A stretch of 64,000 bases of DNA. It comes from Aliiroseovarius sediminilitoris. Lineage in GTDB: Bacteria; Pseudomonadota; Alphaproteobacteria; Rhodobacterales; Rhodobacteraceae. The stretch is from assembly GCF_900109955.1 (NCBI RefSeq), contig NZ_FOJB01000001.1, positions 496,001-560,000 of the forward strand. The letters are read 5' to 3'. The translations under genes and the position numbers were made by a program. The notes beneath the pieces are model-generated. The model saw only the letters and a list, made by a program, of their open reading frames with translations, was not told the DNA's origin and ran no database searches. How positions within the stretch are numbered: position 1 is the stretch's first letter; every line of letters starts with the position of its first letter. Below, in pieces: positions 1-64,000 of the stretch.

Positions 1-1
1 C

Positions 2-700
2 CTGATCGAGTTTGACGCAGATGGGTTCACCATTACTCCGATGGGCAGGGATGCCCGCGCGACACCTCGCACCGTGTCGGCGCATATGCTGTATGAAAAC
101 AACGATCCGTATCGGTTGTATGAACCTGGCGGGTATCTGGATGTGACAGGCGCGCAGTATGCGGCACTTGATGACCGTCGGGTGCGGGTGACGGGCAGCG
201 AATGGGTTGAAACAACACCCTACACCGTGAAGCTGGAAGGCGCGCGGCGCGCCGGGTTTCAAACCGTGTCATTGGTGTTGGTGCGTGATGCGCATTACGT
301 GGACAACATACGTGCCTGGGTGGATGACATCCGGACAAAGTGCACCGCCAAGGCAGCGGCGCGTGTAGGCGGAGACTTCCATATCGAACTGCGGATCATC
401 GGCGCTGACGCCACGCTTGGTGCGTTGGACACCGGCGCGACACCGGGCAGCGAGCTTGGCGTCATGGGCATTGTCACCGCCGAGACCGAGGCAGTGTCAC
501 GCGAAGTGGCGAAGATGCTGAACCCTTATCTTTTGCACCACCCGCTGACCGAGCAGGAAGAAATGCCGACTTTCGCCTTCCCGTTCTCGCCGCCTGAAAT
601 GCCGCGCGGTGCAGTTTACGAGTTCTGCCTGAATCATGTGCTCGCGCTGGACGACCCCATGGAGGCTTTTCGATTGACGATTGAGGAGGTCGGCGCATGA
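2..700 (+). CDS. AtuA-like acyclic terpene utilisation family protein (DUF1446), C-terminal part
   Basis: The reading frame is open from the left edge, so the start lies outside the window and only about 232 C-terminal residues are visible. The sequence resembles the C-terminal part of the AtuA/DUF1446 family, whose members are linked to acyclic terpene or other branched acyl catabolism but whose chemistry is largely undefined. No catalytic motif can be assigned from this fragment. Its stop overlaps the ATG of the following DUF4387 gene in an ATGA arrangement, so the two are translationally coupled. The adjacency of a small DUF4387 protein is the strongest support, because these two families usually travel together. 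Confidence 0.75.
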   Translation: MIEFDADGFTITPMGRDARATPRTVSAHMLYENNDPYRLYEPGGYLDVTGAQYAALDDRRVRVTGSEWVETTPYTVKLEGARRAGFQTVSLVLVRDAHYVDNIRAWVDDIRTKCTAKAAARVGGDFHIELRIIGADATLGALDTGATPGSELGVMGIVTAETEAVSREVAKMLNPYLLHHPLTEQEEMPTFAFPFSPPEMPRGAVYEFCLNHVLALDDPMEAFRLTIEEVGA

Positions 701-999
701 CCGCCCTGAAAGACATCGCGGACAAGGTGCGGTCGAAAAACGCAGGACCGTTTTGGCTGACCCTGGATGTTTTCTGCGGCACGGAGGAGGCGTTTGCGCG
801 CATCTCTGCCGGGCTGGATACGGATTTGGTCGCAGAAACGTTCAAGACCGATCCCGCAACGCTGAAACGGTTCGATATGCAGGAGTTGAACGTGGTGAAG
901 TTCAGCCTGCCGCGCCCCGCTGTGCAGGGAACGCGGGCAGACAGGGACATGCATGGAGCGAGTTTTGCGGTGCTGTTGGGCGAGGTGCAGGTCGACTGA
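697..999 (+). CDS. DUF4387 family protein
   Basis: A 100-residue protein matching the DUF4387 pattern: it opens with a short helix, then has the motif KNAGPFWLTLDVFC near residues 14-27 and an FDMQELNVVKFSLPR segment around residues 58-72. The function is unknown. DUF4387 is normally encoded beside or fused to AtuA/DUF1446 proteins, so it is probably a partner subunit. The ATG is embedded in the upstream stop (ATGA), with a GAGGAGG Shine-Dalgarno about 8 bases upstream inside the preceding gene. No signal peptide or membrane segment is visible. Confidence 0.8.
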   Translation: MTALKDIADKVRSKNAGPFWLTLDVFCGTEEAFARISAGLDTDLVAETFKTDPATLKRFDMQELNVVKFSLPRPAVQGTRADRDMHGASFAVLLGEVQVD

Positions 1000-1010
1000 C
1001 CTGGCGCGAT

Positions 1011-1047
1011 GGCTCACGTTGTGAGCCTGTGAGGGGCGTTGCCCCTC
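1011..1047. other. Two tandem perfect hairpins between DUF4387 and moeA
   Basis: Two adjacent perfect inverted repeats: GGCTCAC-GTT-GTGAGCC (1011-1027) and GAGGGGC-GTT-GCCCCTC (1031-1047). Both have 7-bp arms and the same GTT loop. They lie between convergent gene ends (DUF4387 stop at 999, mobB-moeA stop at 1100). Neither is followed by a T-run on either strand, so a classical intrinsic terminator is doubtful; mRNA 3'-end protection is possible. Confidence 0.55.
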
Positions 1048-1099
1048 TGCGCTGGCGCGCATTCACCCCAGGATATTTCTGGCCAGAAGAAACAGTGGG

Positions 1100-2860
1100 T
1101 CAGGTCAGGCCGAAGCCCGTGTAGGGCAGGAAGCGCACTGGTGTACCGGGCGCGATCTCGAGTGCCTCGTCTGGCAGTTCGACCAGTCCGGTGGCCCAGC
1201 TGAGGCCGGAGATGCGGCCTGAGCCTTCGGATTTGAACACTTCAACCTGGTCTGTATCATTGATCCGCGCGCGCAGGTATTCGCGGCGTCCGGCTTTCTT
1301 TGATTTCGAGAAGGCGGCGGGCAGGGTGAAGACCTGGGGCGTGAGCCAAGGGCCTCCGGCGAGTTTCGAGAAAGCCGGTCGGGCAAAGATCAGCGTGGTG
1401 ACAAGCGCGGCGACGGGGTTGCCGGGCAGACCAAAGACGGGTGTGCCGTTCCATTGGGCCAGCGCCAGCGGGCGACCCGGTTTGATCGCAATGCGCCAAT
1501 GGTGCAGCGATCCGGTCTGTTCCAGCAGGGCCGAGACATGGTCTTCATCCCCCGCCGATGCGCCGCCGGAGGTCAGGATAACATCTGCTTTTGTCGCGGC
1601 ATCATCAAAGGCTTGGCGCAGCTTGTCCCGATCATCGGCGACATGGCCAAGATCGACAGGCAGATAGCCCCAGTTTTCGGCCAGCGACATCAGCATGGGG
1701 CGATTAGCGTCATAGGTGCGACCAACGTCCAGCGTCGTGCCGGGTTCGGTCAGTTCGTCGCCGGTGGACAGGACGCCGACGCGCAGGTGGGTGTGGACCT
1801 CTGCGTCCGAGAGGCCGAGGGCAGACAGCAGCGCCACATCCGGCGCGCGCATCTTGTGGCCTGCGGGCAGGGCGAGTTTTCCTGCTGCGACGTCCTCGCC
1901 TGCGGCCCGGGCATTTGCGCCGGGTTTCACACCTGCCGGGAACCTCAGCGTCGTTCCGTCAATCCGCACATCTTCCTGCATAACCACGGTGTCGATCCCG
2001 TCGGGCAGCAGGGCACCTGTCAGGATGCGGATGGCGTGGCCCATCGGCACGGTGCCTTTGAATGGTGCCCCGGCGGCGGCGCGGCCATGGACAAGGGGCA
2101 TGTGGATCATGTCGCCAGCCGGAAGGCCTGCATAAGCGAAGCCGTAGCCATCGACCGCCGCGTTCGCACCGGGCGGGTTGGCGCGCACCGCAATATGATC
2201 TGTGGCAAGGATGCGTTTTCGCGCCGCGGCCACGGGGATGCGTTCGATCGCCGTCACCGGGTGCAGGCGATCCCTGAGCGTGGCGAGAGCTTCGTCAACG
2301 GGCGTCCAGTTGATGCCGGGGGGCAAGGCGAAGCAGTCATTTGCCAGCTTGGGTGCGTGGCGAGAGGTCATGCCGGTCGCATCCTCGATGAACGCGGCGA
2401 TGGCACCCGTGTCGTCCAGGTCGAACACGGGCAGATCGAGGGTTGGTAGAGGCGTATCGCTGGCCACGGCACGGATGGTTTGGTTCTTTGGCGCAAGCAG
2501 GGCCTCACCCGTGGTGGCACGGTGGGCTTCGATCTTCGGATGCGGGGCGGATTTGAACCCTTCGACCAGCACCAGGTCGCAGGGCGTCAGTCGGGCGATC
2601 AGGTCAGTCAGCCGGGGTTCGTCCGTATCCCGCAGTTCGTGCAGGATCGACACGCGGGACGATGAGGCCAGCACCACCTCTTGTGCGCCCGCTTCGCGGT
2701 GGCGATGGGTGTCCGTGCCGGGGCGTTCCAAATCGACGCCGTGATGGGTGTGTTTCAGGGTCGAGACCCTTAACCCCTTGGCGGCGAAATGGGCCACCAA
2801 CCGTTCCATCAGCCCGGTCTTGCCAGAGTTTTTCCAACCGGTGACGCCAAAAATTTTCAT
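1100..2860 (-). CDS. moeA: MobB-MoeA fusion: molybdopterin-guanine dinucleotide adaptor / molybdopterin molybdotransferase
   Basis: 586 residues with two domains. Residues 1-~165 are MobB: P-loop GWKNSGKT near residues 8-15, followed by LKHTHHG and LVEGFK. From about residue 180 to the end is MoeA: NAAVDGYGF, RILTGALLPDG, GVLSTGDEL, SGGASAGDEDHV, and KPGRPLALAQ with GLPGNPVAA. MoeA inserts molybdate into adenylated molybdopterin; MobB binds GTP and helps MobA make the MGD cofactor. Both act in the cytoplasm. The start overlaps the mobA stop by 4 bases, so this is the third gene of fdhD-mobA-mobB/moeA. The fusion makes the protein about 180 residues longer than ordinary MoeA. Confidence 0.93.
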   Translation of the reverse strand: MKIFGVTGWKNSGKTGLMERLVAHFAAKGLRVSTLKHTHHGVDLERPGTDTHRHREAGAQEVVLASSSRVSILHELRDTDEPRLTDLIARLTPCDLVLVEGFKSAPHPKIEAHRATTGEALLAPKNQTIRAVASDTPLPTLDLPVFDLDDTGAIAAFIEDATGMTSRHAPKLANDCFALPPGINWTPVDEALATLRDRLHPVTAIERIPVAAARKRILATDHIAVRANPPGANAAVDGYGFAYAGLPAGDMIHMPLVHGRAAAGAPFKGTVPMGHAIRILTGALLPDGIDTVVMQEDVRIDGTTLRFPAGVKPGANARAAGEDVAAGKLALPAGHKMRAPDVALLSALGLSDAEVHTHLRVGVLSTGDELTEPGTTLDVGRTYDANRPMLMSLAENWGYLPVDLGHVADDRDKLRQAFDDAATKADVILTSGGASAGDEDHVSALLEQTGSLHHWRIAIKPGRPLALAQWNGTPVFGLPGNPVAALVTTLIFARPAFSKLAGGPWLTPQVFTLPAAFSKSKKAGRREYLRARINDTDQVEVFKSEGSGRISGLSWATGLVELPDEALEIAPGTPVRFLPYTGFGLT

Positions 2861-3477
2861 GTGGCGGTCTCCAGCAGATTTTGTGCGCGAGCAAGGTCTT
2901 CGGGTGTGTTCACATTGAAAAATGGGTCAAAGGGGGCAGGGTCAAAGATGGCCATGGCTGCCCCGTGCTTGTCGGTCCATTGGACGACTTTGCGCAACCC
3001 ACCTTGCAACGCATTGCGCAGATCTTGGCGCAGGGCCACATCCCACAGCCCGAAAGTCGGTTGACGCATGGGGCCACGTTCCGGGTCATTGGTGGCGGCA
3101 AGGGCGATGGGCGATTGCGCGTCGGTGGCGGCCTGGGTCAGCCGTTCAGCAAGATCACGAGGGAAGAACGGGGTATCCGCAGCTGCCGAGATCACTTGCG
3201 TCGCGCCGCGTGAAGCCGCCCAATCAAGACCTGACAATACCCCTGCCAACGGCCCCACATACCCGTCGATGCTATCAGGCAATACCGGCAACCCGAGATT
3301 TTCAAACCGCGTTGGGTCGCCATTGGCATTCAGTGCGAGCGCCTCCACCTGTGGCGCCAATCGGTCGATGACTTGTGACAGAAGTGTTCCACCACCCAGA
3401 GGCAGCAACCCTTTGTCACCACCGCCCATGCGCGTGGCCAGCCCTCCGGCAAGGATGATACCGACCGGTTTGGTCAT
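2857..3477 (-). CDS. mobA: Molybdenum cofactor guanylyltransferase MobA
   Basis: 206 residues, the usual MobA size. The nucleotidyltransferase signature GIILAGGLATRMGGGDKGLL sits at residues 6-25, and NANGDP and PLAGVLSGLD follow. It transfers GMP from GTP to Mo-molybdopterin, giving the bis-MGD cofactor used by DMSO-reductase family enzymes such as formate dehydrogenase. It lies between fdhD and mobB-moeA with 4-base overlaps on both sides, so the three genes should be co-translated. No molybdoenzyme structural gene is in the window. Confidence 0.95.
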   Translation of the reverse strand: MTKPVGIILAGGLATRMGGGDKGLLPLGGGTLLSQVIDRLAPQVEALALNANGDPTRFENLGLPVLPDSIDGYVGPLAGVLSGLDWAASRGATQVISAAADTPFFPRDLAERLTQAATDAQSPIALAATNDPERGPMRQPTFGLWDVALRQDLRNALQGGLRKVVQWTDKHGAAMAIFDPAPFDPFFNVNTPEDLARAQNLLETAT

Positions 3478-4358
3478 TCATCAGCCCCTTTGCGACGATG
3501 CTTTCGGTCTTCGTGGGTCACATGGGCCGGATCAATGTCGCGGATCAGACGCGCCTCGCCAGACAGGCAGGTGAAGCGCTGCCCTCGCATGCGGCCGATC
3601 AGGGTCAGCCCAACTTCGCGCGCAATTTCGACGCCCCACGCGGTGAAGCCGGATCGCGACACCAGCGCTGGAATGCCCATCTGTGCAGTCTTGATCACCA
3701 TCTCGGAGGTCAGCCGCCCGGTGGTGTAGAGGATTTTGTCTGCCCCCGAGACGCCGTCGGACAGCATCCAACCTGCCACCTTGTCGACGGCGTTGTGTCG
3801 GCCAACATCCTCCATATATACAAGGGGACGATCCTCCTGGCACAAGACGGTGCCGTGAATGGCGCCGGCTTCAAGGTAGAGCGACGGGGTTCGGTTGATC
3901 TTTTGTGCAAGCGCATACAGCCACGAGGTTTTCAGCGGCGCGGCTGGCAGGGTCAACCCCTCCAGCCCTTCCATCATGTCGCCGAAAACGGTGCCGACTG
4001 CACAGCCTGAGGTGCGCGTTTTGCGTGCCAGCTTATCCTCGTAATCCGTTTCGATTTCGGTGCGGACAACGACCGTTTCGATGTCTACATCATAATCCAC
4101 ACTGATGATGTGATCCGCATCGGACAGCATGCCCTGGTTGCGCAGAAACCCAAGCGCCAGATATTCAGGATAGTCCCCGATGGTCATCGCGGTGACAATC
4201 TCGCGCTTGTTCAGGAAGATTGTCAGCGGGCGCTCTTCGACAACCGATACACGGATGGGCGCGCCTGCTTCGTCAAAGCCATCCACTGCCCGTGTCAGGC
4301 GTGGATCGGCGGGGGCGGGCGCGATCAGATAGTCGGAAAGATTGTCTTTGGTGGCCAA
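3474..4358 (-). CDS. fdhD: Formate dehydrogenase accessory sulfurtransferase FdhD
   Basis: 294 residues from a TTG at 4358, chosen because AGGAG lies 6 bases upstream. Another TTG at 4397 would add 13 residues but has no ribosome binding site. FdhD carries sulfur from the desulfurase IscS to the Mo centre of formate dehydrogenase. Family features visible are FLNKREIVTAMTIGDYPEYLALGFL, EDVGRHNAVDKVAGW and LTSEMVIK. The sulfur-carrying site reads TSGCAVG: Cys119 (this start) is present, but the second Cys of the usual CxxC is Gly. It is the first gene of the fdhD-mobA-mobB/moeA operon and is divergent from azlC. Confidence 0.92.
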   Translation of the reverse strand: MATKDNLSDYLIAPAPADPRLTRAVDGFDEAGAPIRVSVVEERPLTIFLNKREIVTAMTIGDYPEYLALGFLRNQGMLSDADHIISVDYDVDIETVVVRTEIETDYEDKLARKTRTSGCAVGTVFGDMMEGLEGLTLPAAPLKTSWLYALAQKINRTPSLYLEAGAIHGTVLCQEDRPLVYMEDVGRHNAVDKVAGWMLSDGVSGADKILYTTGRLTSEMVIKTAQMGIPALVSRSGFTAWGVEIAREVGLTLIGRMRGQRFTCLSGEARLIRDIDPAHVTHEDRKHRRKGADE

Positions 4359-4411
4359 TTGCAACTCCTGCCATGACGCCGTAAGCGTAGTGTGCAACTT
4401 AGGGTCCGATC

Positions 4412-5125
4412 ATGAATTCGTCCAACCCCAAAAGACACTTCCTGCGCGGTATGCGTGATGCGCTGCCGTTTATCCTGGTGCTCGTTCCTTTCGCCGCGCT
4501 GTTTGGCGTGGTGGCTACCGAAGCCGGGTTGAATGTAGTCGAGGTGATGAGCTTCTCAGTGCTGGTGATCGCTGGGGCCGCGCAGTTCACCGCCATTCAA
4601 CTTATGACTGAGAATGCGCCGACGATCATCGTGATTCTGACCGCGCTTGCGGTGAACCTTCGGATGGCGATGTATAGCGCGTCTCTGACCCCCTATCTGG
4701 GGCAGGCACCCATGTGGCGGCGCGCCATAGCTGCTTATTTCATGGTGGATCAGCCTTATGCCCTGTCACAGATCAAGTTCGAGATGGAACGCAATCTGAC
4801 CGTGTCAGAACGATACGCCTATTACTTCGGTACGGTCGCTCCGCTTGCACCGTTTTGGTATGGCTCAAGCTATGTGGGCGCGGTTGCCGGAGCGCAGGTT
4901 CCGCCGGCCTTCGCGCTTGATTTCGCGATGCCGATTACCTTCCTTGCTATGATTGCGCCCGCTTTGCGCACCTTGGCGCATGTGGCCGCCGCGACGACAT
5001 CCATTATTCTGGCGCTTTTGATGGCGTGGATGCCCTATGGATCGGGTCTTCTTGTGGCCGCAATCGGTGCAATGATCGTCGGGGCACAGGTCGAGCTTCT
5101 GACAGCAAGAAAGGCGCGGCAATGA
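4412..5125 (+). CDS. azlC: AzlC family branched-chain amino acid permease subunit
   Basis: 237 residues, strongly hydrophobic with about seven membrane segments. It carries the AzlC/YgaZ signature around residues 7-35 (LRGMRDALPFILVLVPFAAL) and LVIAGAAQFTAIQLM near 50-64. With AzlD it forms an exporter of branched-chain amino acids, known as AzlCD in Bacillus and YgaZH in E. coli. The ATG at 4412 is preceded by TTAGGG. It overlaps azlD by 4 bases, the classic two-gene arrangement, and shares a short divergent promoter region with fdhD. Confidence 0.93.
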   Translation: MNSSNPKRHFLRGMRDALPFILVLVPFAALFGVVATEAGLNVVEVMSFSVLVIAGAAQFTAIQLMTENAPTIIVILTALAVNLRMAMYSASLTPYLGQAPMWRRAIAAYFMVDQPYALSQIKFEMERNLTVSERYAYYFGTVAPLAPFWYGSSYVGAVAGAQVPPAFALDFAMPITFLAMIAPALRTLAHVAAATTSIILALLMAWMPYGSGLLVAAIGAMIVGAQVELLTARKARQ

Positions 5126-5451
5126 TCACCGATCACACCATGATATGGATTGTCATTGTCGCGTTGGCGGTTGGCAGTTTTCTGATCCGGTTCAGCTTTC
5201 TTGGAATAGTCGGCGATCGTCCGATGCCGGAATGGCTGTTGCGCCACCTGCGCTATACGCCTGTAGCAGTGCTGCCGGGGCTGGTTGCGCCACTGGTTTT
5301 GTGGCCTGCTGCGACCGGCGGGATGACCGATCCCGCCCGACTGGGCGCGGCGCTGATGACGCTCAGCGTCGGGTATTTCAGCCGCAATGTGCTGGCCGCA
5401 ATCCTGTCAGGTGCAGCCACACTTTACGGCTTGCTCTATTTGCTGGGATAG
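5122..5451 (+). CDS. azlD: AzlD family branched-chain amino acid transport subunit
   Basis: 109 residues, ATG embedded in the azlC stop (ATGA). It has three to four membrane helices and the AzlD pattern LIRFSFLGIVGDRPMPEWLL, with RYTPVAVLPGLVAP at about residues 45-58. It is the small subunit that pairs with AzlC. The gene ends 10 bases before the convergent lipoprotein gene, and no terminator hairpin is visible in that gap. Confidence 0.92.
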   Translation: MITDHTMIWIVIVALAVGSFLIRFSFLGIVGDRPMPEWLLRHLRYTPVAVLPGLVAPLVLWPAATGGMTDPARLGAALMTLSVGYFSRNVLAAILSGAATLYGLLYLLG

Positions 5452-5460
5452 TCGCGCGGG

Positions 5461-6057
5461 TCAGATGCCGCGCGTCAGGATTTCGCCGTTTTCTTCCGGA
5501 TCGTCATCATAGAACTTGCGTTCGGTTACACCCGGCAGGGCACCAAACTGTTTCATGACCCTATTGGGAAACCAAGCAGGCGAGATCGATTCAAATCCAG
5601 GCAGGTCGCGTAGGATCGAACCTACCGAGATGGCGCATTGTCCTTTCGGCACCGCACCATAGCGTTCAACAGCACGGATGGCCATTTCCGCCACTTGCGG
5701 GCTGACGACAATATCTTGCCGGACAACGTGATAGGTGATGCGGGCGTGGTAATCGACATAGAAATCGACGGCTTTGTCGGTCATGCCGTAATGCACATCG
5801 TTTCGTTCAGGCAGGTTTGGATGGCGCCATGTGCCGGCCGGATCAAAGATCAGGCGCTCGGACCCATTGATCAGAAGAGACGAGTGTGCGCCTGCTCCGG
5901 TTTTGTTTGAAATCACGGTGAACAGCGTGATTGTGGGTGGACCGTCATGACGGTATTTCGCACGCGCCACGTCTTCATCGCTGGCCCAGACTTTCTCAGC
6001 TCCGCCGCATGCCGCCAGGGTCAGTAACAGCGACACAGCTATGATCAATCGCATCAT
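5461..6057 (-). CDS. Lipoprotein with a possible permuted papain-like (NlpC/P60/YiiX-type) fold
   Basis: 198 residues from the tandem ATG codons at 6057/6054; a GGTGG-containing purine run lies about 9 bases upstream. A lipoprotein signal peptide ends in LTLAAC (Cys17), so the mature protein should be membrane-anchored in the periplasm. GAGAHSSLLI (His58) comes before KGQCAISVGSIL (Cys141). This His-then-Cys order, with hydrophobic strand after His and helix after Cys, resembles circularly permuted papain-like amidases, but I infer this from pattern alone. It follows the oxidase subunit IV gene by about 34 bases. If the resemblance is wrong, it is simply a conserved lipoprotein of unknown function. 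Confidence 0.7.
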   Translation of the reverse strand: MMRLIIAVSLLLTLAACGGAEKVWASDEDVARAKYRHDGPPTITLFTVISNKTGAGAHSSLLINGSERLIFDPAGTWRHPNLPERNDVHYGMTDKAVDFYVDYHARITYHVVRQDIVVSPQVAEMAIRAVERYGAVPKGQCAISVGSILRDLPGFESISPAWFPNRVMKQFGALPGVTERKFYDDDPEENGEILTRGI

Positions 6058-6091
6058 CGAAGTATTCCACCTTTGTAGTCGAGCTGTTGTA

Positions 6092-6226
6092 TCAGGCGTT
6101 GAATATCGCCAGCAGGGCCAGAATGACCAAAAAGGCAATCACCGCACGGGCCGAGAATTTTACAAAACCTTCGAAGGTTTTTTCCTGTGCGCCGGTGTCC
6201 ATCGTTCCATGTACGTGATCTTCCAT
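6092..6226 (-). CDS. aa3-type cytochrome c oxidase subunit IV
   Basis: A 44-residue protein. It starts MEDHVHGTMD, then has QEKTFEGFVKF at residues 14-24, then one hydrophobic helix (about residues 27-43) and ends FNA. This matches the tiny subunit IV of the Paracoccus/Rhodobacter aa3 oxidase, a single transmembrane helix with an N-terminal His-rich cytoplasmic stretch. AGGA lies 8 bases before the ATG. The other cox genes are not nearby, which is normal for this subunit. It probably shares a transcript with the downstream lipoprotein gene. Confidence 0.92.
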   Translation of the reverse strand: MEDHVHGTMDTGAQEKTFEGFVKFSARAVIAFLVILALLAIFNA

Positions 6227-6306
6227 CTGTGTCGTCCTGTTCACAAAAAAGCGTTGATACTCCGAATAACCGATTTGAAACCACCTGTCACGGGCTGGAT
6301 TGCAGG

Positions 6307-6768
6307 TCAGGTTGTCGGTGCGTCGTCCTCTTCCAGTTCGGCTGCCAGCCGAAACCCGATGCGATTGGGGGCTTCGCTTTCCACCAGCTTGGGCAAGGCA
6401 CGCAGCATCACCGACAATTGGCTGACATGCTGGATCAGCTGGGTTTTCATGCCCTCTCCGTCCGACCCATAAAAGGTCAGCACATCGGGGTCGAAATAGC
6501 CGATCCCTTCGATCCGAAGCACACCCGCGTCGCCGCCGGTAAAGCCCATGGCGACCTCGTGTTCATTGTCCAATTGTTCCTCGAAATTCTTGATATAGAG
6601 AATCAACCGCTCATAGGCCCATTCCGCCGGGCTTTTCTGCTCCAGCGGTGTTTCTGCAATTTTTTTCGGCAAGGGTTTGTCATCAACGACAACGGGCCCA
6701 TCCTGACTGCACTTGGCGGTATGCGCACGGGGCGGGTTTGAGCGGCTTGTCTGCTTTTTCTGCGCCAT
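6307..6768 (-). CDS. DUF6173 family protein
   Basis: 153 residues, soluble, no signal peptide. The first 45 residues are basic, proline-rich and probably disordered. The conserved core begins PAEWAYERLILYIKNFEEQL (about residues 47-66) and continues with MGFTGGDAGVLRIEGIGYFDPD, FYGSDGEGMKTQLIQHVSQL and NRIGFRLAAELE near the C-terminus. This looks like DUF6173, a family I know from Rhodobacterales, with no assigned function. It lies upstream of the oxidase subunit IV gene in the same direction, about 80 bases away. Confidence 0.75.
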   Translation of the reverse strand: MAQKKQTSRSNPPRAHTAKCSQDGPVVVDDKPLPKKIAETPLEQKSPAEWAYERLILYIKNFEEQLDNEHEVAMGFTGGDAGVLRIEGIGYFDPDVLTFYGSDGEGMKTQLIQHVSQLSVMLRALPKLVESEAPNRIGFRLAAELEEDDAPTT

Positions 6769-6920
6769 CTGGCCTCACAACGATCTACAGTTCACTGAAC
6801 CCTTTGTGGCACAAGCGCACAAGTGCGTCACGTGATGAACGCGTGATAGATTTTTATCTCGCATTTGGGTGCAAGAGTTGGTCTTGATCAGGGGCATCTG
6901 GTCGTCGCGGAGGAAAGACT

Positions 6921-7871
6921 GTGAAAATTGGCTTCGTTGGTCTGGGAAATGTTGGGGGCAAACTGGCGGGCAGCTTGTTGCGCAACGGCAAAGATTTGAC
7001 CGTGCTTGATCTTAATCCAGACCTTGTCGAAAACTTCGTCGCGCTTGGGGCGAATGCGGCAGACGATCCCGCAGCTCTGATGCGCAAATGCGATATTGTC
7101 ATTACCTGCCTGCCGTCGCCTGCTGCGTCGGATGCGGTGGTCAGCCAAATGCTGGATCACGTGCAGCCGGGAAAAATCTGGCTGGAAATGTCCACCACCG
7201 ACGAGGCCGAGGTCAAACGTCTGGGCGCAGCGGTGATCGCCTGCGGCGGTGAGGCTGTCGATTGTCCGGTGTCGGGTGGATGCCATCGGGCGGACACCGG
7301 CAATATCTCGATCTTCGCGGGCTGCGAGCGCGCAACGTTTGAACGGGTGCTGCCCCTTCTGGCCACGATGGGGCGGCGCGTACTGCACACGGGTGCGCTT
7401 GGGTCGGCATCGGTTCTGAAGGTCATGACCAACTATCTGGCAACTGCCAACCTGCTGACCTGCTGCGAAGCGATGGTGACAATGAAAGCCGCCGGGCTTG
7501 ACCTTGCGACGACCTATGAGGCGATCAAAATCTCGTCCGGCACGTCGTTTGTGCATGAGACCGAAAGCCAGGTGATCCTGAATGGATCGCGCGATATTTC
7601 TTTCACGATGGATCTGGTGAAGAAGGATATTGGTTTGTTTCAGGCCATCGCGGACCGGGCCAATGTGCCGCTCGAAATTTCACCTTTGATGATCGAGATA
7701 TTTAATGACGGCATCGCGCGTTACGGCGAACGTGCGCAGTCAGACGACATCATCCGCAGGCTGGAAGAGGCGACAGGACTGAACATCACTGCCCCCGGCT
7801 TCCCTGCCGAGATGGTGGACGACGAGCCGGAAGAAACGGGATACGAGGTGGTGCCGCGCGGGCGCAGCTAG
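6921..7871 (+). CDS. NAD(P)-dependent beta-hydroxyacid dehydrogenase (3-hydroxyisobutyrate dehydrogenase family)
   Basis: 316 residues from GTG with GGAGGAAAG just upstream. The N-terminal Rossmann motif KIGFVGLGNVGGKLAGSL (residues 2-19) binds NAD(P). VDCPVSGG at about residues 112-119 is the substrate-binding loop, and KVMTNYLATANLL at about 167-179 holds the family's catalytic Lys (GxxxKxxxN). The length is slightly above the usual 290-300 because of an acidic C-terminal tail. The substrate cannot be read from sequence; candidates are 3-hydroxyisobutyrate, tartronate semialdehyde or a sulfolactaldehyde-like acid. The stop codon shares a CTAG palindrome with the stop of the convergent MBL gene. 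Confidence 0.85.
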   Translation: MKIGFVGLGNVGGKLAGSLLRNGKDLTVLDLNPDLVENFVALGANAADDPAALMRKCDIVITCLPSPAASDAVVSQMLDHVQPGKIWLEMSTTDEAEVKRLGAAVIACGGEAVDCPVSGGCHRADTGNISIFAGCERATFERVLPLLATMGRRVLHTGALGSASVLKVMTNYLATANLLTCCEAMVTMKAAGLDLATTYEAIKISSGTSFVHETESQVILNGSRDISFTMDLVKKDIGLFQAIADRANVPLEISPLMIEIFNDGIARYGERAQSDDIIRRLEEATGLNITAPGFPAEMVDDEPEETGYEVVPRGRS

Positions 7872-8911
7872 GCTTTTTGCCACAGCCATGCGCCGTCCTC
7901 GCGCCGGGTGCGTGTGACGCGTCCTTCATGCAGCAGGTGGTTCAGGTGGCCCACGGCTTCGACCAGCGCCAACCCATATTCACTCCCCGAAATCTCGCGC
8001 TTGAACAGCGGGGGGAAGCAGTCGCCGGCCACATGGGGGTCGGCCAGAAAATCCTCCAGCCGGTCCAGCGCGTGGTGGTGGTTGGTGATCAACTGGCGCA
8101 TTCGTGTCGGCAAGCCGGTGAAGGGCAGTTTGTGGCCCGGCAGGACAAGTTGGTCCGGGGTCGCGTATTGCGACAGGCGTTCGCAGGCTTCCAGCCATTC
8201 CCCGACCGGGTCGGCCTCGGGTTCGGTGGCATAAACCCCTAGATTTGGGCTGATCGTTGCCAGAAGCTGATCGCCGCCGATCACCAGCGCGCCATCGGTC
8301 GACCAGAACGTCGCGTGTTCGGGCGCGTGACCGTTGCCGATGCGCACAACCCAATCCCTCGCGCCAAAGTGGACGCGGCTGCCTTCCTTGATCCGTTTGA
8401 AGCCAAGCGGCATGTCAGCCACGATGTCTGCATAATTGAAGGGTCGTTCGGTCAGGCGCTTCTCGTATACGTCAGGTGCCATACCAGCCGCGCGCCAATA
8501 GGCGAGGGTTTCGTCCACCGGCACCATCTGCTCGTCCAGCAGCAACATGCGCGCGAACAGCCATGCGGTGCGTGTGGTGACAAGTTCTGCCCCGTGGTCA
8601 CGTTGAAACCAACCGGCCAGCCCGACGTGATCGGGGTGGTGGTGGGTGACAACCACCCGCGCAACGGGTTTGCCCCCCAACGGACCCGCCAACAGCCTTT
8701 CCCAGATGCGGCGGGTTTTCTTCGAGTCAAAACCTGTATCGACAATGGTCCATCCTTCGGGGTCGTCGAAGGCAAAGACGTTGACATGATCCAGCGCCAT
8801 CGGCAGCGGCAGGCGCATCCAAAGGACGCCCTTCGCCACCTCGACCGCTTCGCCTTCGCCGGGAATGTCAGGGAAAGGGAAGCGCAGATTGCCTGGTGCC
8901 GGTTTGTTCAC
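7868..8911 (-). CDS. MBL-fold metallo-hydrolase
   Basis: 347 residues from GTG at 8911, whose GTGA overlaps the stop of the upstream acyl-CoA dehydrogenase; a longer frame upstream is only open by chance. Metal-binding motif THHHPDHVG near residue 90 defines the beta-lactamase fold, with further ligands likely in GNGHAPEH and GGDQLL. The C-terminal third is helical, as in LACTB2-like hydrolases. Such proteins often cleave thioesters or lactones. The tight coupling to an acyl-CoA dehydrogenase suggests a role in acyl-CoA turnover, for example removing a stalled CoA ester, but this is inference. Confidence 0.85.
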   Translation of the reverse strand: MNKPAPGNLRFPFPDIPGEGEAVEVAKGVLWMRLPLPMALDHVNVFAFDDPEGWTIVDTGFDSKKTRRIWERLLAGPLGGKPVARVVVTHHHPDHVGLAGWFQRDHGAELVTTRTAWLFARMLLLDEQMVPVDETLAYWRAAGMAPDVYEKRLTERPFNYADIVADMPLGFKRIKEGSRVHFGARDWVVRIGNGHAPEHATFWSTDGALVIGGDQLLATISPNLGVYATEPEADPVGEWLEACERLSQYATPDQLVLPGHKLPFTGLPTRMRQLITNHHHALDRLEDFLADPHVAGDCFPPLFKREISGSEYGLALVEAVGHLNHLLHEGRVTRTRREDGAWLWQKA

Positions 8912-10629
8912 GATGCCAGATCTTCCGGGCTGAGCGTGTAAAGCCCCGCCGCCCCGGTGCGGGCTTGCACGAATTGTGCGGTATGTTCCGGCAGAAGACG
9001 GTTGATATAAAAGCGCGCGAGTTCCGACCGTGGCCCCTTGCCCCCTTCGGCAATCGCGGCGCGCAGGTGGTAGTGTGATCCCAGCACGCGGGCAAAGCCC
9101 ATCAGGAACGGGACCGCACCGGCAAAGCGATCCTGCATGTCCGATTGTTCCACCATCCATTCGATGGTTTCGCGCAAGTCTTCGGCCGCCGACCAGACCG
9201 CCTCGGACATGTTGGGGAAGTTTGCACGGGCGGCTTCGGCCTGGCTTTCAATCTCGTCCAGCAGGCGGAAGGCAGCTTCGCCCCCGTCCATCATCTTGCG
9301 GCCGACAAGGTCCATCGCCTGAATGCCATTCGTGCCTTCGTAAATCGCGGTGACGCGCACGTCGCGGGAATGTTGGGCGGCGCCGGTTTCTTCGATGAAC
9401 CCCATGCCGCCATGCACCTGAACGCCAAGATGGCTGACAAGCATACCAACCTCGGTGCCGTAGGCTTTGACGATCGGGGTCAGCAGGGCCGCGCGCGCCT
9501 TCCAGTCGTCGTCACCCGTTGCGCGGGCCATATCAATCGCAAGCGCCAGCGACATCGCCATCGACCGTGCGGCAAAAAGTTCTGTGCGCATCTGGGTCAG
9601 CATCCGGCGCACATCGGCGAAGTCGATGATTGTGCCAGTGCCCGCCTCGCCCAACGGGGTGCGGCCCTGCTTGCGCTCCATCGCATAGGCCAGTGCTTCC
9701 TGATAGGCACGCTCGCCCACGCCGTAGCCCTGCACCCCCACGCCCATGCGCGCGTTGTTCATCATGGTGAACATGGCGGCCATGCCTTTATGCGGTTCGC
9801 CAACCAGCCAACCCTTGGCACCTTCGAAGGACATAACGGCGGTGGGGCTGCCATGCAGTCCCATCTTGTGTTCAAGGCTCACGACGCGCAGGCTGTTTGG
9901 TTCGCCCGGATTTCCATCGGCGTCAGGGATCAGTTTCGGGACCATGAACAGGCTGATACCCTTGGTGCCCGGTGCGCCATCTGGCAGCCGTGCCAGAACA
10001 AGGTGGCAGACATTCTCGGTGATGTCATTGTCGCCCCAGGAAATGAAGATTTTCTGTCCGGTGATCGAAAAGGTGCCGTCGCCATTGTCTTCGGCCTTGG
10101 TGGACAGCGCACCCACATCGGACCCGGCCTGCGGTTCGGTCAGGTTCATCGTGCCCGCCCATTCGCCGGAAATCAGCTTGGGCAGATACAGGTCTTTCAG
10201 CGCGTCCGAGGCGTGATGCTCCAGCGTTTCGATCTGGCCCTGCGTCATCAACGGGCAGAGTTGCAGCGACAGGCAACTGGCCGACATCATGTCATTCACG
10301 GCGGTTTGCAGCGTCAAAGGCAAGCCCATGCCGCCATATTCGGGATCGGCCGCCATGCCGATCCAGCCACCTTCCGCGATTGCCTTGTAGCCATCCGAAA
10401 AGCCGGGCGAGGTGCGCACAACACCGTTTTCCAGCGCGGCAGGTGTGAGGTCGCCGTTGCGGTTCAGGGGGGCCAGAATGTCCTCGCACATCTTGCCGGC
10501 CTCGGTCAGGACCGCGATGGCAACGTCAGCTGTCGCATCTGCAAACAACTCGGTTTCTGGTAGCTGATCATAGCCGATGACATGGTCGAACAGGAACTGA
10601 AAATCGTCGGTTGTCGCGCGGTAGGTCAT
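8908..10629 (-). CDS. Acyl-CoA dehydrogenase with extended C-terminal domain (DmdC-like)
   Basis: 573 residues from ATG at 10629 with GAGGA five bases upstream. This is longer than the classical 380-residue enzymes and typical of the DmdC/AidB-like branch. Motifs: MNLTEPQAGSDVGAL (FAD/substrate loop, about residues 153-167), GQKIFISWGD, QVHGGMGFIEE and AIYEGTNGIQAMDLVGRKM, where the Glu in YEGTNG is the expected catalytic base. DmdC enzymes oxidise 3-methylmercaptopropionyl-CoA in DMSP demethylation, but close relatives use ordinary fatty acyl-CoAs, and no dmd genes flank it. It is cotranscribed with the MBL hydrolase. Confidence 0.88.
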   Translation of the reverse strand: MTYRATTDDFQFLFDHVIGYDQLPETELFADATADVAIAVLTEAGKMCEDILAPLNRNGDLTPAALENGVVRTSPGFSDGYKAIAEGGWIGMAADPEYGGMGLPLTLQTAVNDMMSASCLSLQLCPLMTQGQIETLEHHASDALKDLYLPKLISGEWAGTMNLTEPQAGSDVGALSTKAEDNGDGTFSITGQKIFISWGDNDITENVCHLVLARLPDGAPGTKGISLFMVPKLIPDADGNPGEPNSLRVVSLEHKMGLHGSPTAVMSFEGAKGWLVGEPHKGMAAMFTMMNNARMGVGVQGYGVGERAYQEALAYAMERKQGRTPLGEAGTGTIIDFADVRRMLTQMRTELFAARSMAMSLALAIDMARATGDDDWKARAALLTPIVKAYGTEVGMLVSHLGVQVHGGMGFIEETGAAQHSRDVRVTAIYEGTNGIQAMDLVGRKMMDGGEAAFRLLDEIESQAEAARANFPNMSEAVWSAAEDLRETIEWMVEQSDMQDRFAGAVPFLMGFARVLGSHYHLRAAIAEGGKGPRSELARFYINRLLPEHTAQFVQARTGAAGLYTLSPEDLAS

Positions 10630-10734
10630 GGGAGTCCTCGGCAAATCTCTTGGCATCTGGGCGATAGGCCATTAACTGGGCCTTTATTCTTCCTTACTGA
10701 AGGTCAGTGGAGTGGCAAAGGAAAACGCAGCGTC

Positions 10735-11691
10735 ATGAGTGCGAACGGTTTGGAAACGGAAATTCTGACCGCCGATCAGGCCGGGATCGCGCGGGCAACA
10801 GAGTTGTTGTGTGCAGGTGCCCTTGTGTCGTTCCCGACCGAGACGGTTTATGGGCTTGGCGCGGATGCCACCAACGACCTGGCTGTTGCGCGGATATTCG
10901 AGGCCAAGGGCCGCCCCCAGTTTAATCCGCTGATCGTGCACGTGCCCTCGCTGGACGCGGTGTCCGACATCGCAGTGCTGGATGGTGCGGCCCTTGATCT
11001 GGCGCAAGCCTTTTGGCCGGGGCCGCTGACCTTGGTCCTGCCGCTGAAACCTGGTGGTTCGCTGTCTGCCCTTGTCTCGGCCGGCCTTCCCACGGTTGCG
11101 GTGCGTGTGCCGGCCCATCCACTTGCACAGGAATTGCTGACAGTCGCGGGTGTTCCTGTCGCTGCCCCCTCGGCCAACCCGTCGGGGCGGATCAGCCCGT
11201 CGACGGCCCAGCATGTGCTGGACGGATTGTCGGGCCGGATCGAGGCTGTGTTGGACGGTGGTCCCTGTGAGGTAGGGTTGGAAAGCACGATTGTCGGGTT
11301 CGACCCAGCCCCCGTTCTTTTGCGCCCCGGTGGCCTGCCGGTCGAAGCGGTCGAGGCAGCGCTAGGTGGCCCCATCGCCACCCGTCAGACCAACGCAGGC
11401 ATCAATGCGCCCGGCCAACTGTCGTCGCATTACGCGCCCGACGCCGCATTGCGCCTGAATGCCGATGCCACACGCCCGGGTGAACGCCTGCTGGGGTTTG
11501 GTCATGTCGATGCTGTTCTGAACCTGTCCCCGTCCGGCGATCTGGTCGAGGCGGCGGCAAACCTGTTCCGGTATCTGCACCAGTTGGATGATGAAGGTGA
11601 TGCCCCGATTGCGGTGTCTCCGATACCCGATCACGGAATGGGGCGAGCGATCAATGATCGTCTGCGCCGGGCGGCGGCCCCTCGCGATTAG
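10735..11691 (+). CDS. L-threonylcarbamoyladenylate synthase (Sua5/YwlC type)
   Basis: 318 residues from ATG 10735, with AAAGGAAAA upstream. The N-terminal YrdC domain (about residues 15-200) carries SFPTETVYGLGADA, KGRPQFNPLIVH and APSANPSGRISPS. The C-terminal Sua5 domain (about 215-318) is present, so this is the long Sua5 form rather than short TsaC. It makes threonylcarbamoyl-AMP from Thr, bicarbonate and ATP, the first step of the tRNA t6A37 modification. It is divergent from the acyl-CoA dehydrogenase gene. Its stop lies in the first copy of an 11-bp tandem repeat. Confidence 0.95.
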   Translation: MSANGLETEILTADQAGIARATELLCAGALVSFPTETVYGLGADATNDLAVARIFEAKGRPQFNPLIVHVPSLDAVSDIAVLDGAALDLAQAFWPGPLTLVLPLKPGGSLSALVSAGLPTVAVRVPAHPLAQELLTVAGVPVAAPSANPSGRISPSTAQHVLDGLSGRIEAVLDGGPCEVGLESTIVGFDPAPVLLRPGGLPVEAVEAALGGPIATRQTNAGINAPGQLSSHYAPDAALRLNADATRPGERLLGFGHVDAVLNLSPSGDLVEAAANLFRYLHQLDDEGDAPIAVSPIPDHGMGRAINDRLRRAAAPRD

Positions 11692-11739
11692 GGTGCGATT
11701 AGGGTGCGATTAGGGTGCGATTAGGGTGCGACTAGGCGT
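11684..11739. repeat. 11-bp tandem repeat, five units
   Basis: Four exact copies of GCGATTAGGGT at 11684, 11695, 11706 and 11717, followed by a degenerate fifth copy (GCGACTAGGCG) at 11728. The Sua5 stop TAG (11689-11691) lies in the first unit, and the stop of the convergent YqgE gene (11732-11734) lies in the fifth. Each unit repeats the Sua5 stop context, so a slipped array would only lengthen the spacer. The unit length is close to one helical turn. Confidence 0.95.
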
Positions 11740-12310
11740 GACCGCCTTCTGCCGACAGAAGCAGCGGGTCGATCCCCAGCTTCGCCAATGCAGCCTTCCA
11801 CTTTCCTTCGCTGTCATCGGAAAAGACGATGGCCTCTTCCGCGTCGCAGGTCAGCCAGGCGTTTTGCTGTATTTCGGCTTCCAGCTGCCCCGGCGACCAA
11901 CCCGCATATCCAAGCGCGGCCAGCGCGTTTTCCGGGCCTTCACCTTTGGCCATGGCCTCAAGAATATCGCGTGTCGCGGTCATCGAAAACGCGGCATCCA
12001 CTTTCAGGGTTGAGGCGTCGTTGTCATACTCACCCGAATGCAACACAAACCCCCGCCCGCCTTCGACCGGACCGCCAAAAAAGACGCTTGCCGCTTTGGT
12101 CGCAGCGCTTGCATCGATGTCCAGTTGCGCAAGAATATCGCCAAGCGAGACATCAGGCGCGGGTTTGTTGACGATCAGCCCCATCGCACCCTCTGGCGAA
12201 TGGGCGCACATGAAGACGACCGAGTGTTCAAACCGCGGATCGCCCATGCCCGGCATCGCGATCAGAAGTTTGCCACTCAGGTCCATCGAGGTGTTGTCAT
12301 CTGTGCTCAT
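11732..12310 (-). CDS. YqgE/AlgH family protein
   Basis: 192 residues from ATG at 12310; an internal ATG seven codons later (MDLSGKLL) is also possible. The UPF0301/AlgH pattern is clear: LIAMPGMGDPRFEHSVVFMC, EGAMGLIVNKP, VFFGGPVEGGRGFVLHS, AALGYAGWSPGQLEAEI and a terminal WLTCDA motif. The molecular role is not settled; AlgH is connected to alginate and virulence regulation in Pseudomonas. It is a single cytoplasmic domain. The gene converges on Sua5 across the 11-bp repeat. Confidence 0.93.
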   Translation of the reverse strand: MSTDDNTSMDLSGKLLIAMPGMGDPRFEHSVVFMCAHSPEGAMGLIVNKPAPDVSLGDILAQLDIDASAATKAASVFFGGPVEGGRGFVLHSGEYDNDASTLKVDAAFSMTATRDILEAMAKGEGPENALAALGYAGWSPGQLEAEIQQNAWLTCDAEEAIVFSDDSEGKWKAALAKLGIDPLLLSAEGGHA

Positions 12311-12425
12311 ACTTTCAGCAAACCGCTGTGGGTCGGGAAAGGCAAGCCACAAAGGGGTAAAATGGTGACGATCTTTCCCCGAATTGTGATTTCACAATAG
12401 CGGTTTCACGCCTATGTATCGGATC

Positions 12426-13253
12426 ATGAGCTTCAGAACAGTCATATTGGCCGCCCTTGTGGCGCTTGCCGCCTTCGTTTCGCCCGGATTTTCAGGGAAT
12501 GGATTGCCACCAACGGCCGAGGAAGTGGTCAAGATTGACGTTCTGCCGGGTTGGCGGAACGGACAGGGGCAGCATGTGGCGGCGCTTCGCATCCGGCTGG
12601 CGGAGGGTTGGAAAACCTATTGGCGCGCGCCGGGCGAGGCCGGGATACCTCCCCGCCTGAACTGGCAGGGTTCGAAGAACCTCGCCGCCGTGCAGTTCCA
12701 CTGGCCAGTGCCTGAAGTGTTTGACATCAGCGGCATTCGAACCATTGGCTATGCAAATGAACTGGTGCTGCCGATGACGCTTGTCCCCAAGACCGCCGGA
12801 CAACCCATTTCACTGACCGGCAATGTCAATCTGGGCGTGTGTCTGGATGTGTGTATGCCGATGGACGCGAAGATCTCGGTCGAATTGCCTGCGCACGGCA
12901 GCGGGTTGGCGGCACCGATCAAACAGGCGCTGCGTGAGCGACCGGACACAGCACAGGAAGCCGGATTGCAGCGCGCTGTTTGCAAGGTCGAACCGGCGAA
13001 GGGCGGGTTGCGTGTCACAGTGAAGATCGAGATGCCGCAGATTGGCCCGAACGAGGTCGTAGTGGTCGAAACCGCCAATCCATCGGTATGGGTGTCGGAA
13101 CGCGCAACCATGCGGCAGGGTGGGGCGCTGACCACGGTGGCTGATCTTGTGCACAATTCCGGCACTCCCTTTGCGCTGAACCGTTCCGACTTGCGCATGA
13201 CTGTCCTGGCGGCAGGGCGTGGCGTGGACATTCGCGGCTGCACGGGCAGCTGA
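12426..13253 (+). CDS. Exported DsbD N-terminal-domain protein (disulfide reductase domain family)
   Basis: About 275 residues; an in-frame ATG four codons upstream (12414) is the alternative, and neither has a strong ribosome binding site. A Sec signal peptide covers residues 1-~25. The body resembles the DsbD alpha-domain as in ScsB-like proteins: GQHVAALRIRLAEGWKTYWR, then the paired cysteines GVCLDVCMP near residue 145. Unlike full DsbD it has no membrane electron-transfer domain and no thioredoxin domain. It may receive electrons from another thiol reductase in the periplasm. The next gene is about 235 bases away. Confidence 0.82.
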   Translation: MSFRTVILAALVALAAFVSPGFSGNGLPPTAEEVVKIDVLPGWRNGQGQHVAALRIRLAEGWKTYWRAPGEAGIPPRLNWQGSKNLAAVQFHWPVPEVFDISGIRTIGYANELVLPMTLVPKTAGQPISLTGNVNLGVCLDVCMPMDAKISVELPAHGSGLAAPIKQALRERPDTAQEAGLQRAVCKVEPAKGGLRVTVKIEMPQIGPNEVVVVETANPSVWVSERATMRQGGALTTVADLVHNSGTPFALNRSDLRMTVLAAGRGVDIRGCTGS

Positions 13254-13487
13254 CCTCCCCAACACATGATCCGACGATCTCGCGGCGATTGGTCGCCCCT
13301 GTGCCATATCGTGCCGCCTTTCCCGTTGCGAACACCCCTTGCTGTGCCTATACGGATCAACGACGAAGCCCATCGGGCCAGAGAGGTTGGCTGCCGATGA
13401 TCGACCCGCGAAGGGGATCGGACGCAGCGTCGTCGATGACAAGGGACAGCCTCTTTGCGCCCAAATTCTGCGTGAAAGGATGTCTGC
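13254..13487 (+). promoter_or_regulatory. Leader/promoter region of the cobalamin operon, no recognised riboswitch
   Basis: 234 bases without a supported gene ahead of the cobalamin operon. A short hairpin GGCGA-TTGG-TCGCC sits just after the DsbD-domain gene. I looked for the conserved blocks of a cobalamin riboswitch (GCCACTG, B12 box) and did not find a convincing match; a GCCAGAGAGGTTGGC segment near 13378 is only loosely similar to a B12 box. GAAAGGA lies before the ATG of the first gene. Confidence 0.35.
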
Positions 13488-13727
13488 ATGACCCGACTGA
13501 TACTTCTTGCCCCTGGCCTTTTGGCTGGCCCTGCTTTCGCCGATCCCGGCCATATCGGCGAGATTGCCGGGCACGGACATGTTGGCGGCGTCATCCTGAT
13601 CGGACTTGCCGCAGCCATCGGCCTTTGGGCAGCACTGAAGGGCTCGAAAGGGGCGCGGGCTCAGGCCGAGACCGCCAGCAAGGAGGCCAGCGAAGAGCCG
13701 GGCGAAGACGATTTGCAGGAGGCATAA
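13488..13727 (+). CDS. Small exported/membrane protein, DUF6732 type
   Basis: 79 residues: signal-like hydrophobic N-terminus ending near PAFADPGH, then a His/Gly-rich HIGEIAGHGHVGG, one transmembrane helix (about residues 36-54) and an acidic, probably disordered tail. This fits the DUF6732 family seen in Rhodobacterales. GAAAGGA precedes the ATG. It sits 3 bases before cbiX as first gene of the cobalamin operon. The His-containing loop facing the periplasm would suit cobalt or other metal handling, but that is inference from position and composition. Confidence 0.7.
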   Translation: MTRLILLAPGLLAGPAFADPGHIGEIAGHGHVGGVILIGLAAAIGLWAALKGSKGARAQAETASKEASEEPGEDDLQEA

Positions 13728-13730
13728 CCT

Positions 13731-14963
13731 ATGTCGAAGATTGGTGTGATGATCTGCGGGCATGGCTCGCGCAGTCAGGACGCGGTGGATCAGTTTGCCG
13801 TGCTGGCCGAAAAGCTGCCTGCTTTGCTGCCCAAGGACTGGATGACCGATTATGGCTATCTGGAGTTCGCCAATCCGGTGATCCGCGACGGGCTGGACCG
13901 TCTGCGCGAAGCTGGTTGCGACCGCATTCTGGCCGTGCCGGGGATGCTATTTGCCGCGATGCACACCAAGAACGACATTCCGACCGTTCTGAACACCTAT
14001 GCCAGGAAGCACGGGATCAAGGTCAGCTATGGCCGCGAGCTGGGTGTCGATCCCAAGATGATCGCCGCGGCCGGGGATCGTGTGCGGCAGGCCGTCGATC
14101 AGGCCGATGCTGAACACGGCGAGGTGCCGCTGGAAGACACCTGCCTTGTCGTCATCGGACGTGGGGCATCGGACCCGGACGCCAATGGCAACGTCGCCAA
14201 AGTGGCGCGTCTGTTGCAGGAAGGCATGGGGTTCGGTTGGTTGGAAGTCGGCTATTCCGGCGTGACGTTCCCTCTGGTCGAACCTTGCCTGAATCACGTC
14301 GTGAAACTGGGCTACAGTCGGGTTGTTGTGTTTCCCTATTTCCTGTTCTCGGGCATCCTGATCGACCGGATCTATGGCTTCACAGACAAGGTCGCCGCCG
14401 CCCATCCCGAGATCGAGTTCGTGAAGGCGGGGTATCTGAATGATCACCCCAAGGTGTTGGAAACCTTCGCCGAACGCATCACTGAACAGCTTGGCGCCGT
14501 CCCGCCGCCCAACTGCGGCACCTGCGGCTATCGCACACAGGTTCTGGCGCTGGACGAGGGCGAAGACCGCACCATTCCGGTGGAAGACCGCGCCAAGCAC
14601 CCGGCCTATGCCGACGTGCCGCCGCCCACCTGTGTGATGTGCAAATACCGGGTCGAGGTGCTGGGGTTTGAAGCCGAGGTTGGCGCCATTCAGGAAAGCC
14701 ATCATCACCATGTCGAAGGCCAGGGGGCGTCCGCACCGGGGTCGAACGTGGCCGATTGTTCGTTCTGCGACATGTTCTGCACCGGCGAATGCCGTCTGCA
14801 TATGGGGCATCACCATCACCACGATCATCATCATGACCACGGTCATGACCATGATCACGACCACCACCACCACCATCATCACGATCATCACCATGATCAC
14901 GTTCATGCCGAATACCCCCATGCCAAACACCCGCATGGGCCAGAATCAGCCCGTTCGAAATGA
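13731..14963 (+). CDS. cbiX: Sirohydrochlorin cobaltochelatase CbiX with Cys clusters and a His-rich tail
   Basis: 410 residues. Two CbiX half-domains: MICGHGSR (His11) and GMLFAAMHTKND (His78) supply the chelatase histidines. After about residue 255 come CGTC (262-265) and CVMC (301-304), then CSFCDMFCTGEC (343-354), then a tail with about 27 histidines mixed with Asp in the last 55 residues. CbiX inserts cobalt into sirohydrochlorin or a related ring. The Cys pairs could hold an iron-sulfur cluster, as reported for the Bacillus megaterium enzyme with its MxCxxC motif, and the His tail could store cobalt. It overlaps cobH by 4 bases. Confidence 0.93.
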   Translation: MSKIGVMICGHGSRSQDAVDQFAVLAEKLPALLPKDWMTDYGYLEFANPVIRDGLDRLREAGCDRILAVPGMLFAAMHTKNDIPTVLNTYARKHGIKVSYGRELGVDPKMIAAAGDRVRQAVDQADAEHGEVPLEDTCLVVIGRGASDPDANGNVAKVARLLQEGMGFGWLEVGYSGVTFPLVEPCLNHVVKLGYSRVVVFPYFLFSGILIDRIYGFTDKVAAAHPEIEFVKAGYLNDHPKVLETFAERITEQLGAVPPPNCGTCGYRTQVLALDEGEDRTIPVEDRAKHPAYADVPPPTCVMCKYRVEVLGFEAEVGAIQESHHHHVEGQGASAPGSNVADCSFCDMFCTGECRLHMGHHHHHDHHHDHGHDHDHDHHHHHHHDHHHDHVHAEYPHAKHPHGPESARSK

Positions 14964-15652
14964 GCGAAAACGGCCGCTCGTCGGGCCCCAATGGGGCCAC
15001 TCCCACGCGCCCCGCGCTCAGGTATGAGCGCGATCCGGCGGCGATCTATTCGCAGTCCTTCGCGACCCTGCGCAAAGAGGCGCGGTTGGATCGGTTTCCC
15101 GGTGGCATGGCCGCGCTTGCGACCCGTGTAATCCATGCGAGCGGCATGGTCGAAGTTGCGGATCGTCTGGCCTTTTCCGCGAACGCCTATGAAGCAGGTC
15201 ACGCCGCCCTTAAGGCCGGTGCGCCCGTTTTTTGCGATTGCGAGATGGTCGGGGCAGGCATCATTCGCCGCTATCTGCCAGCGAAAAACGACGTGATCGT
15301 CACGTTGAATGATCCATCTGTGCCGGACCTGGCGAAGTCCATCGGCAACACGCGCTCCGCCGCCGCGGTCGAGCTGTGGCTGGACCGGCTGGATGGTGCG
15401 GTGGTCGCCGTGGGGAACGCGCCAACGGCCCTGTTCCACCTGCTTGAACTGATCGATTCAGGCGCACCCAGACCTGCCGTGATCCTCGGCTTCCCGGTCG
15501 GGTTCGTGGGGGCTGCGGAAAGCAAGGCGGAACTGGCCAACAACCCGCGTGGCTGCGAATTTGTCGCCCTGCGCGGGCGGCGCGGCGGGTCCGCCATTGC
15601 CTCCGCCGCTGTCAACGCGCTGGCCGCCGGATTGCCGGAGGAAAACACATGA
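14960..15652 (+). CDS. cobH: Precorrin-8X methylmutase CobH/CbiC
   Basis: 230 residues with an N-terminal extension of about 20 disordered residues. TRVIHASGMVEV (about residues 54-65) contains the catalytic His that moves the methyl group from C11 to C12, converting precorrin-8X to hydrogenobyrinate. VFCDCEMVGAGI and GFPVGFVGAAESK near the C-terminus are also diagnostic. ATGA overlaps join it to cbiX and cobL, in keeping with a translationally coupled corrin operon. Confidence 0.95.
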   Translation: MSENGRSSGPNGATPTRPALRYERDPAAIYSQSFATLRKEARLDRFPGGMAALATRVIHASGMVEVADRLAFSANAYEAGHAALKAGAPVFCDCEMVGAGIIRRYLPAKNDVIVTLNDPSVPDLAKSIGNTRSAAAVELWLDRLDGAVVAVGNAPTALFHLLELIDSGAPRPAVILGFPVGFVGAAESKAELANNPRGCEFVALRGRRGGSAIASAAVNALAAGLPEENT

Positions 15653-16848
15653 CGACCCCGTGGCTTCACATCGTCGGCATCGGTGAAGATGGCATCGCGG
15701 GGCTGACTCCCGCCACCCGGGCGGTCGTTGACGCTGCTGAAGTGATCGTCGGCGGCACCCGCCACCACGACCTGATAGATGGTGATGCAGAGCGCTTGGC
15801 CTGGCCGTCGCCTTTCGACAGTCTGATTGACGAACTGACCCAACGATCCGGCAAGCGCGTGGTTGTGCTGGCTACGGGTGATCCGCTTTGGTATTCGGTC
15901 GGGGCAAAAATTGGCCGTCACATTGACCCGGCGCAGATCGTTTATCACCCGCAAGTGGGCGCGTTCCAACTGGCCGCCGCGCGCATGGGCTGGTCGATGG
16001 CCGATCTGGAAACGCTGACCGTGCATGGCCGCCCGGTCGAGCAGATGATCGCCTTCATTCAGCCTGATATCCGGCTTCTGATCCTGACCACCGGTGCGGA
16101 AACGCCAGGCCAGATCGCGCGCTTTCTGAGCGAACGCGGCTTCGGCAAGTCACGTATGACCGTGCTGGCCCATATGGGTGGCAAGGACGAGGCACGCTTT
16201 GATGGTCTGGCAGAAAGCTGGAACCACGAGGTGCCGGAGTTCAACACGCTCGCCGTCGAATGCGTCGCCGCCCCCGATGCGGCCTTGCTGCCGCGTGTGC
16301 CGGGGCTGGCGGACAAGCTGTTCCAGAGCGACGGCACCATGACCAAGCAAGAGGTGAGGGCGATCACACTTGCCAAGCTGATGCCGATGCGTGGCGCGCT
16401 TTTGTGGGACATCGGCACTGGCTGCGGCTCGATCGCCATCGAATGGATGCGCGGCGCACGCTATGCCCGCGCCATCGGGATCGAACCGCGCGCCGACCGC
16501 CGTGCAATGGCCGCCGCGAACGCCTTGGCGCTAGGTGTGCCGAAGCTGGATTTGGTCGAAGGCGAAGTGCCCGCCGCGCTGGACGGTTTGGAAGCGCCCG
16601 ACGCGATTTTCATCGGCGGTGGGCTGTCGGAACAGGTTTTCGATGCCGCTTGGGCCGAGTTGAAACCCTTGGGGAGACTGGTCGCAAACACCGTCACCAT
16701 CGAAAGCGAGATGTGCCTGACCGCGCTGCATCAAAAACATGGTGGCCAACTGGTGAAGCTGTCCGTCGAACGCGCAGAGCCTTTGGGTCCGCATTCCGGC
16801 TGGAAACCCTTGCGCCCCGTCACCCAGTGGAGCCTGATCAAAAGATGA
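15649..16848 (+). CDS. cobL: Precorrin-6Y C5,15-methyltransferase (decarboxylating) CobL, CbiE-CbiT fusion
   Basis: 399 residues. The N-terminal half (about 1-205) is CbiE, a tetrapyrrole methylase with VGIGEDGIAGL and LATGDPLWYSVG. The C-terminal half (about 215-399) is CbiT with the SAM motif LLWDIGTGCGSIAIEW. It methylates C5 and C15 of the ring and decarboxylates the acetate at C12, giving precorrin-8X. This fused layout is the aerobic-pathway CobL. ATGA overlaps on both ends. Confidence 0.95.
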   Translation: MTTPWLHIVGIGEDGIAGLTPATRAVVDAAEVIVGGTRHHDLIDGDAERLAWPSPFDSLIDELTQRSGKRVVVLATGDPLWYSVGAKIGRHIDPAQIVYHPQVGAFQLAAARMGWSMADLETLTVHGRPVEQMIAFIQPDIRLLILTTGAETPGQIARFLSERGFGKSRMTVLAHMGGKDEARFDGLAESWNHEVPEFNTLAVECVAAPDAALLPRVPGLADKLFQSDGTMTKQEVRAITLAKLMPMRGALLWDIGTGCGSIAIEWMRGARYARAIGIEPRADRRAMAAANALALGVPKLDLVEGEVPAALDGLEAPDAIFIGGGLSEQVFDAAWAELKPLGRLVANTVTIESEMCLTALHQKHGGQLVKLSVERAEPLGPHSGWKPLRPVTQWSLIKR

Positions 16849-17546
16849 GCGGAACACTTTATGGTGTGGGTCTTGGGCCGGGCGATCCCGACTTGATGAC
16901 CCTTAGGGCTGCGCGGCTGATCGGGGCTGCCAAAGTGGTCGCCTTCCCGACGCTGGAAGGCGGTGCCAGTTTTGCCCGCTCTATTGCTGCGCATCTGATC
17001 GCCAAGGACGCGGATGAAATCGCGATGGACATTCCGATGACCGTCGAGCGCGCCCCTGCGCAAAAGGCATATGATGCGGGTGCGGCCAAGATCGCCGCAC
17101 GGCTTGACGCTGGGGACGACGTGGTTGTTCTGTGTGAAGGGGACCCGTTCTTTTATGGCTCGTTCATGTATCTGTTTGCGCGGTTGGCAGATCGGTTCCA
17201 GACTGAAATCGTCCCGGGTGTCACATCCGTCACTGCCTGTGCGGCCCGCGCCCGCAGCCCCTTGGTGGCGCGGAACGAGCGGTTGACCGTCTTGCCCGGC
17301 CCGCTTCCAGAAGACGAGTTGCGCGCCCGTATCGAAGGGGCCGAAAGCGTTGCCATCATGAAAGTTGGCCGCCACCTGCCCAAGATTCGCGGCGTGATCG
17401 AAGCGCTGGGTCTAGTTGACAAAGCCACCTATATCGAGCGTGCTTCACTGCCGGAGGAGGTCGTGCTTCCGCTGGCGGACGCCCCCGAAAAGGCCCCCTA
17501 TTTCTCGATGATCCTTCTTGCGAAAGGAAATGATCCATGGCTGTGA
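16845..17546 (+). CDS. cobI: Precorrin-2 C20-methyltransferase CobI
   Basis: 233 residues from the ATG inside the cobL stop. Tetrapyrrole methylase fold: GTLYGVGLGPGDPDLMTLRA at residues 3-22, VVLCEGDPFFYGSF near residue 96, IVPGVTSVTACAARA near 122. It uses SAM to methylate C20 of precorrin-2. A long open frame reaches back into cobL, but the family start is unambiguous. Its last 10 bases overlap the next gene, whose ribosome binding site (AAAGGAAA) lies within cobI. Confidence 0.95.
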   Translation: MSGTLYGVGLGPGDPDLMTLRAARLIGAAKVVAFPTLEGGASFARSIAAHLIAKDADEIAMDIPMTVERAPAQKAYDAGAAKIAARLDAGDDVVVLCEGDPFFYGSFMYLFARLADRFQTEIVPGVTSVTACAARARSPLVARNERLTVLPGPLPEDELRARIEGAESVAIMKVGRHLPKIRGVIEALGLVDKATYIERASLPEEVVLPLADAPEKAPYFSMILLAKGNDPWL

Positions 17547-19336
17547 TGCCTGTTGTAATTTGCCTGAACAGGTCGGGTGAAAACCTGGCTCATCGCGTTG
17601 CAAACATATTGGGCGCTCAGGTGCATGGACGTGAGGGTCGTGTCAAAAAGGCGGATGCGTTTTTCCCCAACGCGCTGGATCACGTGCGGATGTTGTTTGC
17701 CGCAGGCACACCCATCGTGGGTGTCTGTGCTGCCGGGATATTGATCCGCGCCGTTGCCCCCCTTCTGGCCGACAAAACGACCGAACCGCCGGTTGTGTCC
17801 GTGGCCGATGATGGGTCGGTCGTGGTGCCGCTTCTGGGCGGGCATCGCGGGGCGAACCGTTTGGCCAGCCGCATCGCGGAAGACATCGGAGCGACCGCTG
17901 CCGTCACCACCGCGGGCGATGTGTCGTTGGGTGTTGCGCTGGACGAACCGCCTTTGGGCTATCGCCTTGCCAACCCCGAAGACGCGAAAGAGGCGATGGC
18001 GGAACTGCTTTCAGGCCGGGGCGTGTCCATCGTGGGAGAAAACATTTTCGACATTGAAGACACCGGCGGCGCGGTCGAACTGATCGTGACCGAAGCACCG
18101 GTTCAGACCGGCCCGACCCGTCTGGCCTATCACCCGCAACGCTTTGCGCTGGGCGTGGGCTGCGCGCGGGGGGCGGACCCGGACGAGCTTTGGCAGAACG
18201 TCTCCGCACAGCTTGACGCGGCCAATATCGCGCCGGGCGCGATTGCCTGCGTGACCTCGCTGGACCTGAAGGCGGACGAGCCTGCGATGAACGTTCTGGC
18301 CGCGCGTCTGGGGGTGCCCTTCCGCGTCTTCACCGCCGCAGAACTGGAAGCCGAAACCCCACGTCTCGACAACCCGTCCGACGTGGTGTTTGCCGAGGTC
18401 GGCTGCCACGGCGTGTCAGAAGGCGCCGCGCTGGCCGCCGCAGGCCCGGATGCCGAACTTGTCGTGCCCAAGGTGAAAACCGCCAACACCACCTGCGCCA
18501 TTGCGCGAACGCTTGCGCCGATCACCGAAATGCGCGGTCGGTCGCGCGGCAAGCTGTCCATCGTCTCGATCGGCCCCGGTCAGCACACATGGCGCACGCC
18601 CGAGGCCAGCCGCTTGTTGCAAGAGGCCGAGGAGCTTGTGGGCTACGGTCTCTATATCGACCTGATCGGCCCGCTGGCCGCAGGTAAAACCCGGTCTGAC
18701 TTCCCGCTGGGCGGCGAAGAAGATCGCTGCCGCTATGCGTTGGAACAGGCGGGCAAGGGCAAGAACGTCGCGCTGGTCTGTTCGGGTGATGCTGGCATCT
18801 ATGCGATGGGGGCCTTGGTCTACGAATTGTTGGATCGCGGCCCCGAAGAAAAAGGCGTCAGCGCCGCCGCGCGCCGGGTTGAAGTTGTGTCCACCCCCGG
18901 TGTGTCCGCGTTGCAAGGCGCTGCCGCGCGTGCCGGTGCGCCACTTGGTCACGATTTCTGCGCCATATCGCTGTCCGATCTTCTGACACACCGCGAAGAC
19001 ATCGTGAAGCGTTTGCATGCCGCTGCCGAAAGCGATTTCGTCATCGCCTTCTACAACCCCGTATCGAAGAAACGCCGCACCCTGCTGGCCGAGGCGCGCG
19101 ATATTCTGTTGAAGCACCGCCCGGCAGATACGCCGGTGATGCTGGCATCCAATCTGGGTCGCCCCACGGAACATATCCGCTATCGCAAGCTGTCCGAGCT
19201 TGAGGTGGACGAGGTTGATATGCTGACCGTGGTTCTGGTTGGATCGTCAAACTCGCGCCTTGCCCAATTGGGCGAAGGTCCCCGCATGTTCACGCCGCGC
19301 GGCTATGCCCGCCGCATTGATGGAGATCTGTCATGA
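17537..19336 (+). CDS. cobJ: CbiG-CobJ fusion: CbiG-like protein / precorrin-3B C17-methyltransferase
   Basis: 599 residues, about 2.4 times an ordinary CobJ. Residues 1-~335 match CbiG: an N-terminal domain with GVCAAGILIRAVAPLL and LLGGHRGANRLA, a middle domain, and a CobE-like C-terminal domain with GVGCARGADPDELW. From about residue 338 begins a tetrapyrrole methylase (LSIVSIGPG, LVCSGDAGIYAMG, VVSTPGVSALQGAAAR), which is CobJ/CbiH. CobJ contracts the ring of precorrin-3B. CbiG proper opens the delta-lactone in the anaerobic route; its presence in an aerobic-type operon probably reflects a CobE-like role. Confidence 0.92.
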   Translation: MAVMPVVICLNRSGENLAHRVANILGAQVHGREGRVKKADAFFPNALDHVRMLFAAGTPIVGVCAAGILIRAVAPLLADKTTEPPVVSVADDGSVVVPLLGGHRGANRLASRIAEDIGATAAVTTAGDVSLGVALDEPPLGYRLANPEDAKEAMAELLSGRGVSIVGENIFDIEDTGGAVELIVTEAPVQTGPTRLAYHPQRFALGVGCARGADPDELWQNVSAQLDAANIAPGAIACVTSLDLKADEPAMNVLAARLGVPFRVFTAAELEAETPRLDNPSDVVFAEVGCHGVSEGAALAAAGPDAELVVPKVKTANTTCAIARTLAPITEMRGRSRGKLSIVSIGPGQHTWRTPEASRLLQEAEELVGYGLYIDLIGPLAAGKTRSDFPLGGEEDRCRYALEQAGKGKNVALVCSGDAGIYAMGALVYELLDRGPEEKGVSAAARRVEVVSTPGVSALQGAAARAGAPLGHDFCAISLSDLLTHREDIVKRLHAAAESDFVIAFYNPVSKKRRTLLAEARDILLKHRPADTPVMLASNLGRPTEHIRYRKLSELEVDEVDMLTVVLVGSSNSRLAQLGEGPRMFTPRGYARRIDGDLS

Positions 19337-20124
19337 CCGTCTATTTCATCGGCGCCGGTCCCGGCGATCCCGAACTTTTGACCCTGAAAGCGCAGCGCAT
19401 CATCGGCGAATGCCCGGTCTGCCTTTACGCGGGCTCTCTGGTGCCGCCAGAGGTCGTCGCCTGCGCGCCCGAAGGGGCCAAGGTGATGGACACGGCGGCG
19501 ATGACGCTGGACGACACACATGCCGAGATCAAGGCGGCCCACACGCGCGGTCAGGATGTGGCGCGGGTGCATTCCGGCGATCCCTCGCTGTATGGCGCGA
19601 TTGCCGAACAGATCCGGCGTCTGAACGCCGACGGGATCGACTATCATGTCATCCCCGGCGTGCCTGCCTATGCGGCTGCCGCTGCGGCCTTGGGGCAGGA
19701 ACTGACCATCCCCGAGATTGCGCAATCCATCGTGCTGACGCGGATGTCGATGCAGTCCACCTCGATGCCTGAAGGGGAGACGCTTGAGAACTTCGCCAAG
19801 ACCGGCGCGACGCTCGCCATCCACCTTGCCGTCCGTAACATGCGCGAGATCGAGCGGGTGCTGACCCCCTACTACGGTGCTGATTGTCCCGTCGTCGTGG
19901 CCTATCGGGTCGGCTGGCCGGATGAGATGTTCATTCGCGGCACCGTCGCCGATATCCGCAAAAAAGTGCGGGCCGAGAAGATCACCCGCACCGCGCTGAT
20001 CCTTGTCGGCCCTGCGCTGGATCGTGGGCGAGATTTCAAGGATTCGGCGCTTTATGATCCGGCCAGACCGCATGTGTTGCGCCCTGTGGTCGGTGTCGAT
20101 CTGGTCGAGGATCACAACACCTGA
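19333..20124 (+). CDS. cobM: Precorrin-4 C11-methyltransferase CobM
   Basis: 263 residues, last gene of the cobalamin block, ATG inside the cobJ stop. Motifs: VYFIGAGPGDPELLTLKAQR at residues 3-22, VCLYAGSLVPPE, RVHSGDPSLYGAIAEQ and IPGVPAYAAAAAALG. It adds the C11 methyl group to precorrin-4. cobK, cobG/cobZ, cobB, cobN and the later adenosylation and nucleotide-loop genes are not in this block, apart from a separate adenosyltransferase at 53644-54216. Confidence 0.95.
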   Translation: MTVYFIGAGPGDPELLTLKAQRIIGECPVCLYAGSLVPPEVVACAPEGAKVMDTAAMTLDDTHAEIKAAHTRGQDVARVHSGDPSLYGAIAEQIRRLNADGIDYHVIPGVPAYAAAAAALGQELTIPEIAQSIVLTRMSMQSTSMPEGETLENFAKTGATLAIHLAVRNMREIERVLTPYYGADCPVVVAYRVGWPDEMFIRGTVADIRKKVRAEKITRTALILVGPALDRGRDFKDSALYDPARPHVLRPVVGVDLVEDHNT

Positions 20125-20183
20125 TCCAAACCCGGCAGTTGCGCGTATAACTCCTTAGACGTGGCCCAACACAAGGACAGGGG

Positions 20184-21653
20184 ATGAGCACATCTGAGCC
20201 TTCCAATGCGATCTTGCTGTTTCGCGATGATCTGCGGCTGTCGGATCACCCCGCCCTGACCGCTGCGGCGCAGTCCGGCCAGTGCCTGACCTGTGCATTC
20301 ATTCTGGACCCGAATGCACCCTATCCGCCCGGTGGCGCGCGGCGCTGGTGGCTTCACCACGCCTTGAACGCATTGACCGCGCAACTGGCCGATCTGGGTG
20401 GGAAACTGGTGCTGCGCACCGGCGCGACGGCTGATGTTCTGGCCGACCTGCGCAAAGAAACCGGCGCGACCCATATCTATTGGAGCAGACGCTATACGCC
20501 CGATGAGATCGCCAGCGACACCGCGTTGAAGGCCGATCTGACTGCCGCAGGCTGCACGGTGCAGAGCCATCCCGGCCGATACCTGTTGGAGCCTTGGCGG
20601 GTCACGACAAAATCCGGCACGCCGTTCAAGGTGTTTTCGCCTTTCTGGCGCGCCAGCCGCGATGAAATTCGCGCCGTGGGGCTTGGCGACCCGTTGCCGG
20701 TGCCGAAAAACATCACGTTCGCCGATGAAGTCGCTACCGCTTCGCTTGAGGATTTCGACCTGCTGCCGACCGCGCCCAACTGGGCAAAAGGGTTCGAGGC
20801 GCTGTGGCACCCCGGCGAAGAGGGCGCGATGGCACGGCTGGACGCGTTTCTGGAAGAGGGCGCGCAAGGCTATGCCAAGGGCCGGGACTTCCCAGCAGAA
20901 CCGCACACCTCGCGCCTGTCGCCTTACTTGCAGTCCGGCAATATCAGCCCCCGTCAGATTTGGGCGGCGCTCGATCGCGCCGAACATCTGGGCCAGATGT
21001 CTGGTCGCGACGCCGAGAAATTCCGCGCAGAGTTGGGCTGGCGTGACTTCGCAGCCTATCTGCTGTTTCACAACCGCGACTTCGAAGATACCGAGTTTCA
21101 GCCCAAGTTCCGTAGCTTCCCATGGCGCCATGACACGGACGCCCTGATCGCGTGGCAACGCGGCCAGTCGGGCTATCCCATCGTTGATGCCGGGATGCGC
21201 GAGCTTTGGCAGACGGGGTATATGCACAACCGCGTTCGCATGGTGGTCGCGTCCTTTTTGGTGAAGCATCTGCGGATCGACTGGCGCGCCGGGCGCGATT
21301 GGTTCTGGGACACGCTGCTGGACGGTGATCTAGCATCGAACGCGGCAAGTTGGCAGTGGGTGGCGGGATGCGGGGCGGATGCAGCCCCCTATTTCCGCGT
21401 TTTCAACCCGATGACGCAGGCCGAAAAATTCGACCCGGATGGCGGCTATATCCGTCAGTATGTGCCTGAAATTGCGGCCCTGCCCGACAGATATCTGGCT
21501 GCCCCATGGAAGGCCCCTGAAGATGTGCGCGCCAAGGCGGGCGTCGAGATTGGCCGGACCTATCCGGCCCCGATGGTGGATCACGCCACCGCCCGCCGCG
21601 CCGCATTGGAGGCGTTTGAAAGCCTGCCCTCGCCGGGTGATGATCTGGTTTGA
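20184..21653 (+). CDS. phrB: Deoxyribodipyrimidine photolyase (class I CPD type)
   Basis: 489 residues, typical photolyase length. The N-terminal antenna domain starts NAILLFRDDLRLSDHPAL; the C-terminal FAD domain contains RDWFWDTLLDGDLASNAASW and QWVAGCGADAAPYFRVFNP, which hold the FAD and DNA-binding residues. It uses blue light to split cyclobutane pyrimidine dimers. AGGGGATGAG gives a ribosome binding site. It is on the same strand as cobM, 60 bases after it, probably its own transcription unit. Confidence 0.93.
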   Translation: MSTSEPSNAILLFRDDLRLSDHPALTAAAQSGQCLTCAFILDPNAPYPPGGARRWWLHHALNALTAQLADLGGKLVLRTGATADVLADLRKETGATHIYWSRRYTPDEIASDTALKADLTAAGCTVQSHPGRYLLEPWRVTTKSGTPFKVFSPFWRASRDEIRAVGLGDPLPVPKNITFADEVATASLEDFDLLPTAPNWAKGFEALWHPGEEGAMARLDAFLEEGAQGYAKGRDFPAEPHTSRLSPYLQSGNISPRQIWAALDRAEHLGQMSGRDAEKFRAELGWRDFAAYLLFHNRDFEDTEFQPKFRSFPWRHDTDALIAWQRGQSGYPIVDAGMRELWQTGYMHNRVRMVVASFLVKHLRIDWRAGRDWFWDTLLDGDLASNAASWQWVAGCGADAAPYFRVFNPMTQAEKFDPDGGYIRQYVPEIAALPDRYLAAPWKAPEDVRAKAGVEIGRTYPAPMVDHATARRAALEAFESLPSPGDDLV

Positions 21654-21728
21654 ACGCCGATCAGATTCAAAACCTTCACTTGACCGTTACACTTTCCATG
21701 CCATCATGTGTTGGGTTCGGAGGGGAAC

Positions 21729-22082
21729 ATGTTGGAATTTTTGCCAAAAGAAGTGCGTGAGGGACTGGAAGCCGCACGTAAGAAGGACCTCAAGAAGAAA
21801 AGTAGGCTTCGGATTCGTGTGAATGAAGAAGTCTTTCCGGTGCTCGATTTCTGGGAGGGCGGCTTCGCTCTTGATGCCGAACGAGCGCCCCACCTGCGCG
21901 GACTTGTTGACCTGTATGACGGATCACGCCACCTGTATCAGTGCCTGATCATCGCGTCCGAAGAAGACAACGGCCAAATGAGATACGAATTCAAATGGCG
22001 GGCCGAAGCCCATGACAAAGCCCCCCTGGATTTTGCGCAGGAAGAAAACGCGCCGGTTGCGCTGATTGAAGGGGAAGGCTGA
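21729..22082 (+). CDS. Conserved hypothetical small protein, possibly PilZ-like
   Basis: 117 residues from ATG 21729, preceded by GGAGGGGAAC. The N-terminus is a charged helix (LPKEVREGLEAARKKDLKKK). It is followed by SRLRIRV, VLDFWEGGFALD and a strand-rich LRGLVDLYDGSRHLYQCLIIAS segment. The RxR...DxxxGG layout is reminiscent of PilZ c-di-GMP binding domains, but the canonical RxxxR and D/NxSxxG are not exact. I do not recognise the family. It converges on the YkuD gene with 18 bases between the stops. Confidence 0.6.
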   Translation: MLEFLPKEVREGLEAARKKDLKKKSRLRIRVNEEVFPVLDFWEGGFALDAERAPHLRGLVDLYDGSRHLYQCLIIASEEDNGQMRYEFKWRAEAHDKAPLDFAQEENAPVALIEGEG

Positions 22083-22100
22083 CCGGTCTGCCCTCAGAGG

Positions 22101-22643
22101 TCAGGGTCTGATCTCGACGAGTGTTCCGATGGGGGTGACGGCCCAAAGCTCTTCTATTTCGGCATTGGACAACGCGATGCTGCCATTGGTCCAGTCCTTT
22201 GTGATCGGATCCGGGCTGTTTCGCTTGTTTGGTTGGCCGTGGATGAAAATATCCCCGCCAGAATCACCCCCGTCGGCAATGGTGCGCGCGCGATCCTTGG
22301 GCAAGGGGTAGTCGATGCCCAGCGACAAGTGAAACGCACTTTTTTCGTTGCGGCGATCAATCCTGAATATGCCTTCCGGGGTCATGCCATCCCCTTGTAA
22401 TGCCTTGTCACCTACGGGCGAAAAGCCCAATGCAATCTCATAGGTGCGGACAGCGGTGTCGGCCTGAAACACGATCATCCTGCGGTCTGATTTTTCAATC
22501 ACGATACGGTCGATCTGGCCGATGATCGGCTCAAGTGTCGTGGGGGGTGCAGGGGGCGTGTAGCGATCCCAAAGGAAGAAGCCCAACACGCCGATAAAGA
22601 CAAGAAGTGAAAGTCGAGAAAAGAAATGCGCCAAACCGTTCAT
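22101..22643 (-). CDS. YkuD (L,D-transpeptidase) family protein with Ser at the nucleophile position
   Basis: 180 residues from ATG 22643; a TTG six codons upstream with AAGG before it is the alternative. One N-terminal membrane anchor (about residues 7-25) is followed by a short Pro-rich linker and a YkuD domain, so the domain faces the periplasm. Family hallmarks are present: TPEGIFRI, FIHGQP (His135) and DWTNGSIALSN. In active enzymes the last motif is GC[IV]; here it is Gly-Ser-Ile with Ser155, codon AGC. YkuD enzymes make 3-3 peptidoglycan cross-links or attach lipoproteins through a Cys thioester, so activity is doubtful unless Ser substitutes. Confidence 0.88.
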   Translation of the reverse strand: MNGLAHFFSRLSLLVFIGVLGFFLWDRYTPPAPPTTLEPIIGQIDRIVIEKSDRRMIVFQADTAVRTYEIALGFSPVGDKALQGDGMTPEGIFRIDRRNEKSAFHLSLGIDYPLPKDRARTIADGGDSGGDIFIHGQPNKRNSPDPITKDWTNGSIALSNAEIEELWAVTPIGTLVEIRP

Positions 22644-22730
22644 GGCGCGCGTGTGTGCCAAGCGCGCCTTGTGTTCAAGGAATAACTTGCGGTGAATTTC
22701 GCGTTAGGCGGTTCTCTGCCGGTCGAAATG

Positions 22731-23903
22731 CTATTGTAGGTCGCTGAAAGCCTGCTTCATTCGCGTTACGGCTTCTTCCACCCGCGCGCCTTGTGTGGCG
22801 AGGTTGAAACGCTGATACCCATCGCCGCCCGTGCCGAAGCCGGGGCCGGGGCTGACGGCAATGCGTGCGTCGTCGCGGATACGCGCCGCAACCTCTTCAT
22901 GCGACATGCCGGTACCGGAGAAATTGACCCAGGCCAGATAAGTGGCCTGCAACGGCATCGAGGACACACCCGGAATGCTGTTGATGCCTTCGTCAAACAG
23001 GGCTTTGTTTCGCGTCAGGTGGGCGATCTGTTCGTCAACCCACGCCGCCCCTTCAGGCGAATACGCGGCGGTGATCATCGCCAAAGCCAACATGCCGGGT
23101 GCATAGTCAAGTTTACTAAGCTGATTGTGCATCTCGGCCCTGAGCCTGCTGTCCGCAATGATCAAGTTGCCGGTGCGCTGACCGGCGATGTTGAAGGTCT
23201 TTGACGGTGCAGTTAGTGTCACCAACCGCGATCGTGCGTCAGGTGCCGCGACGGCCATCGGAACGAACGTGTTTCCAGGATAGACCAGATCGTGGTGGAC
23301 TTCATCTGACACCAGTAACAACCCATTGCGATCTGCAAAATTGGCAACAGCACGCAGTTCATCTTTGGTCCAGACCCGGCCTGATGGGTTCTGTGGCGAA
23401 CACCAAAGGAGAATCTTTTCGTTGCCTGTCAGGCGCGACTGCGCGTCGTCCAGATCAAGCTCGTACTGGTCCCCGGCCAGGGCCAGCGGACACTCCACCA
23501 CCTGGCGGTTGTTCTTTCTGATCTTCAGTGCAAACTCATGGTAAACGGGTGTGAAGATCACGATCCCGTCGCCCGGTTCGCTCCAGACGTTCAGGCACAG
23601 TGCAATCGCGTTGCCCAAACCCTGACTGGTCAGGACCCAATTCGGGTCGACATCCCAGCCGTGCCGGGTCTTCATCCACCAAGCGACGGCGTTCAGATAC
23701 TCGGGATATTCCCAGGAATAGCCAAAAACACCATGATCTGCGGCGCGCTTCACCGCGTCAATCACGCAAGGGGCGGTGGGATAGTCGCTGTCAGCGGTCC
23801 ACATTGCCAACCCGTCTTCGGGAGATACGCCAAACAACTTCTCCATCTTGTCCCACTTGGACGAATGGGTGCCGCGACGGTCGGTGATCTTGTCGAAACT
23901 CAT
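22731..23903 (-). CDS. MalY/PatB family pyridoxal-phosphate aminotransferase (C-S lyase type)
   Basis: 390 residues from ATG 23903, with AAAGGAGA five bases upstream. The N-terminus has the MalY/PatB form FDKITDRRGTHSSKWDKME and MWTADSDY. The PLP lysine is in LTAPSKTFNIAG (about residue 233), with PQNPSGRVW and SDEVHHDLVY as fold-type I motifs. Relatives are cystathionine beta-lyases or broader C-S lyases, and some act as aminotransferases. No methionine-pathway gene is adjacent, so the exact substrate is unknown. Confidence 0.9.
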   Translation of the reverse strand: MSFDKITDRRGTHSSKWDKMEKLFGVSPEDGLAMWTADSDYPTAPCVIDAVKRAADHGVFGYSWEYPEYLNAVAWWMKTRHGWDVDPNWVLTSQGLGNAIALCLNVWSEPGDGIVIFTPVYHEFALKIRKNNRQVVECPLALAGDQYELDLDDAQSRLTGNEKILLWCSPQNPSGRVWTKDELRAVANFADRNGLLLVSDEVHHDLVYPGNTFVPMAVAAPDARSRLVTLTAPSKTFNIAGQRTGNLIIADSRLRAEMHNQLSKLDYAPGMLALAMITAAYSPEGAAWVDEQIAHLTRNKALFDEGINSIPGVSSMPLQATYLAWVNFSGTGMSHEEVAARIRDDARIAVSPGPGFGTGGDGYQRFNLATQGARVEEAVTRMKQAFSDLQ

Positions 23904-24041
23904 TGGGTCTCCTTTCTGGTGGCACGGTAGCGGTTTGGACGTCAGGCGCAAGTCGAGTTGCGCCATGTGTGACAAGAGGTTTCACCGCTTCGCCCTGACG
24001 CAACCATTGCGCAGCGCGCGCTCATCCCCTAAATCCTCCGC

Positions 24042-24563
24042 ATGAGTATTAAACCGATCCTTATTCACCCCGATCCACGGCTTAAAAAAGTCGCCGAAGT
24101 GGTGCCAGATTTGTCTGACGACCTGCGCCAATTGGCCGACGACATGCTGGAAACTATGTATGACGCGCCGGGCATTGGTCTGGCCGCGCCGCAGGTGGGC
24201 GTGCTGACGCGACTGATCGTGATGGACTGCGTGCGTGAGGATGACGAGCCTCCGCAGCCTGTGGTCATGTTCAATCCCGAGGTCATATTGTCCTCGGATG
24301 ATCTGAACACCTATGAAGAAGGCTGTCTGTCGATCCCCGAGCAATATGCCGAAGTCACCCGCCCCAAAGAGGTTTCGGTCCGCTGGGTCGACCGTGACGG
24401 CAACGTGCAGGAGCAGGACTTTGACGGGCTGTGGGCCACTTGCGTGCAGCACGAGATCGACCACCTGAATGGCAAGCTGTTCATCGACTATCTGAAACCG
24501 CTGAAACGGCAGATGATCACGCGCAAAATGCAAAAACTGAAACGTGAAATGGCGCGGATGTGA
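24042..24563 (+). CDS. def: Peptide deformylase
   Basis: 173 residues with all three catalytic motifs intact: GIGLAAPQ (residues 44-51), EGCLS (93-97, metal ligand Cys95) and QHEIDH (136-141, ligands His137/His141 and catalytic Glu138). It removes the N-formyl group from new proteins. It heads a def - def-like - fmt operon, overlapping the next gene with GTGA. Confidence 0.97.
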   Translation: MSIKPILIHPDPRLKKVAEVVPDLSDDLRQLADDMLETMYDAPGIGLAAPQVGVLTRLIVMDCVREDDEPPQPVVMFNPEVILSSDDLNTYEEGCLSIPEQYAEVTRPKEVSVRWVDRDGNVQEQDFDGLWATCVQHEIDHLNGKLFIDYLKPLKRQMITRKMQKLKREMARM

Positions 24564-25057
24564 CCCATCGCCCGTTTCTGAGATATCCGCACAAATGCCT
24601 GCGCACCGCAGCTGATCCGGTGACCGAGGTGACGGATGACACCCGCGCGATATGGGACGAGATGATCGAGGCGATGGACGCCATGCCGGGCGTTGGTCTG
24701 GCGGCGCCCCAACTCGGGATTATGCAGCGTTTGGCGGTGGTGGATGCCTCAAACGAACGCGGCAAGGCGGTCAGGATGGCGAACCCGGAGATACTGTATC
24801 GGTCCATCGAGTTTCGTGAGCACGAGGAAGCCAGCCCGAACTTGCCCGGTGTTTCGGCGGTGATAAGTCGCCCGCGCGCGGTGACGGTTCGGTTTCTTGA
24901 CGAAAACGGAGCAGCGCAGGAGCAGGATTTTGTCGGCATCTGGGCCACCTCGGTTCAACACCAGATCGACCATTTGAACGGGCGGATGTATTTCGATCAC
25001 CTGTCCAAGGTGAAGCGCGATATGCTAATCAAGAAAGCAAGGAAACTGGCGCGATGA
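24560..25057 (+). CDS. Peptide deformylase-like protein, probable pseudoenzyme
   Basis: 165 residues from GTG inside the def stop. The fold is clearly deformylase, with [10 protein letters not shown] intact (residues 44-53). However, EGCLS is replaced by EASPN, so the metal ligand Cys is Ser92, and HEIDH is HQIDH, so the catalytic Glu is Gln135. His134 and His138 remain. Each change is one base from the active codon (AGC vs TGC, CAG vs GAG). The frame is intact, the gene is coupled to def and fmt, and there is no sign of decay, so it may be a non-catalytic partner or have a new activity. Confidence 0.93.
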
Positions 25058-25953
25058 GGCTTGTGTTCATGGGCTCGCCCGATTTCTCGGTGCCGGTGCT
25101 GGAGGCTCTGGTGGATGCCGGCCACGAGATCGCCGCTGTCTATTGCCAGCCACCACGCCCCGCCGGGCGCGGCAAGAAGGACAGGCCCGGTCCGGTCCAT
25201 GCCCGGGCCGCGGAACTGGGGCTTCAGGTGCGCCATCCGGTGTCGTTGAAGGATGCCGATGAGCAGGCGGCGTTTGCCGCGTTGAACGCTGACGTTGCGG
25301 TGGTCGTGGCCTATGGCCTGATCCTGCCGCAAGCGGTTCTTGATGCGCCCAAGCATGGCTGTCTGAACATCCATGCGTCGCTTCTGCCGCGCTGGCGTGG
25401 GGCAGCGCCCATTCATCGCGCGATCATGGCAGGAGATCCGGAAACCGGCGTTTGCATCATGCAGATGGAGGCTGGATTGGACACCGGCCCTGTTCTGCTG
25501 CACGAGGTGACACCGATCGGCGCACAGGAAACCACGGCGGAACTGCATGACCGCCTGTCGGCCATCGGTGCACGTCTGATCGTCGAGGCGTTGGGCCGCC
25601 TGCCCGATCTGACCCGGGTGCCGCAAGCTGAAGACGGTGTCACCTATGCCCACAAGATCGACAAGGCCGAGGCGCAGATTGACTGGACCCGTCCGGCCGT
25701 TGAAGTGGATCGCCTGATCCGCGGGTTGTCGCCATTCCCCGGTGCGAAATGCGATATGGGGGGCGAACAGGTAAAGTTGCTCGCTTCACGTGTCTTGGAT
25801 GGTTCGGGCAAGCCCGGTCAGGTTCTGGACGGGTTCACCATTGCCTGCGGTGAGGGCGCGGTTGAAATCCATCGCGCCCAACGTCCCGGCAAACGTGCGA
25901 TGGAAGCCGAGGATTTCCTGCGGGGTTTTGACCTGCCCGACACGGTGAAATAG
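25054..25953 (+). CDS. fmt: Methionyl-tRNA formyltransferase
   Basis: 299 residues, ATG inside the preceding stop. N-terminal formyltransferase domain: [18 protein letters not shown] at residues 2-19, and [20 protein letters not shown] near residue 107 containing the catalytic Asn/His. The C-terminal tRNA-binding barrel runs from about 205 to the end. It formylates Met-tRNA(fMet) using 10-formyl-tetrahydrofolate. It completes the deformylation/formylation operon. Confidence 0.97.
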
Positions 25954-25965
25954 CTCTTACATTCC

Positions 25966-25980
25966 GGGGCGAAGCGCCCC
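25966..25980 (+). terminator. Short GC hairpin after fmt
   Basis: GGGGCG-AAG-CGCCCC right after the fmt stop, followed by ATATTTC rather than a clean T-run. Weak terminator or 3'-end stabiliser. Confidence 0.4.
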
Positions 25981-25991
25981 ATATTTCAGAC

Positions 25992-26231
25992 ATGCCGGTA
26001 ATCATGCTGATCATCTTCGGAGCCGCCGCCGGGTTCTTGGCGACAAGGATCATGAATCTGCGCACCGACGTGCCGACCACCATTGCCATTGGCGTGGCCG
26101 GGGCGTTGATCGGAGGGTTTGTCCTGCGGTCCATTGCAATGATTGGTGGTCTGGCCTTTGGTTTTGTAGGCGCGGTCGTGGGTGCCATTCTCCTGATCTG
26201 GATTTGGCAGAAGTATAAGGACCGAAAGTAA
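25992..26231 (+). CDS. Small three-helix membrane protein, GlsB/YeaQ/YmgE-like
   Basis: 79 residues, almost entirely hydrophobic, with Gly-rich membrane helices (residues 2-18, 30-48, 51-72) and a short charged end. AAGFLATRIM and GVAGALIGGFVL resemble the transglycosylase-associated GlsB/YeaQ/YmgE stress membrane proteins. The role is unknown. It sits alone between fmt and an outer-membrane-like protein. There is no clear Shine-Dalgarno before the ATG. Confidence 0.65.
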   Translation: MPVIMLIIFGAAAGFLATRIMNLRTDVPTTIAIGVAGALIGGFVLRSIAMIGGLAFGFVGAVVGAILLIWIWQKYKDRK

Positions 26232-26333
26232 GGCGTTACGGGCTTAAGGTGCGGCGTTGTTTGGGCGCGAAAAGCCTTGTCTTGAAATGTTTTCTTAATC
26301 ATTGATTAACCAATCGCCAGCAACCTGACGACT

Positions 26334-26996
26334 ATGGTGCTTCGGTTTTTCATCTGCGTTCTGCCAATGCTTTTTGCGTCCGGCGATCTTGCCCAAGCGG
26401 GTGCGTGGCCGCGCGACAAGGGCGGGGCGTTTTTGTCCGGGCAAGCGCGACAGAACGCCGACACGTTGGACGAAGCTCCGGTGATCAGCGTCTATGGTGA
26501 ATACGGGCTGACGGATCGTTGGACCATTGGTGGCAAGCTGGATTATGCGCTTGCCTCCAATGATATATTGCAAATGAAAGCCTTTGCGCGATGGCATCTG
26601 CCAAACAGCGACGAGCCGTGGCAAAAAGCGGTCAGTTTGGCGGTCGAAGGGACCAAGGACGACCCCTACGTCTCGCCTTCGTTCCATTTGGGGCGGGGGA
26701 TTGAGACCGCGATTGGCCCCGGTTGGCTGGATATAGAGTTGACGACCACTTTGTCCGTCTTGGATGCGCAGATGGACTACAGTGCGTTTGCGCAGATTGG
26801 CGTGAAACCAAGTCAGCGCCTGATGACGATGGTCGCCCTGGACGTCACCGGGATCGATGCGGATGCGCAGATCGACCTGATCCCGTCGGTGGCGTGGGAA
26901 TACAAGCAGGGCAAACACCTACAACTTGAATGGACTTATGCGCTGGATGGTGCGGTTAAGCACGAAGTCGCAGCGGGAATATGGCTTGAGTTCTAG
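26334..26996 (+). CDS. Exported beta-strand-rich protein, probable outer-membrane or periplasmic
   Basis: 220 residues with a Sec signal peptide cleaved near AQAGAWPRD (about residue 22). The mature part alternates hydrophobic and polar residues in strands (VISVYGEYGLTDRWTIGGKL, KAVSLAVEG, WLDIELTTTLSV) and ends with aromatic Phe after WLEF, a typical beta-barrel end. I do not recognise a named family. The gene converges on rnhA with only 3 bases between the stops. Upstream 100 bases are AT-rich and probably hold its promoter. Confidence 0.65.
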   Translation: MVLRFFICVLPMLFASGDLAQAGAWPRDKGGAFLSGQARQNADTLDEAPVISVYGEYGLTDRWTIGGKLDYALASNDILQMKAFARWHLPNSDEPWQKAVSLAVEGTKDDPYVSPSFHLGRGIETAIGPGWLDIELTTTLSVLDAQMDYSAFAQIGVKPSQRLMTMVALDVTGIDADAQIDLIPSVAWEYKQGKHLQLEWTYALDGAVKHEVAAGIWLEF

Positions 26997-26999
26997 GCT

Positions 27000-27455
27000 C
27001 TATCTGCTCTTGAACGGTTCCATCCCCGCGCGTGCCAGTTCATCAGCGCGTTCGTTTTCGGGGTGGCCGGCATGGCCCTTGACCCATTGCCACGTTACCT
27101 GATGACGCGCTTGCGCTTCGTCCAGCCTTTGCCAAAGTTCGACATTCTTCACGGGTTTCCTGGACGAGGTCCGCCACCCGTTCCGCTTCCAGCCATGGAT
27201 CCAACCGGTGACACCGTTCTTCACATAGGCGCTGTCGGTGATGACCGTGATCGCGCAGGGTTTGCCAAGGGTTTCCAGCGCCATGATGGCAGCCATCAGC
27301 TCCATCTGGTTGTTGGTGGTTTCCGACGCGCCACCCTTCAACTCCCGCTCTTTGATCACCGCGCCGTTCTCATGCGCCTGCAACAATGCGCCCCAACCAC
27401 CCGGACCGGGATTGCCAGAACAGGCGCCGTCGGTGTACGCGACAAACTCAGCCAT
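27000..27455 (-). CDS. rnhA: Ribonuclease HI
   Basis: 151 residues. All active-site motifs are present: [15 protein letters not shown] (Asp8), [10 protein letters not shown] (Glu), [12 protein letters not shown] (Asp) and [18 protein letters not shown] (His and Asp). It degrades RNA in RNA-DNA hybrids. The start overlaps the end of the GST gene by 8 bases, so the two are probably cotranscribed. Confidence 0.96.
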
Positions 27456-28068
27456 GGGCTGGACCTGTCAGCGGCTCGTAGCCCGGCAGAGTGCTTGTCC
27501 GCTTCAGCCAATCGCGCAGCGCGGGAAAGGGCGACAGATTGAAGCCGCCCCGGTCCTCGGCGGTGTGGGTATAGGCATACAAAGCGATATCCGCGATGGT
27601 CGGGGTGTCGCCCGCAAACCAGTCTTGATCGTGAAGCCCGTGCTCCATCAATTCCAAGATACCGTTGCCGGATTCAAGAAGCTGGTCGAGAAGTTCCGGC
27701 GTCGCTTCATCCGCAAGATGGGGATAGCACCGCAAGGATGCGCGCACGGCTATGGCCGGTTCATGGCGGTTCTGTTCGAAGAACATCCACGACAGCATAC
27801 GCGCCTGCGCCAAGGGGTCGTCAGGGATCCACGGTGTGCCGCTGGCCAGATACCACAGGATGGCGTTGCTTTCGCTTAGCACCTCGCCGGTGTCCAGATG
27901 CAATGCCGGCACCTTGCCCAGAGGCAGTTTCCCTTCGGTCTTCGCGGCCTGTAGGTCGGGCGATCGGGTTTCACACGGGACGTGATGATATCGCCGACCC
28001 AGCAACGACAGGAGCAGCCGCACCTTATAACTGTTGCCGGAACTTGGCATGGAATAGAGGGTCAGCAT
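27448..28068 (-). CDS. Glutathione S-transferase family protein
   Basis: 206 residues with a thioredoxin-like N-terminal domain: [20 protein letters not shown] (residues 4-23), where Ser/Tyr near the start would activate glutathione, then [20 protein letters not shown]. The C-terminal helical domain carries [13 protein letters not shown]. The substrate is unknown. It follows ispH by 27 bases and overlaps rnhA, suggesting an ispH-gst-rnhA run on the minus strand. Confidence 0.9.
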
Positions 28069-28095
28069 GTTCGATGTCCTAACGGCGGTGGCAGA

Positions 28096-29046
28096 TCAGG
28101 CGGTTTCACGCAGGACGCGGGGCACTTTGAACTCTACGTTCTCTTGTGCGGTTTCGACCCGTTCGACCGTGACGTCAAAGCGGTCGCGGAACGCGTCGAT
28201 GACTTCGTCTACCAAGACCTGAGGGGCAGACGCCCCGGCGGTCAGGCCGACCGTTCGAATGCCATCGATGGCGCGCCAGTCAATCTCGGTTGCGCGCTGC
28301 ACCAGCATGGCATAGGCGCAGCCATTGGCGCGCGCCACTTCGACCAACCGGCGCGAGTTGGAGCTGTTGGGCGCACCGATCACCAGAAGCGCATCGACCT
28401 TGGGCGCGACCGCTTTCACAGCTTCTTGCCGGTTGGTGGTCGCGTAGCAGATGTCTTCTTTATGTGGGCCGATGATCTTTGGGAACCGGGTGCGCAAAGC
28501 CTTGACCACAGCGGCGGTATCATCGACCGACAGGGTGGTCTGGGTGATATAGGCAAGCTGTTCGGGGTCGCGCGGGGTCAGGGTGGCGACATCGTCGGTA
28601 GTTTCGACCAACAGCACTTCGCCTTCAGGCAATTGCCCCATCGTTCCGATGGTTTCCGGGTGGCCTGCATGGCCGATCATCACCATTTGCAGGCCGTTCT
28701 GGTGGTGCCGCTCGGCCTCGATATGCACTTTCGAGACAAGCGGGCAGGTGGCGTCGACATAGACCATCTCGCGACGGCTGGCTTCGGCGGGCACGGCCTT
28801 CGCGACACCATGGGCCGAGAAGATGACGGGGCGGTCATCGGGCACCTCGTCCAGGTCCTCGACAAAGATGGCGCCCTTGGCGCGCAGCCCATCGACCACG
28901 AATTTGTTATGCACAATTTCGTGGCGCACGTAGATCGGCGGCCCCCATTTCTCGATCGCCATTTCGACGATCTTGATGGCGCGATCCACCCCGGCACAAA
29001 ACCCGTTGGGCGCGGCAAGATAAAGTGTAAGAGCAGGCTTGGTCAT
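28096..29046 (-). CDS. ispH: 4-hydroxy-3-methylbut-2-enyl diphosphate reductase IspH
   Basis: 316 residues from ATG 29046, with GGAGG upstream; the longer open frame is not needed. The three iron-sulfur Cys ligands appear in [23 protein letters not shown] and [11 protein letters not shown], with the catalytic region [10 protein letters not shown]. It makes IPP and DMAPP, the last step of the MEP isoprenoid pathway. Followed by the GST and rnhA genes. Confidence 0.96.
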
Positions 29047-29126
29047 GGCATCCTCCGATGCGGGGAGGGGTACGCATTTTATGCGCCAAGGTCCAGTCGG
29101 AAGCGGTGCCGGACACGGAAATGTAA

Positions 29127-29150
29127 AAGGCCGGAGCAATCCCCGGCCTT
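29127..29150 (-). terminator. Intrinsic terminator of the NYN gene
   Basis: Perfect 8-bp stem AAGGCCGG / CCGGCCTT with an 8-base loop, 26 bases past the NYN stop. Read on the minus strand the stem is followed by TTAC, a short U-rich tail. It separates the NYN gene from ispH. Confidence 0.7.
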
Positions 29151-29175
29151 CGCTGCCCCTGATCAGACGGTGGGA

Positions 29176-29736
29176 TCAGTCCTCGGTCCGCTCGGGTCGG
29201 TCAAACTCGCGTGGCGGACGCCCAATCACATCTTTCAGCTCTTCCAGCTCGATAAAATTATCGGCTTGGCGGCGTAATTCATCGGCGATCATCGGGGGTT
29301 GGCTGCGGATCGTGGACACGACCGACACACGCACGCCCTGACGTTGCAGCGCCTCGATCAGAGGGCGGAAATCGCCGTCACCCGAAAACAGAACAGCATG
29401 GTCAATATGCGGCGCGAGCTCCAGCGCGTCCACGGCCAGTTCGATATCCATGTTGCCTTTGACCTTCCGCCGCCCCATCGAGTCGGTGTATTCCTTGGCT
29501 GGCTTGGTCACCATCGAGAAGCCGTTGTAGTTCAGCCAATCCACCAGCGGGCGGATCGGAGAATACTCCTCATTTTCCAGAAGGGCTGTGTAGTAGAACG
29601 CGCGGAGCAGTTTGCCCCGGCGCATGAATTCTTGGCGAAGTAGCTTGTAGTCGATGTCAAATCCCAGCGATTTGGCGGCCGCATAGAGGTTTGAACCATC
29701 GATGAACAGCGCGAGCCGTTCGTCCCGGTAGAACAT
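29176..29736 (-). CDS. NYN domain protein, LabA/DUF88 family
   Basis: 186 residues from ATG 29736, with AGGAAA upstream. The PIN-like NYN fold is clear: RLALFIDGSNLYAAAKSLGF (Asp near residue 13), GNMDIELAVDAL and HAVLFSGDGDFRPLIEALQ, which together provide the acidic metal site. LabA-like proteins are putative RNases or RNA-binding proteins. The extreme C-terminus is charged (PPREFDRPERTED). It is a single gene with its own terminator. Confidence 0.92.
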   Translation of the reverse strand: MFYRDERLALFIDGSNLYAAAKSLGFDIDYKLLRQEFMRRGKLLRAFYYTALLENEEYSPIRPLVDWLNYNGFSMVTKPAKEYTDSMGRRKVKGNMDIELAVDALELAPHIDHAVLFSGDGDFRPLIEALQRQGVRVSVVSTIRSQPPMIADELRRQADNFIELEELKDVIGRPPREFDRPERTED

Positions 29737-29837
29737 AATATTTCCTTTCCAATTCGCTTCGCCGAATAATCCCGTGAGTGGTAAATGTGAAATCAATCAA
29801 CGAAGAAACATATCTTGCAATCTAGGGAAACAATACG

Positions 29838-30434
29838 GTGCCGCAAGCAATTAATTCGCGTATAACCTGTCCAAAAGTGCTGGTTTCATTAGGAAGTAAC
29901 GCGACGTCAAGGCGGCGAGAGTCGGCAAAAATCTTACGCGATGCGGTTGAACATCTGGCGGCACAAGGATTTAGAATCACCAGAGTCAGCCGGTATTATA
30001 GCACGCCTTGCTTTCCGGCTGGTGCCGGCCCCGATTTCGTGAATGCGGCGCTTGGGATCGACACAGATTTACCGCCCGACGAAATACTGTCCGCACTGCA
30101 TCAGGTCGAAGCCGGTTTCGGTCGCGAACGGCCATCACGCTGGGCGCCACGCACATTGGACCTGGATCTGATAGCCTGTGGTGGCATTATTCTGCCCAGC
30201 AAATCTGTTCTAGCACACTGGATGAACTTGCCACTGGACGACCAGAAAACCCGGGCACCAGATCAGTTGATCCTACCGCATCCACGTATGCATGAACGCG
30301 CCTTTGTGCTGATTCCCCTTGCCGATGTTGCCCCGGACTGGCACCACCCGATAACGGGCAAGACTGTGCAACAGATGGCCGATGAATTGCCAGATGAAGA
30401 AAAAAAGGGTGTTTTGCCGTATTCGCACCCGTAA
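29838..30434 (+). CDS. folK: 2-amino-4-hydroxy-6-hydroxymethyldihydropteridine pyrophosphokinase (FolK)
   Basis: 198 residues from GTG 29838 with AGGGAAA upstream. KVLVSLGSNATSRRRES, RYYSTPCFP, FVNAALGIDTDLPP and the signature RWAPRTLDLDLIACGG, followed by LPHPRMHERAFVLIPLADVAP. It transfers pyrophosphate from ATP to the pterin in folate synthesis. The length is at the upper end of the family because of a longer internal loop. No other fol gene is adjacent. Confidence 0.94.
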   Translation: MPQAINSRITCPKVLVSLGSNATSRRRESAKILRDAVEHLAAQGFRITRVSRYYSTPCFPAGAGPDFVNAALGIDTDLPPDEILSALHQVEAGFGRERPSRWAPRTLDLDLIACGGIILPSKSVLAHWMNLPLDDQKTRAPDQLILPHPRMHERAFVLIPLADVAPDWHHPITGKTVQQMADELPDEEKKGVLPYSHP

Positions 30435-30518
30435 TGCGGGCCTGTTTTTGCTTGTAACCCGCTTGCAACGGCCCTAGATAGGCGGTTCACATCCCCTTGC
30501 AAGGAATGGAGATTGATC

Positions 30519-30875
30519 ATGGCCCGCGTGACGGTTGAAGATTGCGTAGATAAAGTCCCGAACAGGTTTGAGCTTGTAATGCTCGCCTCGCATCGCGCCC
30601 GCGAAATTTCGGCTGGGGGCCAGATCACTGTCGATCGCGACAATGACAAGAACCCTGTCGTGGCCTTGCGTGAGATTGCGGATGAAACGCAAACCGCCGA
30701 TGAACTGCGCGAGCGTATGATCGAGAGCCATCAGACTCAGATCGAAGTTGATGAGCCGGAAGAAGACAGCATGGCCCTGCTGATGGGTGCGGAAGCTGCT
30801 GACAAGCCCGCCGAGGACGATCTGTCGGAAGAAAAACTTCTGCGCGCATTGATGGAAGCGCAAGGTCAGGGCTAA
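30519..30875 (+). CDS. rpoZ: RNA polymerase omega subunit
   Basis: 118 residues from ATG 30519, with GGAG 7 bases upstream; a TTG two codons earlier is less likely. [20 protein letters not shown] and [12 protein letters not shown] are diagnostic. The C-terminal half is acidic and variable. Omega helps assemble RNA polymerase and is part of a ppGpp site in proteobacteria. The following gene is the ppGpp enzyme Rel, the common rpoZ-rel pairing. Confidence 0.96.
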
Positions 30876-30909
30876 ACGGATCTAAGATCCCCGCGGGGTG
30901 GCGGACCGG

Positions 30910-33048
30910 ATGAACGACCTTCCAGATCTTGACCTTGATCTTGATGGGCTGATCGAACGGATCCGCCGCTATAACCCCAAATCCAATCACGAACTGATCC
31001 GCGCGGCGTATGAATACGGCGCGCGTATGCATGATGGCCAGACCCGCCATTCAGGCGAGCCATACTTCACACACCCGTTTGCTGTCGCTGAAATTCTGGC
31101 GGATATGCAACTGGATGATGCCACGATCATCACCGCTCTGCTGCATGACACGATTGAAGACACCCGGTCGACCTATTCCGAAGTGACCAAGATCTTCGGG
31201 GCAGAAGTGGCAGAACTGGTCGATGGCGTGACCAAGCTGACCAATCTTCAACTCAGTTCGTCCGAGACCAAGCAGGCGGAGAATTTTCGCAAGCTGTTCA
31301 TGGCCATGTCCAAGGATTTGCGGGTGATTCTGGTGAAGTTGGCCGACCGGCTGCACAACATGCGCACGATCCGCGCCATGCGGCCGGACAAGCAGGTTCA
31401 AAAATCGCGTGAAACCATGGATATCTATGCCCCGCTGGCTGGTCGCATGGGGATGCAGTGGATGCGCGAAGAACTGGAAGACCTTGCCTTCCATGTTCTG
31501 AACCCTGAAGGCCGCAACTCGATCATGCGGCGCTTCCTGCGGCTTCAGAAGGAAAGCGGCGATGTGATCGAAAAGATCACCGGCGATATCCGGCTGGAAC
31601 TGGACAGGGCTAAGATCAGCGCCGAAGTCTTCGGGCGCGCCAAGAAACCATTTTCGATCTGGCGCAAGATGCAAGAGAAGAATCAGAGCTTCTCGCGCCT
31701 GTCGGACACTTATGGGTTTCGCATCATCACCGACAGCGAAGCGGATTGTTACCGCGTTCTGGGGGTGATTCACCAACGCTGGCGCGCCATTCCGGGTCGG
31801 TTCAAGGATTACATCAGCCAGCCGAAATCCAACGGATATCGGTCGATTCACACGACCGTTTCGGGTCGTGACGGAAAGCGCGTTGAAGTGCAGATCCGCA
31901 CCCATGCGATGAATGACGTGGCCGAAGCGGGGGTTGCGGCGCATTGGTCTTATAAAGACGGGGTGCGCGCCGAGAACCCATTCGCGGTTGATCCGGCCAA
32001 GTGGATTTCATCGCTGACCGAACGGTTTGAAGCAGCGGAAGATCACGACGAGTTTCTTGAGCATGTGAAGCTCGAAATGTATCAAGACCAGGTGTTCTGT
32101 TTCACCCCGAAAGGCGAGGTGGTGAAGCTGCCGCGTGGCGCCACGCCGTTGGATTTCGCTTATGCAATCCACACGCGGATCGGGGACAGCTGTGTGGGGG
32201 CCAAGGTCGATGGCATTCGGGTCCCACTTTGGACCCGGATCAAGAATGGCCAATCGGTCGAAATCATGACCGCCGAAGGGCAAAGCCCGCAAGCCACCTG
32301 GATTGACATCGTTGTAACGGGCCGTGCCAAGGCCGCCATTCGTAAAAGCCTGCGCAGCGTGGATCGTGAACGCTTTGTGCGACTGGGGCGCGAACTTGCG
32401 CGCGTGGCATTTGAACATGTCGGTCGCAAAGCGACAGACAAGGCGCTGGCGACCGCTGCCAAGCAACTGCGTCTGGACAATGTCGAAGAGCTGTTGGCAC
32501 GTTTGGGTTCTGCCGAATTGCAGGCGCGCGATGTCGTCGCAGCCCTGTACCCCGAAAGCGTTGAGGCCGAAGCCGAGGTCGATGGTGATTCGGTGGTTGT
32601 TGGACTTGAAACCGGGCAGGACTTCGCCCGCGCGCAATGTTGTCAGCCCGTGCCGGGGGAACGCATTGTCGGGATCACCTATCGCGGAAAGGGCGTCATG
32701 GTGCACACCATCGACTGCGACGCGCTTGCTGATGTGGCCGAGGACAGTTCCCGCTGGGTCGATTTACATTGGCATTCCGGGCAGCACCCGGCCATTCATA
32801 CGGTCAGCATAGATATGACCATTTCAAACGACGCGGGGGTTTTGGGCCGGATCTGCTCCTTGATTGGTGAGCAGAAGGCCAATATCTCGGATTTGAAGTT
32901 TCTGGATCGGAAACCTGATTTCTACCGCCTACTTGTTGATGTAGATTTGCGCGATATTGAACATTTGCACGCCATTATGCTGACATTGGAAGCAGATAGT
33001 GATGTTGCCGATGTTCACCGACACAGGGACATCGCCCGCAAACCGTAA
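30910..33048 (+). CDS. relA: Bifunctional (p)ppGpp synthetase/hydrolase RelA/SpoT
   Basis: About 712 residues from ATG 30910; a GTG at 30898 is the alternative start. Domain order: HD hydrolase (HPFAVAEIL, LLHDTIEDT), synthetase (RFKDYISQPKSNGYRSIHTT), TGS (FCFTPKGEVVKLPRGATPLD) and a C-terminal ACT domain with VDMTISNDAGVL-like sequence. The intact HD residues and the RFKD form of the synthetase loop indicate a bifunctional enzyme. It controls the stringent response. GGATC-TAA-GATCC and CCCCGCGGGG palindromes lie directly before the start. Confidence 0.95.
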   Translation: MNDLPDLDLDLDGLIERIRRYNPKSNHELIRAAYEYGARMHDGQTRHSGEPYFTHPFAVAEILADMQLDDATIITALLHDTIEDTRSTYSEVTKIFGAEVAELVDGVTKLTNLQLSSSETKQAENFRKLFMAMSKDLRVILVKLADRLHNMRTIRAMRPDKQVQKSRETMDIYAPLAGRMGMQWMREELEDLAFHVLNPEGRNSIMRRFLRLQKESGDVIEKITGDIRLELDRAKISAEVFGRAKKPFSIWRKMQEKNQSFSRLSDTYGFRIITDSEADCYRVLGVIHQRWRAIPGRFKDYISQPKSNGYRSIHTTVSGRDGKRVEVQIRTHAMNDVAEAGVAAHWSYKDGVRAENPFAVDPAKWISSLTERFEAAEDHDEFLEHVKLEMYQDQVFCFTPKGEVVKLPRGATPLDFAYAIHTRIGDSCVGAKVDGIRVPLWTRIKNGQSVEIMTAEGQSPQATWIDIVVTGRAKAAIRKSLRSVDRERFVRLGRELARVAFEHVGRKATDKALATAAKQLRLDNVEELLARLGSAELQARDVVAALYPESVEAEAEVDGDSVVVGLETGQDFARAQCCQPVPGERIVGITYRGKGVMVHTIDCDALADVAEDSSRWVDLHWHSGQHPAIHTVSIDMTISNDAGVLGRICSLIGEQKANISDLKFLDRKPDFYRLLVDVDLRDIEHLHAIMLTLEADSDVADVHRHRDIARKP

Positions 33049-33078
33049 CCCGCCAATTTTGGCCGAAAGGGACCATCC

Positions 33079-33726
33079 GTGTTCAAAAGAAATCCGCGCT
33101 CATACCTGCGTATCATTGCGGAATTCTTCTATCCACGGGGCGGATGGTATCGGGCGTCGCAATACGTGATACACCGCATTCGGCGCCTGCCCGACCCGGC
33201 GCACAGGATTTCGCGCGGGATTGCAGCCGGTATCTTTGCCTCGTTCACGCCGTTTTTCGGACTGCATTTTCTGACGGCCGCGATCCTGTCGTGGATCATA
33301 CGCGGCAATGTGCTGGCGTCATTGCTGGCGACTTTTGTCGGCAATCCGTTGACCTTCCCGTTGATCGCCGAACTTTCCGTCAATCTGGGAAATGCAATTC
33401 TGGGCCAGTCCACAAATGTACATCTGCCCGAGATCGCGGCACAGTTTGCGGCGGCCACGTCTGACTTCTGGATGAATATGAAAGCGCCGTTTACCGATCA
33501 CGTTGTTGATTGGTCGCGCTTGTCAGCGTTTTTTCATCGCGTGTTCCTGCCCTATCTGGTCGGCAGCATCATACCGGGCATCGTGGCTGGCGCCATCGGT
33601 TATGCAGTGTCAAACCCCGTGATCCACGCCTATCAGCGTCGTCGCATAAAAAAGCTGAAGGAGCGGTATGAAAAACGTCTGAAAGCCGCACGAGACAAGG
33701 CTGGCGAAGCCCGGGAAAAACCGTAA
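33079..33726 (+). CDS. DUF2062 domain membrane protein
   Basis: 215 residues from GTG. RGIAAGIFASFTPFFGLHFL (about residues 45-64) and LLATFVGNPLTFPLI are the DUF2062 signature. About three membrane helices are followed by a basic coiled C-terminal tail (RRRIKKLKERYEKRLKAARD). Function unknown; often found near pdxJ and acpS in alphaproteobacteria. It follows rel by 30 bases and precedes pdxJ in the same direction. Confidence 0.88.
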   Translation: MFKRNPRSYLRIIAEFFYPRGGWYRASQYVIHRIRRLPDPAHRISRGIAAGIFASFTPFFGLHFLTAAILSWIIRGNVLASLLATFVGNPLTFPLIAELSVNLGNAILGQSTNVHLPEIAAQFAAATSDFWMNMKAPFTDHVVDWSRLSAFFHRVFLPYLVGSIIPGIVAGAIGYAVSNPVIHAYQRRRIKKLKERYEKRLKAARDKAGEAREKP

Positions 33727-33769
33727 GACTTGGCGCGGTAGACGATTGTATTGAACGGAGGTGCGCGAC

Positions 33770-34522
33770 ATGGCCAACCAGATCAAAAAGCTGCGCCTGG
33801 GTGTGAATATTGACCACGTCGCAACGGTGCGAAACGCGCGAGGTTCGGCCTATCCTGACCCGGTGCGCGCCGCGCTTCTGGCCGAACAGGCCGGGGCTGA
33901 TGGTATCACCGCGCATCTGCGCGAAGATCGGCGGCATATTCTGGACGGCGATATTGATCGCTTGATGGAAAAGCTGTCCGTGCCACTGAATTTCGAATGT
34001 GCCGCGACTGACGAGATGCTGGACATCGCGTTGCGGCACAAACCCCATGCAGTCTGCCTTGTGCCTGAAAAGCGCGAAGAGTTGACAACAGAAGGCGGGC
34101 TTGAGGTCGCGCGGCAGGACACCCGGCTTGCCGAATACATTGCGCCGCTGCGGGATGCCGGGTGCCGCGTGTCACTGTTCATCGCGGCTGACCCGGTGCA
34201 GATCGAAGCCTCGGCGCGGGTGGGGGCAGCGGTGGTTGAGTTGCACACAGGTGCTTATTGCGACCTGCATGCCGAAGGTCGGCTTGATGAACGCGATGCC
34301 GAGCTTGCGCGACTGCGAAAAGGGGCCGCGCTGGCCCATTCGCTGGGGCTTGAGGTGCACGCGGGGCACGGTCTGACCTATGACACTGTGAAACCCATCG
34401 CTTCGATGCCCGAAGTGGTCGAGCTGAACATCGGGCATTTCCTGATTGGCGAAGCAATATTCCGTGGCCTTCCGGATGCGATGGCCGAGATGCGCGGTCT
34501 GATGGATGAGGCGCGCGGATGA
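33770..34522 (+). CDS. pdxJ: Pyridoxine 5'-phosphate synthase PdxJ
   Basis: 250 residues from ATG 33770, GGAGGT seven bases upstream. [17 protein letters not shown] near the N-terminus, [35 protein letters not shown] and [13 protein letters not shown] are all characteristic of the family. It condenses 1-deoxyxylulose 5-phosphate with 3-amino-2-oxopropyl phosphate to give pyridoxine phosphate. It is followed closely by acpS. Confidence 0.97.
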
Positions 34523-34553
34523 CGCTGCCGCCGCGCCCACATCGGAGGTCCGA

Positions 34554-34967
34554 ATGATCCTTGGCATCGGCACCGATCTTGCGAATATCGACCGAATTGC
34601 CGTGACGCTTGAACGCTTCGGTGATCGGTTCCGCAATCGCGTATTCACCAAAGTCGAGCTTGCCAAAGCCGCCCGCCGCCGCGACGAGGCCGGAACATTG
34701 GCCAAACGCTGGGCGGCGAAGGAAGCCTGCTCAAAAGCCTTGGGCACCGGGCTTGCGATGGGGATAAGCTGGCGCGACATGGCGGTCAGCAACCTGCGCA
34801 CGGGCCAACCTGTGATGGCGGTCACTGGCTGGGCCGCCGACCGACTTTCCGAGATGACACCAGAGGGGCACGAGGCGATCATTCACGTCACGCTGACAGA
34901 TGATCACCCTTGGGCGCAGGCCTTTGTGGTGATCGAAGCGCGACCGGTTGAAAAGCGGCAAGCATAG
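34554..34967 (+). CDS. acpS: Holo-[acyl-carrier-protein] synthase AcpS
   Basis: 137 residues from ATG 34554 with GGAGGT immediately before. [15 protein letters not shown] holds the Mg-binding Asp8, and FTKVELAKA plus [18 protein letters not shown] hold the Glu and CoA-binding residues. It attaches 4'-phosphopantetheine to ACP. The usual pdxJ-acpS-lepB-rnc-era order is kept. Confidence 0.96.
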
Positions 34968-35075
34968 CGCGGCGACGCCCCTCAAAACTTGACACTTCCT
35001 CCGCATCCGCTCATATCGCCACTCATCCCCAATGGGCTGGCATAGATCGGTCCGATGAAAGAGGCAGACGTGAAC

Positions 35076-35855
35076 ATGGCTGAAAAGAAACAAGACGGCA
35101 TCTGGGAAACGATCAAGACGATCTTCTGGGCGCTGATCATCGCTGGTGTGTTCCGCACATTGTTCTTCCAACCCTTCTGGATTCCCACCGGGTCCATGAA
35201 AGACACGCTTCTGATTGGAGACTTTCTGTTCGTGAACAAGATGGCCTATGGCTATTCGCGCTATTCCTGCCCGTTCTCGTCCTGCCCGATCTCGGGTCGG
35301 TTGCTGGGGTCCGAGCCCGAGCGTGGCGATGTCGTTGTGTTCCGCCACCCGTCGCTTGGCACCGATTACGTGAAACGCCTGATCGGGCTGCCGGGTGACA
35401 AGATACAGGTTACGAATGGCATTCTGTTCATAAACGGGGAAGAAGCGAAACAAGTGCCCGACGGCACGTTCGAGGAAATCAAACAAGCGCAGGGACGCTT
35501 TGCGACCTTCCCGCAATGTGCCAACAGCCCGGTCGGGCAGGGCGGCACCTGTATCAAGGAAAAAGCCATCGAAACGCTGCCCAACGGCGTCACCCATTCC
35601 GTCTTGAATGTGCGCAACACGCGTCTGGACAACACGAATGTGTTCACGGTGCCGGATGGCGAGTATTTCTTCATGGGTGACAACCGCGACAACTCGACCG
35701 ACAGCCGCGTCAGCCCCAATGCGGGCGGCGTGGGCTTCGTGCCTGCTGAATACTTGTTGGGCCGCGCGGATCGCGTCATGTTCTCGGCGGCGGGCAAGCG
35801 GCTGTTCTATTTCTGGACGTGGCGTTATGATCGGTTCTTCAAGGCGATCGAGTGA
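35076..35855 (+). CDS. lepB: Signal peptidase I
   Basis: About 259 residues; I chose ATG 35076. GTG 35070, five bases after AGAGG, and ATG 35055 are in-frame alternatives. One N-terminal helix ([16 protein letters not shown]) anchors it in the membrane. The catalytic Ser is in [16 protein letters not shown] and the Lys in [27 protein letters not shown] is box E. It cleaves signal peptides after Sec export. GTGA overlap with rnc. Confidence 0.95.
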
Positions 35856-36538
35856 AGCTGTCAAGTGATCTTCAAGCCTTTCAAGGCCGTATCGGGTATG
35901 AGTTCAAAGACCTCGAGCTGCTGATCCGCGCGCTGACACACGGGTCGTTTTCATCGGCCACACGACCCGACAACCAGCGGCTGGAATTTCTGGGCGACCG
36001 GGTGCTTGGTCTTGTGATGTCCGAAAAATTGCTGCGCGACGATCCTGACGCGCCCGAAGGCACTTTGGCCCCGCGCTACAACGCGCTGGTGCGCAAGGAA
36101 ACCTGCGCGGATGTGGCGCGGCAAGTCGATATCGGCGCGGTGCTGAAACTGGGCCGGTCAGAGATGAAGACCGGCGGGCGGCGCAAGCAAGCCCTGTTGG
36201 GTGACGCGATGGAGGCCGTGATTGCAGCGGTTTACATGGATGGTGGGTTGGATCAGGCCCGCGAAATGATCCTGACGCTGTGGGGCGACCGGATCGACAA
36301 GGTCGAAGATGACGCACGTGACCCCAAGACCGCGTTGCAGGAATGGGCGCAAGCGCGCAAGATGCCCCCACCGGCATATATAGAAACCGCGCGCGAAGGG
36401 CCGGACCATGCGCCGGTGTTTACGATCAAGGCTGAACTGTCGAACGGACGTTCTGCCGATGCCACGGCAAATTCAAAACGCGCCGCCGAGCAGGCGGCCG
36501 CCCGCACGCTGCTGAAGCAGTTGGAGAGCAAGAAATGA
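35852..36538 (+). CDS. rnc: Ribonuclease III
   Basis: 228 residues from GTG embedded in the lepB stop. [18 protein letters not shown] is the RNase III signature with catalytic Glu/Asp, and [18 protein letters not shown] the second acidic site. The double-stranded RNA binding domain covers about residues 155-225. It processes rRNA and structured mRNAs. ATGA overlap with era. Confidence 0.97.
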
Positions 36539-37452
36539 CAAGCCAACCGCAACGTGCCGGTTTCGTCGCCCTGATCGGGGAACCCAATGCCGGGAAGTCG
36601 ACACTGACGAACCAGATGGTCGGAGCCAAGGTCTCGATCGTGACGCACAAGGTGCAGACGACGCGCGCGCGCATCCGTGGGGTGGCCATCGAGGGCGACA
36701 CCCAGATCGTGTTTGTGGACACGCCGGGCCTGTTCCAACCGCGCCGTCGGCTTGACCGGGCCATGGTCGCCGCCGCATGGGGCGGCGCCGCGGATGCGGA
36801 TATCACCGTTCTGCTGGTCGAAGCCCATCGCGGCGTGACCGAAGGTGTGAAGCGCATTCTTGAGGGGCTGGAAGAGATGGGCAAAGGCCGCACCGTCGCG
36901 CTGGCCATCAACAAGATCGACAAGGTGAAGGCCGAGGTGCTGCTGGCCTTGGCGAAGGATCTGAACGATCGCTATGATTTTGCTGAAACCTTCATGATCT
37001 CGGCCGAAAAAGGTCACGGGGTGCCAGCCTTGCGCACGTGGTTGGCAGAACATCTGCCGGAAGGGCCATGGCTGTATCCCGAGGATCAGATTGCCGATCT
37101 GCCCATGCGCATGATCGCCGCAGAAATGACGCGCGAGAAGCTGACCCTTCGACTTCATCAGGAACTGCCCTACCAGCTGACGGTCGAAACCGAGAATTGG
37201 GAAGAACGCAAAGATGGCTCGGCCCGTGTGGACCAGATCATCTATGTCGCCCGCGACGGTCACAAAGGCATTATTTTGGGCAAGAAAGGCGAGACGATCA
37301 AAGCGGTCAGCCAATCCGCCCGAGCCGAGTTGGAAGAATTCATGGGCCGCAAGATCCACCTGTTTTTGCAAGTGAAAGTGCGCCCGAACTGGCTGGATGA
37401 AAAAGAGCGCTATTCGGAAATGGGGCTTGATTTCAAGGACGGCAACGTTTGA
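36535..37452 (+). CDS. era: GTPase Era
   Basis: 305 residues. G1 [10 protein letters not shown]3 DTPGLFQP, G4 NKID and a C-terminal KH domain around [15 protein letters not shown]. It binds 16S rRNA during 30S assembly. It is coupled to rnc upstream and to the DUF1491 gene downstream through TTGA. Confidence 0.97.
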
Positions 37453-37781
37453 CTCGGCTGACCGCGGATCTGTGGGTTGCGGCCTATCTGACGCGGTTGC
37501 GCCTGTCTGACATTCCCGCGTTCATTACCCGCAAAGGGGACGCGACAGCCGGGGCAGTTCTGGTGAAGATGAACACGCTGGACGGGCGGGCGGTGGCCTA
37601 TCAACGCAGTTTCGATTTGATGACCGGTGATCGGTGCTGGGTCGCCCTGACTGGCGGCGACGAGGCCGATGTTGACGCAGCACTGGAGCGCCAAAAGAGC
37701 TTCGACCCTGATCTTTGGGTGATCGAGGTTGAAGATCGGGCGGGCCGCCATCTGCTGGATGAACCGGGCCTGTCGGATTGA
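37449..37781 (+). CDS. DUF1491 family protein
   Basis: 110 residues from a TTG inside the era stop (TTGA). LTADLWVAAYLTRLRLSDIPAF, AGAVLVKMNTLDG and DPDLWVIEVEDRAGRHLL are the family pattern. Function unknown; found between era and recO in many alphaproteobacteria, which fits here. No membrane segment or signal peptide. Confidence 0.88.
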   Translation: MTRLTADLWVAAYLTRLRLSDIPAFITRKGDATAGAVLVKMNTLDGRAVAYQRSFDLMTGDRCWVALTGGDEADVDAALERQKSFDPDLWVIEVEDRAGRHLLDEPGLSD

Positions 37782-37836
37782 CCCCCATTGCCAAGCACGC
37801 GACGAAGGCTAGTCTGACCGCAGGAGGGTGACAGGC

Positions 37837-38568
37837 ATGGATTGGCGGGACCAAGGCGCGCTTTTGTCCGTGCGCAAGCATGGCGAAACCTCGGTGATTA
37901 TTGATGTGTTCACCGAAAAGCACGGGCGCCATGCGGGCGTGGTGCGTGGCGGCACCAGTCGGAAAATCGCCCCGATCCTGCAACCCGGCGCGCAGTTGGA
38001 TGTCGCGTGGCGGGCGCGGCTGGAAGAACATATCGGCAGCTATACGGTTGAACCCTTGCGCAGTCGCGCGACGGTGTTATCGGACCGCACTGCGCTGGCT
38101 GGACTGAACGCGATCACGTCGCTGCTGACGTTTTCCCTGCCCGAGCGCGAGCCTCACCCGCAGCTTTATCGGCGGACGCAAGCGATGCTGGACCTGCTGG
38201 GAGCGAACGAGGCATGGCCGACTGCTTATCTGAAATGGGAACTGTCGTTGCTGGATGATCTCGGTTTCGGGCTGGACCTGTCATCCTGTGCCGTGACCGG
38301 GGCGATGGATGATCTGACCTATGTGTCCCCCAAAACCGGGCGGGCCGTGTCGGCTGAGGCGGCGGGCGAATGGGCTGACCGTCTGCTGCCCTTGCCACCC
38401 GAACTATTGGGTGCGGGCAGCGGCGCACGTGAAAATATTCTCGCCGGGCTTCAGACCACCGGCTTTTTTCTTGGTCAATGGCTGGCGCATGCCTTGGGCA
38501 ACAATCCGTTGCCCGAACCACGCGCAAGGCTGATTGATCGCCTCAAACGCGAGGTGCGTGACGATTGA
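37837..38568 (+). CDS. recO: DNA repair protein RecO
   Basis: 243 residues from ATG 37837, with AGGAGG upstream. An N-terminal OB fold ([30 protein letters not shown]) and a helical C-terminal domain with [16 protein letters not shown] and FELSLL-like [14 protein letters not shown]. RecO loads RecA with RecR and anneals single strands. Ends the rel-recO block, convergent with the META lipoprotein gene 10 bases on. Confidence 0.93.
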
Positions 38569-38578
38569 CCAAGGCCTG

Positions 38579-38977
38579 TCAGCGTTGCGACAGGAAAACC
38601 ATCTGACCACCGGTTTCGTTTGACATGATCAGCATATCGCCCTGCACCTCAATCTGACGCATCTCGGTCAGAGCAGTGAAATACTGGCTTTCGTGGTCTA
38701 AAGCGTCGCAAGCTCGGCGAGTCGCGGCGATTGGGCCGATCTCGAACCAAGGATAAGGCGCTTTCTGCTCGCTTGAATAACTGTTGCAGGGGGCTTCGCC
38801 GACGATCTGACCGGGTTTCGGGAAGGTGATCGTTGCATTGGAGTCGAAGGGCTTTCGATCAATCTCAAGCAGCGTCCATACGGTTTCACGGTCGGCATAG
38901 CCGGAAATCGTTTCATCCGTGCACGCGGACAGAGCGAGGGACGCGAGCGCGGCGGGGATGAGCAAAGTCGGTTTCAT
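38579..38977 (-). CDS. META-domain lipoprotein
   Basis: 132 residues with a lipobox LALSAC (Cys19), so anchored in a membrane facing the periplasm. The body matches the META/HslJ fold: WTLLEIDRKPFDSNATITF, PCNSYSS and an IGPIAATRRACDALDHES segment. HslJ relatives are linked to heat-shock and novobiocin tolerance, but the function here is unknown. It converges on recO and precedes the TetR gene by about 40 bases in opposite reading order on the same strand. Confidence 0.85.
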   Translation of the reverse strand: MKPTLLIPAALASLALSACTDETISGYADRETVWTLLEIDRKPFDSNATITFPKPGQIVGEAPCNSYSSEQKAPYPWFEIGPIAATRRACDALDHESQYFTALTEMRQIEVQGDMLIMSNETGGQMVFLSQR

Positions 38978-39017
38978 GCTGTCAACTTACGCCGCAAGGG
39001 TCATATTGCCAACGTGA

Positions 39018-39578
39018 TCAAGCGTCACGAAGGGCAAGAATTGCGGCCATCAGCGTGGACATGGCGTTCTTGTTGCCCGTCGCGTCTGTGGCGGACAGAG
39101 CATCCATACCCACAAATGAGCTGTAGATAATCCGCGCAAAATCGGGGTTTGTCAGGTCCAGTTCGCGCAGGATGTCTTCCAGCAATGCCATCCGCTTTTG
39201 ATCGACACGATGCACCGCTTCCGAGGCCAAAGGATTACCATACGCCCACGCACGGATTGCTGTTTCGGCCAGATCACCATCGGCTTTCAGCCCTGGCGAA
39301 GCCGCCATGTCGCCGAGTTGATACAGCCGTTTGACCGGATCGTTGTCGTCGGACAGTTTACGCGTAATCGCGTCAATGGCGTGGTCTTCCCACGTAGCAA
39401 GAAGTCTTTTATGGAAATCTGGAACGTCCTGGAAATGCCAGTAAAAAGACCCCTTTGTCGTTCCTAACGCGCGGGCCAGGGGTTCAGCTTTCAGCGCCTG
39501 CGGCCCGTTGGAGGTCAAGGCGGCCAGGCCCGCCCTGATCCAGTCGTCTGCATTTAGGCGTGGTTTGGTGGCGGGCAT
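39018..39578 (-). CDS. TetR/AcrR family transcriptional regulator
   Basis: 186 residues. The N-terminal DNA-binding domain is typical: WIRAGLAALTSNGPQALKAE then LARALGTTKGSFYWHF (about residues 31-46), the helix-turn-helix region of the family. The C-terminal ligand domain is variable. The ligand is unknown. The 146-bp gap to the neighbouring acyl-CoA dehydrogenase stop holds its promoter and a perfect 14-bp palindrome that could be its operator. Confidence 0.9.
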   Translation of the reverse strand: MPATKPRLNADDWIRAGLAALTSNGPQALKAEPLARALGTTKGSFYWHFQDVPDFHKRLLATWEDHAIDAITRKLSDDNDPVKRLYQLGDMAASPGLKADGDLAETAIRAWAYGNPLASEAVHRVDQKRMALLEDILRELDLTNPDFARIIYSSFVGMDALSATDATGNKNAMSTLMAAILALRDA

Positions 39579-39637
39579 GAAACTGCTCCAATATGGTGCA
39601 TACGGTTACGTAGGGATATCCGAGTCGCGAAGCAAAC

Positions 39638-39651
39638 ATACGCCAGCGTAT
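39638..39651. promoter_or_regulatory. Perfect 14-bp palindrome, candidate TetR operator
   Basis: ATACGC-CA-GCGTAT, 60 bases upstream of the tetR start and downstream of the convergent-type acyl-CoA dehydrogenase end. Self-complementary sites of this length are common TetR-family operators; autoregulation is inferred. Confidence 0.5.
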
Positions 39652-39724
39652 TGTAGTATGCAACCGGGTATAATACCGCGCAGGCCACCGTGTTTGGTCG
39701 GCTCGGGCCGCAAACCGCAGTGTG

Positions 39725-41374
39725 CTAGCCCAACAAGCGGCGTGCAATCACCTGTGCCTGAATTTCGGCGGCACCTTCGAAAATGTTCAGGATTCTTGCG
39801 TCGCACAAAACGCGGCTGATTTGATACTCAAGCGCGAAACCGTTGCCGCCGTGAATTTGCAGCGCGTTGTCAGCGCAAGCCCACGCCACACGCGCACCCA
39901 GCAGTTTGGCCATACCAGCTTCAAGGTCGCAACGTTGGTCGTGATCCTTTTCCCACGCCGAGAAATAGGTAAGCTGCCGGGCCACCATGATTTCGACCGC
40001 CATCATCGCCAGCTTATTAGCAACGCGTGGGAAGTTGATCAGGGATTTGCCAAACTGCTTGCGGTCCTCGGCATACTGCATGCCGATTTCCAGCGCGTTC
40101 TGGGCCACGCCGATGGCGCGGGCGGCGGTTTGGATGCGGGCGGCCTCGAAGGTTTTCATCAGTTGCTTGAAGCCCTGGCCTTCCTCGCCTCCGAGCAGAT
40201 TTTCGCCCTTTACCTTGAACCCGTCGAAACCGAGTTCAAATTCCTTCATCCCGCGATAGCCAAGCACTTCGATCTCGCCGCCCGTCATGCCTTCGGTCGG
40301 GAAGGGGTTTGCATCGTCGCCGGGCTGTTTTTCGGCAAGGAACATCGACAGGCCACGGTGATCGGTGCTGTTCGGATCGGTGCGCGCCAGAAGCGTCATC
40401 ACATGGGTTCGTGCGGCGTGGGTGATCCAAGTTTTGTTGCCGGTCACTTCATAATCGCCATCTGCGTTCTTCACAGCGCGGGTGCGCAGAGAGCCAAGGT
40501 CGGACCCCGTGTTGGGTTCTGTAAAAACCGCCGTCGGCAGGATTTCGGCGGACGAGATCTTGGGCAGCCAGTGTTCCTTCTGCGCATCCGTGCCACCGGC
40601 AAGGATCAGTTCTGCGGCAATTTCAGAGCGGGTGCCCAAAGAACCGACGCCGATATAGCCGCGGCTGAGTTCTTCAGACACCACCACCATGGAGGCCTTG
40701 GACAGCCCCATTCCGCCAAATTCCTCTGGAATGGTCAGGCCAAAGACGCCCATCTCCGCCAATTCTTCAAGGATTTCCATCGGAATGTAGTCATCTTTCA
40801 GGTGCCATTCATGCGCGTTCGGAACGACCCTGTCATCGGCATAGCGACGGAAGGTTTCGCGGATCATCTCAAGCTCTTCGTCCAGCCCGGTGGCCCCGAA
40901 AGTGGCGTGGCCGGCATTGTCGCGCATCAGGGCAACCAGCCGCGTGCGGGCGGCCTGGCTGTTGCCTTGGGCGACAAGCGTGTCAATCGCATCAGTGTTC
41001 AATGCAGAGCCGTCTATCCCCATATCGGACAAGCGCGCCATTTCATTCTGACTCATCATGATCCCGCCCTTTATCTGGGCAAGATACTCCCCGAAGGCGA
41101 TTTGCAGGATCAGCTTCTCCATCTCGCCGAGCCTTCCATCGTCCTTCAGACGACCTGCCCAGGCGTTCATCTGGCGCAGACTTTCGGTATAGGTGGCAAG
41201 CCACGACAGGGCATGGGCAGCGGCTTGATGATCTTCCAGCATTTTGCCCGAGACACGATCACCTTCCGTCACCATGTCGCGCACCGATGCCTTTGCGGCG
41301 TCAAATACGGTTTCGACCGGTGCCAGTGCGTCGGCGGTAAGGGTCAAAAGGTCGTCGATCAGAGCGCCTGTCAT
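39725..41374 (-). CDS. Acyl-CoA dehydrogenase
   Basis: 549 residues from ATG 41374, with AGGAG upstream. An N-terminal helical extension of about 150 residues precedes the standard FAD-dependent dehydrogenase fold. Motifs: FGLTIPEEFGGMGLS, TAVFTEPNTGSDLGSLRTRA, GNKTWITHAARTHVM and, near the end, IHGGNGFALEY plus ILNIFEGAAEIQAQVIARRL with the probable catalytic Glu. The chain-length specificity cannot be read. Upstream (41375-41576) is AT-rich with TTGCAG repeats. The TetR gene lies downstream. Confidence 0.9.
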   Translation of the reverse strand: MTGALIDDLLTLTADALAPVETVFDAAKASVRDMVTEGDRVSGKMLEDHQAAAHALSWLATYTESLRQMNAWAGRLKDDGRLGEMEKLILQIAFGEYLAQIKGGIMMSQNEMARLSDMGIDGSALNTDAIDTLVAQGNSQAARTRLVALMRDNAGHATFGATGLDEELEMIRETFRRYADDRVVPNAHEWHLKDDYIPMEILEELAEMGVFGLTIPEEFGGMGLSKASMVVVSEELSRGYIGVGSLGTRSEIAAELILAGGTDAQKEHWLPKISSAEILPTAVFTEPNTGSDLGSLRTRAVKNADGDYEVTGNKTWITHAARTHVMTLLARTDPNSTDHRGLSMFLAEKQPGDDANPFPTEGMTGGEIEVLGYRGMKEFELGFDGFKVKGENLLGGEEGQGFKQLMKTFEAARIQTAARAIGVAQNALEIGMQYAEDRKQFGKSLINFPRVANKLAMMAVEIMVARQLTYFSAWEKDHDQRCDLEAGMAKLLGARVAWACADNALQIHGGNGFALEYQISRVLCDARILNIFEGAAEIQAQVIARRLLG

Positions 41375-41576
41375 CGCTGTCTCCTGTCACAATCTGAGCC
41401 GGGATTCGGCTGCGTATTTCGCATTTGCAGAGAAATAATCTTTTTGCAGGTGCAGCGCAATAAAAATACGTCAGATATGGTCAAAACGAACAAAAGTGAC
41501 GCAGTAATTTATCTGCTGCACCACCGTTCGGGCTTCGATAGAAGGAAGGGAACGCGCATATCGTTACGGAAACACA

Positions 41577-42344
41577 TTGGGACTATTGACCGAAATACCG
41601 CAGTTGACTCTGCTCCTGGCCGCATTTGTCGCCGTGTTTGCCGGGTTCGTAAAGGGGGCTGTCGGATTTGGAATGCCCCTTATCATGATCTCGGGTCTGG
41701 CCACTATGCTTCCGGCTGAGCAGGCCTTGGCGGCATTGATCGTGCCGACGGTCGTGACAAATGGATACCAAGCCTTTCGGCAAGGTCTGATGGCTGCATG
41801 GCAGGCCGTTGCCAAATTTCGCGTCTTTCTGATCGCCCTTTTGATCTGCTTGACGCTCAGCGCCCAGCTTGTGACCGTGTTGTCCCAATCAGCGCTGTTC
41901 ATCTTGATCGGCGTACCGGTCGTGGCATTTTGCTTGATGCAACTCAGCGGGTGGAAACCGACGCTCCGCCCGAAGGATCGCAAGCGGGATGAAAGCCTGA
42001 TCGGTGCCTTCGCCGGCCTGTCGGGCGGATTATCGGGCGTCTGGGGGCCTCCAACCATCGCATATCTGACGGCGATCAATACGCCAAAGGCAGAACAGAT
42101 GCGGGTGCAGGGGGTGATCTATGGCGCCGGTGCCGTTGCCCTTTTTGCGGCCCATCTGAAATCCGGGGTTCTGAATGCGCAGACCTTGCCGATGTCGATC
42201 TCGATGCTGTTTCCGGCGCTGATCGGGATGGCGCTGGGTGGCGTGCTGCACGACCGGATGCCGCAGGCGACGTTCAAGCGGGTAACACTGATCGTGTTGA
42301 CGGTGGCGGGGTTGAACCTGATCCGCAGGGGGGTGTGGGGCTAG
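41577..42344 (+). CDS. TauE/SafE family sulfite exporter-like membrane protein
   Basis: 255 residues from a TTG at 41577; a second TTG at 41586 is possible. About seven to eight membrane helices with two repeated halves, each with Gly-rich motifs: VFAGFVKGAVGFGMPLI (about residues 20-36) and FAGLSGGLSGVWGPPTIAYL (about 144-163). The family exports sulfite, sulfoacetate or other organosulfonates. The substrate here is unknown. It converges on pckA across a strong terminator. Confidence 0.88.
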   Translation: MGLLTEIPQLTLLLAAFVAVFAGFVKGAVGFGMPLIMISGLATMLPAEQALAALIVPTVVTNGYQAFRQGLMAAWQAVAKFRVFLIALLICLTLSAQLVTVLSQSALFILIGVPVVAFCLMQLSGWKPTLRPKDRKRDESLIGAFAGLSGGLSGVWGPPTIAYLTAINTPKAEQMRVQGVIYGAGAVALFAAHLKSGVLNAQTLPMSISMLFPALIGMALGGVLHDRMPQATFKRVTLIVLTVAGLNLIRRGVWG

Positions 42345-42354
42345 GCTGAACGTA

Positions 42355-42383
42355 AAACGCGCCCCGAAGATCGAGGCGCGTTT
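42355..42383. terminator. Bidirectional terminator between TauE-like gene and pckA
   Basis: Perfect 9-bp stem AAACGCGCC / GGCGCGTTT with an 11-base loop between convergent stops (42344 and 42405). A-run on one side and T-run on the other make it usable in both directions. Confidence 0.85.
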
Positions 42384-42404
42384 GAAAGCGTGTCGAAGAG
42401 CCGC

Positions 42405-44003
42405 TTAGCCGATCGCGACGGCTTTCACATCGTCGTCGATATCGCCTTCATACTGAACGAAGTTCTTGGCAAACATATCGACCAGTTTCTGGGACTGCGC
42501 GTCATAGGCAGCGGCGTCCTGCCACGTGCGGCGCGGGTTCAGCAGAAGGTCTGGCACTCCTTCAACGGTTACGGGCACTTCAAATCCGAAATTGTCGTCC
42601 TTGCGGAACTCCGAATTGGCAAGCGATCCGTCCAGGGCCGCAGTCAACAATGCACGCGTGGCGCGGATTGGCATACGCGAGCCGGTGCCATATGCGCCCC
42701 CGGTCCAGCCGGTGTTAACCAGCCAGCAGGTTGCGCCATGCTTGGCAATCTTGTCGCGCAGCAACGCGCCATATTCTGCCGGGCGGCGCGGCATGAAGGG
42801 TGCGCCGAAACAGGTCGAGAATGTGGGTTCCGGCTCGGTCACACCCTTCTCGGTCCCGGCCACTTTCGATGTGAAGCCTGACAAGAAATGATACATCGCC
42901 TGCGCCGGGGTCAGCCGCGCGATGGGAGGCAGCACGCCAAACGCATCACAGGTCAACATGATGATATTCTTGGGATGTCCGCCCACCGCGGTTTTCGACG
43001 CATTCGCGATATAGTGCAGCGGATAGGCGCAGCGCATGTTCGCGGTCAGGCTATCATCCTCAAAATCCAGCTCCTTCGTTTCCTCGTCATAGACCATGTT
43101 CTCGATCACGGTCGCGAACTTGGTGGTGGTCGCATAGATCTCCGGTTCTGCTTCGGGCGACAGGTTGATGGTCTTGGCGTAGCAGCCACCTTCGAAGTTG
43201 AAGGTGCCGGTGTCCGACCAGCCGTGTTCGTCATCGCCAATCAATGTGCGTTCGGGGTCCGCCGACAAAGTGGTCTTGCCGGTGCCCGACAATCCGAAGA
43301 AAATTGCGGTGTCGACGGGATTTCCAGTGGCGTGGTTGGCCGAGCAATGCATCGGCATGACACCTTTTCCCGGAAGGATATAATTGAGAAGCGTAAAGAC
43401 AGACTTCTTGTTTTCGCCCGCATATTCGGTGCCGCCGATCAGGATGATCTTGCGGTCGAAGTTCAGCGCGATGACGGTTTCCGACCGGCAGCCGTGTCGT
43501 TTGGCGTCGGCTTTGAACGACGGGCAGTTTATGATGGTGAACTCGGGTTCGAACTCGTCCAGTTCTTCGCGGTCGGGGCGGCGCAGCATGTGGCGAATGA
43601 ACAGGCTGTGCCATGCCATTTCGGTCACGAGGCGTACATCCAGCCGGTACGCGGGGTCAGCACCACCGAACAAGTCCTGAACATAGTAGTCCTTGCCCTT
43701 CATGTGATCCAGCATGTCATCATACAGAACGTCGAACTTGGCGGGATCCATCGGCGGGTTGTTTTCCCACCAGATATGCGGCTCGACGCTGGGGGTTTTG
43801 ACGACAAACTTGTCCAGGGGCGAACGGCCCGTGTGTTTGCCGGTCGTGACCAGGAACGCGCCGCCCTGCCCCAAGCATCCTTCGCCACGCTCCAGCGCGG
43901 CTTCGATCAGAGCAGGTTCCATCAAGTTGTAATAGACATTGCCCAGCCCCTTGATGCCTTGATCTTCCAAGCGGCGTTCTGGGTTCACCCGTCCAGTGGT
44001 CAT
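42405..44003 (-). CDS. pckA: Phosphoenolpyruvate carboxykinase (ATP)
   Basis: 532 residues, the normal length. [13 protein letters not shown] near the N-terminus, HCSANHAT, then the kinase-1a P-loop [20 protein letters not shown] and [12 protein letters not shown] with the metal-binding Asp. It converts oxaloacetate to PEP with ATP, the gateway to gluconeogenesis. It is divergent from chvI, an arrangement kept in many alphaproteobacteria, and in rhizobia pckA is tied to ChvG/ChvI control. The leader has a nested inverted repeat. Confidence 0.97.
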
Positions 44004-44047
44004 ATTTTACTCCTGTCGCCGGTCCGTCTGTCCCCGGCGTATTTAGG

Positions 44048-44099
44048 GTTCACATGAAACCGCGTGGCACCCACCACGCGCGCCAACCCTCATGTGAAC
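44048..44099. promoter_or_regulatory. Nested inverted repeat in the pckA-chvI intergenic region
   Basis: Outer perfect 10-bp arms GTTCACATGA (44048-44057) and TCATGTGAAC (44090-44099), enclosing an inner perfect 7-bp hairpin CGCGTGG (44061) / CCACGCG (44074) with a 6-base loop. It starts 45 bases upstream of pckA. The whole 44004-44364 region has no gene; further on, GCGCAA/TTGCGC words recur (44165-44205). It may be an operator or an mRNA leader structure. Confidence 0.55.
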
Positions 44100-44364
44100 G
44101 AGAGCCGGTAATCGCGCTATAGCATGGTGCCTTTCAAATGGAACAGGTCGCTTTAGTGCAGTTAGCGCAACCAAGCACCTGTTTGCGCAATCATGTTGCG
44201 CGCAGGGTGGTTGCAATGTGCGGTAAATTCGCCAGCATTCTGATCAATTCATGCGGCAGACCTGCGCCTGGCGCCACGATTCGCAGTTACATATTGATTC
44301 GCATGACCGAAAACAGGACAATGGCGCAAAACAAAATAAACATGAGCAGTGTAAGGAGACCCCT

Positions 44365-45069
44365 ATGTCGAGAATCGCTTTGGTGGACGATGACAGGAAC
44401 ATCCTGACTTCCGTCGCGATCACTCTCGAGGCCGAGGGCTTCGAAGTCGAAACCTACAATGATGGCCAAAGCGCGCTTGATGCGTTTATGCAGCGACTGC
44501 CCGATATGGCCGTTCTGGACATCAAGATGCCGCGGATGGATGGAATGGATCTGTTGCAGCGTTTGCGGCAAAAAACAAAGACCATGCCGGTGATCTTCCT
44601 GACCTCCAAAGATGACGAGATTGACGAGGTGCTTGGCCTCAGGATGGGCGCGGACGATTACGTGACCAAACCTTTCAGCCAGCGACTTCTGGTGGAACGT
44701 ATTCGTGCCTTGTTGCGGCGGCAGGAGGTGATTGCCAAAGACGACGCGGGCGACGTGGAAGAAAGTAAATCGCTTATTCGTGGCGATCTGACGATGGACC
44801 CGCTGCGTCATGCTGTGTCATGGAAAGGCAAGGACGTATCCTTGACCGTGACCGAGTTCTTGTTGCTTCAAGCCTTGGCCCAGCGCCCCGGCTTTGTCAA
44901 AAGTCGTGATCAACTGATGGATGTGGCCTATGACGACCAAGTCTATGTCGATGATCGCACCATCGATAGCCACATCAAAAGGCTGCGCAAGAAAATGCGG
45001 ACCGCCGACGACGATTTTTCGGCAATCGAAACGCTGTATGGCATCGGTTATCGGTATAACGAGGAATAA
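44365..45069 (+). CDS. chvI: ChvI-type response regulator
   Basis: 234 residues from ATG 44365, AAGGAG four bases before it. Receiver domain 1-~120 with VDDD, phospho-acceptor Asp52 in [14 protein letters not shown] and Lys102 in YVTKPF. C-terminal OmpR-type winged helix with [20 protein letters not shown] and [17 protein letters not shown]. Pairs with the adjacent ChvG kinase, 20 bases downstream. In relatives this pair senses envelope/acid conditions and controls metabolism and exopolysaccharide. Confidence 0.95.
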
Positions 45070-45089
45070 CGCCGCGTGCGTTGGACAAG

Positions 45090-46868
45090 ATGGTGACAAA
45101 GGTGAAGGACACCAAAGCCACAACCCGAAGCGATCTTGTTCTGGGTGAGGACTGGGTCTCGCCGAGTGGCGAGATGGATTATGAACTGCGCAACAAGCGG
45201 GCGCAGCGCGGGCTGATCTCGATCAACCGGTCGCCTTTGGCGCGCAAGATCATCACGTTCAATCTGCTTGGTCTTGTTGTCCTGGTTGCGGGGGTTCTGT
45301 ATCTGAATCCCTTTCGTGACAGCCTTCTGATTCAACGCGAACGGGGCTTGGTGGTCGAGGCTGAACTGATCGCGGACGTGTTCGAAGCGCAGCTTGTGCA
45401 GGCCAGTGAAAATCAGGCAGTCACAGCACCCGAGCAGCCGAACTTACCTGCGCCTGAAGGGGAGGTGATGGCTGAGGTGGTGGTGCCCGCCGCACCCGAC
45501 TTCGCTGAAACGCTGTCCGATTTGCAGCTTCCGGTGGGTCTGGAAGTTTTCGTTTTCGACGCGAACGAGGCTTTGTTGGCGCGATCTGTTGGTGTGCCAC
45601 CGGCGGAACCGACACCGGTTGACGATCTGGGGCGTGAGATCGGGTCAACCATCATCACCGATCTGCTGAACGCTGTGTGGGAAGGTGTGTCCGGCATTGT
45701 CGCAAAGGGCGATGGTCAGTCCCTGCCGCTGGACACCGAAGTGATGGCACGGACGCTCTATCCCGGTGCCATGAACGGCGCGACGCGGGTTTCGAACGGT
45801 GTCGATGAAAATGGCGGCACGGTGTTCTCGGTCGCGACGCCCATCCTGCAAAACGGGGTTCCGGCCGGTGTGGTCGCGATCACCAGTGCAACCGGAGAGC
45901 TGGATTTGCTTGTCCGCGCCGAGCGTGAGCAGTTGTTGCAAATGTTTGTCATCGCGATCCTTGTATCAATCGGTCTGAGCCTTGTTCTGGCCTCGACCAT
46001 AGCAAACCCGTTGTCTGACCTTGCTGCTGCGGCAGAACTTGGGCGCGACAAGGATTCCAACAGTGTTCGAACTGGCCGGGTTCGCATCCCTGATCTGACC
46101 GCGCGGCCCGATGAAATCGGTCGTTTGTCCGGCGCGCTTCGGGGGATGGTGGCCGCTCTTTACGACAGGATCGATTCCAACGAACAGTTCGCGGCGGACG
46201 TGGCGCACGAGATCAAGAACCCTCTGGCCAGTCTGCGGTCGGCCATCGGCACGTTGCGGCTGGCCAAGAAAGACGAACATCGCGGAAAACTGCTGGACGT
46301 GATTGACCACGATGTGCGCCGGCTGGACCGTTTGGTCAGCGACATTTCGAACGCATCTCGGCTGGACAGCGAGTTGGTGAAGGAAGAAGAGGAAGAGTTC
46401 AACCTTCTGAAAATGCTGCGCAACCTGACCGAGTATCTGGGCAATGAAGGCAGCGACAAAGGTGTTGAGTTCATCACCGACCTGCCGCCGGACCCGATCT
46501 TTATCCGAGGGTTGGAAGCCCGGTTGGCGCAGGTGTTTGTGAACCTGATCACCAATGCGCTGAGCTTCTGCGACGAAGGTGACGCGATCCGCGTTTGGGT
46601 TCGCAGACGAGAAAACCGTGTGCTGGTGGTGATTGAAGACACCGGTCCAGGCATCCCCGAACAGGCGTTGAGCAAGATTTTCAAACGGTTCTATTCGGAA
46701 CGCCCTGAAAGCCAGTTTGGCAACAATTCGGGCTTGGGGTTGGCGATCTCGAAGCAGATTGTCGAAGCCCATGGCGGTGTGATCTGGGCGGAAAATATTC
46801 GCCCTACAGACGCCGATCTCACGTCTGACCCGTTGGGGGCGCGTTTCGTGGTTGGCCTTCCGGTGTGA
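45090..46868 (+). CDS. chvG: ChvG-type sensor histidine kinase
   Basis: About 592 residues from ATG 45090; a TTG three codons earlier is also in frame. Two membrane helices (about residues 54-74 and 288-308) bracket a periplasmic sensor domain with a Pro/Glu-rich insert. HAMP, then the H-box DVAHEIKNPLASLRSAIGTL (His373), and an ATPase domain with DTGPGIPEQALSKIF and NSGLGLAISKQIVEAHGG. It phosphorylates ChvI. GTGA overlap with hprK. Confidence 0.94.
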   Translation: MVTKVKDTKATTRSDLVLGEDWVSPSGEMDYELRNKRAQRGLISINRSPLARKIITFNLLGLVVLVAGVLYLNPFRDSLLIQRERGLVVEAELIADVFEAQLVQASENQAVTAPEQPNLPAPEGEVMAEVVVPAAPDFAETLSDLQLPVGLEVFVFDANEALLARSVGVPPAEPTPVDDLGREIGSTIITDLLNAVWEGVSGIVAKGDGQSLPLDTEVMARTLYPGAMNGATRVSNGVDENGGTVFSVATPILQNGVPAGVVAITSATGELDLLVRAEREQLLQMFVIAILVSIGLSLVLASTIANPLSDLAAAAELGRDKDSNSVRTGRVRIPDLTARPDEIGRLSGALRGMVAALYDRIDSNEQFAADVAHEIKNPLASLRSAIGTLRLAKKDEHRGKLLDVIDHDVRRLDRLVSDISNASRLDSELVKEEEEEFNLLKMLRNLTEYLGNEGSDKGVEFITDLPPDPIFIRGLEARLAQVFVNLITNALSFCDEGDAIRVWVRRRENRVLVVIEDTGPGIPEQALSKIFKRFYSERPESQFGNNSGLGLAISKQIVEAHGGVIWAENIRPTDADLTSDPLGARFVVGLPV

Positions 46869-47314
46869 CCGACAATGACCCGATGAAGCCGCTTGGCTTT
46901 CATGCAACGACGATTGCCGTTGGCGATGCGGCCGCGATGATCGTTGGGCCGTCAGGCTCGGGAAAGTCTTCGCTTGCGTTGCAGTTGATCGGGCTGGGGG
47001 CAAAGCTGGTCTCGGATGATTACAGCCGCGTCAAAGTCAGGGAAGATGGGCCGATCGTTCTGGCCCCTGACCGCCTGCAAGGGGTGATCGAAGCGCGTGG
47101 CGTCGGGCTTGTCAATGTTCCATGGAAGGCGTCGGCACGTTTGCAACTGGTCGTTGATCTATCCAGGGACGAACTGGCGCGCCATCCGGCTTCACGACAC
47201 CTCACAAACATTGGCGGATATGATATCGACCTTGTTTTGCGGGTTGACGCGCCTTACTTCGCATGTGCGCTATACCACCTGCTGAAATCCGGCAGGTATG
47301 ACGAAACAAGCTAG
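46865..47314 (+). CDS. hprK: HPr kinase/phosphorylase, short alphaproteobacterial form
   Basis: 149 residues from GTG inside the chvG stop, about half the Gram-positive length because the N-terminal domain is missing. HAT near residue 13, P-loop IVGPSGSGKSSLAL (about 27-40), SDDY at 50-53 and the signature GVIEARGVGLVNV at 73-85 are intact. It phosphorylates a Ser on HPr and removes it again. The target HPr is encoded three genes on. Confidence 0.92.
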   Translation: MTDNDPMKPLGFHATTIAVGDAAAMIVGPSGSGKSSLALQLIGLGAKLVSDDYSRVKVREDGPIVLAPDRLQGVIEARGVGLVNVPWKASARLQLVVDLSRDELARHPASRHLTNIGGYDIDLVLRVDAPYFACALYHLLKSGRYDETS

Positions 47315-47317
47315 GCG

Positions 47318-48232
47318 ATGATGATGACCGACGACAATGCCAACACGGGACAGAAAGTGGTTCTGGTCACCGGCCCATCCGGCGCCGGGCGAACCACGGC
47401 TATCCGCGTGCTGGAAGATATCGGCTATGAGGTCATCGACAATCTGCCCTTGTCCTTGATTGGCCGGGTTCTGGGCGGCCCGGCACTGGATCACCCGCTG
47501 GCGCTGGGCGTTGATGTGCGTAACCGCGATTTTTCCACCGAGATGATGTTGCAGGTTATCGAAGACCTGCGCGAAAATGAAAACCATGATGTCGAGGTGT
47601 TGTATCTGGACTGCTCGCGCGAGATGTTGATCCGCCGCTATTCGGAAACCCGGCGTCGTCACCCGCTTGCCCCGGCAGAAACGCCGGATCACGGCATCAC
47701 CCGCGAGATCGAGCTTCTGGCCCCGATCCGGGGCCGCGCGGATGTGCTGATTGACACGTCGGACCTGTCGCCGCATGACCTTAAAGAGGAACTGATGCAA
47801 TGGCTGTCGCAGTCGGGTGCGGAAAATCTGGCGGTGTCTGTCCATTCGTTTTCCTACAAGCGGGGCGTGCCGCGTGGGCTTGATATGGTGCTGGATGCAC
47901 GGTTCCTGCGCAATCCGCATTGGGAACCGTCGCTTAGATCGCTGGATGGCCGCACTGATGCCGTTGCAGATTATGTCGCCAAGGATCCGCGGTTTGACGA
48001 GTTCTTCACCCGTGTCGCAGAGTTGGTGGACTTTCTGATCCCCGCATATGGCGATGAGGGGAAATCGCATCTGGCAATCGGTTTCGGGTGTACCGGAGGG
48101 CAACACCGCTCGGTTGCCCTTACGGAAAGATTGGCAAAGACGCTTGCACACAAGGGTTGGCAAGTGTCAATTAGACATCGGGAATTGGAACGCCGCGCCG
48201 AAACGGGGCCGGCGTCGAAGCAGTTGGGGTAA
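47318..48232 (+). CDS. rapZ: RapZ/YvcJ family nucleotide-binding protein
   Basis: 304 residues, starting 3 bases after hpr[13 protein letters not shown] (residues 18-29) is the P-loop but with Arg in place of the usual Lys; [40 protein letters not shown] and [15 protein letters not shown] are family hallmarks. In E. coli RapZ guides RNase E to the small RNA GlmZ; in alphaproteobacteria its target is less clear. It sits between HPr kinase and the PTS genes. Confidence 0.94.
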
Positions 48233-48237
48233 CGAGC

Positions 48238-48633
48238 GTGATCGGCATCGTGATCGTCGCGCATGGCGGGCTTGCAAGGGAATATCTTGCCGCTGTCGAA
48301 CATGTTGTCGGCAAACAACCCGGTGTGCGTGCAATCTCGACCGCGGCGGATTGCGACCGGGACAGCAAACAATCCGAGATTGCCGAAGCTGCCAATGCCG
48401 TCGACGAAGGTGATGGTGTGGTGGTCGTCGTCGACATGTTTGGCGGATCGCCCGCCAACCTGTCGCTTCCGGCGTGTTGCAAGGCCGACAGAAAAATCCT
48501 GTATGGGGCCAATTTGCCCATGTTGGTAAAGCTGGCCAAGACCCGACATCTGCCGATTGACATGTCCACGAGCAAGGCGCTTGCAGCGGGTCGAAAATAC
48601 ATCGACTGTATTGATGGTATACAGGAGTTGTAG
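48238..48633 (+). CDS. PTS EIIA component, mannose family type
   Basis: 131 residues from GTG. IGIVIVAHGGLAREYL places the phosphorylated His at residue 9, and VVVVVDMFGGSPANLSL matches EIIA-Man. No EIIB, EIIC or EIID is nearby, so this is probably a regulatory phospho-acceptor of the incomplete alphaproteobacterial PTS rather than a sugar transporter. Adjacent to HPr with 3 bases between. Confidence 0.93.
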   Translation: MIGIVIVAHGGLAREYLAAVEHVVGKQPGVRAISTAADCDRDSKQSEIAEAANAVDEGDGVVVVVDMFGGSPANLSLPACCKADRKILYGANLPMLVKLAKTRHLPIDMSTSKALAAGRKYIDCIDGIQEL

Positions 48634-48636
48634 TGT

Positions 48637-48909
48637 ATGAGCACGAGCCGCGAATTGGAGATCATCAACGTCAAAGGGCTGCACGCACGTGCATCGGCCA
48701 AATTCGTTGATACGGTCGAAAACCATGACGCGACCGCCCGCGTATCCAAAGATGGGATTGATGCCGAAGGGGATTCGATCATGGGTCTGTTGATGCTGGC
48801 AGCGTCGCAAGGCACGAAGATCCACGTCGAAACCTCGGGTCCGCAAGCTGCCGAACTGATGGCGGCATTGACCGAACTGGTTGAAGACAAGTTCGGCGAA
48901 GGCATGTAG
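48637..48909 (+). CDS. ptsH: Phosphocarrier protein HPr
   Basis: 90 residues. VKGLHARASAKFV gives the active His16, and GDSIMGLLMLAA the regulatory Ser47 targeted by HprK. It receives phosphate from enzyme I, which is not in the window, and passes it to EIIA. The full set here (HprK, RapZ, EIIA, HPr) behind ChvG/ChvI forms a signalling operon. The acyltransferase gene follows by 21 bases. Confidence 0.95.
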   Translation: MSTSRELEIINVKGLHARASAKFVDTVENHDATARVSKDGIDAEGDSIMGLLMLAASQGTKIHVETSGPQAAELMAALTELVEDKFGEGM

Positions 48910-48930
48910 GGCGCGTGCCGCGGGTTGTAT

Positions 48931-49830
48931 ATGGGACAAGACGTCGTGAATAACGCAGACAGCGATATGGTCGAAAGCAGTCAGGATGACCTGTCTCACG
49001 ACCAGTATGACCGTCGCAACCTGACCTATGCCAATTCCCTGAACAACCCGGTCCAGTCCTACGTGATCCGGATTGTCGAATGGTTCACCGGCAAGATCTC
49101 GATCCTGCGCATGGTCCGAAAACTGGAAAAGCGGGGCGCACCGAAGGGGCAGGCGTTCTGGGGTGCCTGTCTGGACGTGATGGGCATTCGTGTCGAAACG
49201 CCTGAAGATCAACTGCGGAATATTCCACCCGACGGTCCGGTGATTGCGGTTGCCAATCACCCGCATGGATTGGTGGACGGGATGGTGTTGGCTGAACTGA
49301 TCGGTCGTCGCCGTCAGGATTATCGCATTCTCAGCCGCTCGGTTCTGGATGGGTTGGATCAGGTTGCGTCGTCCTACATGATCCCCGTGCCATTTCCACA
49401 TGATCCTGAAGCGCAACAAAAGATGGTCGAAATGCGCGCCAAGACCATGGCGCACCTGAAAGCCGGCGGGCTTGTAACCCTTTTCCCGTCTGGTGTCGTT
49501 GCGTCGTCAAACACGCTGTTCGGCCCGGCGATTGAGCGGGAATGGAATGTCTTTACCGCGCAATTGATCCGCCGCTCCGGGGCCAAGGTGGTGCCGATCT
49601 ACTTCCCCGGCGCGAACTCACGCTGGTATCAGATCGCCAACCGGTTGTCGGCCACCATGCGGCAGGCCTTGTTGCTGCATGAGATCGTCAAAAGCTGCAA
49701 CCGCCCGCAGAAACCTGTGATCGGGACGGTGCTGACGGATCAGGAAATGGCGCGTCTGCACACCGATCCACGCGGCTTCATGGGCTGGCTGCGCGCTCAT
49801 ACGCTCGCCTTGGGCAAGCCTAGCGATTAG
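48931..49830 (+). CDS. Lysophospholipid acyltransferase family protein (PlsC-like)
   Basis: 299 residues; TTG at 48925 is an alternative start. The acyltransferase motif is AVANHPHGLVDGMVL (His-x4-Asp near residue 112), with TLFPSGVVASS and KVVPIYFPGANSRWY as later blocks. N-terminal 50 residues are acidic and disordered. It probably moves acyl groups to a lipid or similar acceptor at the inner membrane; the acceptor is unknown. Its location at the end of the chvI-HPr operon suggests envelope-lipid output, an inference. Confidence 0.83.
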   Translation: MGQDVVNNADSDMVESSQDDLSHDQYDRRNLTYANSLNNPVQSYVIRIVEWFTGKISILRMVRKLEKRGAPKGQAFWGACLDVMGIRVETPEDQLRNIPPDGPVIAVANHPHGLVDGMVLAELIGRRRQDYRILSRSVLDGLDQVASSYMIPVPFPHDPEAQQKMVEMRAKTMAHLKAGGLVTLFPSGVVASSNTLFGPAIEREWNVFTAQLIRRSGAKVVPIYFPGANSRWYQIANRLSATMRQALLLHEIVKSCNRPQKPVIGTVLTDQEMARLHTDPRGFMGWLRAHTLALGKPSD

Positions 49831-49841
49831 TCAGATCGCCG

Positions 49842-50717
49842 TTACCGTGTTGGAACGGGCGTGTCACCGCGATAGTCATAAAACCCACGTTTGGATTTCC
49901 GGCCAAGCCATCCAGCTTCGACATATTTGGTCAGAAGCGGGCAGGGGCGGTATTTGGTATCCGCCAACCCGTCATGCAGAACGTTCATGATGGCAAGACA
50001 GGTGTCCAGCCCGATGAAATCTGCCAGTTCCAGTGGCCCCATCGGGTGATTGGCACCCAGTTTCAACGATGTGTCGATGCTCTGCACGGATCCCACACCT
50101 TCGTAAAGCGTGTAAACCGCCTCGTTTATCATTGGCATCAGGATGCGGTTGACGATGAAGGCTGGAAAATCTTCGGCGCTGGCGGCGGTTTTGCCCAGAC
50201 GCTCCACAACGCCATGGCAGGCTTTGAACGTTTCCTGGTCAGTTGCGATGCCCCGGATCAGTTCCACAAGCTGCATCACCGGAACCGGGTTCATGAAGTG
50301 GAACCCCATGAACCGTTCCGGGCGGTCCGTGCCGCTGGCCAGCCGCGTGATCGAGATGGACGAGGTATTCGATGTCAGGATCGTTTCAGGTTTCAGATGC
50401 GGCAAAAGTCCGTCGAAAATCTTCTTCTTAAGGGCTTCATTTTCGGTTGCTGCTTCGATGATCAGATCGGTTGCGCCGATGTCCGGTAATTTCAACGTGG
50501 TCGAGATCAGGCCCAGTGCTTTATCACGTTCTTCGGATGTGATCGCGTCGCGTGAAACCTGGCGCTCCATGTTCTTCGCGATACGCGCCATGGCTGCATC
50601 CAGACTGTCCTGACTGATATCGTTCAGGCGCACCTCGTAACCGGCCAGTGCCATCACATGCGCGATGCCGTTGCCCATTTGCCCGGCACCCACAATGCCA
50701 ATCGTCTCGATGCTCAT
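49842..50717 (-). CDS. 3-hydroxybutyryl-CoA dehydrogenase
   Basis: 291 residues from ATG 50717 with AAAGGGAT upstream. ETIGIVGAGQMGNGIAHVMA at residues 3-22 is the NAD-binding site; MGFHFMNPVPVMQLVELI and LGANHPMGPLELADFIGLD are the family signature, with catalytic His in HFMNPVP. It oxidises 3-hydroxybutyryl-CoA or works in reverse. Placement downstream of etfB-etfA in the same direction is common, but here a plus-strand DUF6473 gene lies between. Confidence 0.93.
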   Translation of the reverse strand: MSIETIGIVGAGQMGNGIAHVMALAGYEVRLNDISQDSLDAAMARIAKNMERQVSRDAITSEERDKALGLISTTLKLPDIGATDLIIEAATENEALKKKIFDGLLPHLKPETILTSNTSSISITRLASGTDRPERFMGFHFMNPVPVMQLVELIRGIATDQETFKACHGVVERLGKTAASAEDFPAFIVNRILMPMINEAVYTLYEGVGSVQSIDTSLKLGANHPMGPLELADFIGLDTCLAIMNVLHDGLADTKYRPCPLLTKYVEAGWLGRKSKRGFYDYRGDTPVPTR

Positions 50718-50877
50718 CTGATCCCTTTCATTGTCTTGCGACAGAGTATGCGGCAGCGCGGCGGGGGTGCAAGGGTTAAGCACCACCTAAAAAGATTAGC
50801 TGCATTTGAGGGTTAGCCAATTGAAAACCAGTTTATGCGAATCATCGTTTCGGGTGAATTTAATTGGAGTGGGTGGA

Positions 50878-51705
50878 ATGGCTTACGATACCTTGGGCAA
50901 AGGTCCTCTGAACTATCAACTGTGCAGATACGGGACGTCGAAAATTCTGTTTCGTGGTCCGAAAAAGAAGCTGGCCACGCCATATATTGCGGTGCTGGGC
51001 GGGACCGAGACATTTGGCAAATACCTCCCGCATCCCTATCCGGACCTGCTGCAATTGGAGCTTGGTTTGCAGGTCGCGAATTTTGGATGTCAGAATGCCG
51101 GGGTGGACGCCTTTTTGCATGATCATGGGTTGCTGACGCTGTGCAACCGCGCCAAAGTAACCGTGTTGCAAGTGCCCGGCGCGCATAACATGTCGAACCG
51201 GTTCTATTCTGTGCACCCACGACGTAATGACAGGTTTCTGCGCGGTTCGAACCTGTTGAAAGAGCTGTATGGCGAGATTGATTTAACCGAGTTCAACTTT
51301 ACGCGCCATCTTTTGACGGCTCTGCACGACACATCGGCTGAACGGTTCGCCAAGATCGTGCAAGAGCTGCGCACGGCATGGGTTGCGCGGATGAAACTTC
51401 TAATCGCGAAGCTGGACTGCGAAGTCGTGCTGCTGTGGCTGGCCGATCACCGGATCAGCGAAGGCGCGCAGAACGGCATCAATGGGTCGGACCCGCTGTT
51501 TGTCGATCGCGACATGGTGCGAGCCATCGCGCCTTTTGTCGCGGATGTTGTCGAGGTTGCGGTGTCTCGGCAACAGAAGGAAGATGGGCATCGCGGGTTG
51601 GTCTATGCCGATATGGACGAACCAGCCACACGCGACATGCTGGGCAACATCGCCCATCAAAACGCAAGCCGCGCCGTGCATGACGCCATTGACCGGCTTC
51701 GGTAA
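50878..51705 (+). CDS. DUF6473 family protein
   Basis: 275 residues from ATG 50878, with GGAGTGGG upstream. Matches the DUF6473 pattern: MAYDTLGKGPLNYQLCRYG, LGGTETFGKYLPHPYPDLLQ, VANFGCQNAGVDAFLHD and VLQVPGAHNMSNRFYSVHPR. Predicted soluble and cytoplasmic; no function is known. Its upstream 160 bases are AT-rich. It is oriented against its etfA and hbd neighbours. Confidence 0.8.
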   Translation: MAYDTLGKGPLNYQLCRYGTSKILFRGPKKKLATPYIAVLGGTETFGKYLPHPYPDLLQLELGLQVANFGCQNAGVDAFLHDHGLLTLCNRAKVTVLQVPGAHNMSNRFYSVHPRRNDRFLRGSNLLKELYGEIDLTEFNFTRHLLTALHDTSAERFAKIVQELRTAWVARMKLLIAKLDCEVVLLWLADHRISEGAQNGINGSDPLFVDRDMVRAIAPFVADVVEVAVSRQQKEDGHRGLVYADMDEPATRDMLGNIAHQNASRAVHDAIDRLR

Positions 51706-51718
51706 GTCGGGAACGAAA

Positions 51719-51743
51719 AAGGCCCGCACAAATGGCAGGCCTT
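51719..51743 (-). terminator. Terminator between DUF6473 and etfA
   Basis: AAGGCCcGC / GCaGGCCTT with a 7-base loop (one C-A mismatch). Read on the minus strand it is followed by a T-run, so it terminates etfB-etfA; on the plus strand it may also serve DUF6473. Confidence 0.8.
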
Positions 51744-51766
51744 AGTCTATTCTGATCGTTCAAACG

Positions 51767-52693
51767 TCAGAGCTTTTCGGTCAGTTCCGGGACGGCTGTG
51801 AAGAGGTCAGCGACCAGACCAAAATCGGCGACCTGGAAGATCGGCGCCTCTTCGTCCTTGTTGATCGCAACGATGATTTTCGAATCCTTCATGCCAGCCA
51901 GGTGCTGAATGGCGCCCGAAATGCCGACCGCGATATACAGGTCCGGGGCGACGACTTTGCCGGTCTGACCCACCTGCCAGTCGTTCGGGGCATAACCCGA
52001 ATCGACCGCTGCACGTGATGCACCAACGGCCGCACCCAGCTTGTCTGCAAGTTGCTCGATCAGTTTGAAATCCTCTTCCGAGCCAACGCCACGACCGCCG
52101 GACACGACCACACCAGCCGAGGTCAGTTCGGGCCGGTCACTTTCGGCAACCTTGTCCTCGACCCATTCCGACAGGCCGGGGTTTTCGGCGGCCGAGATGG
52201 TTTCAACCGAAGCGGACCCACCTTCGCCAGCGGCGTCAAATGTCGATGTCCGAAAGGTGATGACCTTTTTCGCATCTGACGATTTCACGGTCTGAACGGC
52301 GTTGCCCGCATAGATCGGGCGCTCGAACGTATTGGCATCAACCACACCCGATGCGTCCGAAATCACCATAACGTCCAACAACGCGGCCACGCGGGGCATC
52401 ACGTTCTTGGCGTCGGTGGTGGCCGGGGCAACGATATGTTCGTAATCGCCAGCCAACGATACGATCAGGGCTGCGGTCGATTCTGCCAGACGATGACCCA
52501 GCGATGGATCCTCGGCGACCAGCACCTTGGACACGCCGTCGATTTTCGCGGCAGCGTCACCCGCCGCAGCGGCCGAGGCACCAGCAGCGAGAACGGTCAC
52601 ATCACCCAGCGCTTTCGCGGCCGTGACAGTCTTGGCGGTGGCGTCCATCGCCAGTTCGCCATTGTTGACTTCTGCGAGAAGAAGAACAGCCAT
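51767..52693 (-). CDS. etfA: Electron transfer flavoprotein alpha subunit
   Basis: 308 residues. The N-terminal domain begins [20 protein letters not shown]; the C-terminal FAD domain has [34 protein letters not shown] and [17 protein letters not shown]. With EtfB it takes electrons from acyl-CoA dehydrogenases (two are encoded nearby) to ETF-ubiquinone oxidoreductase. The start and the etfB stop share one base (TAATG). Confidence 0.97.
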
Positions 52694-53451
52694 TATACAG
52701 CCCCCGCTTCTTTAAGTTTCTCTACCAGTTCGTCGACCGAACCCACGATGATGCCAGCGGCCCGCGCGGCGGGTTCGGTGGTCGAAACGATTTCAAGGCG
52801 CGGCGTGACGTCGACGCCGTAATCGGCGGCGGTTTTTTCGTCCAGCGGCTTCTTCTTCGCCTTCATGATGTTCGGCAGCGAGGCATAGCGCGGTTCGTTC
52901 AGACGCAGATCGACGGTGACAATGGTTGGCATCGAAACCTTGATGGTTTGCAGACCGCCATCCACTTCGCGGGTCACAACGGCCTTGTCGCCGTCAATGT
53001 CCAGCTCGGATGCGAACGTGCCTTGTGACCAACCCAGCAGGGCTGACAGCATCTGGCCGGTAGCGTTCATGTCATTGTCGATGGCTTGCTTGCCTGCCAG
53101 AACCAGGGTCGGCTGTTCTTCTTCAACAACCTTCGCCAAGATTTTTGCAACGGCCAACGGTTCGATGTCGTTATGAACATCATCGGCAGCGACCACCAGA
53201 ATGGCGCGGTCAGCACCCATCGCCAGCGCGGTGCGCAGGGTTTCCTGAGCTTGCTTCACGCCGATCGACACGACGACGATCTCTTCGGCCTTGCCGGCTT
53301 CTTTCAGGCGGATGGCTTCTTCGACGGCAATCTCGTCAAAGGGGTTCATCGACATTTTTACGTTTGCAAGATCGACACCGGATCCGTCCGCTTTTACACG
53401 AACCTTCACGTTGTAGTCGATCACGCGCTTCACAGGCACAAGCACCTTCAT
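52693..53451 (-). CDS. etfB: Electron transfer flavoprotein beta subunit
   Basis: 252 residues from ATG 53451, with GGGAGA upstream. [52 protein letters not shown] and KKKPLDEK are typical. It binds AMP and partners EtfA. Upstream 193 bases up to the adenosyltransferase gene are likely its promoter. Confidence 0.97.
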
Positions 53452-53643
53452 TGGCGTGTCTCTCCCAATTAGGCCCCGGATGGGGCGGTCTCAGTTCTTC
53501 TTCCGTTTATCGGGTCAGGGGCGCTGAAAACAGCGCAAAATCGTCACGTTCTGTCCAAAGGACGCCGCGTTTTTTGCTTTTGACGGGGATTCGTTACAAG
53601 AATGTTTCCAAAAGGCGGCATGGCGGCGATGAGCTTGGAAAGC

Positions 53644-54216
53644 CTAGCGGTTGGCACCGGGCACCCAAAGCACGTCGGCTTTGCCATCGTCATTTGCCAC
53701 GCGTGCGGCGACAAAGCACCAATCCGACAGGCGGTTCAGGTATTTCACGGCTACCGGGTTTATATCTTCCTGCGTGGCCAAATGGGTGGCCAGACGTTCG
53801 GCACGGCGGCTGACGGTGCGCGACAGGTGCAGATGGGCAGCCAGCGCCGATCCACCCGGCAAGATGAAGCTGCGCAGCGGCTCCAATGCCTTGTTCATCG
53901 CGTCGATCTCGGCCTCAAGCCGATCAACTTGTTCCTGCGCCATGCGCAGTGGCGGGTATTCGGCTTCGGCATCCTTTGTCATTTCCGGGCGGCAGAGGTC
54001 TGCCCCCAGGTCGAACAGATCATTCTGAATGCGCGCCAGGGCTGCGTCGATGTCACCATCGGCATGCAGTCTTGCCAGTCCGATCGTGGCATTGGTTTCG
54101 TCCACGGTGCCATAGGCATCCACGCGCGCCGAATGTTTCGCGACTCGCGATCCGTCACCCAAAGCCGTCTCGCCCTTGTCACCCGTGCGGGTATAGATTT
54201 TGTTCAGAACAACCAT
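53644..54216 (-). CDS. pduO: PduO-type cob(I)yrinic acid a,c-diamide adenosyltransferase
   Basis: 190 residues from ATG 54216 with GGAGGT eight bases upstream. KIYTRTGDKGETALGDGSRV (residues 6-25) binds ATP, and ALAAHLHLSRTVSRRAER with LNRLSDWCFVAAR are the PduO motifs. It attaches the adenosyl group to the reduced corrin, finishing coenzyme B12. It is about 33 kb from the corrin-ring operon. Its ATG overlaps the twin-TM stop by one base. Confidence 0.95.
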   Translation of the reverse strand: MVVLNKIYTRTGDKGETALGDGSRVAKHSARVDAYGTVDETNATIGLARLHADGDIDAALARIQNDLFDLGADLCRPEMTKDAEAEYPPLRMAQEQVDRLEAEIDAMNKALEPLRSFILPGGSALAAHLHLSRTVSRRAERLATHLATQEDINPVAVKYLNRLSDWCFVAARVANDDGKADVLWVPGANR

Positions 54217-54422
54217 CAGCCTGTACCTCCGCGCAGCCAGACAAACAGAAGGATCAATGCGATGGCAATGGCCTGTGCTGCGACCCGCCATCGCATCATC
54301 TTGTTGGAGTATTTTCGCGAGGTCTCGCCGCCGATACCGAACGATCCGATGCCCAGCATCAGGATGATCAGCACCGCAGCGCAGGCCAACACGACAATAA
54401 CAAATAACGGGTCGTCGAACAT
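54216..54422 (-). CDS. Twin-transmembrane small protein (HIG1-like)
   Basis: 68 residues: two membrane helices (about residues 6-28 and 46-63) joined by a loop containing the conserved RKYSNKMMRWRVAAQ, the pattern of HIG1-domain small proteins. Mitochondrial relatives stabilise respiratory complexes. TGATG overlap with the adenosyltransferase gene is a common pairing in this order. Function here unknown. Confidence 0.88.
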   Translation of the reverse strand: MFDDPLFVIVVLACAAVLIILMLGIGSFGIGGETSRKYSNKMMRWRVAAQAIAIALILLFVWLRGGTG

Positions 54423-54495
54423 GAAAGATCCTCGGTCCTAGTTCCTGATCAGATAGCCCTGTGAGGTGGAAATTGCGAGGGGCAATCGGTTGAGG

Positions 54496-55326
54496 TCAGC
54501 CATTTGGCGTCAAGCGATCGCCCATCCGGGTCGACAGAACCCGCCGGGCAATCCCCGCGATCCGAGTCGCGGTGGTGACATAGTATCGCGGCTTTGGCTT
54601 CGGATGTTCCAGCGCGTGGATCAGCTTGTCGGTAACGGCAGACGGCGGCAGTTCGAACCGATCCGGTGTGCCGCTGTCATCATAAAGCCGTTCGCGCAGC
54701 TTGCGATACAGGCCAGCACGTGGGCTGTTTTCCCAGTCGATCCAGCGTTCGAAATGCGGTTGTGCATTCTGGCGGATCTTCGTGGTGATCGGGCCCGGCT
54801 GGATCAGGATCACTTTAATGTCGGTGCCCCGCATCTCAAGTCGCAAGGTATCAGTCAGGCCTTCGAGTGCAAATTTGGATGCCACGTAAGCGCCGCGCCA
54901 GGGCATTGCAGCAAAACCAAGAACGGACGAGTTATTGACGATCCGGCCATACCCCTGCGCCCGCATGATAGGCAGGACCAGCCGTGTCAGGTGGTGATAG
55001 CCGAACAGGTTTGTTTCGAAAATCGACCGCAGCGCGTCCGTGGGCAGATCTTCGACCGCGCCGGGGATTGCGAAGGCACCGTTATTGAACAATGCGTCAA
55101 GCGTGCCACCAGTGCGTTTGGTGACTTCTGCGACAGCAGCGTCCATGCTGGCCTCGTCCGCGTGGTCCAGCACGAAACTCTCTAAGCCTTCAGAGCGCAG
55201 GCGGTCGCAATCGGCGTCTTTCCGGCAGGTGGCAAAGACGCGCCAGCCGCGCTTGGCCAATGTGTGGGCCGCGACATATCCGATGCCAGAGGAGCAACCG
55301 GTGATAAGAATGGATTTGTCTGTCAT
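54496..55326 (-). CDS. Short-chain dehydrogenase/reductase (SDR)
   Basis: 276 residues from ATG 55326. Cofactor motif ILITGCSSGIGYVAA (GxxxGxG, residues 6-20), NNGAF and the catalytic set NSSVLG then YVASK (Ser, Tyr, Lys). This is the classical SDR fold. The C-terminal tail of about 60 residues (ALEHPKPKPRYYVTTATR) is longer than average and resembles fatty-acyl or steroid SDRs. The substrate is unknown. It stands alone, about 75 bases before the twin-TM gene. Confidence 0.9.
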   Translation of the reverse strand: MTDKSILITGCSSGIGYVAAHTLAKRGWRVFATCRKDADCDRLRSEGLESFVLDHADEASMDAAVAEVTKRTGGTLDALFNNGAFAIPGAVEDLPTDALRSIFETNLFGYHHLTRLVLPIMRAQGYGRIVNNSSVLGFAAMPWRGAYVASKFALEGLTDTLRLEMRGTDIKVILIQPGPITTKIRQNAQPHFERWIDWENSPRAGLYRKLRERLYDDSGTPDRFELPPSAVTDKLIHALEHPKPKPRYYVTTATRIAGIARRVLSTRMGDRLTPNG

Positions 55327-55456
55327 GGCCACTGCGTTGTCTGATTGGTTGCGTTGGCGACACTAAGACGGCAGGGCTCCGGCGGGTCAACGGAAAACGA
55401 CGGGCGGATCAAGCAGGTCGCTTATTTTGTCTGCGTTCAATGTGGTCGGAAAGCCG

Positions 55457-56050
55457 CTAGAATTGAGGGTCCAGGAAACTTGATGCCATGAAGCCACGTT
55501 CCCCGGTTGCGACCACTTTGATCTGGCTCCAACCACCGGCGGCGGTGCCCATGTCATAGACTTCGGTCCCGCGCGTCAGTCTGGCGACAACACCGTAGCT
55601 TGTCGACGGTCCCGCGCGCATATTTACAGTCGTGCCGCTGACGAGCGCGGTTGGAAAAGCCTCTGTTTTCAGGCTCGCTGCCGCTGGTGCCGGCTTTGTA
55701 ATCTTCGATGCCATCTGCCGGGCCGCCGCTTCTGCACGTTCGGCGGGCGTTTGCGGTGCAGACGCGTTTTCAACGGTGACAGGAACGACCGTCAATCGCG
55801 CGGGAGCTGCTGCGACCGGCGGTGTAACGGTTGGTGCCGCGTTCGCCGTTGCGATGATTTCACCCTCTGCGGTTTCGGGCGATGCCGAGATCCCAGCATC
55901 AAGCGATGCGGACACGGGCACAATCGTGTCCTGCGCGATCGTCGGTTCACGCCCGATACGATCAACTGGCAAATCGCCGTCCCGTCCGAAATGGACCATC
56001 GCGACGCCAAGCGCCCCGACTGTCAGGCAGCTTAGTTTGATAATTCCCAC
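55457..56050 (-). CDS. Exported SH3-domain protein
   Basis: 197 residues with an N-terminal hydrophobic segment (residues 3-20, signal peptide or anchor), then about 110 residues rich in Ala, Pro, Thr and Val, then a bacterial SH3 domain (VNMRAGPSTSYGVVARLTRG, about residues 140-159, ending WSQIKVVATGERGFMASSFL). Probably periplasmic and binds peptidoglycan or another polymer. No enzyme domain. It is divergent from parC, with a 237-bp gap between. Confidence 0.85.
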   Translation of the reverse strand: MGIIKLSCLTVGALGVAMVHFGRDGDLPVDRIGREPTIAQDTIVPVSASLDAGISASPETAEGEIIATANAAPTVTPPVAAAPARLTVVPVTVENASAPQTPAERAEAAARQMASKITKPAPAAASLKTEAFPTALVSGTTVNMRAGPSTSYGVVARLTRGTEVYDMGTAAGGWSQIKVVATGERGFMASSFLDPQF

Positions 56051-56287
56051 AATATTTCCCCTTAACCAAATACCCTTGACGAGATCTTTTCGATCTTCTG
56101 TTCAACTATTTAACGCAAAAACCCGCGCGCGGTTCCGAATGTCAGCCCCTTACCGACATATCTCAAACTGGAGTTCGTCTAGCTGGTGTTAAAATGAACA
56201 CCGTGTCATGCAAAATATCAGGGGAAAGATCGTTATCCTTTCCCACAGTAGCTTTACCCTTCTCACAGCACTCGATACACAACAATT
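56051..56287 (+). promoter_or_regulatory. Divergent promoter region of the SH3 gene and parC
   Basis: 237 bases without a supported gene and more AT-rich than its surroundings. It must carry the promoters for both directions. No terminator, repeat or structured RNA is evident to me; the ATG of parC has no strong Shine-Dalgarno. Confidence 0.5.
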
Positions 56288-58621
56288 ATGAACGATTTGA
56301 CCGACGACAGCAATAAAAAGTCCCTTTCTGTGTCCGAGCCTTTGCGCCGGGCGATTGGGGATCGTTATCTGACCTATGCCCTGTCAACCATCATGCACCG
56401 GGCCTTGCCTGACGCGCGCGATGGATTGAAACCAGTGCACCGCCGCATCCTTTACGCGATGTCGCGGTTGAAGCTGGCATCGGGTGGCAAGTTCTTGAAA
56501 TCAGCAAAGATTTCCGGCGATACGATGGGGGATTTTCACCCGCACGGGGATGCGGCGATCTATGATGCGATGGCGCGTTTGGCACAGGATTTCGCAGTGC
56601 GCTATCCGCTGGTCGACGGGCAGGGCAACTTCGGCAATATTGACGGGGACAACCCGGCCGCAAGCCGATACACCGAAGCCCGCATGACCTTCGTCGCCGA
56701 GGCGATGTTGAACGGGTTGGATGAAAATGCCGTCGACTATCGCGACAACTATGATGGTCGTCTGACGGAACCGGTGGTTCTTCCGGCTGAGTTTCCGAAT
56801 CTGCTGGCCAATGGGTCGTCCGGCATTGCTGTCGGGATGGCCACCAACATTCCGCCCCATAACATTGCCGAGTTGATCGACGCCTGTTTGCATCTGATCA
56901 AGGTGCCGGATGCCCGCGACGATACGCTTTTGAACTATGTGCCAGGGCCGGATTTTCCGACCGGCGGCATCATCGTTGAACCACGCGAGAACATTGCCCA
57001 AGCCTATCGCACCGGGCGCGGGTCATTCCGTTTGCGCTGTAAATGGGAAATCGAGGATCTGGGCCGTGGTCAGTGGCAGATCGTCGTGACCGAGATCCCG
57101 TATCAGGTTCAGAAATCCAAGCTGATCGAAAAGATTGCCGAGTTGATCCAGACCAAAAAGGTTCCGATCCTGGGTGACATTCGTGATGAAAGCGCCGACG
57201 ACATCCGCATTGTGCTGGAGCCGAAATCCAAGAATGTGGATGCCGAGCTTCTGATGAACCTGATGTTCCGCAACTCGGACCTTGAGACGCGCTTCAGCCT
57301 GAACATGAACGTGTTGATCGACGGTGTGACGCCGAAGGTCTGTTCGATGAAAGAGGTGCTGCGCGCGTTTCTTGACCACCGCCGCGATGTGCTGCTGCGT
57401 CGCTCGCGACACCGGATGGAGAAGATCGACCACCGGCTTGAGGTGCTGGAAGGCTTCATCGTCGCCTTCCTGAACCTTGATCGCGTGATCGACATCATCC
57501 GTTATGATGACGACCCCAAACCCGCCTTGATGCGCGAGGATTGGGGCCGCGATCACGTCCGCGCGATGAACGAGGCGGACTATGTCAGCCCGGCACCGGG
57601 CGAAGGCGAGTTGTCCGAGGTTCAGGTAGATGCAATTCTGAACATGCGCCTGCGTAGTTTGCGCCGCTTGGAGGAAATCGAGCTGGTGCGCGAGCGTGAC
57701 GCTTTGATGGAAGAACGCGCCGGGCTTGAGGACTTGCTGGACAGCGAAGACGTTCAATGGGCGCGGATATCTGACCAGTTGAAAGAAACCAAGAAGCTGT
57801 TTGGCAAGAATTATGAAGGCGGTGCCCGTCGAACCCAGTTTGCCGAAGCGGGCGAAGTCGAAGACGTACCGCTGGAAGCGATGATCGAGAAAGAGCCGAT
57901 CACAGTTGTCTGTTCGCAAATGGGCTGGATTCGCGCCATGTCGGGGCATATCGACCTGACGCGCGAGTTGAAGTTCCGCGACGGCGACGCGCCTCGTTTC
58001 GTGTTTCATGCCGAAACCACCGACAAGCTGCTTGTATTTGATTCGAACGGCAAATTCTTCACACTTTCCGCGGCCAGTCTGCCGGGCGGGCGGGGCATGG
58101 GCGAACCCCTGCGCCTGATGGTCGATCTGCCGAACGAGGCCGAGATCATAGACCTGTTTATCCACCAGCCCGGACGGCGGTTGCTTGTCGCGTCGACCGA
58201 AGGGAACGGGTTTATCGTCAACGAAGACGATGTTCTGGCGCAGACCAAGAACGGCAAGCAGGTGCTGAACGTGGGCGATGCGCGGGCTAAGATTTGCAAA
58301 CCGGTCGAAGGCGATCACGTCGCAATCGTATCCGAGAATCGCAAGCTGCTGGTGTTCCCGGTGGCCGAGATCAACGAGATGACACGCGGCAAAGGCGTGC
58401 GACTCCAGAAATACCACAGCGCCCGCGGCAAGCAGGGCGTGCTTGAACTGGATGGCGGGCTGTCCGATGCCAAGACCTTTGATTGGGAGGTCGGGCTTTC
58501 ATGGCCCGCCACCGGCGACCGCACCCGGACCGAGGTGAATATGTCGCCCTGGTTGGGCAAGCGCGCCGGAGTAGGTAAAGCTCCGCCACACGGTTTCCCG
58601 CGTGACAACAAGTTTGACTGA
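56288..58621 (+). CDS. parC: DNA topoisomerase IV subunit A
   Basis: 777 residues, ParC size. The breakage-reunion Tyr128 is in NPAASRYTEARMTF, and IGVGMA-like SGIAVGMATNIPPHNI follows. The C-terminal domain is a beta-pinwheel. Lacking the GyrA box, it is ParC rather than GyrA. At the quinolone-determining site, FHPHGDAAIYDAM has Ala89 where E. coli ParC has Ser80 and Asp93 where it has Glu84. Three genes on this strand follow: DUF898, M48, tuf. Confidence 0.95.
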   Translation: MNDLTDDSNKKSLSVSEPLRRAIGDRYLTYALSTIMHRALPDARDGLKPVHRRILYAMSRLKLASGGKFLKSAKISGDTMGDFHPHGDAAIYDAMARLAQDFAVRYPLVDGQGNFGNIDGDNPAASRYTEARMTFVAEAMLNGLDENAVDYRDNYDGRLTEPVVLPAEFPNLLANGSSGIAVGMATNIPPHNIAELIDACLHLIKVPDARDDTLLNYVPGPDFPTGGIIVEPRENIAQAYRTGRGSFRLRCKWEIEDLGRGQWQIVVTEIPYQVQKSKLIEKIAELIQTKKVPILGDIRDESADDIRIVLEPKSKNVDAELLMNLMFRNSDLETRFSLNMNVLIDGVTPKVCSMKEVLRAFLDHRRDVLLRRSRHRMEKIDHRLEVLEGFIVAFLNLDRVIDIIRYDDDPKPALMREDWGRDHVRAMNEADYVSPAPGEGELSEVQVDAILNMRLRSLRRLEEIELVRERDALMEERAGLEDLLDSEDVQWARISDQLKETKKLFGKNYEGGARRTQFAEAGEVEDVPLEAMIEKEPITVVCSQMGWIRAMSGHIDLTRELKFRDGDAPRFVFHAETTDKLLVFDSNGKFFTLSAASLPGGRGMGEPLRLMVDLPNEAEIIDLFIHQPGRRLLVASTEGNGFIVNEDDVLAQTKNGKQVLNVGDARAKICKPVEGDHVAIVSENRKLLVFPVAEINEMTRGKGVRLQKYHSARGKQGVLELDGGLSDAKTFDWEVGLSWPATGDRTRTEVNMSPWLGKRAGVGKAPPHGFPRDNKFD

Positions 58622-58624
58622 CCA

Positions 58625-59800
58625 ATGCCGCCGGCCAATCTGCATATCACATACTCGGGACGCAAAGGTCCGATGCTGGGATTGGCGCTTAGAACTGGCA
58701 TCCTGACCATCCTGACGCTGGGCTTCTATCGGTTCTGGGCCAAGACCCGTCTGCGCCGATATTACTGGAGCGCCATCCGTCCCGGCGGCATACCGTTGGA
58801 ATATGTAGGCGACCCGCTGGAGAAACTTCTGGGTTTTCTGGTCGCCGTGGTTTTCATGGCGTTTTACATCGGCGTCGTGAACCTTTTACTGATGTATGTC
58901 AGCTTTGCGCTGCTTAATGGAAACGTCGCAGCCTATCTTCTCAGCCTGGCAGGTTTGGCGCCTATCGTATTCTTCGCGCAATATCGCGCGCGCCGCTATA
59001 TCTTGGCGCGCACCCGCTGGCGGGGTATTCGCTTCGGGTTGGAGCCGGGGGCATGGGGCTATGCGTGGCGCGCCATGGTGCATTGGGGGCTTGCCATTCT
59101 GACGGCCGGATTGGCGTGGCCGCTGACCACGCTTTGGCTTGAGAAGTATCGGGTTGGTCACACCTATTATGGCGATCAGATATTTGTTCAGGGCGGGCGG
59201 CGTGGAATGCTGTTCGGCTCCATGAAGCACATTTACTATCCGCTTGGACTGTCCGCAGTTGCCGGGGGAATGGCTGCCGCATTTGAGAACTCGGCCTGGC
59301 TTGTGACCTTTGTGCTGACAGTGCCGTGGTTTGTTTATGGCTTGGCCTATTGGCGTGCCGACAGTTTCAAGCGCATGACCGAGACGAAAGAGCTGGGCGC
59401 GATGCGATTTCGCACGTCCCCGCGGCCCTGGACCATTGTGGGCATCTATGCGCTGGGCTGGTTTCTGATTTATTTGGTCTTCACGGGTCTGGCCCTTATC
59501 GTCACGGGGATCATTCTGGTTGCGGTCGGGGGTGTAGGAGTTGATATCGAGAACCCCGAACAGTTCGAAGCAATGCTAACGGCCGGCACTCCCGTGTTGA
59601 TCATCGTCTACTTCGCGATCTTCCTCGGGTATCGGGCGATGACCCATGCCTGGATCACGCTGCCGATCGCCGCGCATTTTGCAGAGGTGACACAGATTCT
59701 GAACGCCGGAGATCTGCACCAGATCGTGCAACGTGACCGTGATGAGTTTGCCGAAGCAGAAGGGTTTGCCGAAGCCTTGGACGTGGGGGCAGCAATTTGA
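58625..59800 (+). CDS. DUF898 (YjgN-like) membrane protein
   Basis: 391 residues with about six to eight membrane helices. The DUF898 signature appears twice: GILTILTLGFYRFWAKTRLR (about residues 24-43) and AILTAGLAWPLTTLWLEKYR (about 155-174), each a hydrophobic helix ending in an aromatic/basic patch. Function unknown. It starts 3 bases after the parC stop, and its own stop overlaps the TTG of the M48 gene, so membrane protein and peptidase are made together. Confidence 0.85.
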   Translation: MPPANLHITYSGRKGPMLGLALRTGILTILTLGFYRFWAKTRLRRYYWSAIRPGGIPLEYVGDPLEKLLGFLVAVVFMAFYIGVVNLLLMYVSFALLNGNVAAYLLSLAGLAPIVFFAQYRARRYILARTRWRGIRFGLEPGAWGYAWRAMVHWGLAILTAGLAWPLTTLWLEKYRVGHTYYGDQIFVQGGRRGMLFGSMKHIYYPLGLSAVAGGMAAAFENSAWLVTFVLTVPWFVYGLAYWRADSFKRMTETKELGAMRFRTSPRPWTIVGIYALGWFLIYLVFTGLALIVTGIILVAVGGVGVDIENPEQFEAMLTAGTPVLIIVYFAIFLGYRAMTHAWITLPIAAHFAEVTQILNAGDLHQIVQRDRDEFAEAEGFAEALDVGAAI

Positions 59801-60972
59801 CCGAAACACAATCAGCCGCCACCACTTTTGCGGATTTTGTTGCCGGGGAACGCGCCGTTTTGAAGCGCGTTTCGGTGCGCCTTCTGGCAGATGGGCTTGA
59901 GCTTGCGCAGCCCGATGGCCAGTCGCTGATCTGGCGCTGGGCTGAGTTGCGGGCCGAACCCGATCAGGCGGACACGGATGCGTTGGTGGTCAGTCGCTCT
60001 GGCGACAATATCGCGCGGCTTTACCTTCGGGATAAGAATGTTGAGGCTCAGCTTCGAACCCGCGCGCCACATCTGAAAAAGCGCGACCGGGCAATCCCGG
60101 TCTCCAAGCTGGTGACATGGGCGGGCGGCGCGGCCGCATCAGTGGCGGCGATCATCTTCGTGCTGGTCCCGATGATGGCCGCGCAACTGGCCGTGATGTT
60201 GCCGCCCGAGGGCGAAAAGGCGTTGGGTGACACCACATTCGAACAAATCCGATTGGCGTTGGACGAAACCGGGCTGGTTGGAACCCCGATCTGCGAAGCG
60301 CCCGCCGGGAACGCGGCGATGCAGGCCATGTATGACAGCCTGAACCCGGCATCCGATCTGCCATATGACGTCCAGATTCACATTCTTGATCACGACATGA
60401 TCAACGCGTTTGCCTTGCCGGGTGGACGTATTGTCTTTTTCCGCGGATTGATCGAACAGGCCGAAAACCCGGAAGAGATTGCAGCCGTTCTGGCCCATGA
60501 AATTGGCCATGTCGTAAACCGCGACCCGACTCGCGATGCGCTGCGGTCGGCTGGCTCACTGGGCGTGCTGGGTCTTCTGTTTGGCGATTTCGCTGGCGGG
60601 ACAATCGCACTTTTCCTGGCAAATCAACTGATCAATGCATCTTATAGCCAATCGGCCGAGGCTACCGCCGACGACTATGCCTATAACCTGTTGGACAATG
60701 CCGGCGTGTCACCTGCGGCGCTGGGCACAATGTTTGAAAGGTTGTTGGCGGAATATGGCGATGCCGAAGGGATTGTAGCCCATTTCATGTCGCATCCGCA
60801 GATGGGTAAACGGATCGCGGCGGCGCAGGCGGCGGTGGTTGACGGTCGGACCTATGGGTCCATCCTTGAACCCAGCGCCTGGCGATCCTTGCAGACGGTT
60901 TGCAGTGGCGAACCCGCGGCGCGATCTGACCCGACTTTGCCGGACAAAAAGGCTTGGCCCGGCAGCGACTAG
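59797..60972 (+). CDS. M48 family metallopeptidase
   Basis: 391 residues from TTG inside the DUF898 stop (TTGA). A PH-like N-terminal domain (about 1-90), one membrane helix (about 108-132), then a zinc peptidase domain: VLAHEIGHVVNRDP gives the two His and Glu, and SAEATADDYAYNLL the third ligand. Topology suggests the catalytic part lies in the periplasm. BepA/LoiP-like roles in envelope quality control are plausible. The partner could be the DUF898 protein. Confidence 0.92.
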   Translation: MTETQSAATTFADFVAGERAVLKRVSVRLLADGLELAQPDGQSLIWRWAELRAEPDQADTDALVVSRSGDNIARLYLRDKNVEAQLRTRAPHLKKRDRAIPVSKLVTWAGGAAASVAAIIFVLVPMMAAQLAVMLPPEGEKALGDTTFEQIRLALDETGLVGTPICEAPAGNAAMQAMYDSLNPASDLPYDVQIHILDHDMINAFALPGGRIVFFRGLIEQAENPEEIAAVLAHEIGHVVNRDPTRDALRSAGSLGVLGLLFGDFAGGTIALFLANQLINASYSQSAEATADDYAYNLLDNAGVSPAALGTMFERLLAEYGDAEGIVAHFMSHPQMGKRIAAAQAAVVDGRTYGSILEPSAWRSLQTVCSGEPAARSDPTLPDKKAWPGSD

Positions 60973-60988
60973 GTCCATGTTGCAAAGT

Positions 60989-61029
60989 CATACGACGGTT
61001 CGGGGATTCCGAAATGAAACAATCGTATG
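60989..61029 (+). promoter_or_regulatory. Nested inverted repeat upstream of tuf
   Basis: Outer arms CATACGA (60989-60995) and TCGTATG (61023-61029) enclose inner arms TTCGG (60999-61003) and CCGAA (61009-61013) with a 5-base loop. It sits in the 172-bp gap between the M48 stop and tuf, so it may be in the tuf leader or end the M48 transcript. No T-run follows. Confidence 0.45.
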
Positions 61030-61144
61030 TTTCCGGACCATACGGGCCACGGAAGCCTTGATTTTCCCGACGTGAACGAGTAGTCAGCGCGCGATATTGA
61101 ACCCGGGTTCGGCGAAACCCCATCAGACACAAGGCTTATGGCAC

Positions 61145-62320
61145 ATGGCTAAGGAAAAGTTTGAACGCTCCAAACCGCACGTCAACATTGGCACGATTGG
61201 CCACGTTGACCACGGCAAGACGACGCTGACCGCTGCGATTACCAAGTATTTTGGTGACTTCAAGGCGTATGATCAGATTGACGGCGCACCGGAAGAGAAA
61301 GCACGTGGTATCACGATCTCGACGGCGCATGTTGAGTATGAGACGGACGCGCGTCACTACGCCCATGTCGACTGCCCCGGCCACGCTGACTATGTGAAGA
61401 ACATGATCACCGGTGCGGCGCAGATGGACGGCGCGATCCTGGTTGTGAACGCAGCCGACGGCCCGATGCCGCAGACGCGCGAGCACATTCTTCTGGGCCG
61501 CCAGGTTGGTATCCCGACCATGGTCGTGTTCATGAACAAGGTTGACCAGGTTGACGACGAAGAGCTGCTTGAGCTGGTCGAGATGGAGATCCGCGAACTC
61601 TTGACCGAATACGGCTATCCCGGCGACGACATTCCGATCATCGCAGGCTCGGCGCTGGCTGCTCTGGAAGGCCGCGACGCCAATATCGGCGAAGACAAGA
61701 TCCGCGAACTGATGGCGGCTGTTGACGAATTCATCCCGACGCCGGCCCGCCCGGTTGACGGTGCGTTCCTGCTGCCGATCGAAGACGTGTTCTCGATCTC
61801 GGGCCGCGGCACGGTTGTGACCGGTCGTGTTGAGCGTGGTGTTGTGAATGTTGGTGACGAGATTGAGATCGTCGGCCTGAAGGACACGCAGAAGACGACC
61901 TGCACGGGCGTTGAGATGTTCCGCAAGCTCTTGGATCGCGGTGAAGCTGGCGACAATGTCGGCGTTCTGCTGCGCGGCATCGACCGTGAGAAGGTCGAGC
62001 GTGGCCAGGTTCTGTGTAAGCCGGGCTCGGTGAACCCGCACACGAAGTTCGAAGCCGAGGTCTATATCCTGACCAAGGAAGAGGGTGGCCGTCACACGCC
62101 GTTCTTCGCGAACTACCGTCCTCAGTTCTACTTCCGGACCACAGACGTGACCGGCACGGTTGAGCTGCCGTCGGGCACCGAAATGGTGATGCCGGGCGAC
62201 AACCTGAAGTTCAACGTTGAACTGATTGCGCCGATCGCGATGGAAGAAAAGCTGCGCTTCGCCATCCGCGAAGGCGGCCGCACCGTTGGGTCCGGCGTTG
62301 TGTCGAAGATCATCGAGTAA
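61145..62320 (+). CDS. tuf: Elongation factor Tu
   Basis: 391 residues from ATG 61145, the standard [14 protein letters not shown] start; the open frame extends 16 codons further upstream without use. [38 protein letters not shown] and the C-terminal beta domains are complete, ending VSKIIE. It delivers aminoacyl-tRNA to the ribosome. Not flanked by fusA/rpsG or by tRNA-Trp-secE-nusG on either side in this window. A strong terminator follows. Confidence 0.98.
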
Positions 62321-62344
62321 TCGAAACTCCGATGCTTGACCCGG

Positions 62345-62370
62345 AAAGGGCGTCCTTCGGGACGCCCTTT
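62345..62370 (+). terminator. Strong intrinsic terminator of tuf
   Basis: 11-bp stem AAAGGGCGTCC / GGACGCCCTTT with a UUCG tetraloop, followed by TT. 25 bases past the tuf stop. Confidence 0.95.
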
Positions 62371-62414
62371 TTGTGTCACGCCGAGAGATGATCCCGAGAC
62401 GCACAATCAAACAC

Positions 62415-62435
62415 GTGTCGAAGATCATCGAGTAA
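62415..62435 (+). pseudogene. Duplicated 21-bp tuf 3' end (scrap)
   Basis: A 21-base exact copy of the last seven codons of tuf (62300-62320), encoding VSKIIE plus stop, lies 94 bases downstream of the tuf stop with no gene attached. A GAACGC-CCC-GCGTTC hairpin follows immediately (62436-62450). Best read as the remnant of a second tuf copy or of recombination at the tuf 3' end. Confidence 0.9.
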
Positions 62436-62524
62436 GAACGCCCCGCGTTCTGACTGGCGACAGGCGATCTGGCGGCGACGCCAAATCTGCCGAGAGCCTG
62501 ATAGCGATCGCAATTCTTGAACGG

Positions 62525-62548
62525 AAAGGGCGCCTGAAGGCGCCCTTT
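62525..62548 (+). terminator. Second terminator resembling that of tuf
   Basis: 10-bp stem AAAGGGCGCC / GGCGCCCTTT with a TGAA loop, then TT. Its flank CTTGA-CGGAAAGGGCG closely copies the flank of the first terminator, supporting a duplicated tuf end. Confidence 0.92.
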
Positions 62549-62590
62549 TTCATTTGAGTTGCTCTTGCTCAGCAGTGTTCACTCTATAGT

Positions 62591-63229
62591 ATGGAAAATG
62601 GATCATCCATTGTAAGGCGTGCAGCATTGTTGTTCTTGTTTCTGGTAACTCTTCTGTCTTTTCTGTTCACAGCTTTTGCGGTTTCGAAACCCGGATGGGA
62701 TGATCTCCTGTTGCTCTCGGTGCCGATCACGCTTGCTGGCTTGTTCTTATTGCTGCGGCTGCTTCAGAGACAGACGTCATCGAGGCAGAGAAAACCCAAG
62801 CGACCAGCCCAAAAGAAAGTGTGGGCAATCGTTGATGGGTCGAATGTGCTGCACTGGGCAGATGGAGAACCCAGCATTGACCCGCTGCGTGCGGTAACGC
62901 GGCGATTGTTGGAACTTGGATTCTCTCCTCGGGTCTTCTTTGATGCCAACGCAGGGTATCTTCTATCTGGTCGGTATCTGCATGATCGTGATTTTGAGAA
63001 CATCCTGCGTTTGCAGAGTTCATCCGTAACAGTTGTCGCGAAGGGAACGATCGCGGACGAGGCGATTTTACGTGAAGCGCGCAGATTAAATGCGATCGTT
63101 GTGACAAATGATCGTTATCGTGATTGGGCTGAAATGTTTCCCGAAGTGCAGACCAATGGATTTTTAATGCGTGGAAAATACACTTCGAACGGTTTGATGT
63201 TGGACGTTGATGTCAAAGTTGCCTCGTAA
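62591..63229 (+). CDS. Membrane-anchored NYN (Zc3h12a-like) ribonuclease-type protein
   Basis: 212 residues. Two membrane helices (about residues 9-31 and 37-59) are followed by a basic linker (QRKPKRPAQKK) and a PIN/NYN domain: VWAIVDGSNVLHW (first Asp, about residues 77-89), FDANAGYL, GTIADEAILREA and VVTNDRYRDWAEMFPE (acidic triad). The NYN domain should face the cytoplasm. Sampled stretches are about 47% GC against about 60% for neighbours, hinting at transfer. It lies right after the tuf scar. Targets are unknown. Confidence 0.85.
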   Translation: MENGSSIVRRAALLFLFLVTLLSFLFTAFAVSKPGWDDLLLLSVPITLAGLFLLLRLLQRQTSSRQRKPKRPAQKKVWAIVDGSNVLHWADGEPSIDPLRAVTRRLLELGFSPRVFFDANAGYLLSGRYLHDRDFENILRLQSSSVTVVAKGTIADEAILREARRLNAIVVTNDRYRDWAEMFPEVQTNGFLMRGKYTSNGLMLDVDVKVAS

Positions 63230-63253
63230 TACGAACGAGGACAACGGATCGCC

Positions 63254-64000
63254 TCAAAGCTTATCCGGATCCACCATCAAATACCCCGTCCGCACCCCCG
63301 GATTTGCCTTGATGGCGCGCTTCATCCGGTAAATACGCTGCTTCCTGCGCCAAGTGCGGGCAAGTGGTTGAACTTCGGTCAGGCTGCCGAGTAGCGCGTC
63401 GTCGTCAAGGTCGCTGACCTTGCCCGCTGTCAGTGCCTTGTCATCAATCGGGCGGATATTCTGGAAGATCACGGTGTCGTCGGGGCAGAAGGCCACCGGC
63501 CTGAACCAGTCTTTCATCAGGTGCATTTGCACCGGGATCCACGGAAGGCGCCAGTGGAAGTAATCTTGCTGCACCACCAAAGATTGCCCCGGTATCAGAT
63601 GCGGAAAGAACCGTTCGGCGATGCCGTCGGTGGTTTCGGTCGATTTCGCGGCGTCCATGACCAGCAGTTCAATTGGCGATCCGTCCCAGGTTTTTGTCAG
63701 GATGTCACCGCGATGCAGGGTGACGCGTTCCTCCCACGGTTCCAGAAGATCGCGGGCCAGCCAATAGATGTCAGTCCCTTTGAACGGCGCGATACCCTTG
63801 CGATAGAGTTCCGCGGCTTTGGTGCGTTCATCCGCTTTGAAGCGGTCATATGCATGAATCCAATGGGATTTTCCAGCGTCCATATGCCCATCGGCAAGAC
63901 GCGCGGTTGATCCGCCGACGAAGCAGCCCAGATCGACAACGGCCCCAATATCTTGGGTCCAATGCGATGTAAGCCAATAATAGAGTTTTTGTTCCCGCTT
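63254..64000 (-). CDS. Class I SAM-dependent methyltransferase-like protein, cut by the right edge
   Basis: The frame stays open to base 64000, so at least 248 residues are present and the start is missing. Near the cut end the SAM motif VVDLGCFVGGSTARLADG appears, and the acidic motif LLVMDAAKSTE is further on, as in TylF/CmcI-like methyltransferases that modify hydroxylated or glycan-type acceptors. FFPHLIPGQSLVVQQDYFHW also fits this group. The C-terminal 60 residues are basic (RTWRRKQRIYRMKRAIK). The acceptor is unknown. It converges with the NYN gene. Confidence 0.82.
   Translation of the reverse strand, partial: KREQKLYYWLTSHWTQDIGAVVDLGCFVGGSTARLADGHMDAGKSHWIHAYDRFKADERTKAAELYRKGIAPFKGTDIYWLARDLLEPWEERVTLHRGDILTKTWDGSPIELLVMDAAKSTETTDGIAERFFPHLIPGQSLVVQQDYFHWRLPWIPVQMHLMKDWFRPVAFCPDDTVIFQNIRPIDDKALTAGKVSDLDDDALLGSLTEVQPLARTWRRKQRIYRMKRAIKANPGVRTGYLMVDPDKL

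Follow-up and report, generated by a model that had tools for sequence, protein, structure and literature searches.

The peptide deformylase (PDF) paralogue encoded between def and fmt in Aliiroseovarius sediminilitoris, referred to here as type C, is altered at its catalytic centre and, by comparison of orthologous genes, is shown to be held by selection in most lineages. It is probably a non-enzymatic helper that has been kept, not a dying copy.

Structure of the type C gene and its active centre

The features found in the analysed stretch of 64,000 nucleotides (the window) are given below, all on the forward strand.

24042..24563, +: def (type A), ordinary catalytic peptide deformylase with EGCLS and HEIDH
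24560..25057, +: pseudo-deformylase (type C), GTG start, 165 aa
24560..24563, +: GTGA stop/start overlap of def and the pseudo-deformylase
24689..24712, +: motif I, G44-Q51 (GVGLAAPQ), with Gln51 invariant in 149/149
24827..24847, +: altered motif II, E90-A-S-P-N-L-P96, with Ser92 replacing the metal-ligand Cys and Pro93 replacing Leu
24959..24973, +: altered motif III, H134-Q-I-D-H138, with Gln135 replacing the catalytic Glu and both His retained
25007..25051, +: C-terminal helix, residues 150-164 (AlphaFold2 model), with Lys/Arg at the E. coli contact positions K150, K157, and K160 (contacts from PMC12690207, cited in part)
25054..25057, +: ATGA stop/start overlap of the pseudo-deformylase and fmt
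25054..25953, +: fmt, methionyl-tRNA formyltransferase

The type C open reading frame contained no internal stop, and both of its junctions were 4-base stop/start overlaps. The frame and the junction coordinates thus bore out the first-pass annotation, which had described an intact PDF paralogue coupled to def and fmt by GTGA and ATGA overlaps. The protein matched Pfam PF01327 (Pep_deformylase) with 138.5 bits against a cut-off of 22.8, was identical to Def at 72 of 168 aligned positions (43%), and was modelled by AlphaFold2 as a full-length PDF fold, the C-terminal helix included. The PF01327 search of the genome returned two genes, def and type C, and no further PDF gene. The closest named relative by type C gene among the matches listed was from an uncultured Aliiroseovarius sp. 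(93% identity). Type C also scored 128.5 on the peptide deformylase equivalog model TIGR00079, above the cut-off of 103.95, so automatic annotation may well label it an enzyme. Since TIGR00079 accepts window positions 24560-25057, counts of active PDFs in databases may include type C, and a warning is in order that automatic annotation can count it as an active enzyme.

The motifs EEGCLSIP and HEIDH of Def were replaced in type C by EEASPNLP and HQIDH. In the alignment with E. coli Def, Ser92 took the position of the metal Cys, Pro93 that of the next Leu, Gln135 that of the catalytic Glu and Ser131 that of the second Cys, while Gln51, Glu90, and both His were unchanged. The first-pass annotation had noted the loss of the metal-ligand Cys and the catalytic Glu with both His ligands and the fold remaining; the residues (His134 and His138 included) were confirmed both in the window and across 149/149 orthologues, and the fold by the AlphaFold2 model. 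Two further features were seen, the exchange of Leu for Pro beside the lost Cys and the retention of a basic helix corresponding to the one that docks E. coli PDF on the ribosome. Motif I was mostly retained in type C, with Tyr45 in 11%, Gly48 in 10%, and a variable X position. A new three-His metal site using His88 was ruled out, as His88 was present in only 87% of the 149 orthologues, and so was a shifted Cys ligand at position 94, where Cys occurred in only 12/149. That type C serves as a decoy, binding actinonin and other PDF inhibitors, was judged unlikely, the metal ligand needed by hydroxamates having been lost. The backbone NH of the Leu next to the metal Cys is part of the oxyanion hole, and Pro93, which has no backbone NH, may also abolish this contribution. 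Leu91 has been described as a mobile neighbour of Cys90. Salmonella PDF requires Cys90 (PMC7683392, cited in part). The E133A mutation inactivates Bacillus subtilis DefA, although a second role of that protein survives it (PMC11194573, cited in part).

Conservation, selection and distribution of type C

Conservation was followed in an alignment of 149 distinct type C proteins of at least 140 aa (five short fragments dropped, identical rows counted once, L183 included), 182 type A, 69 type B and 24 outside PDFs, type B being a third PDF with a GRGLA motif, encoded within or adjacent to the def-fmt operon, whose catalytic motifs are mostly intact. Ser92, Pro93, Gln135, His134, His138, Gln51, Glu90, and Gly46 were present in all 149 type C proteins and Ser131 in 148, and position 94 was Asn in 137 and Cys in 12. 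The occurrence of Ser92, Pro93, and Gln135 in 149/149 indicates that the substitutions did not arise by chance. The loci L063-L142 were found by patterns holding HQID or EASPNL and are biased towards the signature; the same residues were fixed in the 77 loci found by whole-protein scores (L183 left out), and the weakest-scoring orthologues, fetched deliberately, retained the signature. Conservation of Ser92 and Gln135, which the first-pass annotation had suggested testing across Rhodobacterales, thus extended through the family to the weakest orthologues, and none of the orthologues read had EGCLS or HEIDH restored.

In the 77 loci, which carried both genes, six positions (W32, M42, S92, P93, S131, and Q135) were fixed in type C (≥95%) differently from Def (≥90%). 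The mean entropy of the pocket, at positions of our own choice based on the E. coli structure, was 0.55 in type C versus 1.35 elsewhere in the protein (77 loci; permutation p 0.0002); the type C pocket was more variable than that of Def, at 0.17. Mean protein identity over the same loci was 61% for type C and 68% for Def. The dN/dS ratios were calculated for the named loci together with the window, giving 3081 pairs from 79 genomes; the dS bins 0.1-0.6, 0.6-1.0, and 1.0-1.5 held 5, 235, and 265 pairs (505 of 3081), values of dS above 1 being near saturation. The medians in these bins were 0.132, 0.261, and 0.186 for type C, 0.112, 0.255, and 0.170 for Def and 0.164, 0.244, and 0.180 for Fmt, and the median dN over all 3081 pairs was 0.238, 0.209, and 0.225, respectively. 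Together with the identities, these ratios show type C to be constrained nearly as tightly as its neighbours and slightly less than Def. The comparison with def that had been suggested therefore placed type C close to both def and fmt, and this, with the invariance of the new residues, upheld the view that the gene shows no sign of decay. A pattern of random decay was not found either, the pocket being conserved above the rest and six sites being fixed apart from def. Decay was seen in single genomes, as a degenerate copy at L183 and a broken copy at L187, in a pattern unlike that of type C elsewhere.

In a tree of 122 PDFs, whose bootstrap had not yet settled, all 36 sampled type C proteins grouped in a single clade (100/100) whose stem measured 1.1 changes per column, a history that may be read as fast change followed by constraint. 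The neighbours of this clade were PDFs from other families, with modest support (80/90), rather than Rhodobacteraceae Def, a placement that is unsure because the stem is so long; type C may descend from this def, from an older copy or from another lineage. Type C has a single origin and has so far been seen only in Rhodobacteraceae. The search with the type C protein gave matches in 287 of 295 Rhodobacteraceae genomes and none in 8; the best E value was ≤1e-49 in 247 genomes, as read by eye from the match table, and 40 had weaker PDF matches only. Inspection of the locus in 35 of these 40 found 31 without type C (among them L174 and L198, where fmt was likewise unseen), while the gene was cut by the contig end in L172 and L179 and was degenerate or broken in the two genomes named above; the other 5 were judged from a single PDF match. 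Type C was thus absent from up to 36 of the 295 genomes. All 61 genomes drawn from the order, every one of them Rhodobacteraceae, scored at least 241.9 bits. Outside the family, type C was found neither in 385 genomes of the class (5 of them family; best outside score 165.7 bits) nor in 150 of the phylum (6 of them family; best outside score 162 bits), the family members of both samples scoring 277-323 bits, and the 25 outside loci that were fetched all carried catalytic motifs. A pattern scan of genome contigs gave at least 595 matches, at least 591 of them relatives, of which the best 80 were used. A phage-borne origin was rejected, none of the 90 pattern matches in viral contigs being a relative, and so was a plasmid-borne origin, as only 1 of 998 matching plasmid records reached 60% identity (a 1.58 Mb replicon of Pseudorhodobacter turbinis).

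On the Def+Fmt gene tree (82 of 178 usable loci, midpoint root), the presence of type C required 17 changes, compared with a mean of 22.6 and a lowest value of 17 in 200 shuffles, and the branch drawn first (L218-L220) lacked it. Many losses of type C are probable, the figure of 17 being inflated by gene-tree noise and assembly gaps. Its scattered absence among lineages indicates that its role is not essential and that the gene is dispensable. Six loci without type C (L173, L175, L188, L191, L200, and L201) had a tight def-fmt junction, with -1 to 10 bases separating def from the aligned start of fmt, and look as if type C had been cleanly deleted or had never been there.

The gene order, by open frames, was A-C-fmt in 43, A-B-C-fmt in 34 and otherwise in 3 of the 80 named loci. 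The C-fmt junction was a 4-base overlap in 46/156 cases, with starts guessed by script. Type B was seen at L008, L011, L013-L017, L020, L022-L024, L028, and L032; it was variable (mean identity 49% over 32 rows), formed one clade (100/99) and had none of the basic residues of the C-terminal helix. The type B of an uncultured Pelagimonas (L139:4473-5001) carried ENALS and QVMDH instead of EGCLS and HExDH, which is a separate loss of catalytic residues.

Possible roles of type C

Our favoured proposal, which remains tentative and is drawn from sequence, is that type C is a pseudo-deformylase at the exit of the ribosomal tunnel, where it would tune the timing or selectivity of deformylation by holding or shielding the N-terminus or by limiting the access of Def. 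The sequences show that the protein has lost its metal ligand, its general base and the Leu that follows the metal Cys, and has retained the pocket and the basic C-terminal helix. Co-produced with Def and Fmt, it is predicted to use this helix to bind the tunnel exit at uL22, where Def also docks. There it may hold or shield emerging N-termini, or restrict the access of Def, with the formyl group left unhydrolysed; the access of methionine aminopeptidase, whose site overlaps, might be restricted as well. A more far-reaching version, possible but rather unlikely, makes type C a dedicated, ribosome-bound and non-hydrolysing reader of formyl-Met, and hence a case of pseudo-enzyme regulation of co-translational deformylation. 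The operon would then split the ancestral functions, with catalysis and docking in Def, catalysis only in type B and docking only in type C.

The docking proposed for type C was compared with that of E. coli PDF, which binds the ribosome via its basic C-terminal helix, with K150, K157, and K160 among the contacts to uL22 and 23S (PMC12690207, cited in part). The corresponding positions of type C were Lys or Arg in 148, 149, and 148 of 149 proteins. Of the six E. coli contacts listed, L149, R153, and R163 were not retained: the position of L149 varied (Val 42%, Thr 27%, Leu 19%), that of R153 was Lys or Arg in 23/149 type C but in 0/182 def too, and that of R163 was Arg in 34% of type C versus 91% of def. 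Conservation of the helix could also be structural.

Type C could instead be a partner subunit or regulator of Def, binding it and altering its activity or stability like the pseudo-subunits of other enzyme pairs. This is unlikely, but it would fit the position of the gene, which lies next to def or type B and is coupled to them by overlap in part of the loci (4 bases at 32/91 A-C and 58/69 B-C junctions, with starts guessed by script), and the rarity of type B where type C is missing (3/29 versus 32/78, Fisher p 0.0024, a test that ignores kinship and uses loci that are not a random draw). Many PDFs, however, are monomers, and genomes without type C manage on def alone or on def with type B.

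We consider it quite unlikely that type C has a new catalytic activity, in which the rebuilt pocket (Ser92, Pro93, Asn/Cys94, Ser131, Gln135, and two His) would serve a different substrate, possibly through a metal site of another kind. The type-specific residues fixed at the old active centre, the conservation of the pocket above the rest of the protein and the presence of both His in 149/149 agree with such an activity, but no third ligand was obvious, given Cys for Asn94 in 12/149 and His88 in 87%. Moonlighting outside translation has a precedent in the action of B. subtilis DefA on the kinase PtkA (PMC11194573, cited in part) and is nonetheless improbable for type C: its adjacency to def and fmt in almost all named loci and its basic helix point to translation. 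Low or condition-dependent deformylase activity of type C, an idea put forward for motif-altered type 3 PDFs, is very improbable: altered motifs do not always abolish activity (PMC12690207, cited in part), and Gln51 and both His were retained, but three catalytic positions have been altered jointly and fixed, and a change of Cys90 or Glu133 alone inactivates other PDFs (PMC7683392, PMC11194573, both cited in part). A decaying, functionless duplicate would agree with the copies at L187 and L183 and with the scattered genomes lacking the gene, but deserves hardly any credence in view of the dN/dS close to def and fmt and the invariant new residues.

Relation to known peptide deformylases

Deformylation is usually treated as an automatic early step of translation. 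The selection on type C, near that on def, and its encoding in step with def suggest that deformylation may be regulated in a large group of bacteria. Clustered PDF genes have been reported in 98.1% of Rhodobacterales reference species, three together in 62.5%, and the rationale for the clustering was called elusive (PMC12690207, cited in part); type C is a concrete candidate answer. The part of PMC12690207 considered here contained no statement that one member of the cluster is a fixed inactive class, and none of the titles listed in a literature search named an inactive Rhodobacterales PDF class. As far as these partial sources go, inactive PDFs and the clustering of PDF genes are already known, and the family-wide, operon-fixed and putatively inactive class with a basic helix of the docking kind is a new variant.

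Inactive accessory type 3 PDFs have been described in Staphylococcus aureus and Streptococcus pneumoniae (PMC12690207, cited in part). Like type C, they are motif-altered paralogues in genomes that also encode an active PDF. Compared by description only, they are altered in motifs I and II, whereas type C is altered in II and III with I largely retained, and in type C, unlike in type 3 PDFs, the substitutions have become fixed across a family and the gene lies between def and fmt. The action of B. subtilis DefA on PtkA offers a parallel in being a second role of a PDF without need for catalysis, but that protein has been described as a working deformylase and the role lies outside translation (PMC11194573, cited in part). 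With the catalytic type-1 PDFs (the def product and E. coli PDF), type C shares the full-length fold including the C-terminal helix, the Gln of motif I, both metal His and Lys/Arg at the positions of K150, K157, and K160, and differs from them in the exchange of Cys for Ser92, Leu for Pro93, Glu for Gln135 and the second Cys for Ser131. Many family members carry type B as a third PDF of the def-fmt operon, and in this it resembles type C, but with motifs nearly always of the EGCLS/HExDH type and without the basic helix residues it is the mirror image of type C.
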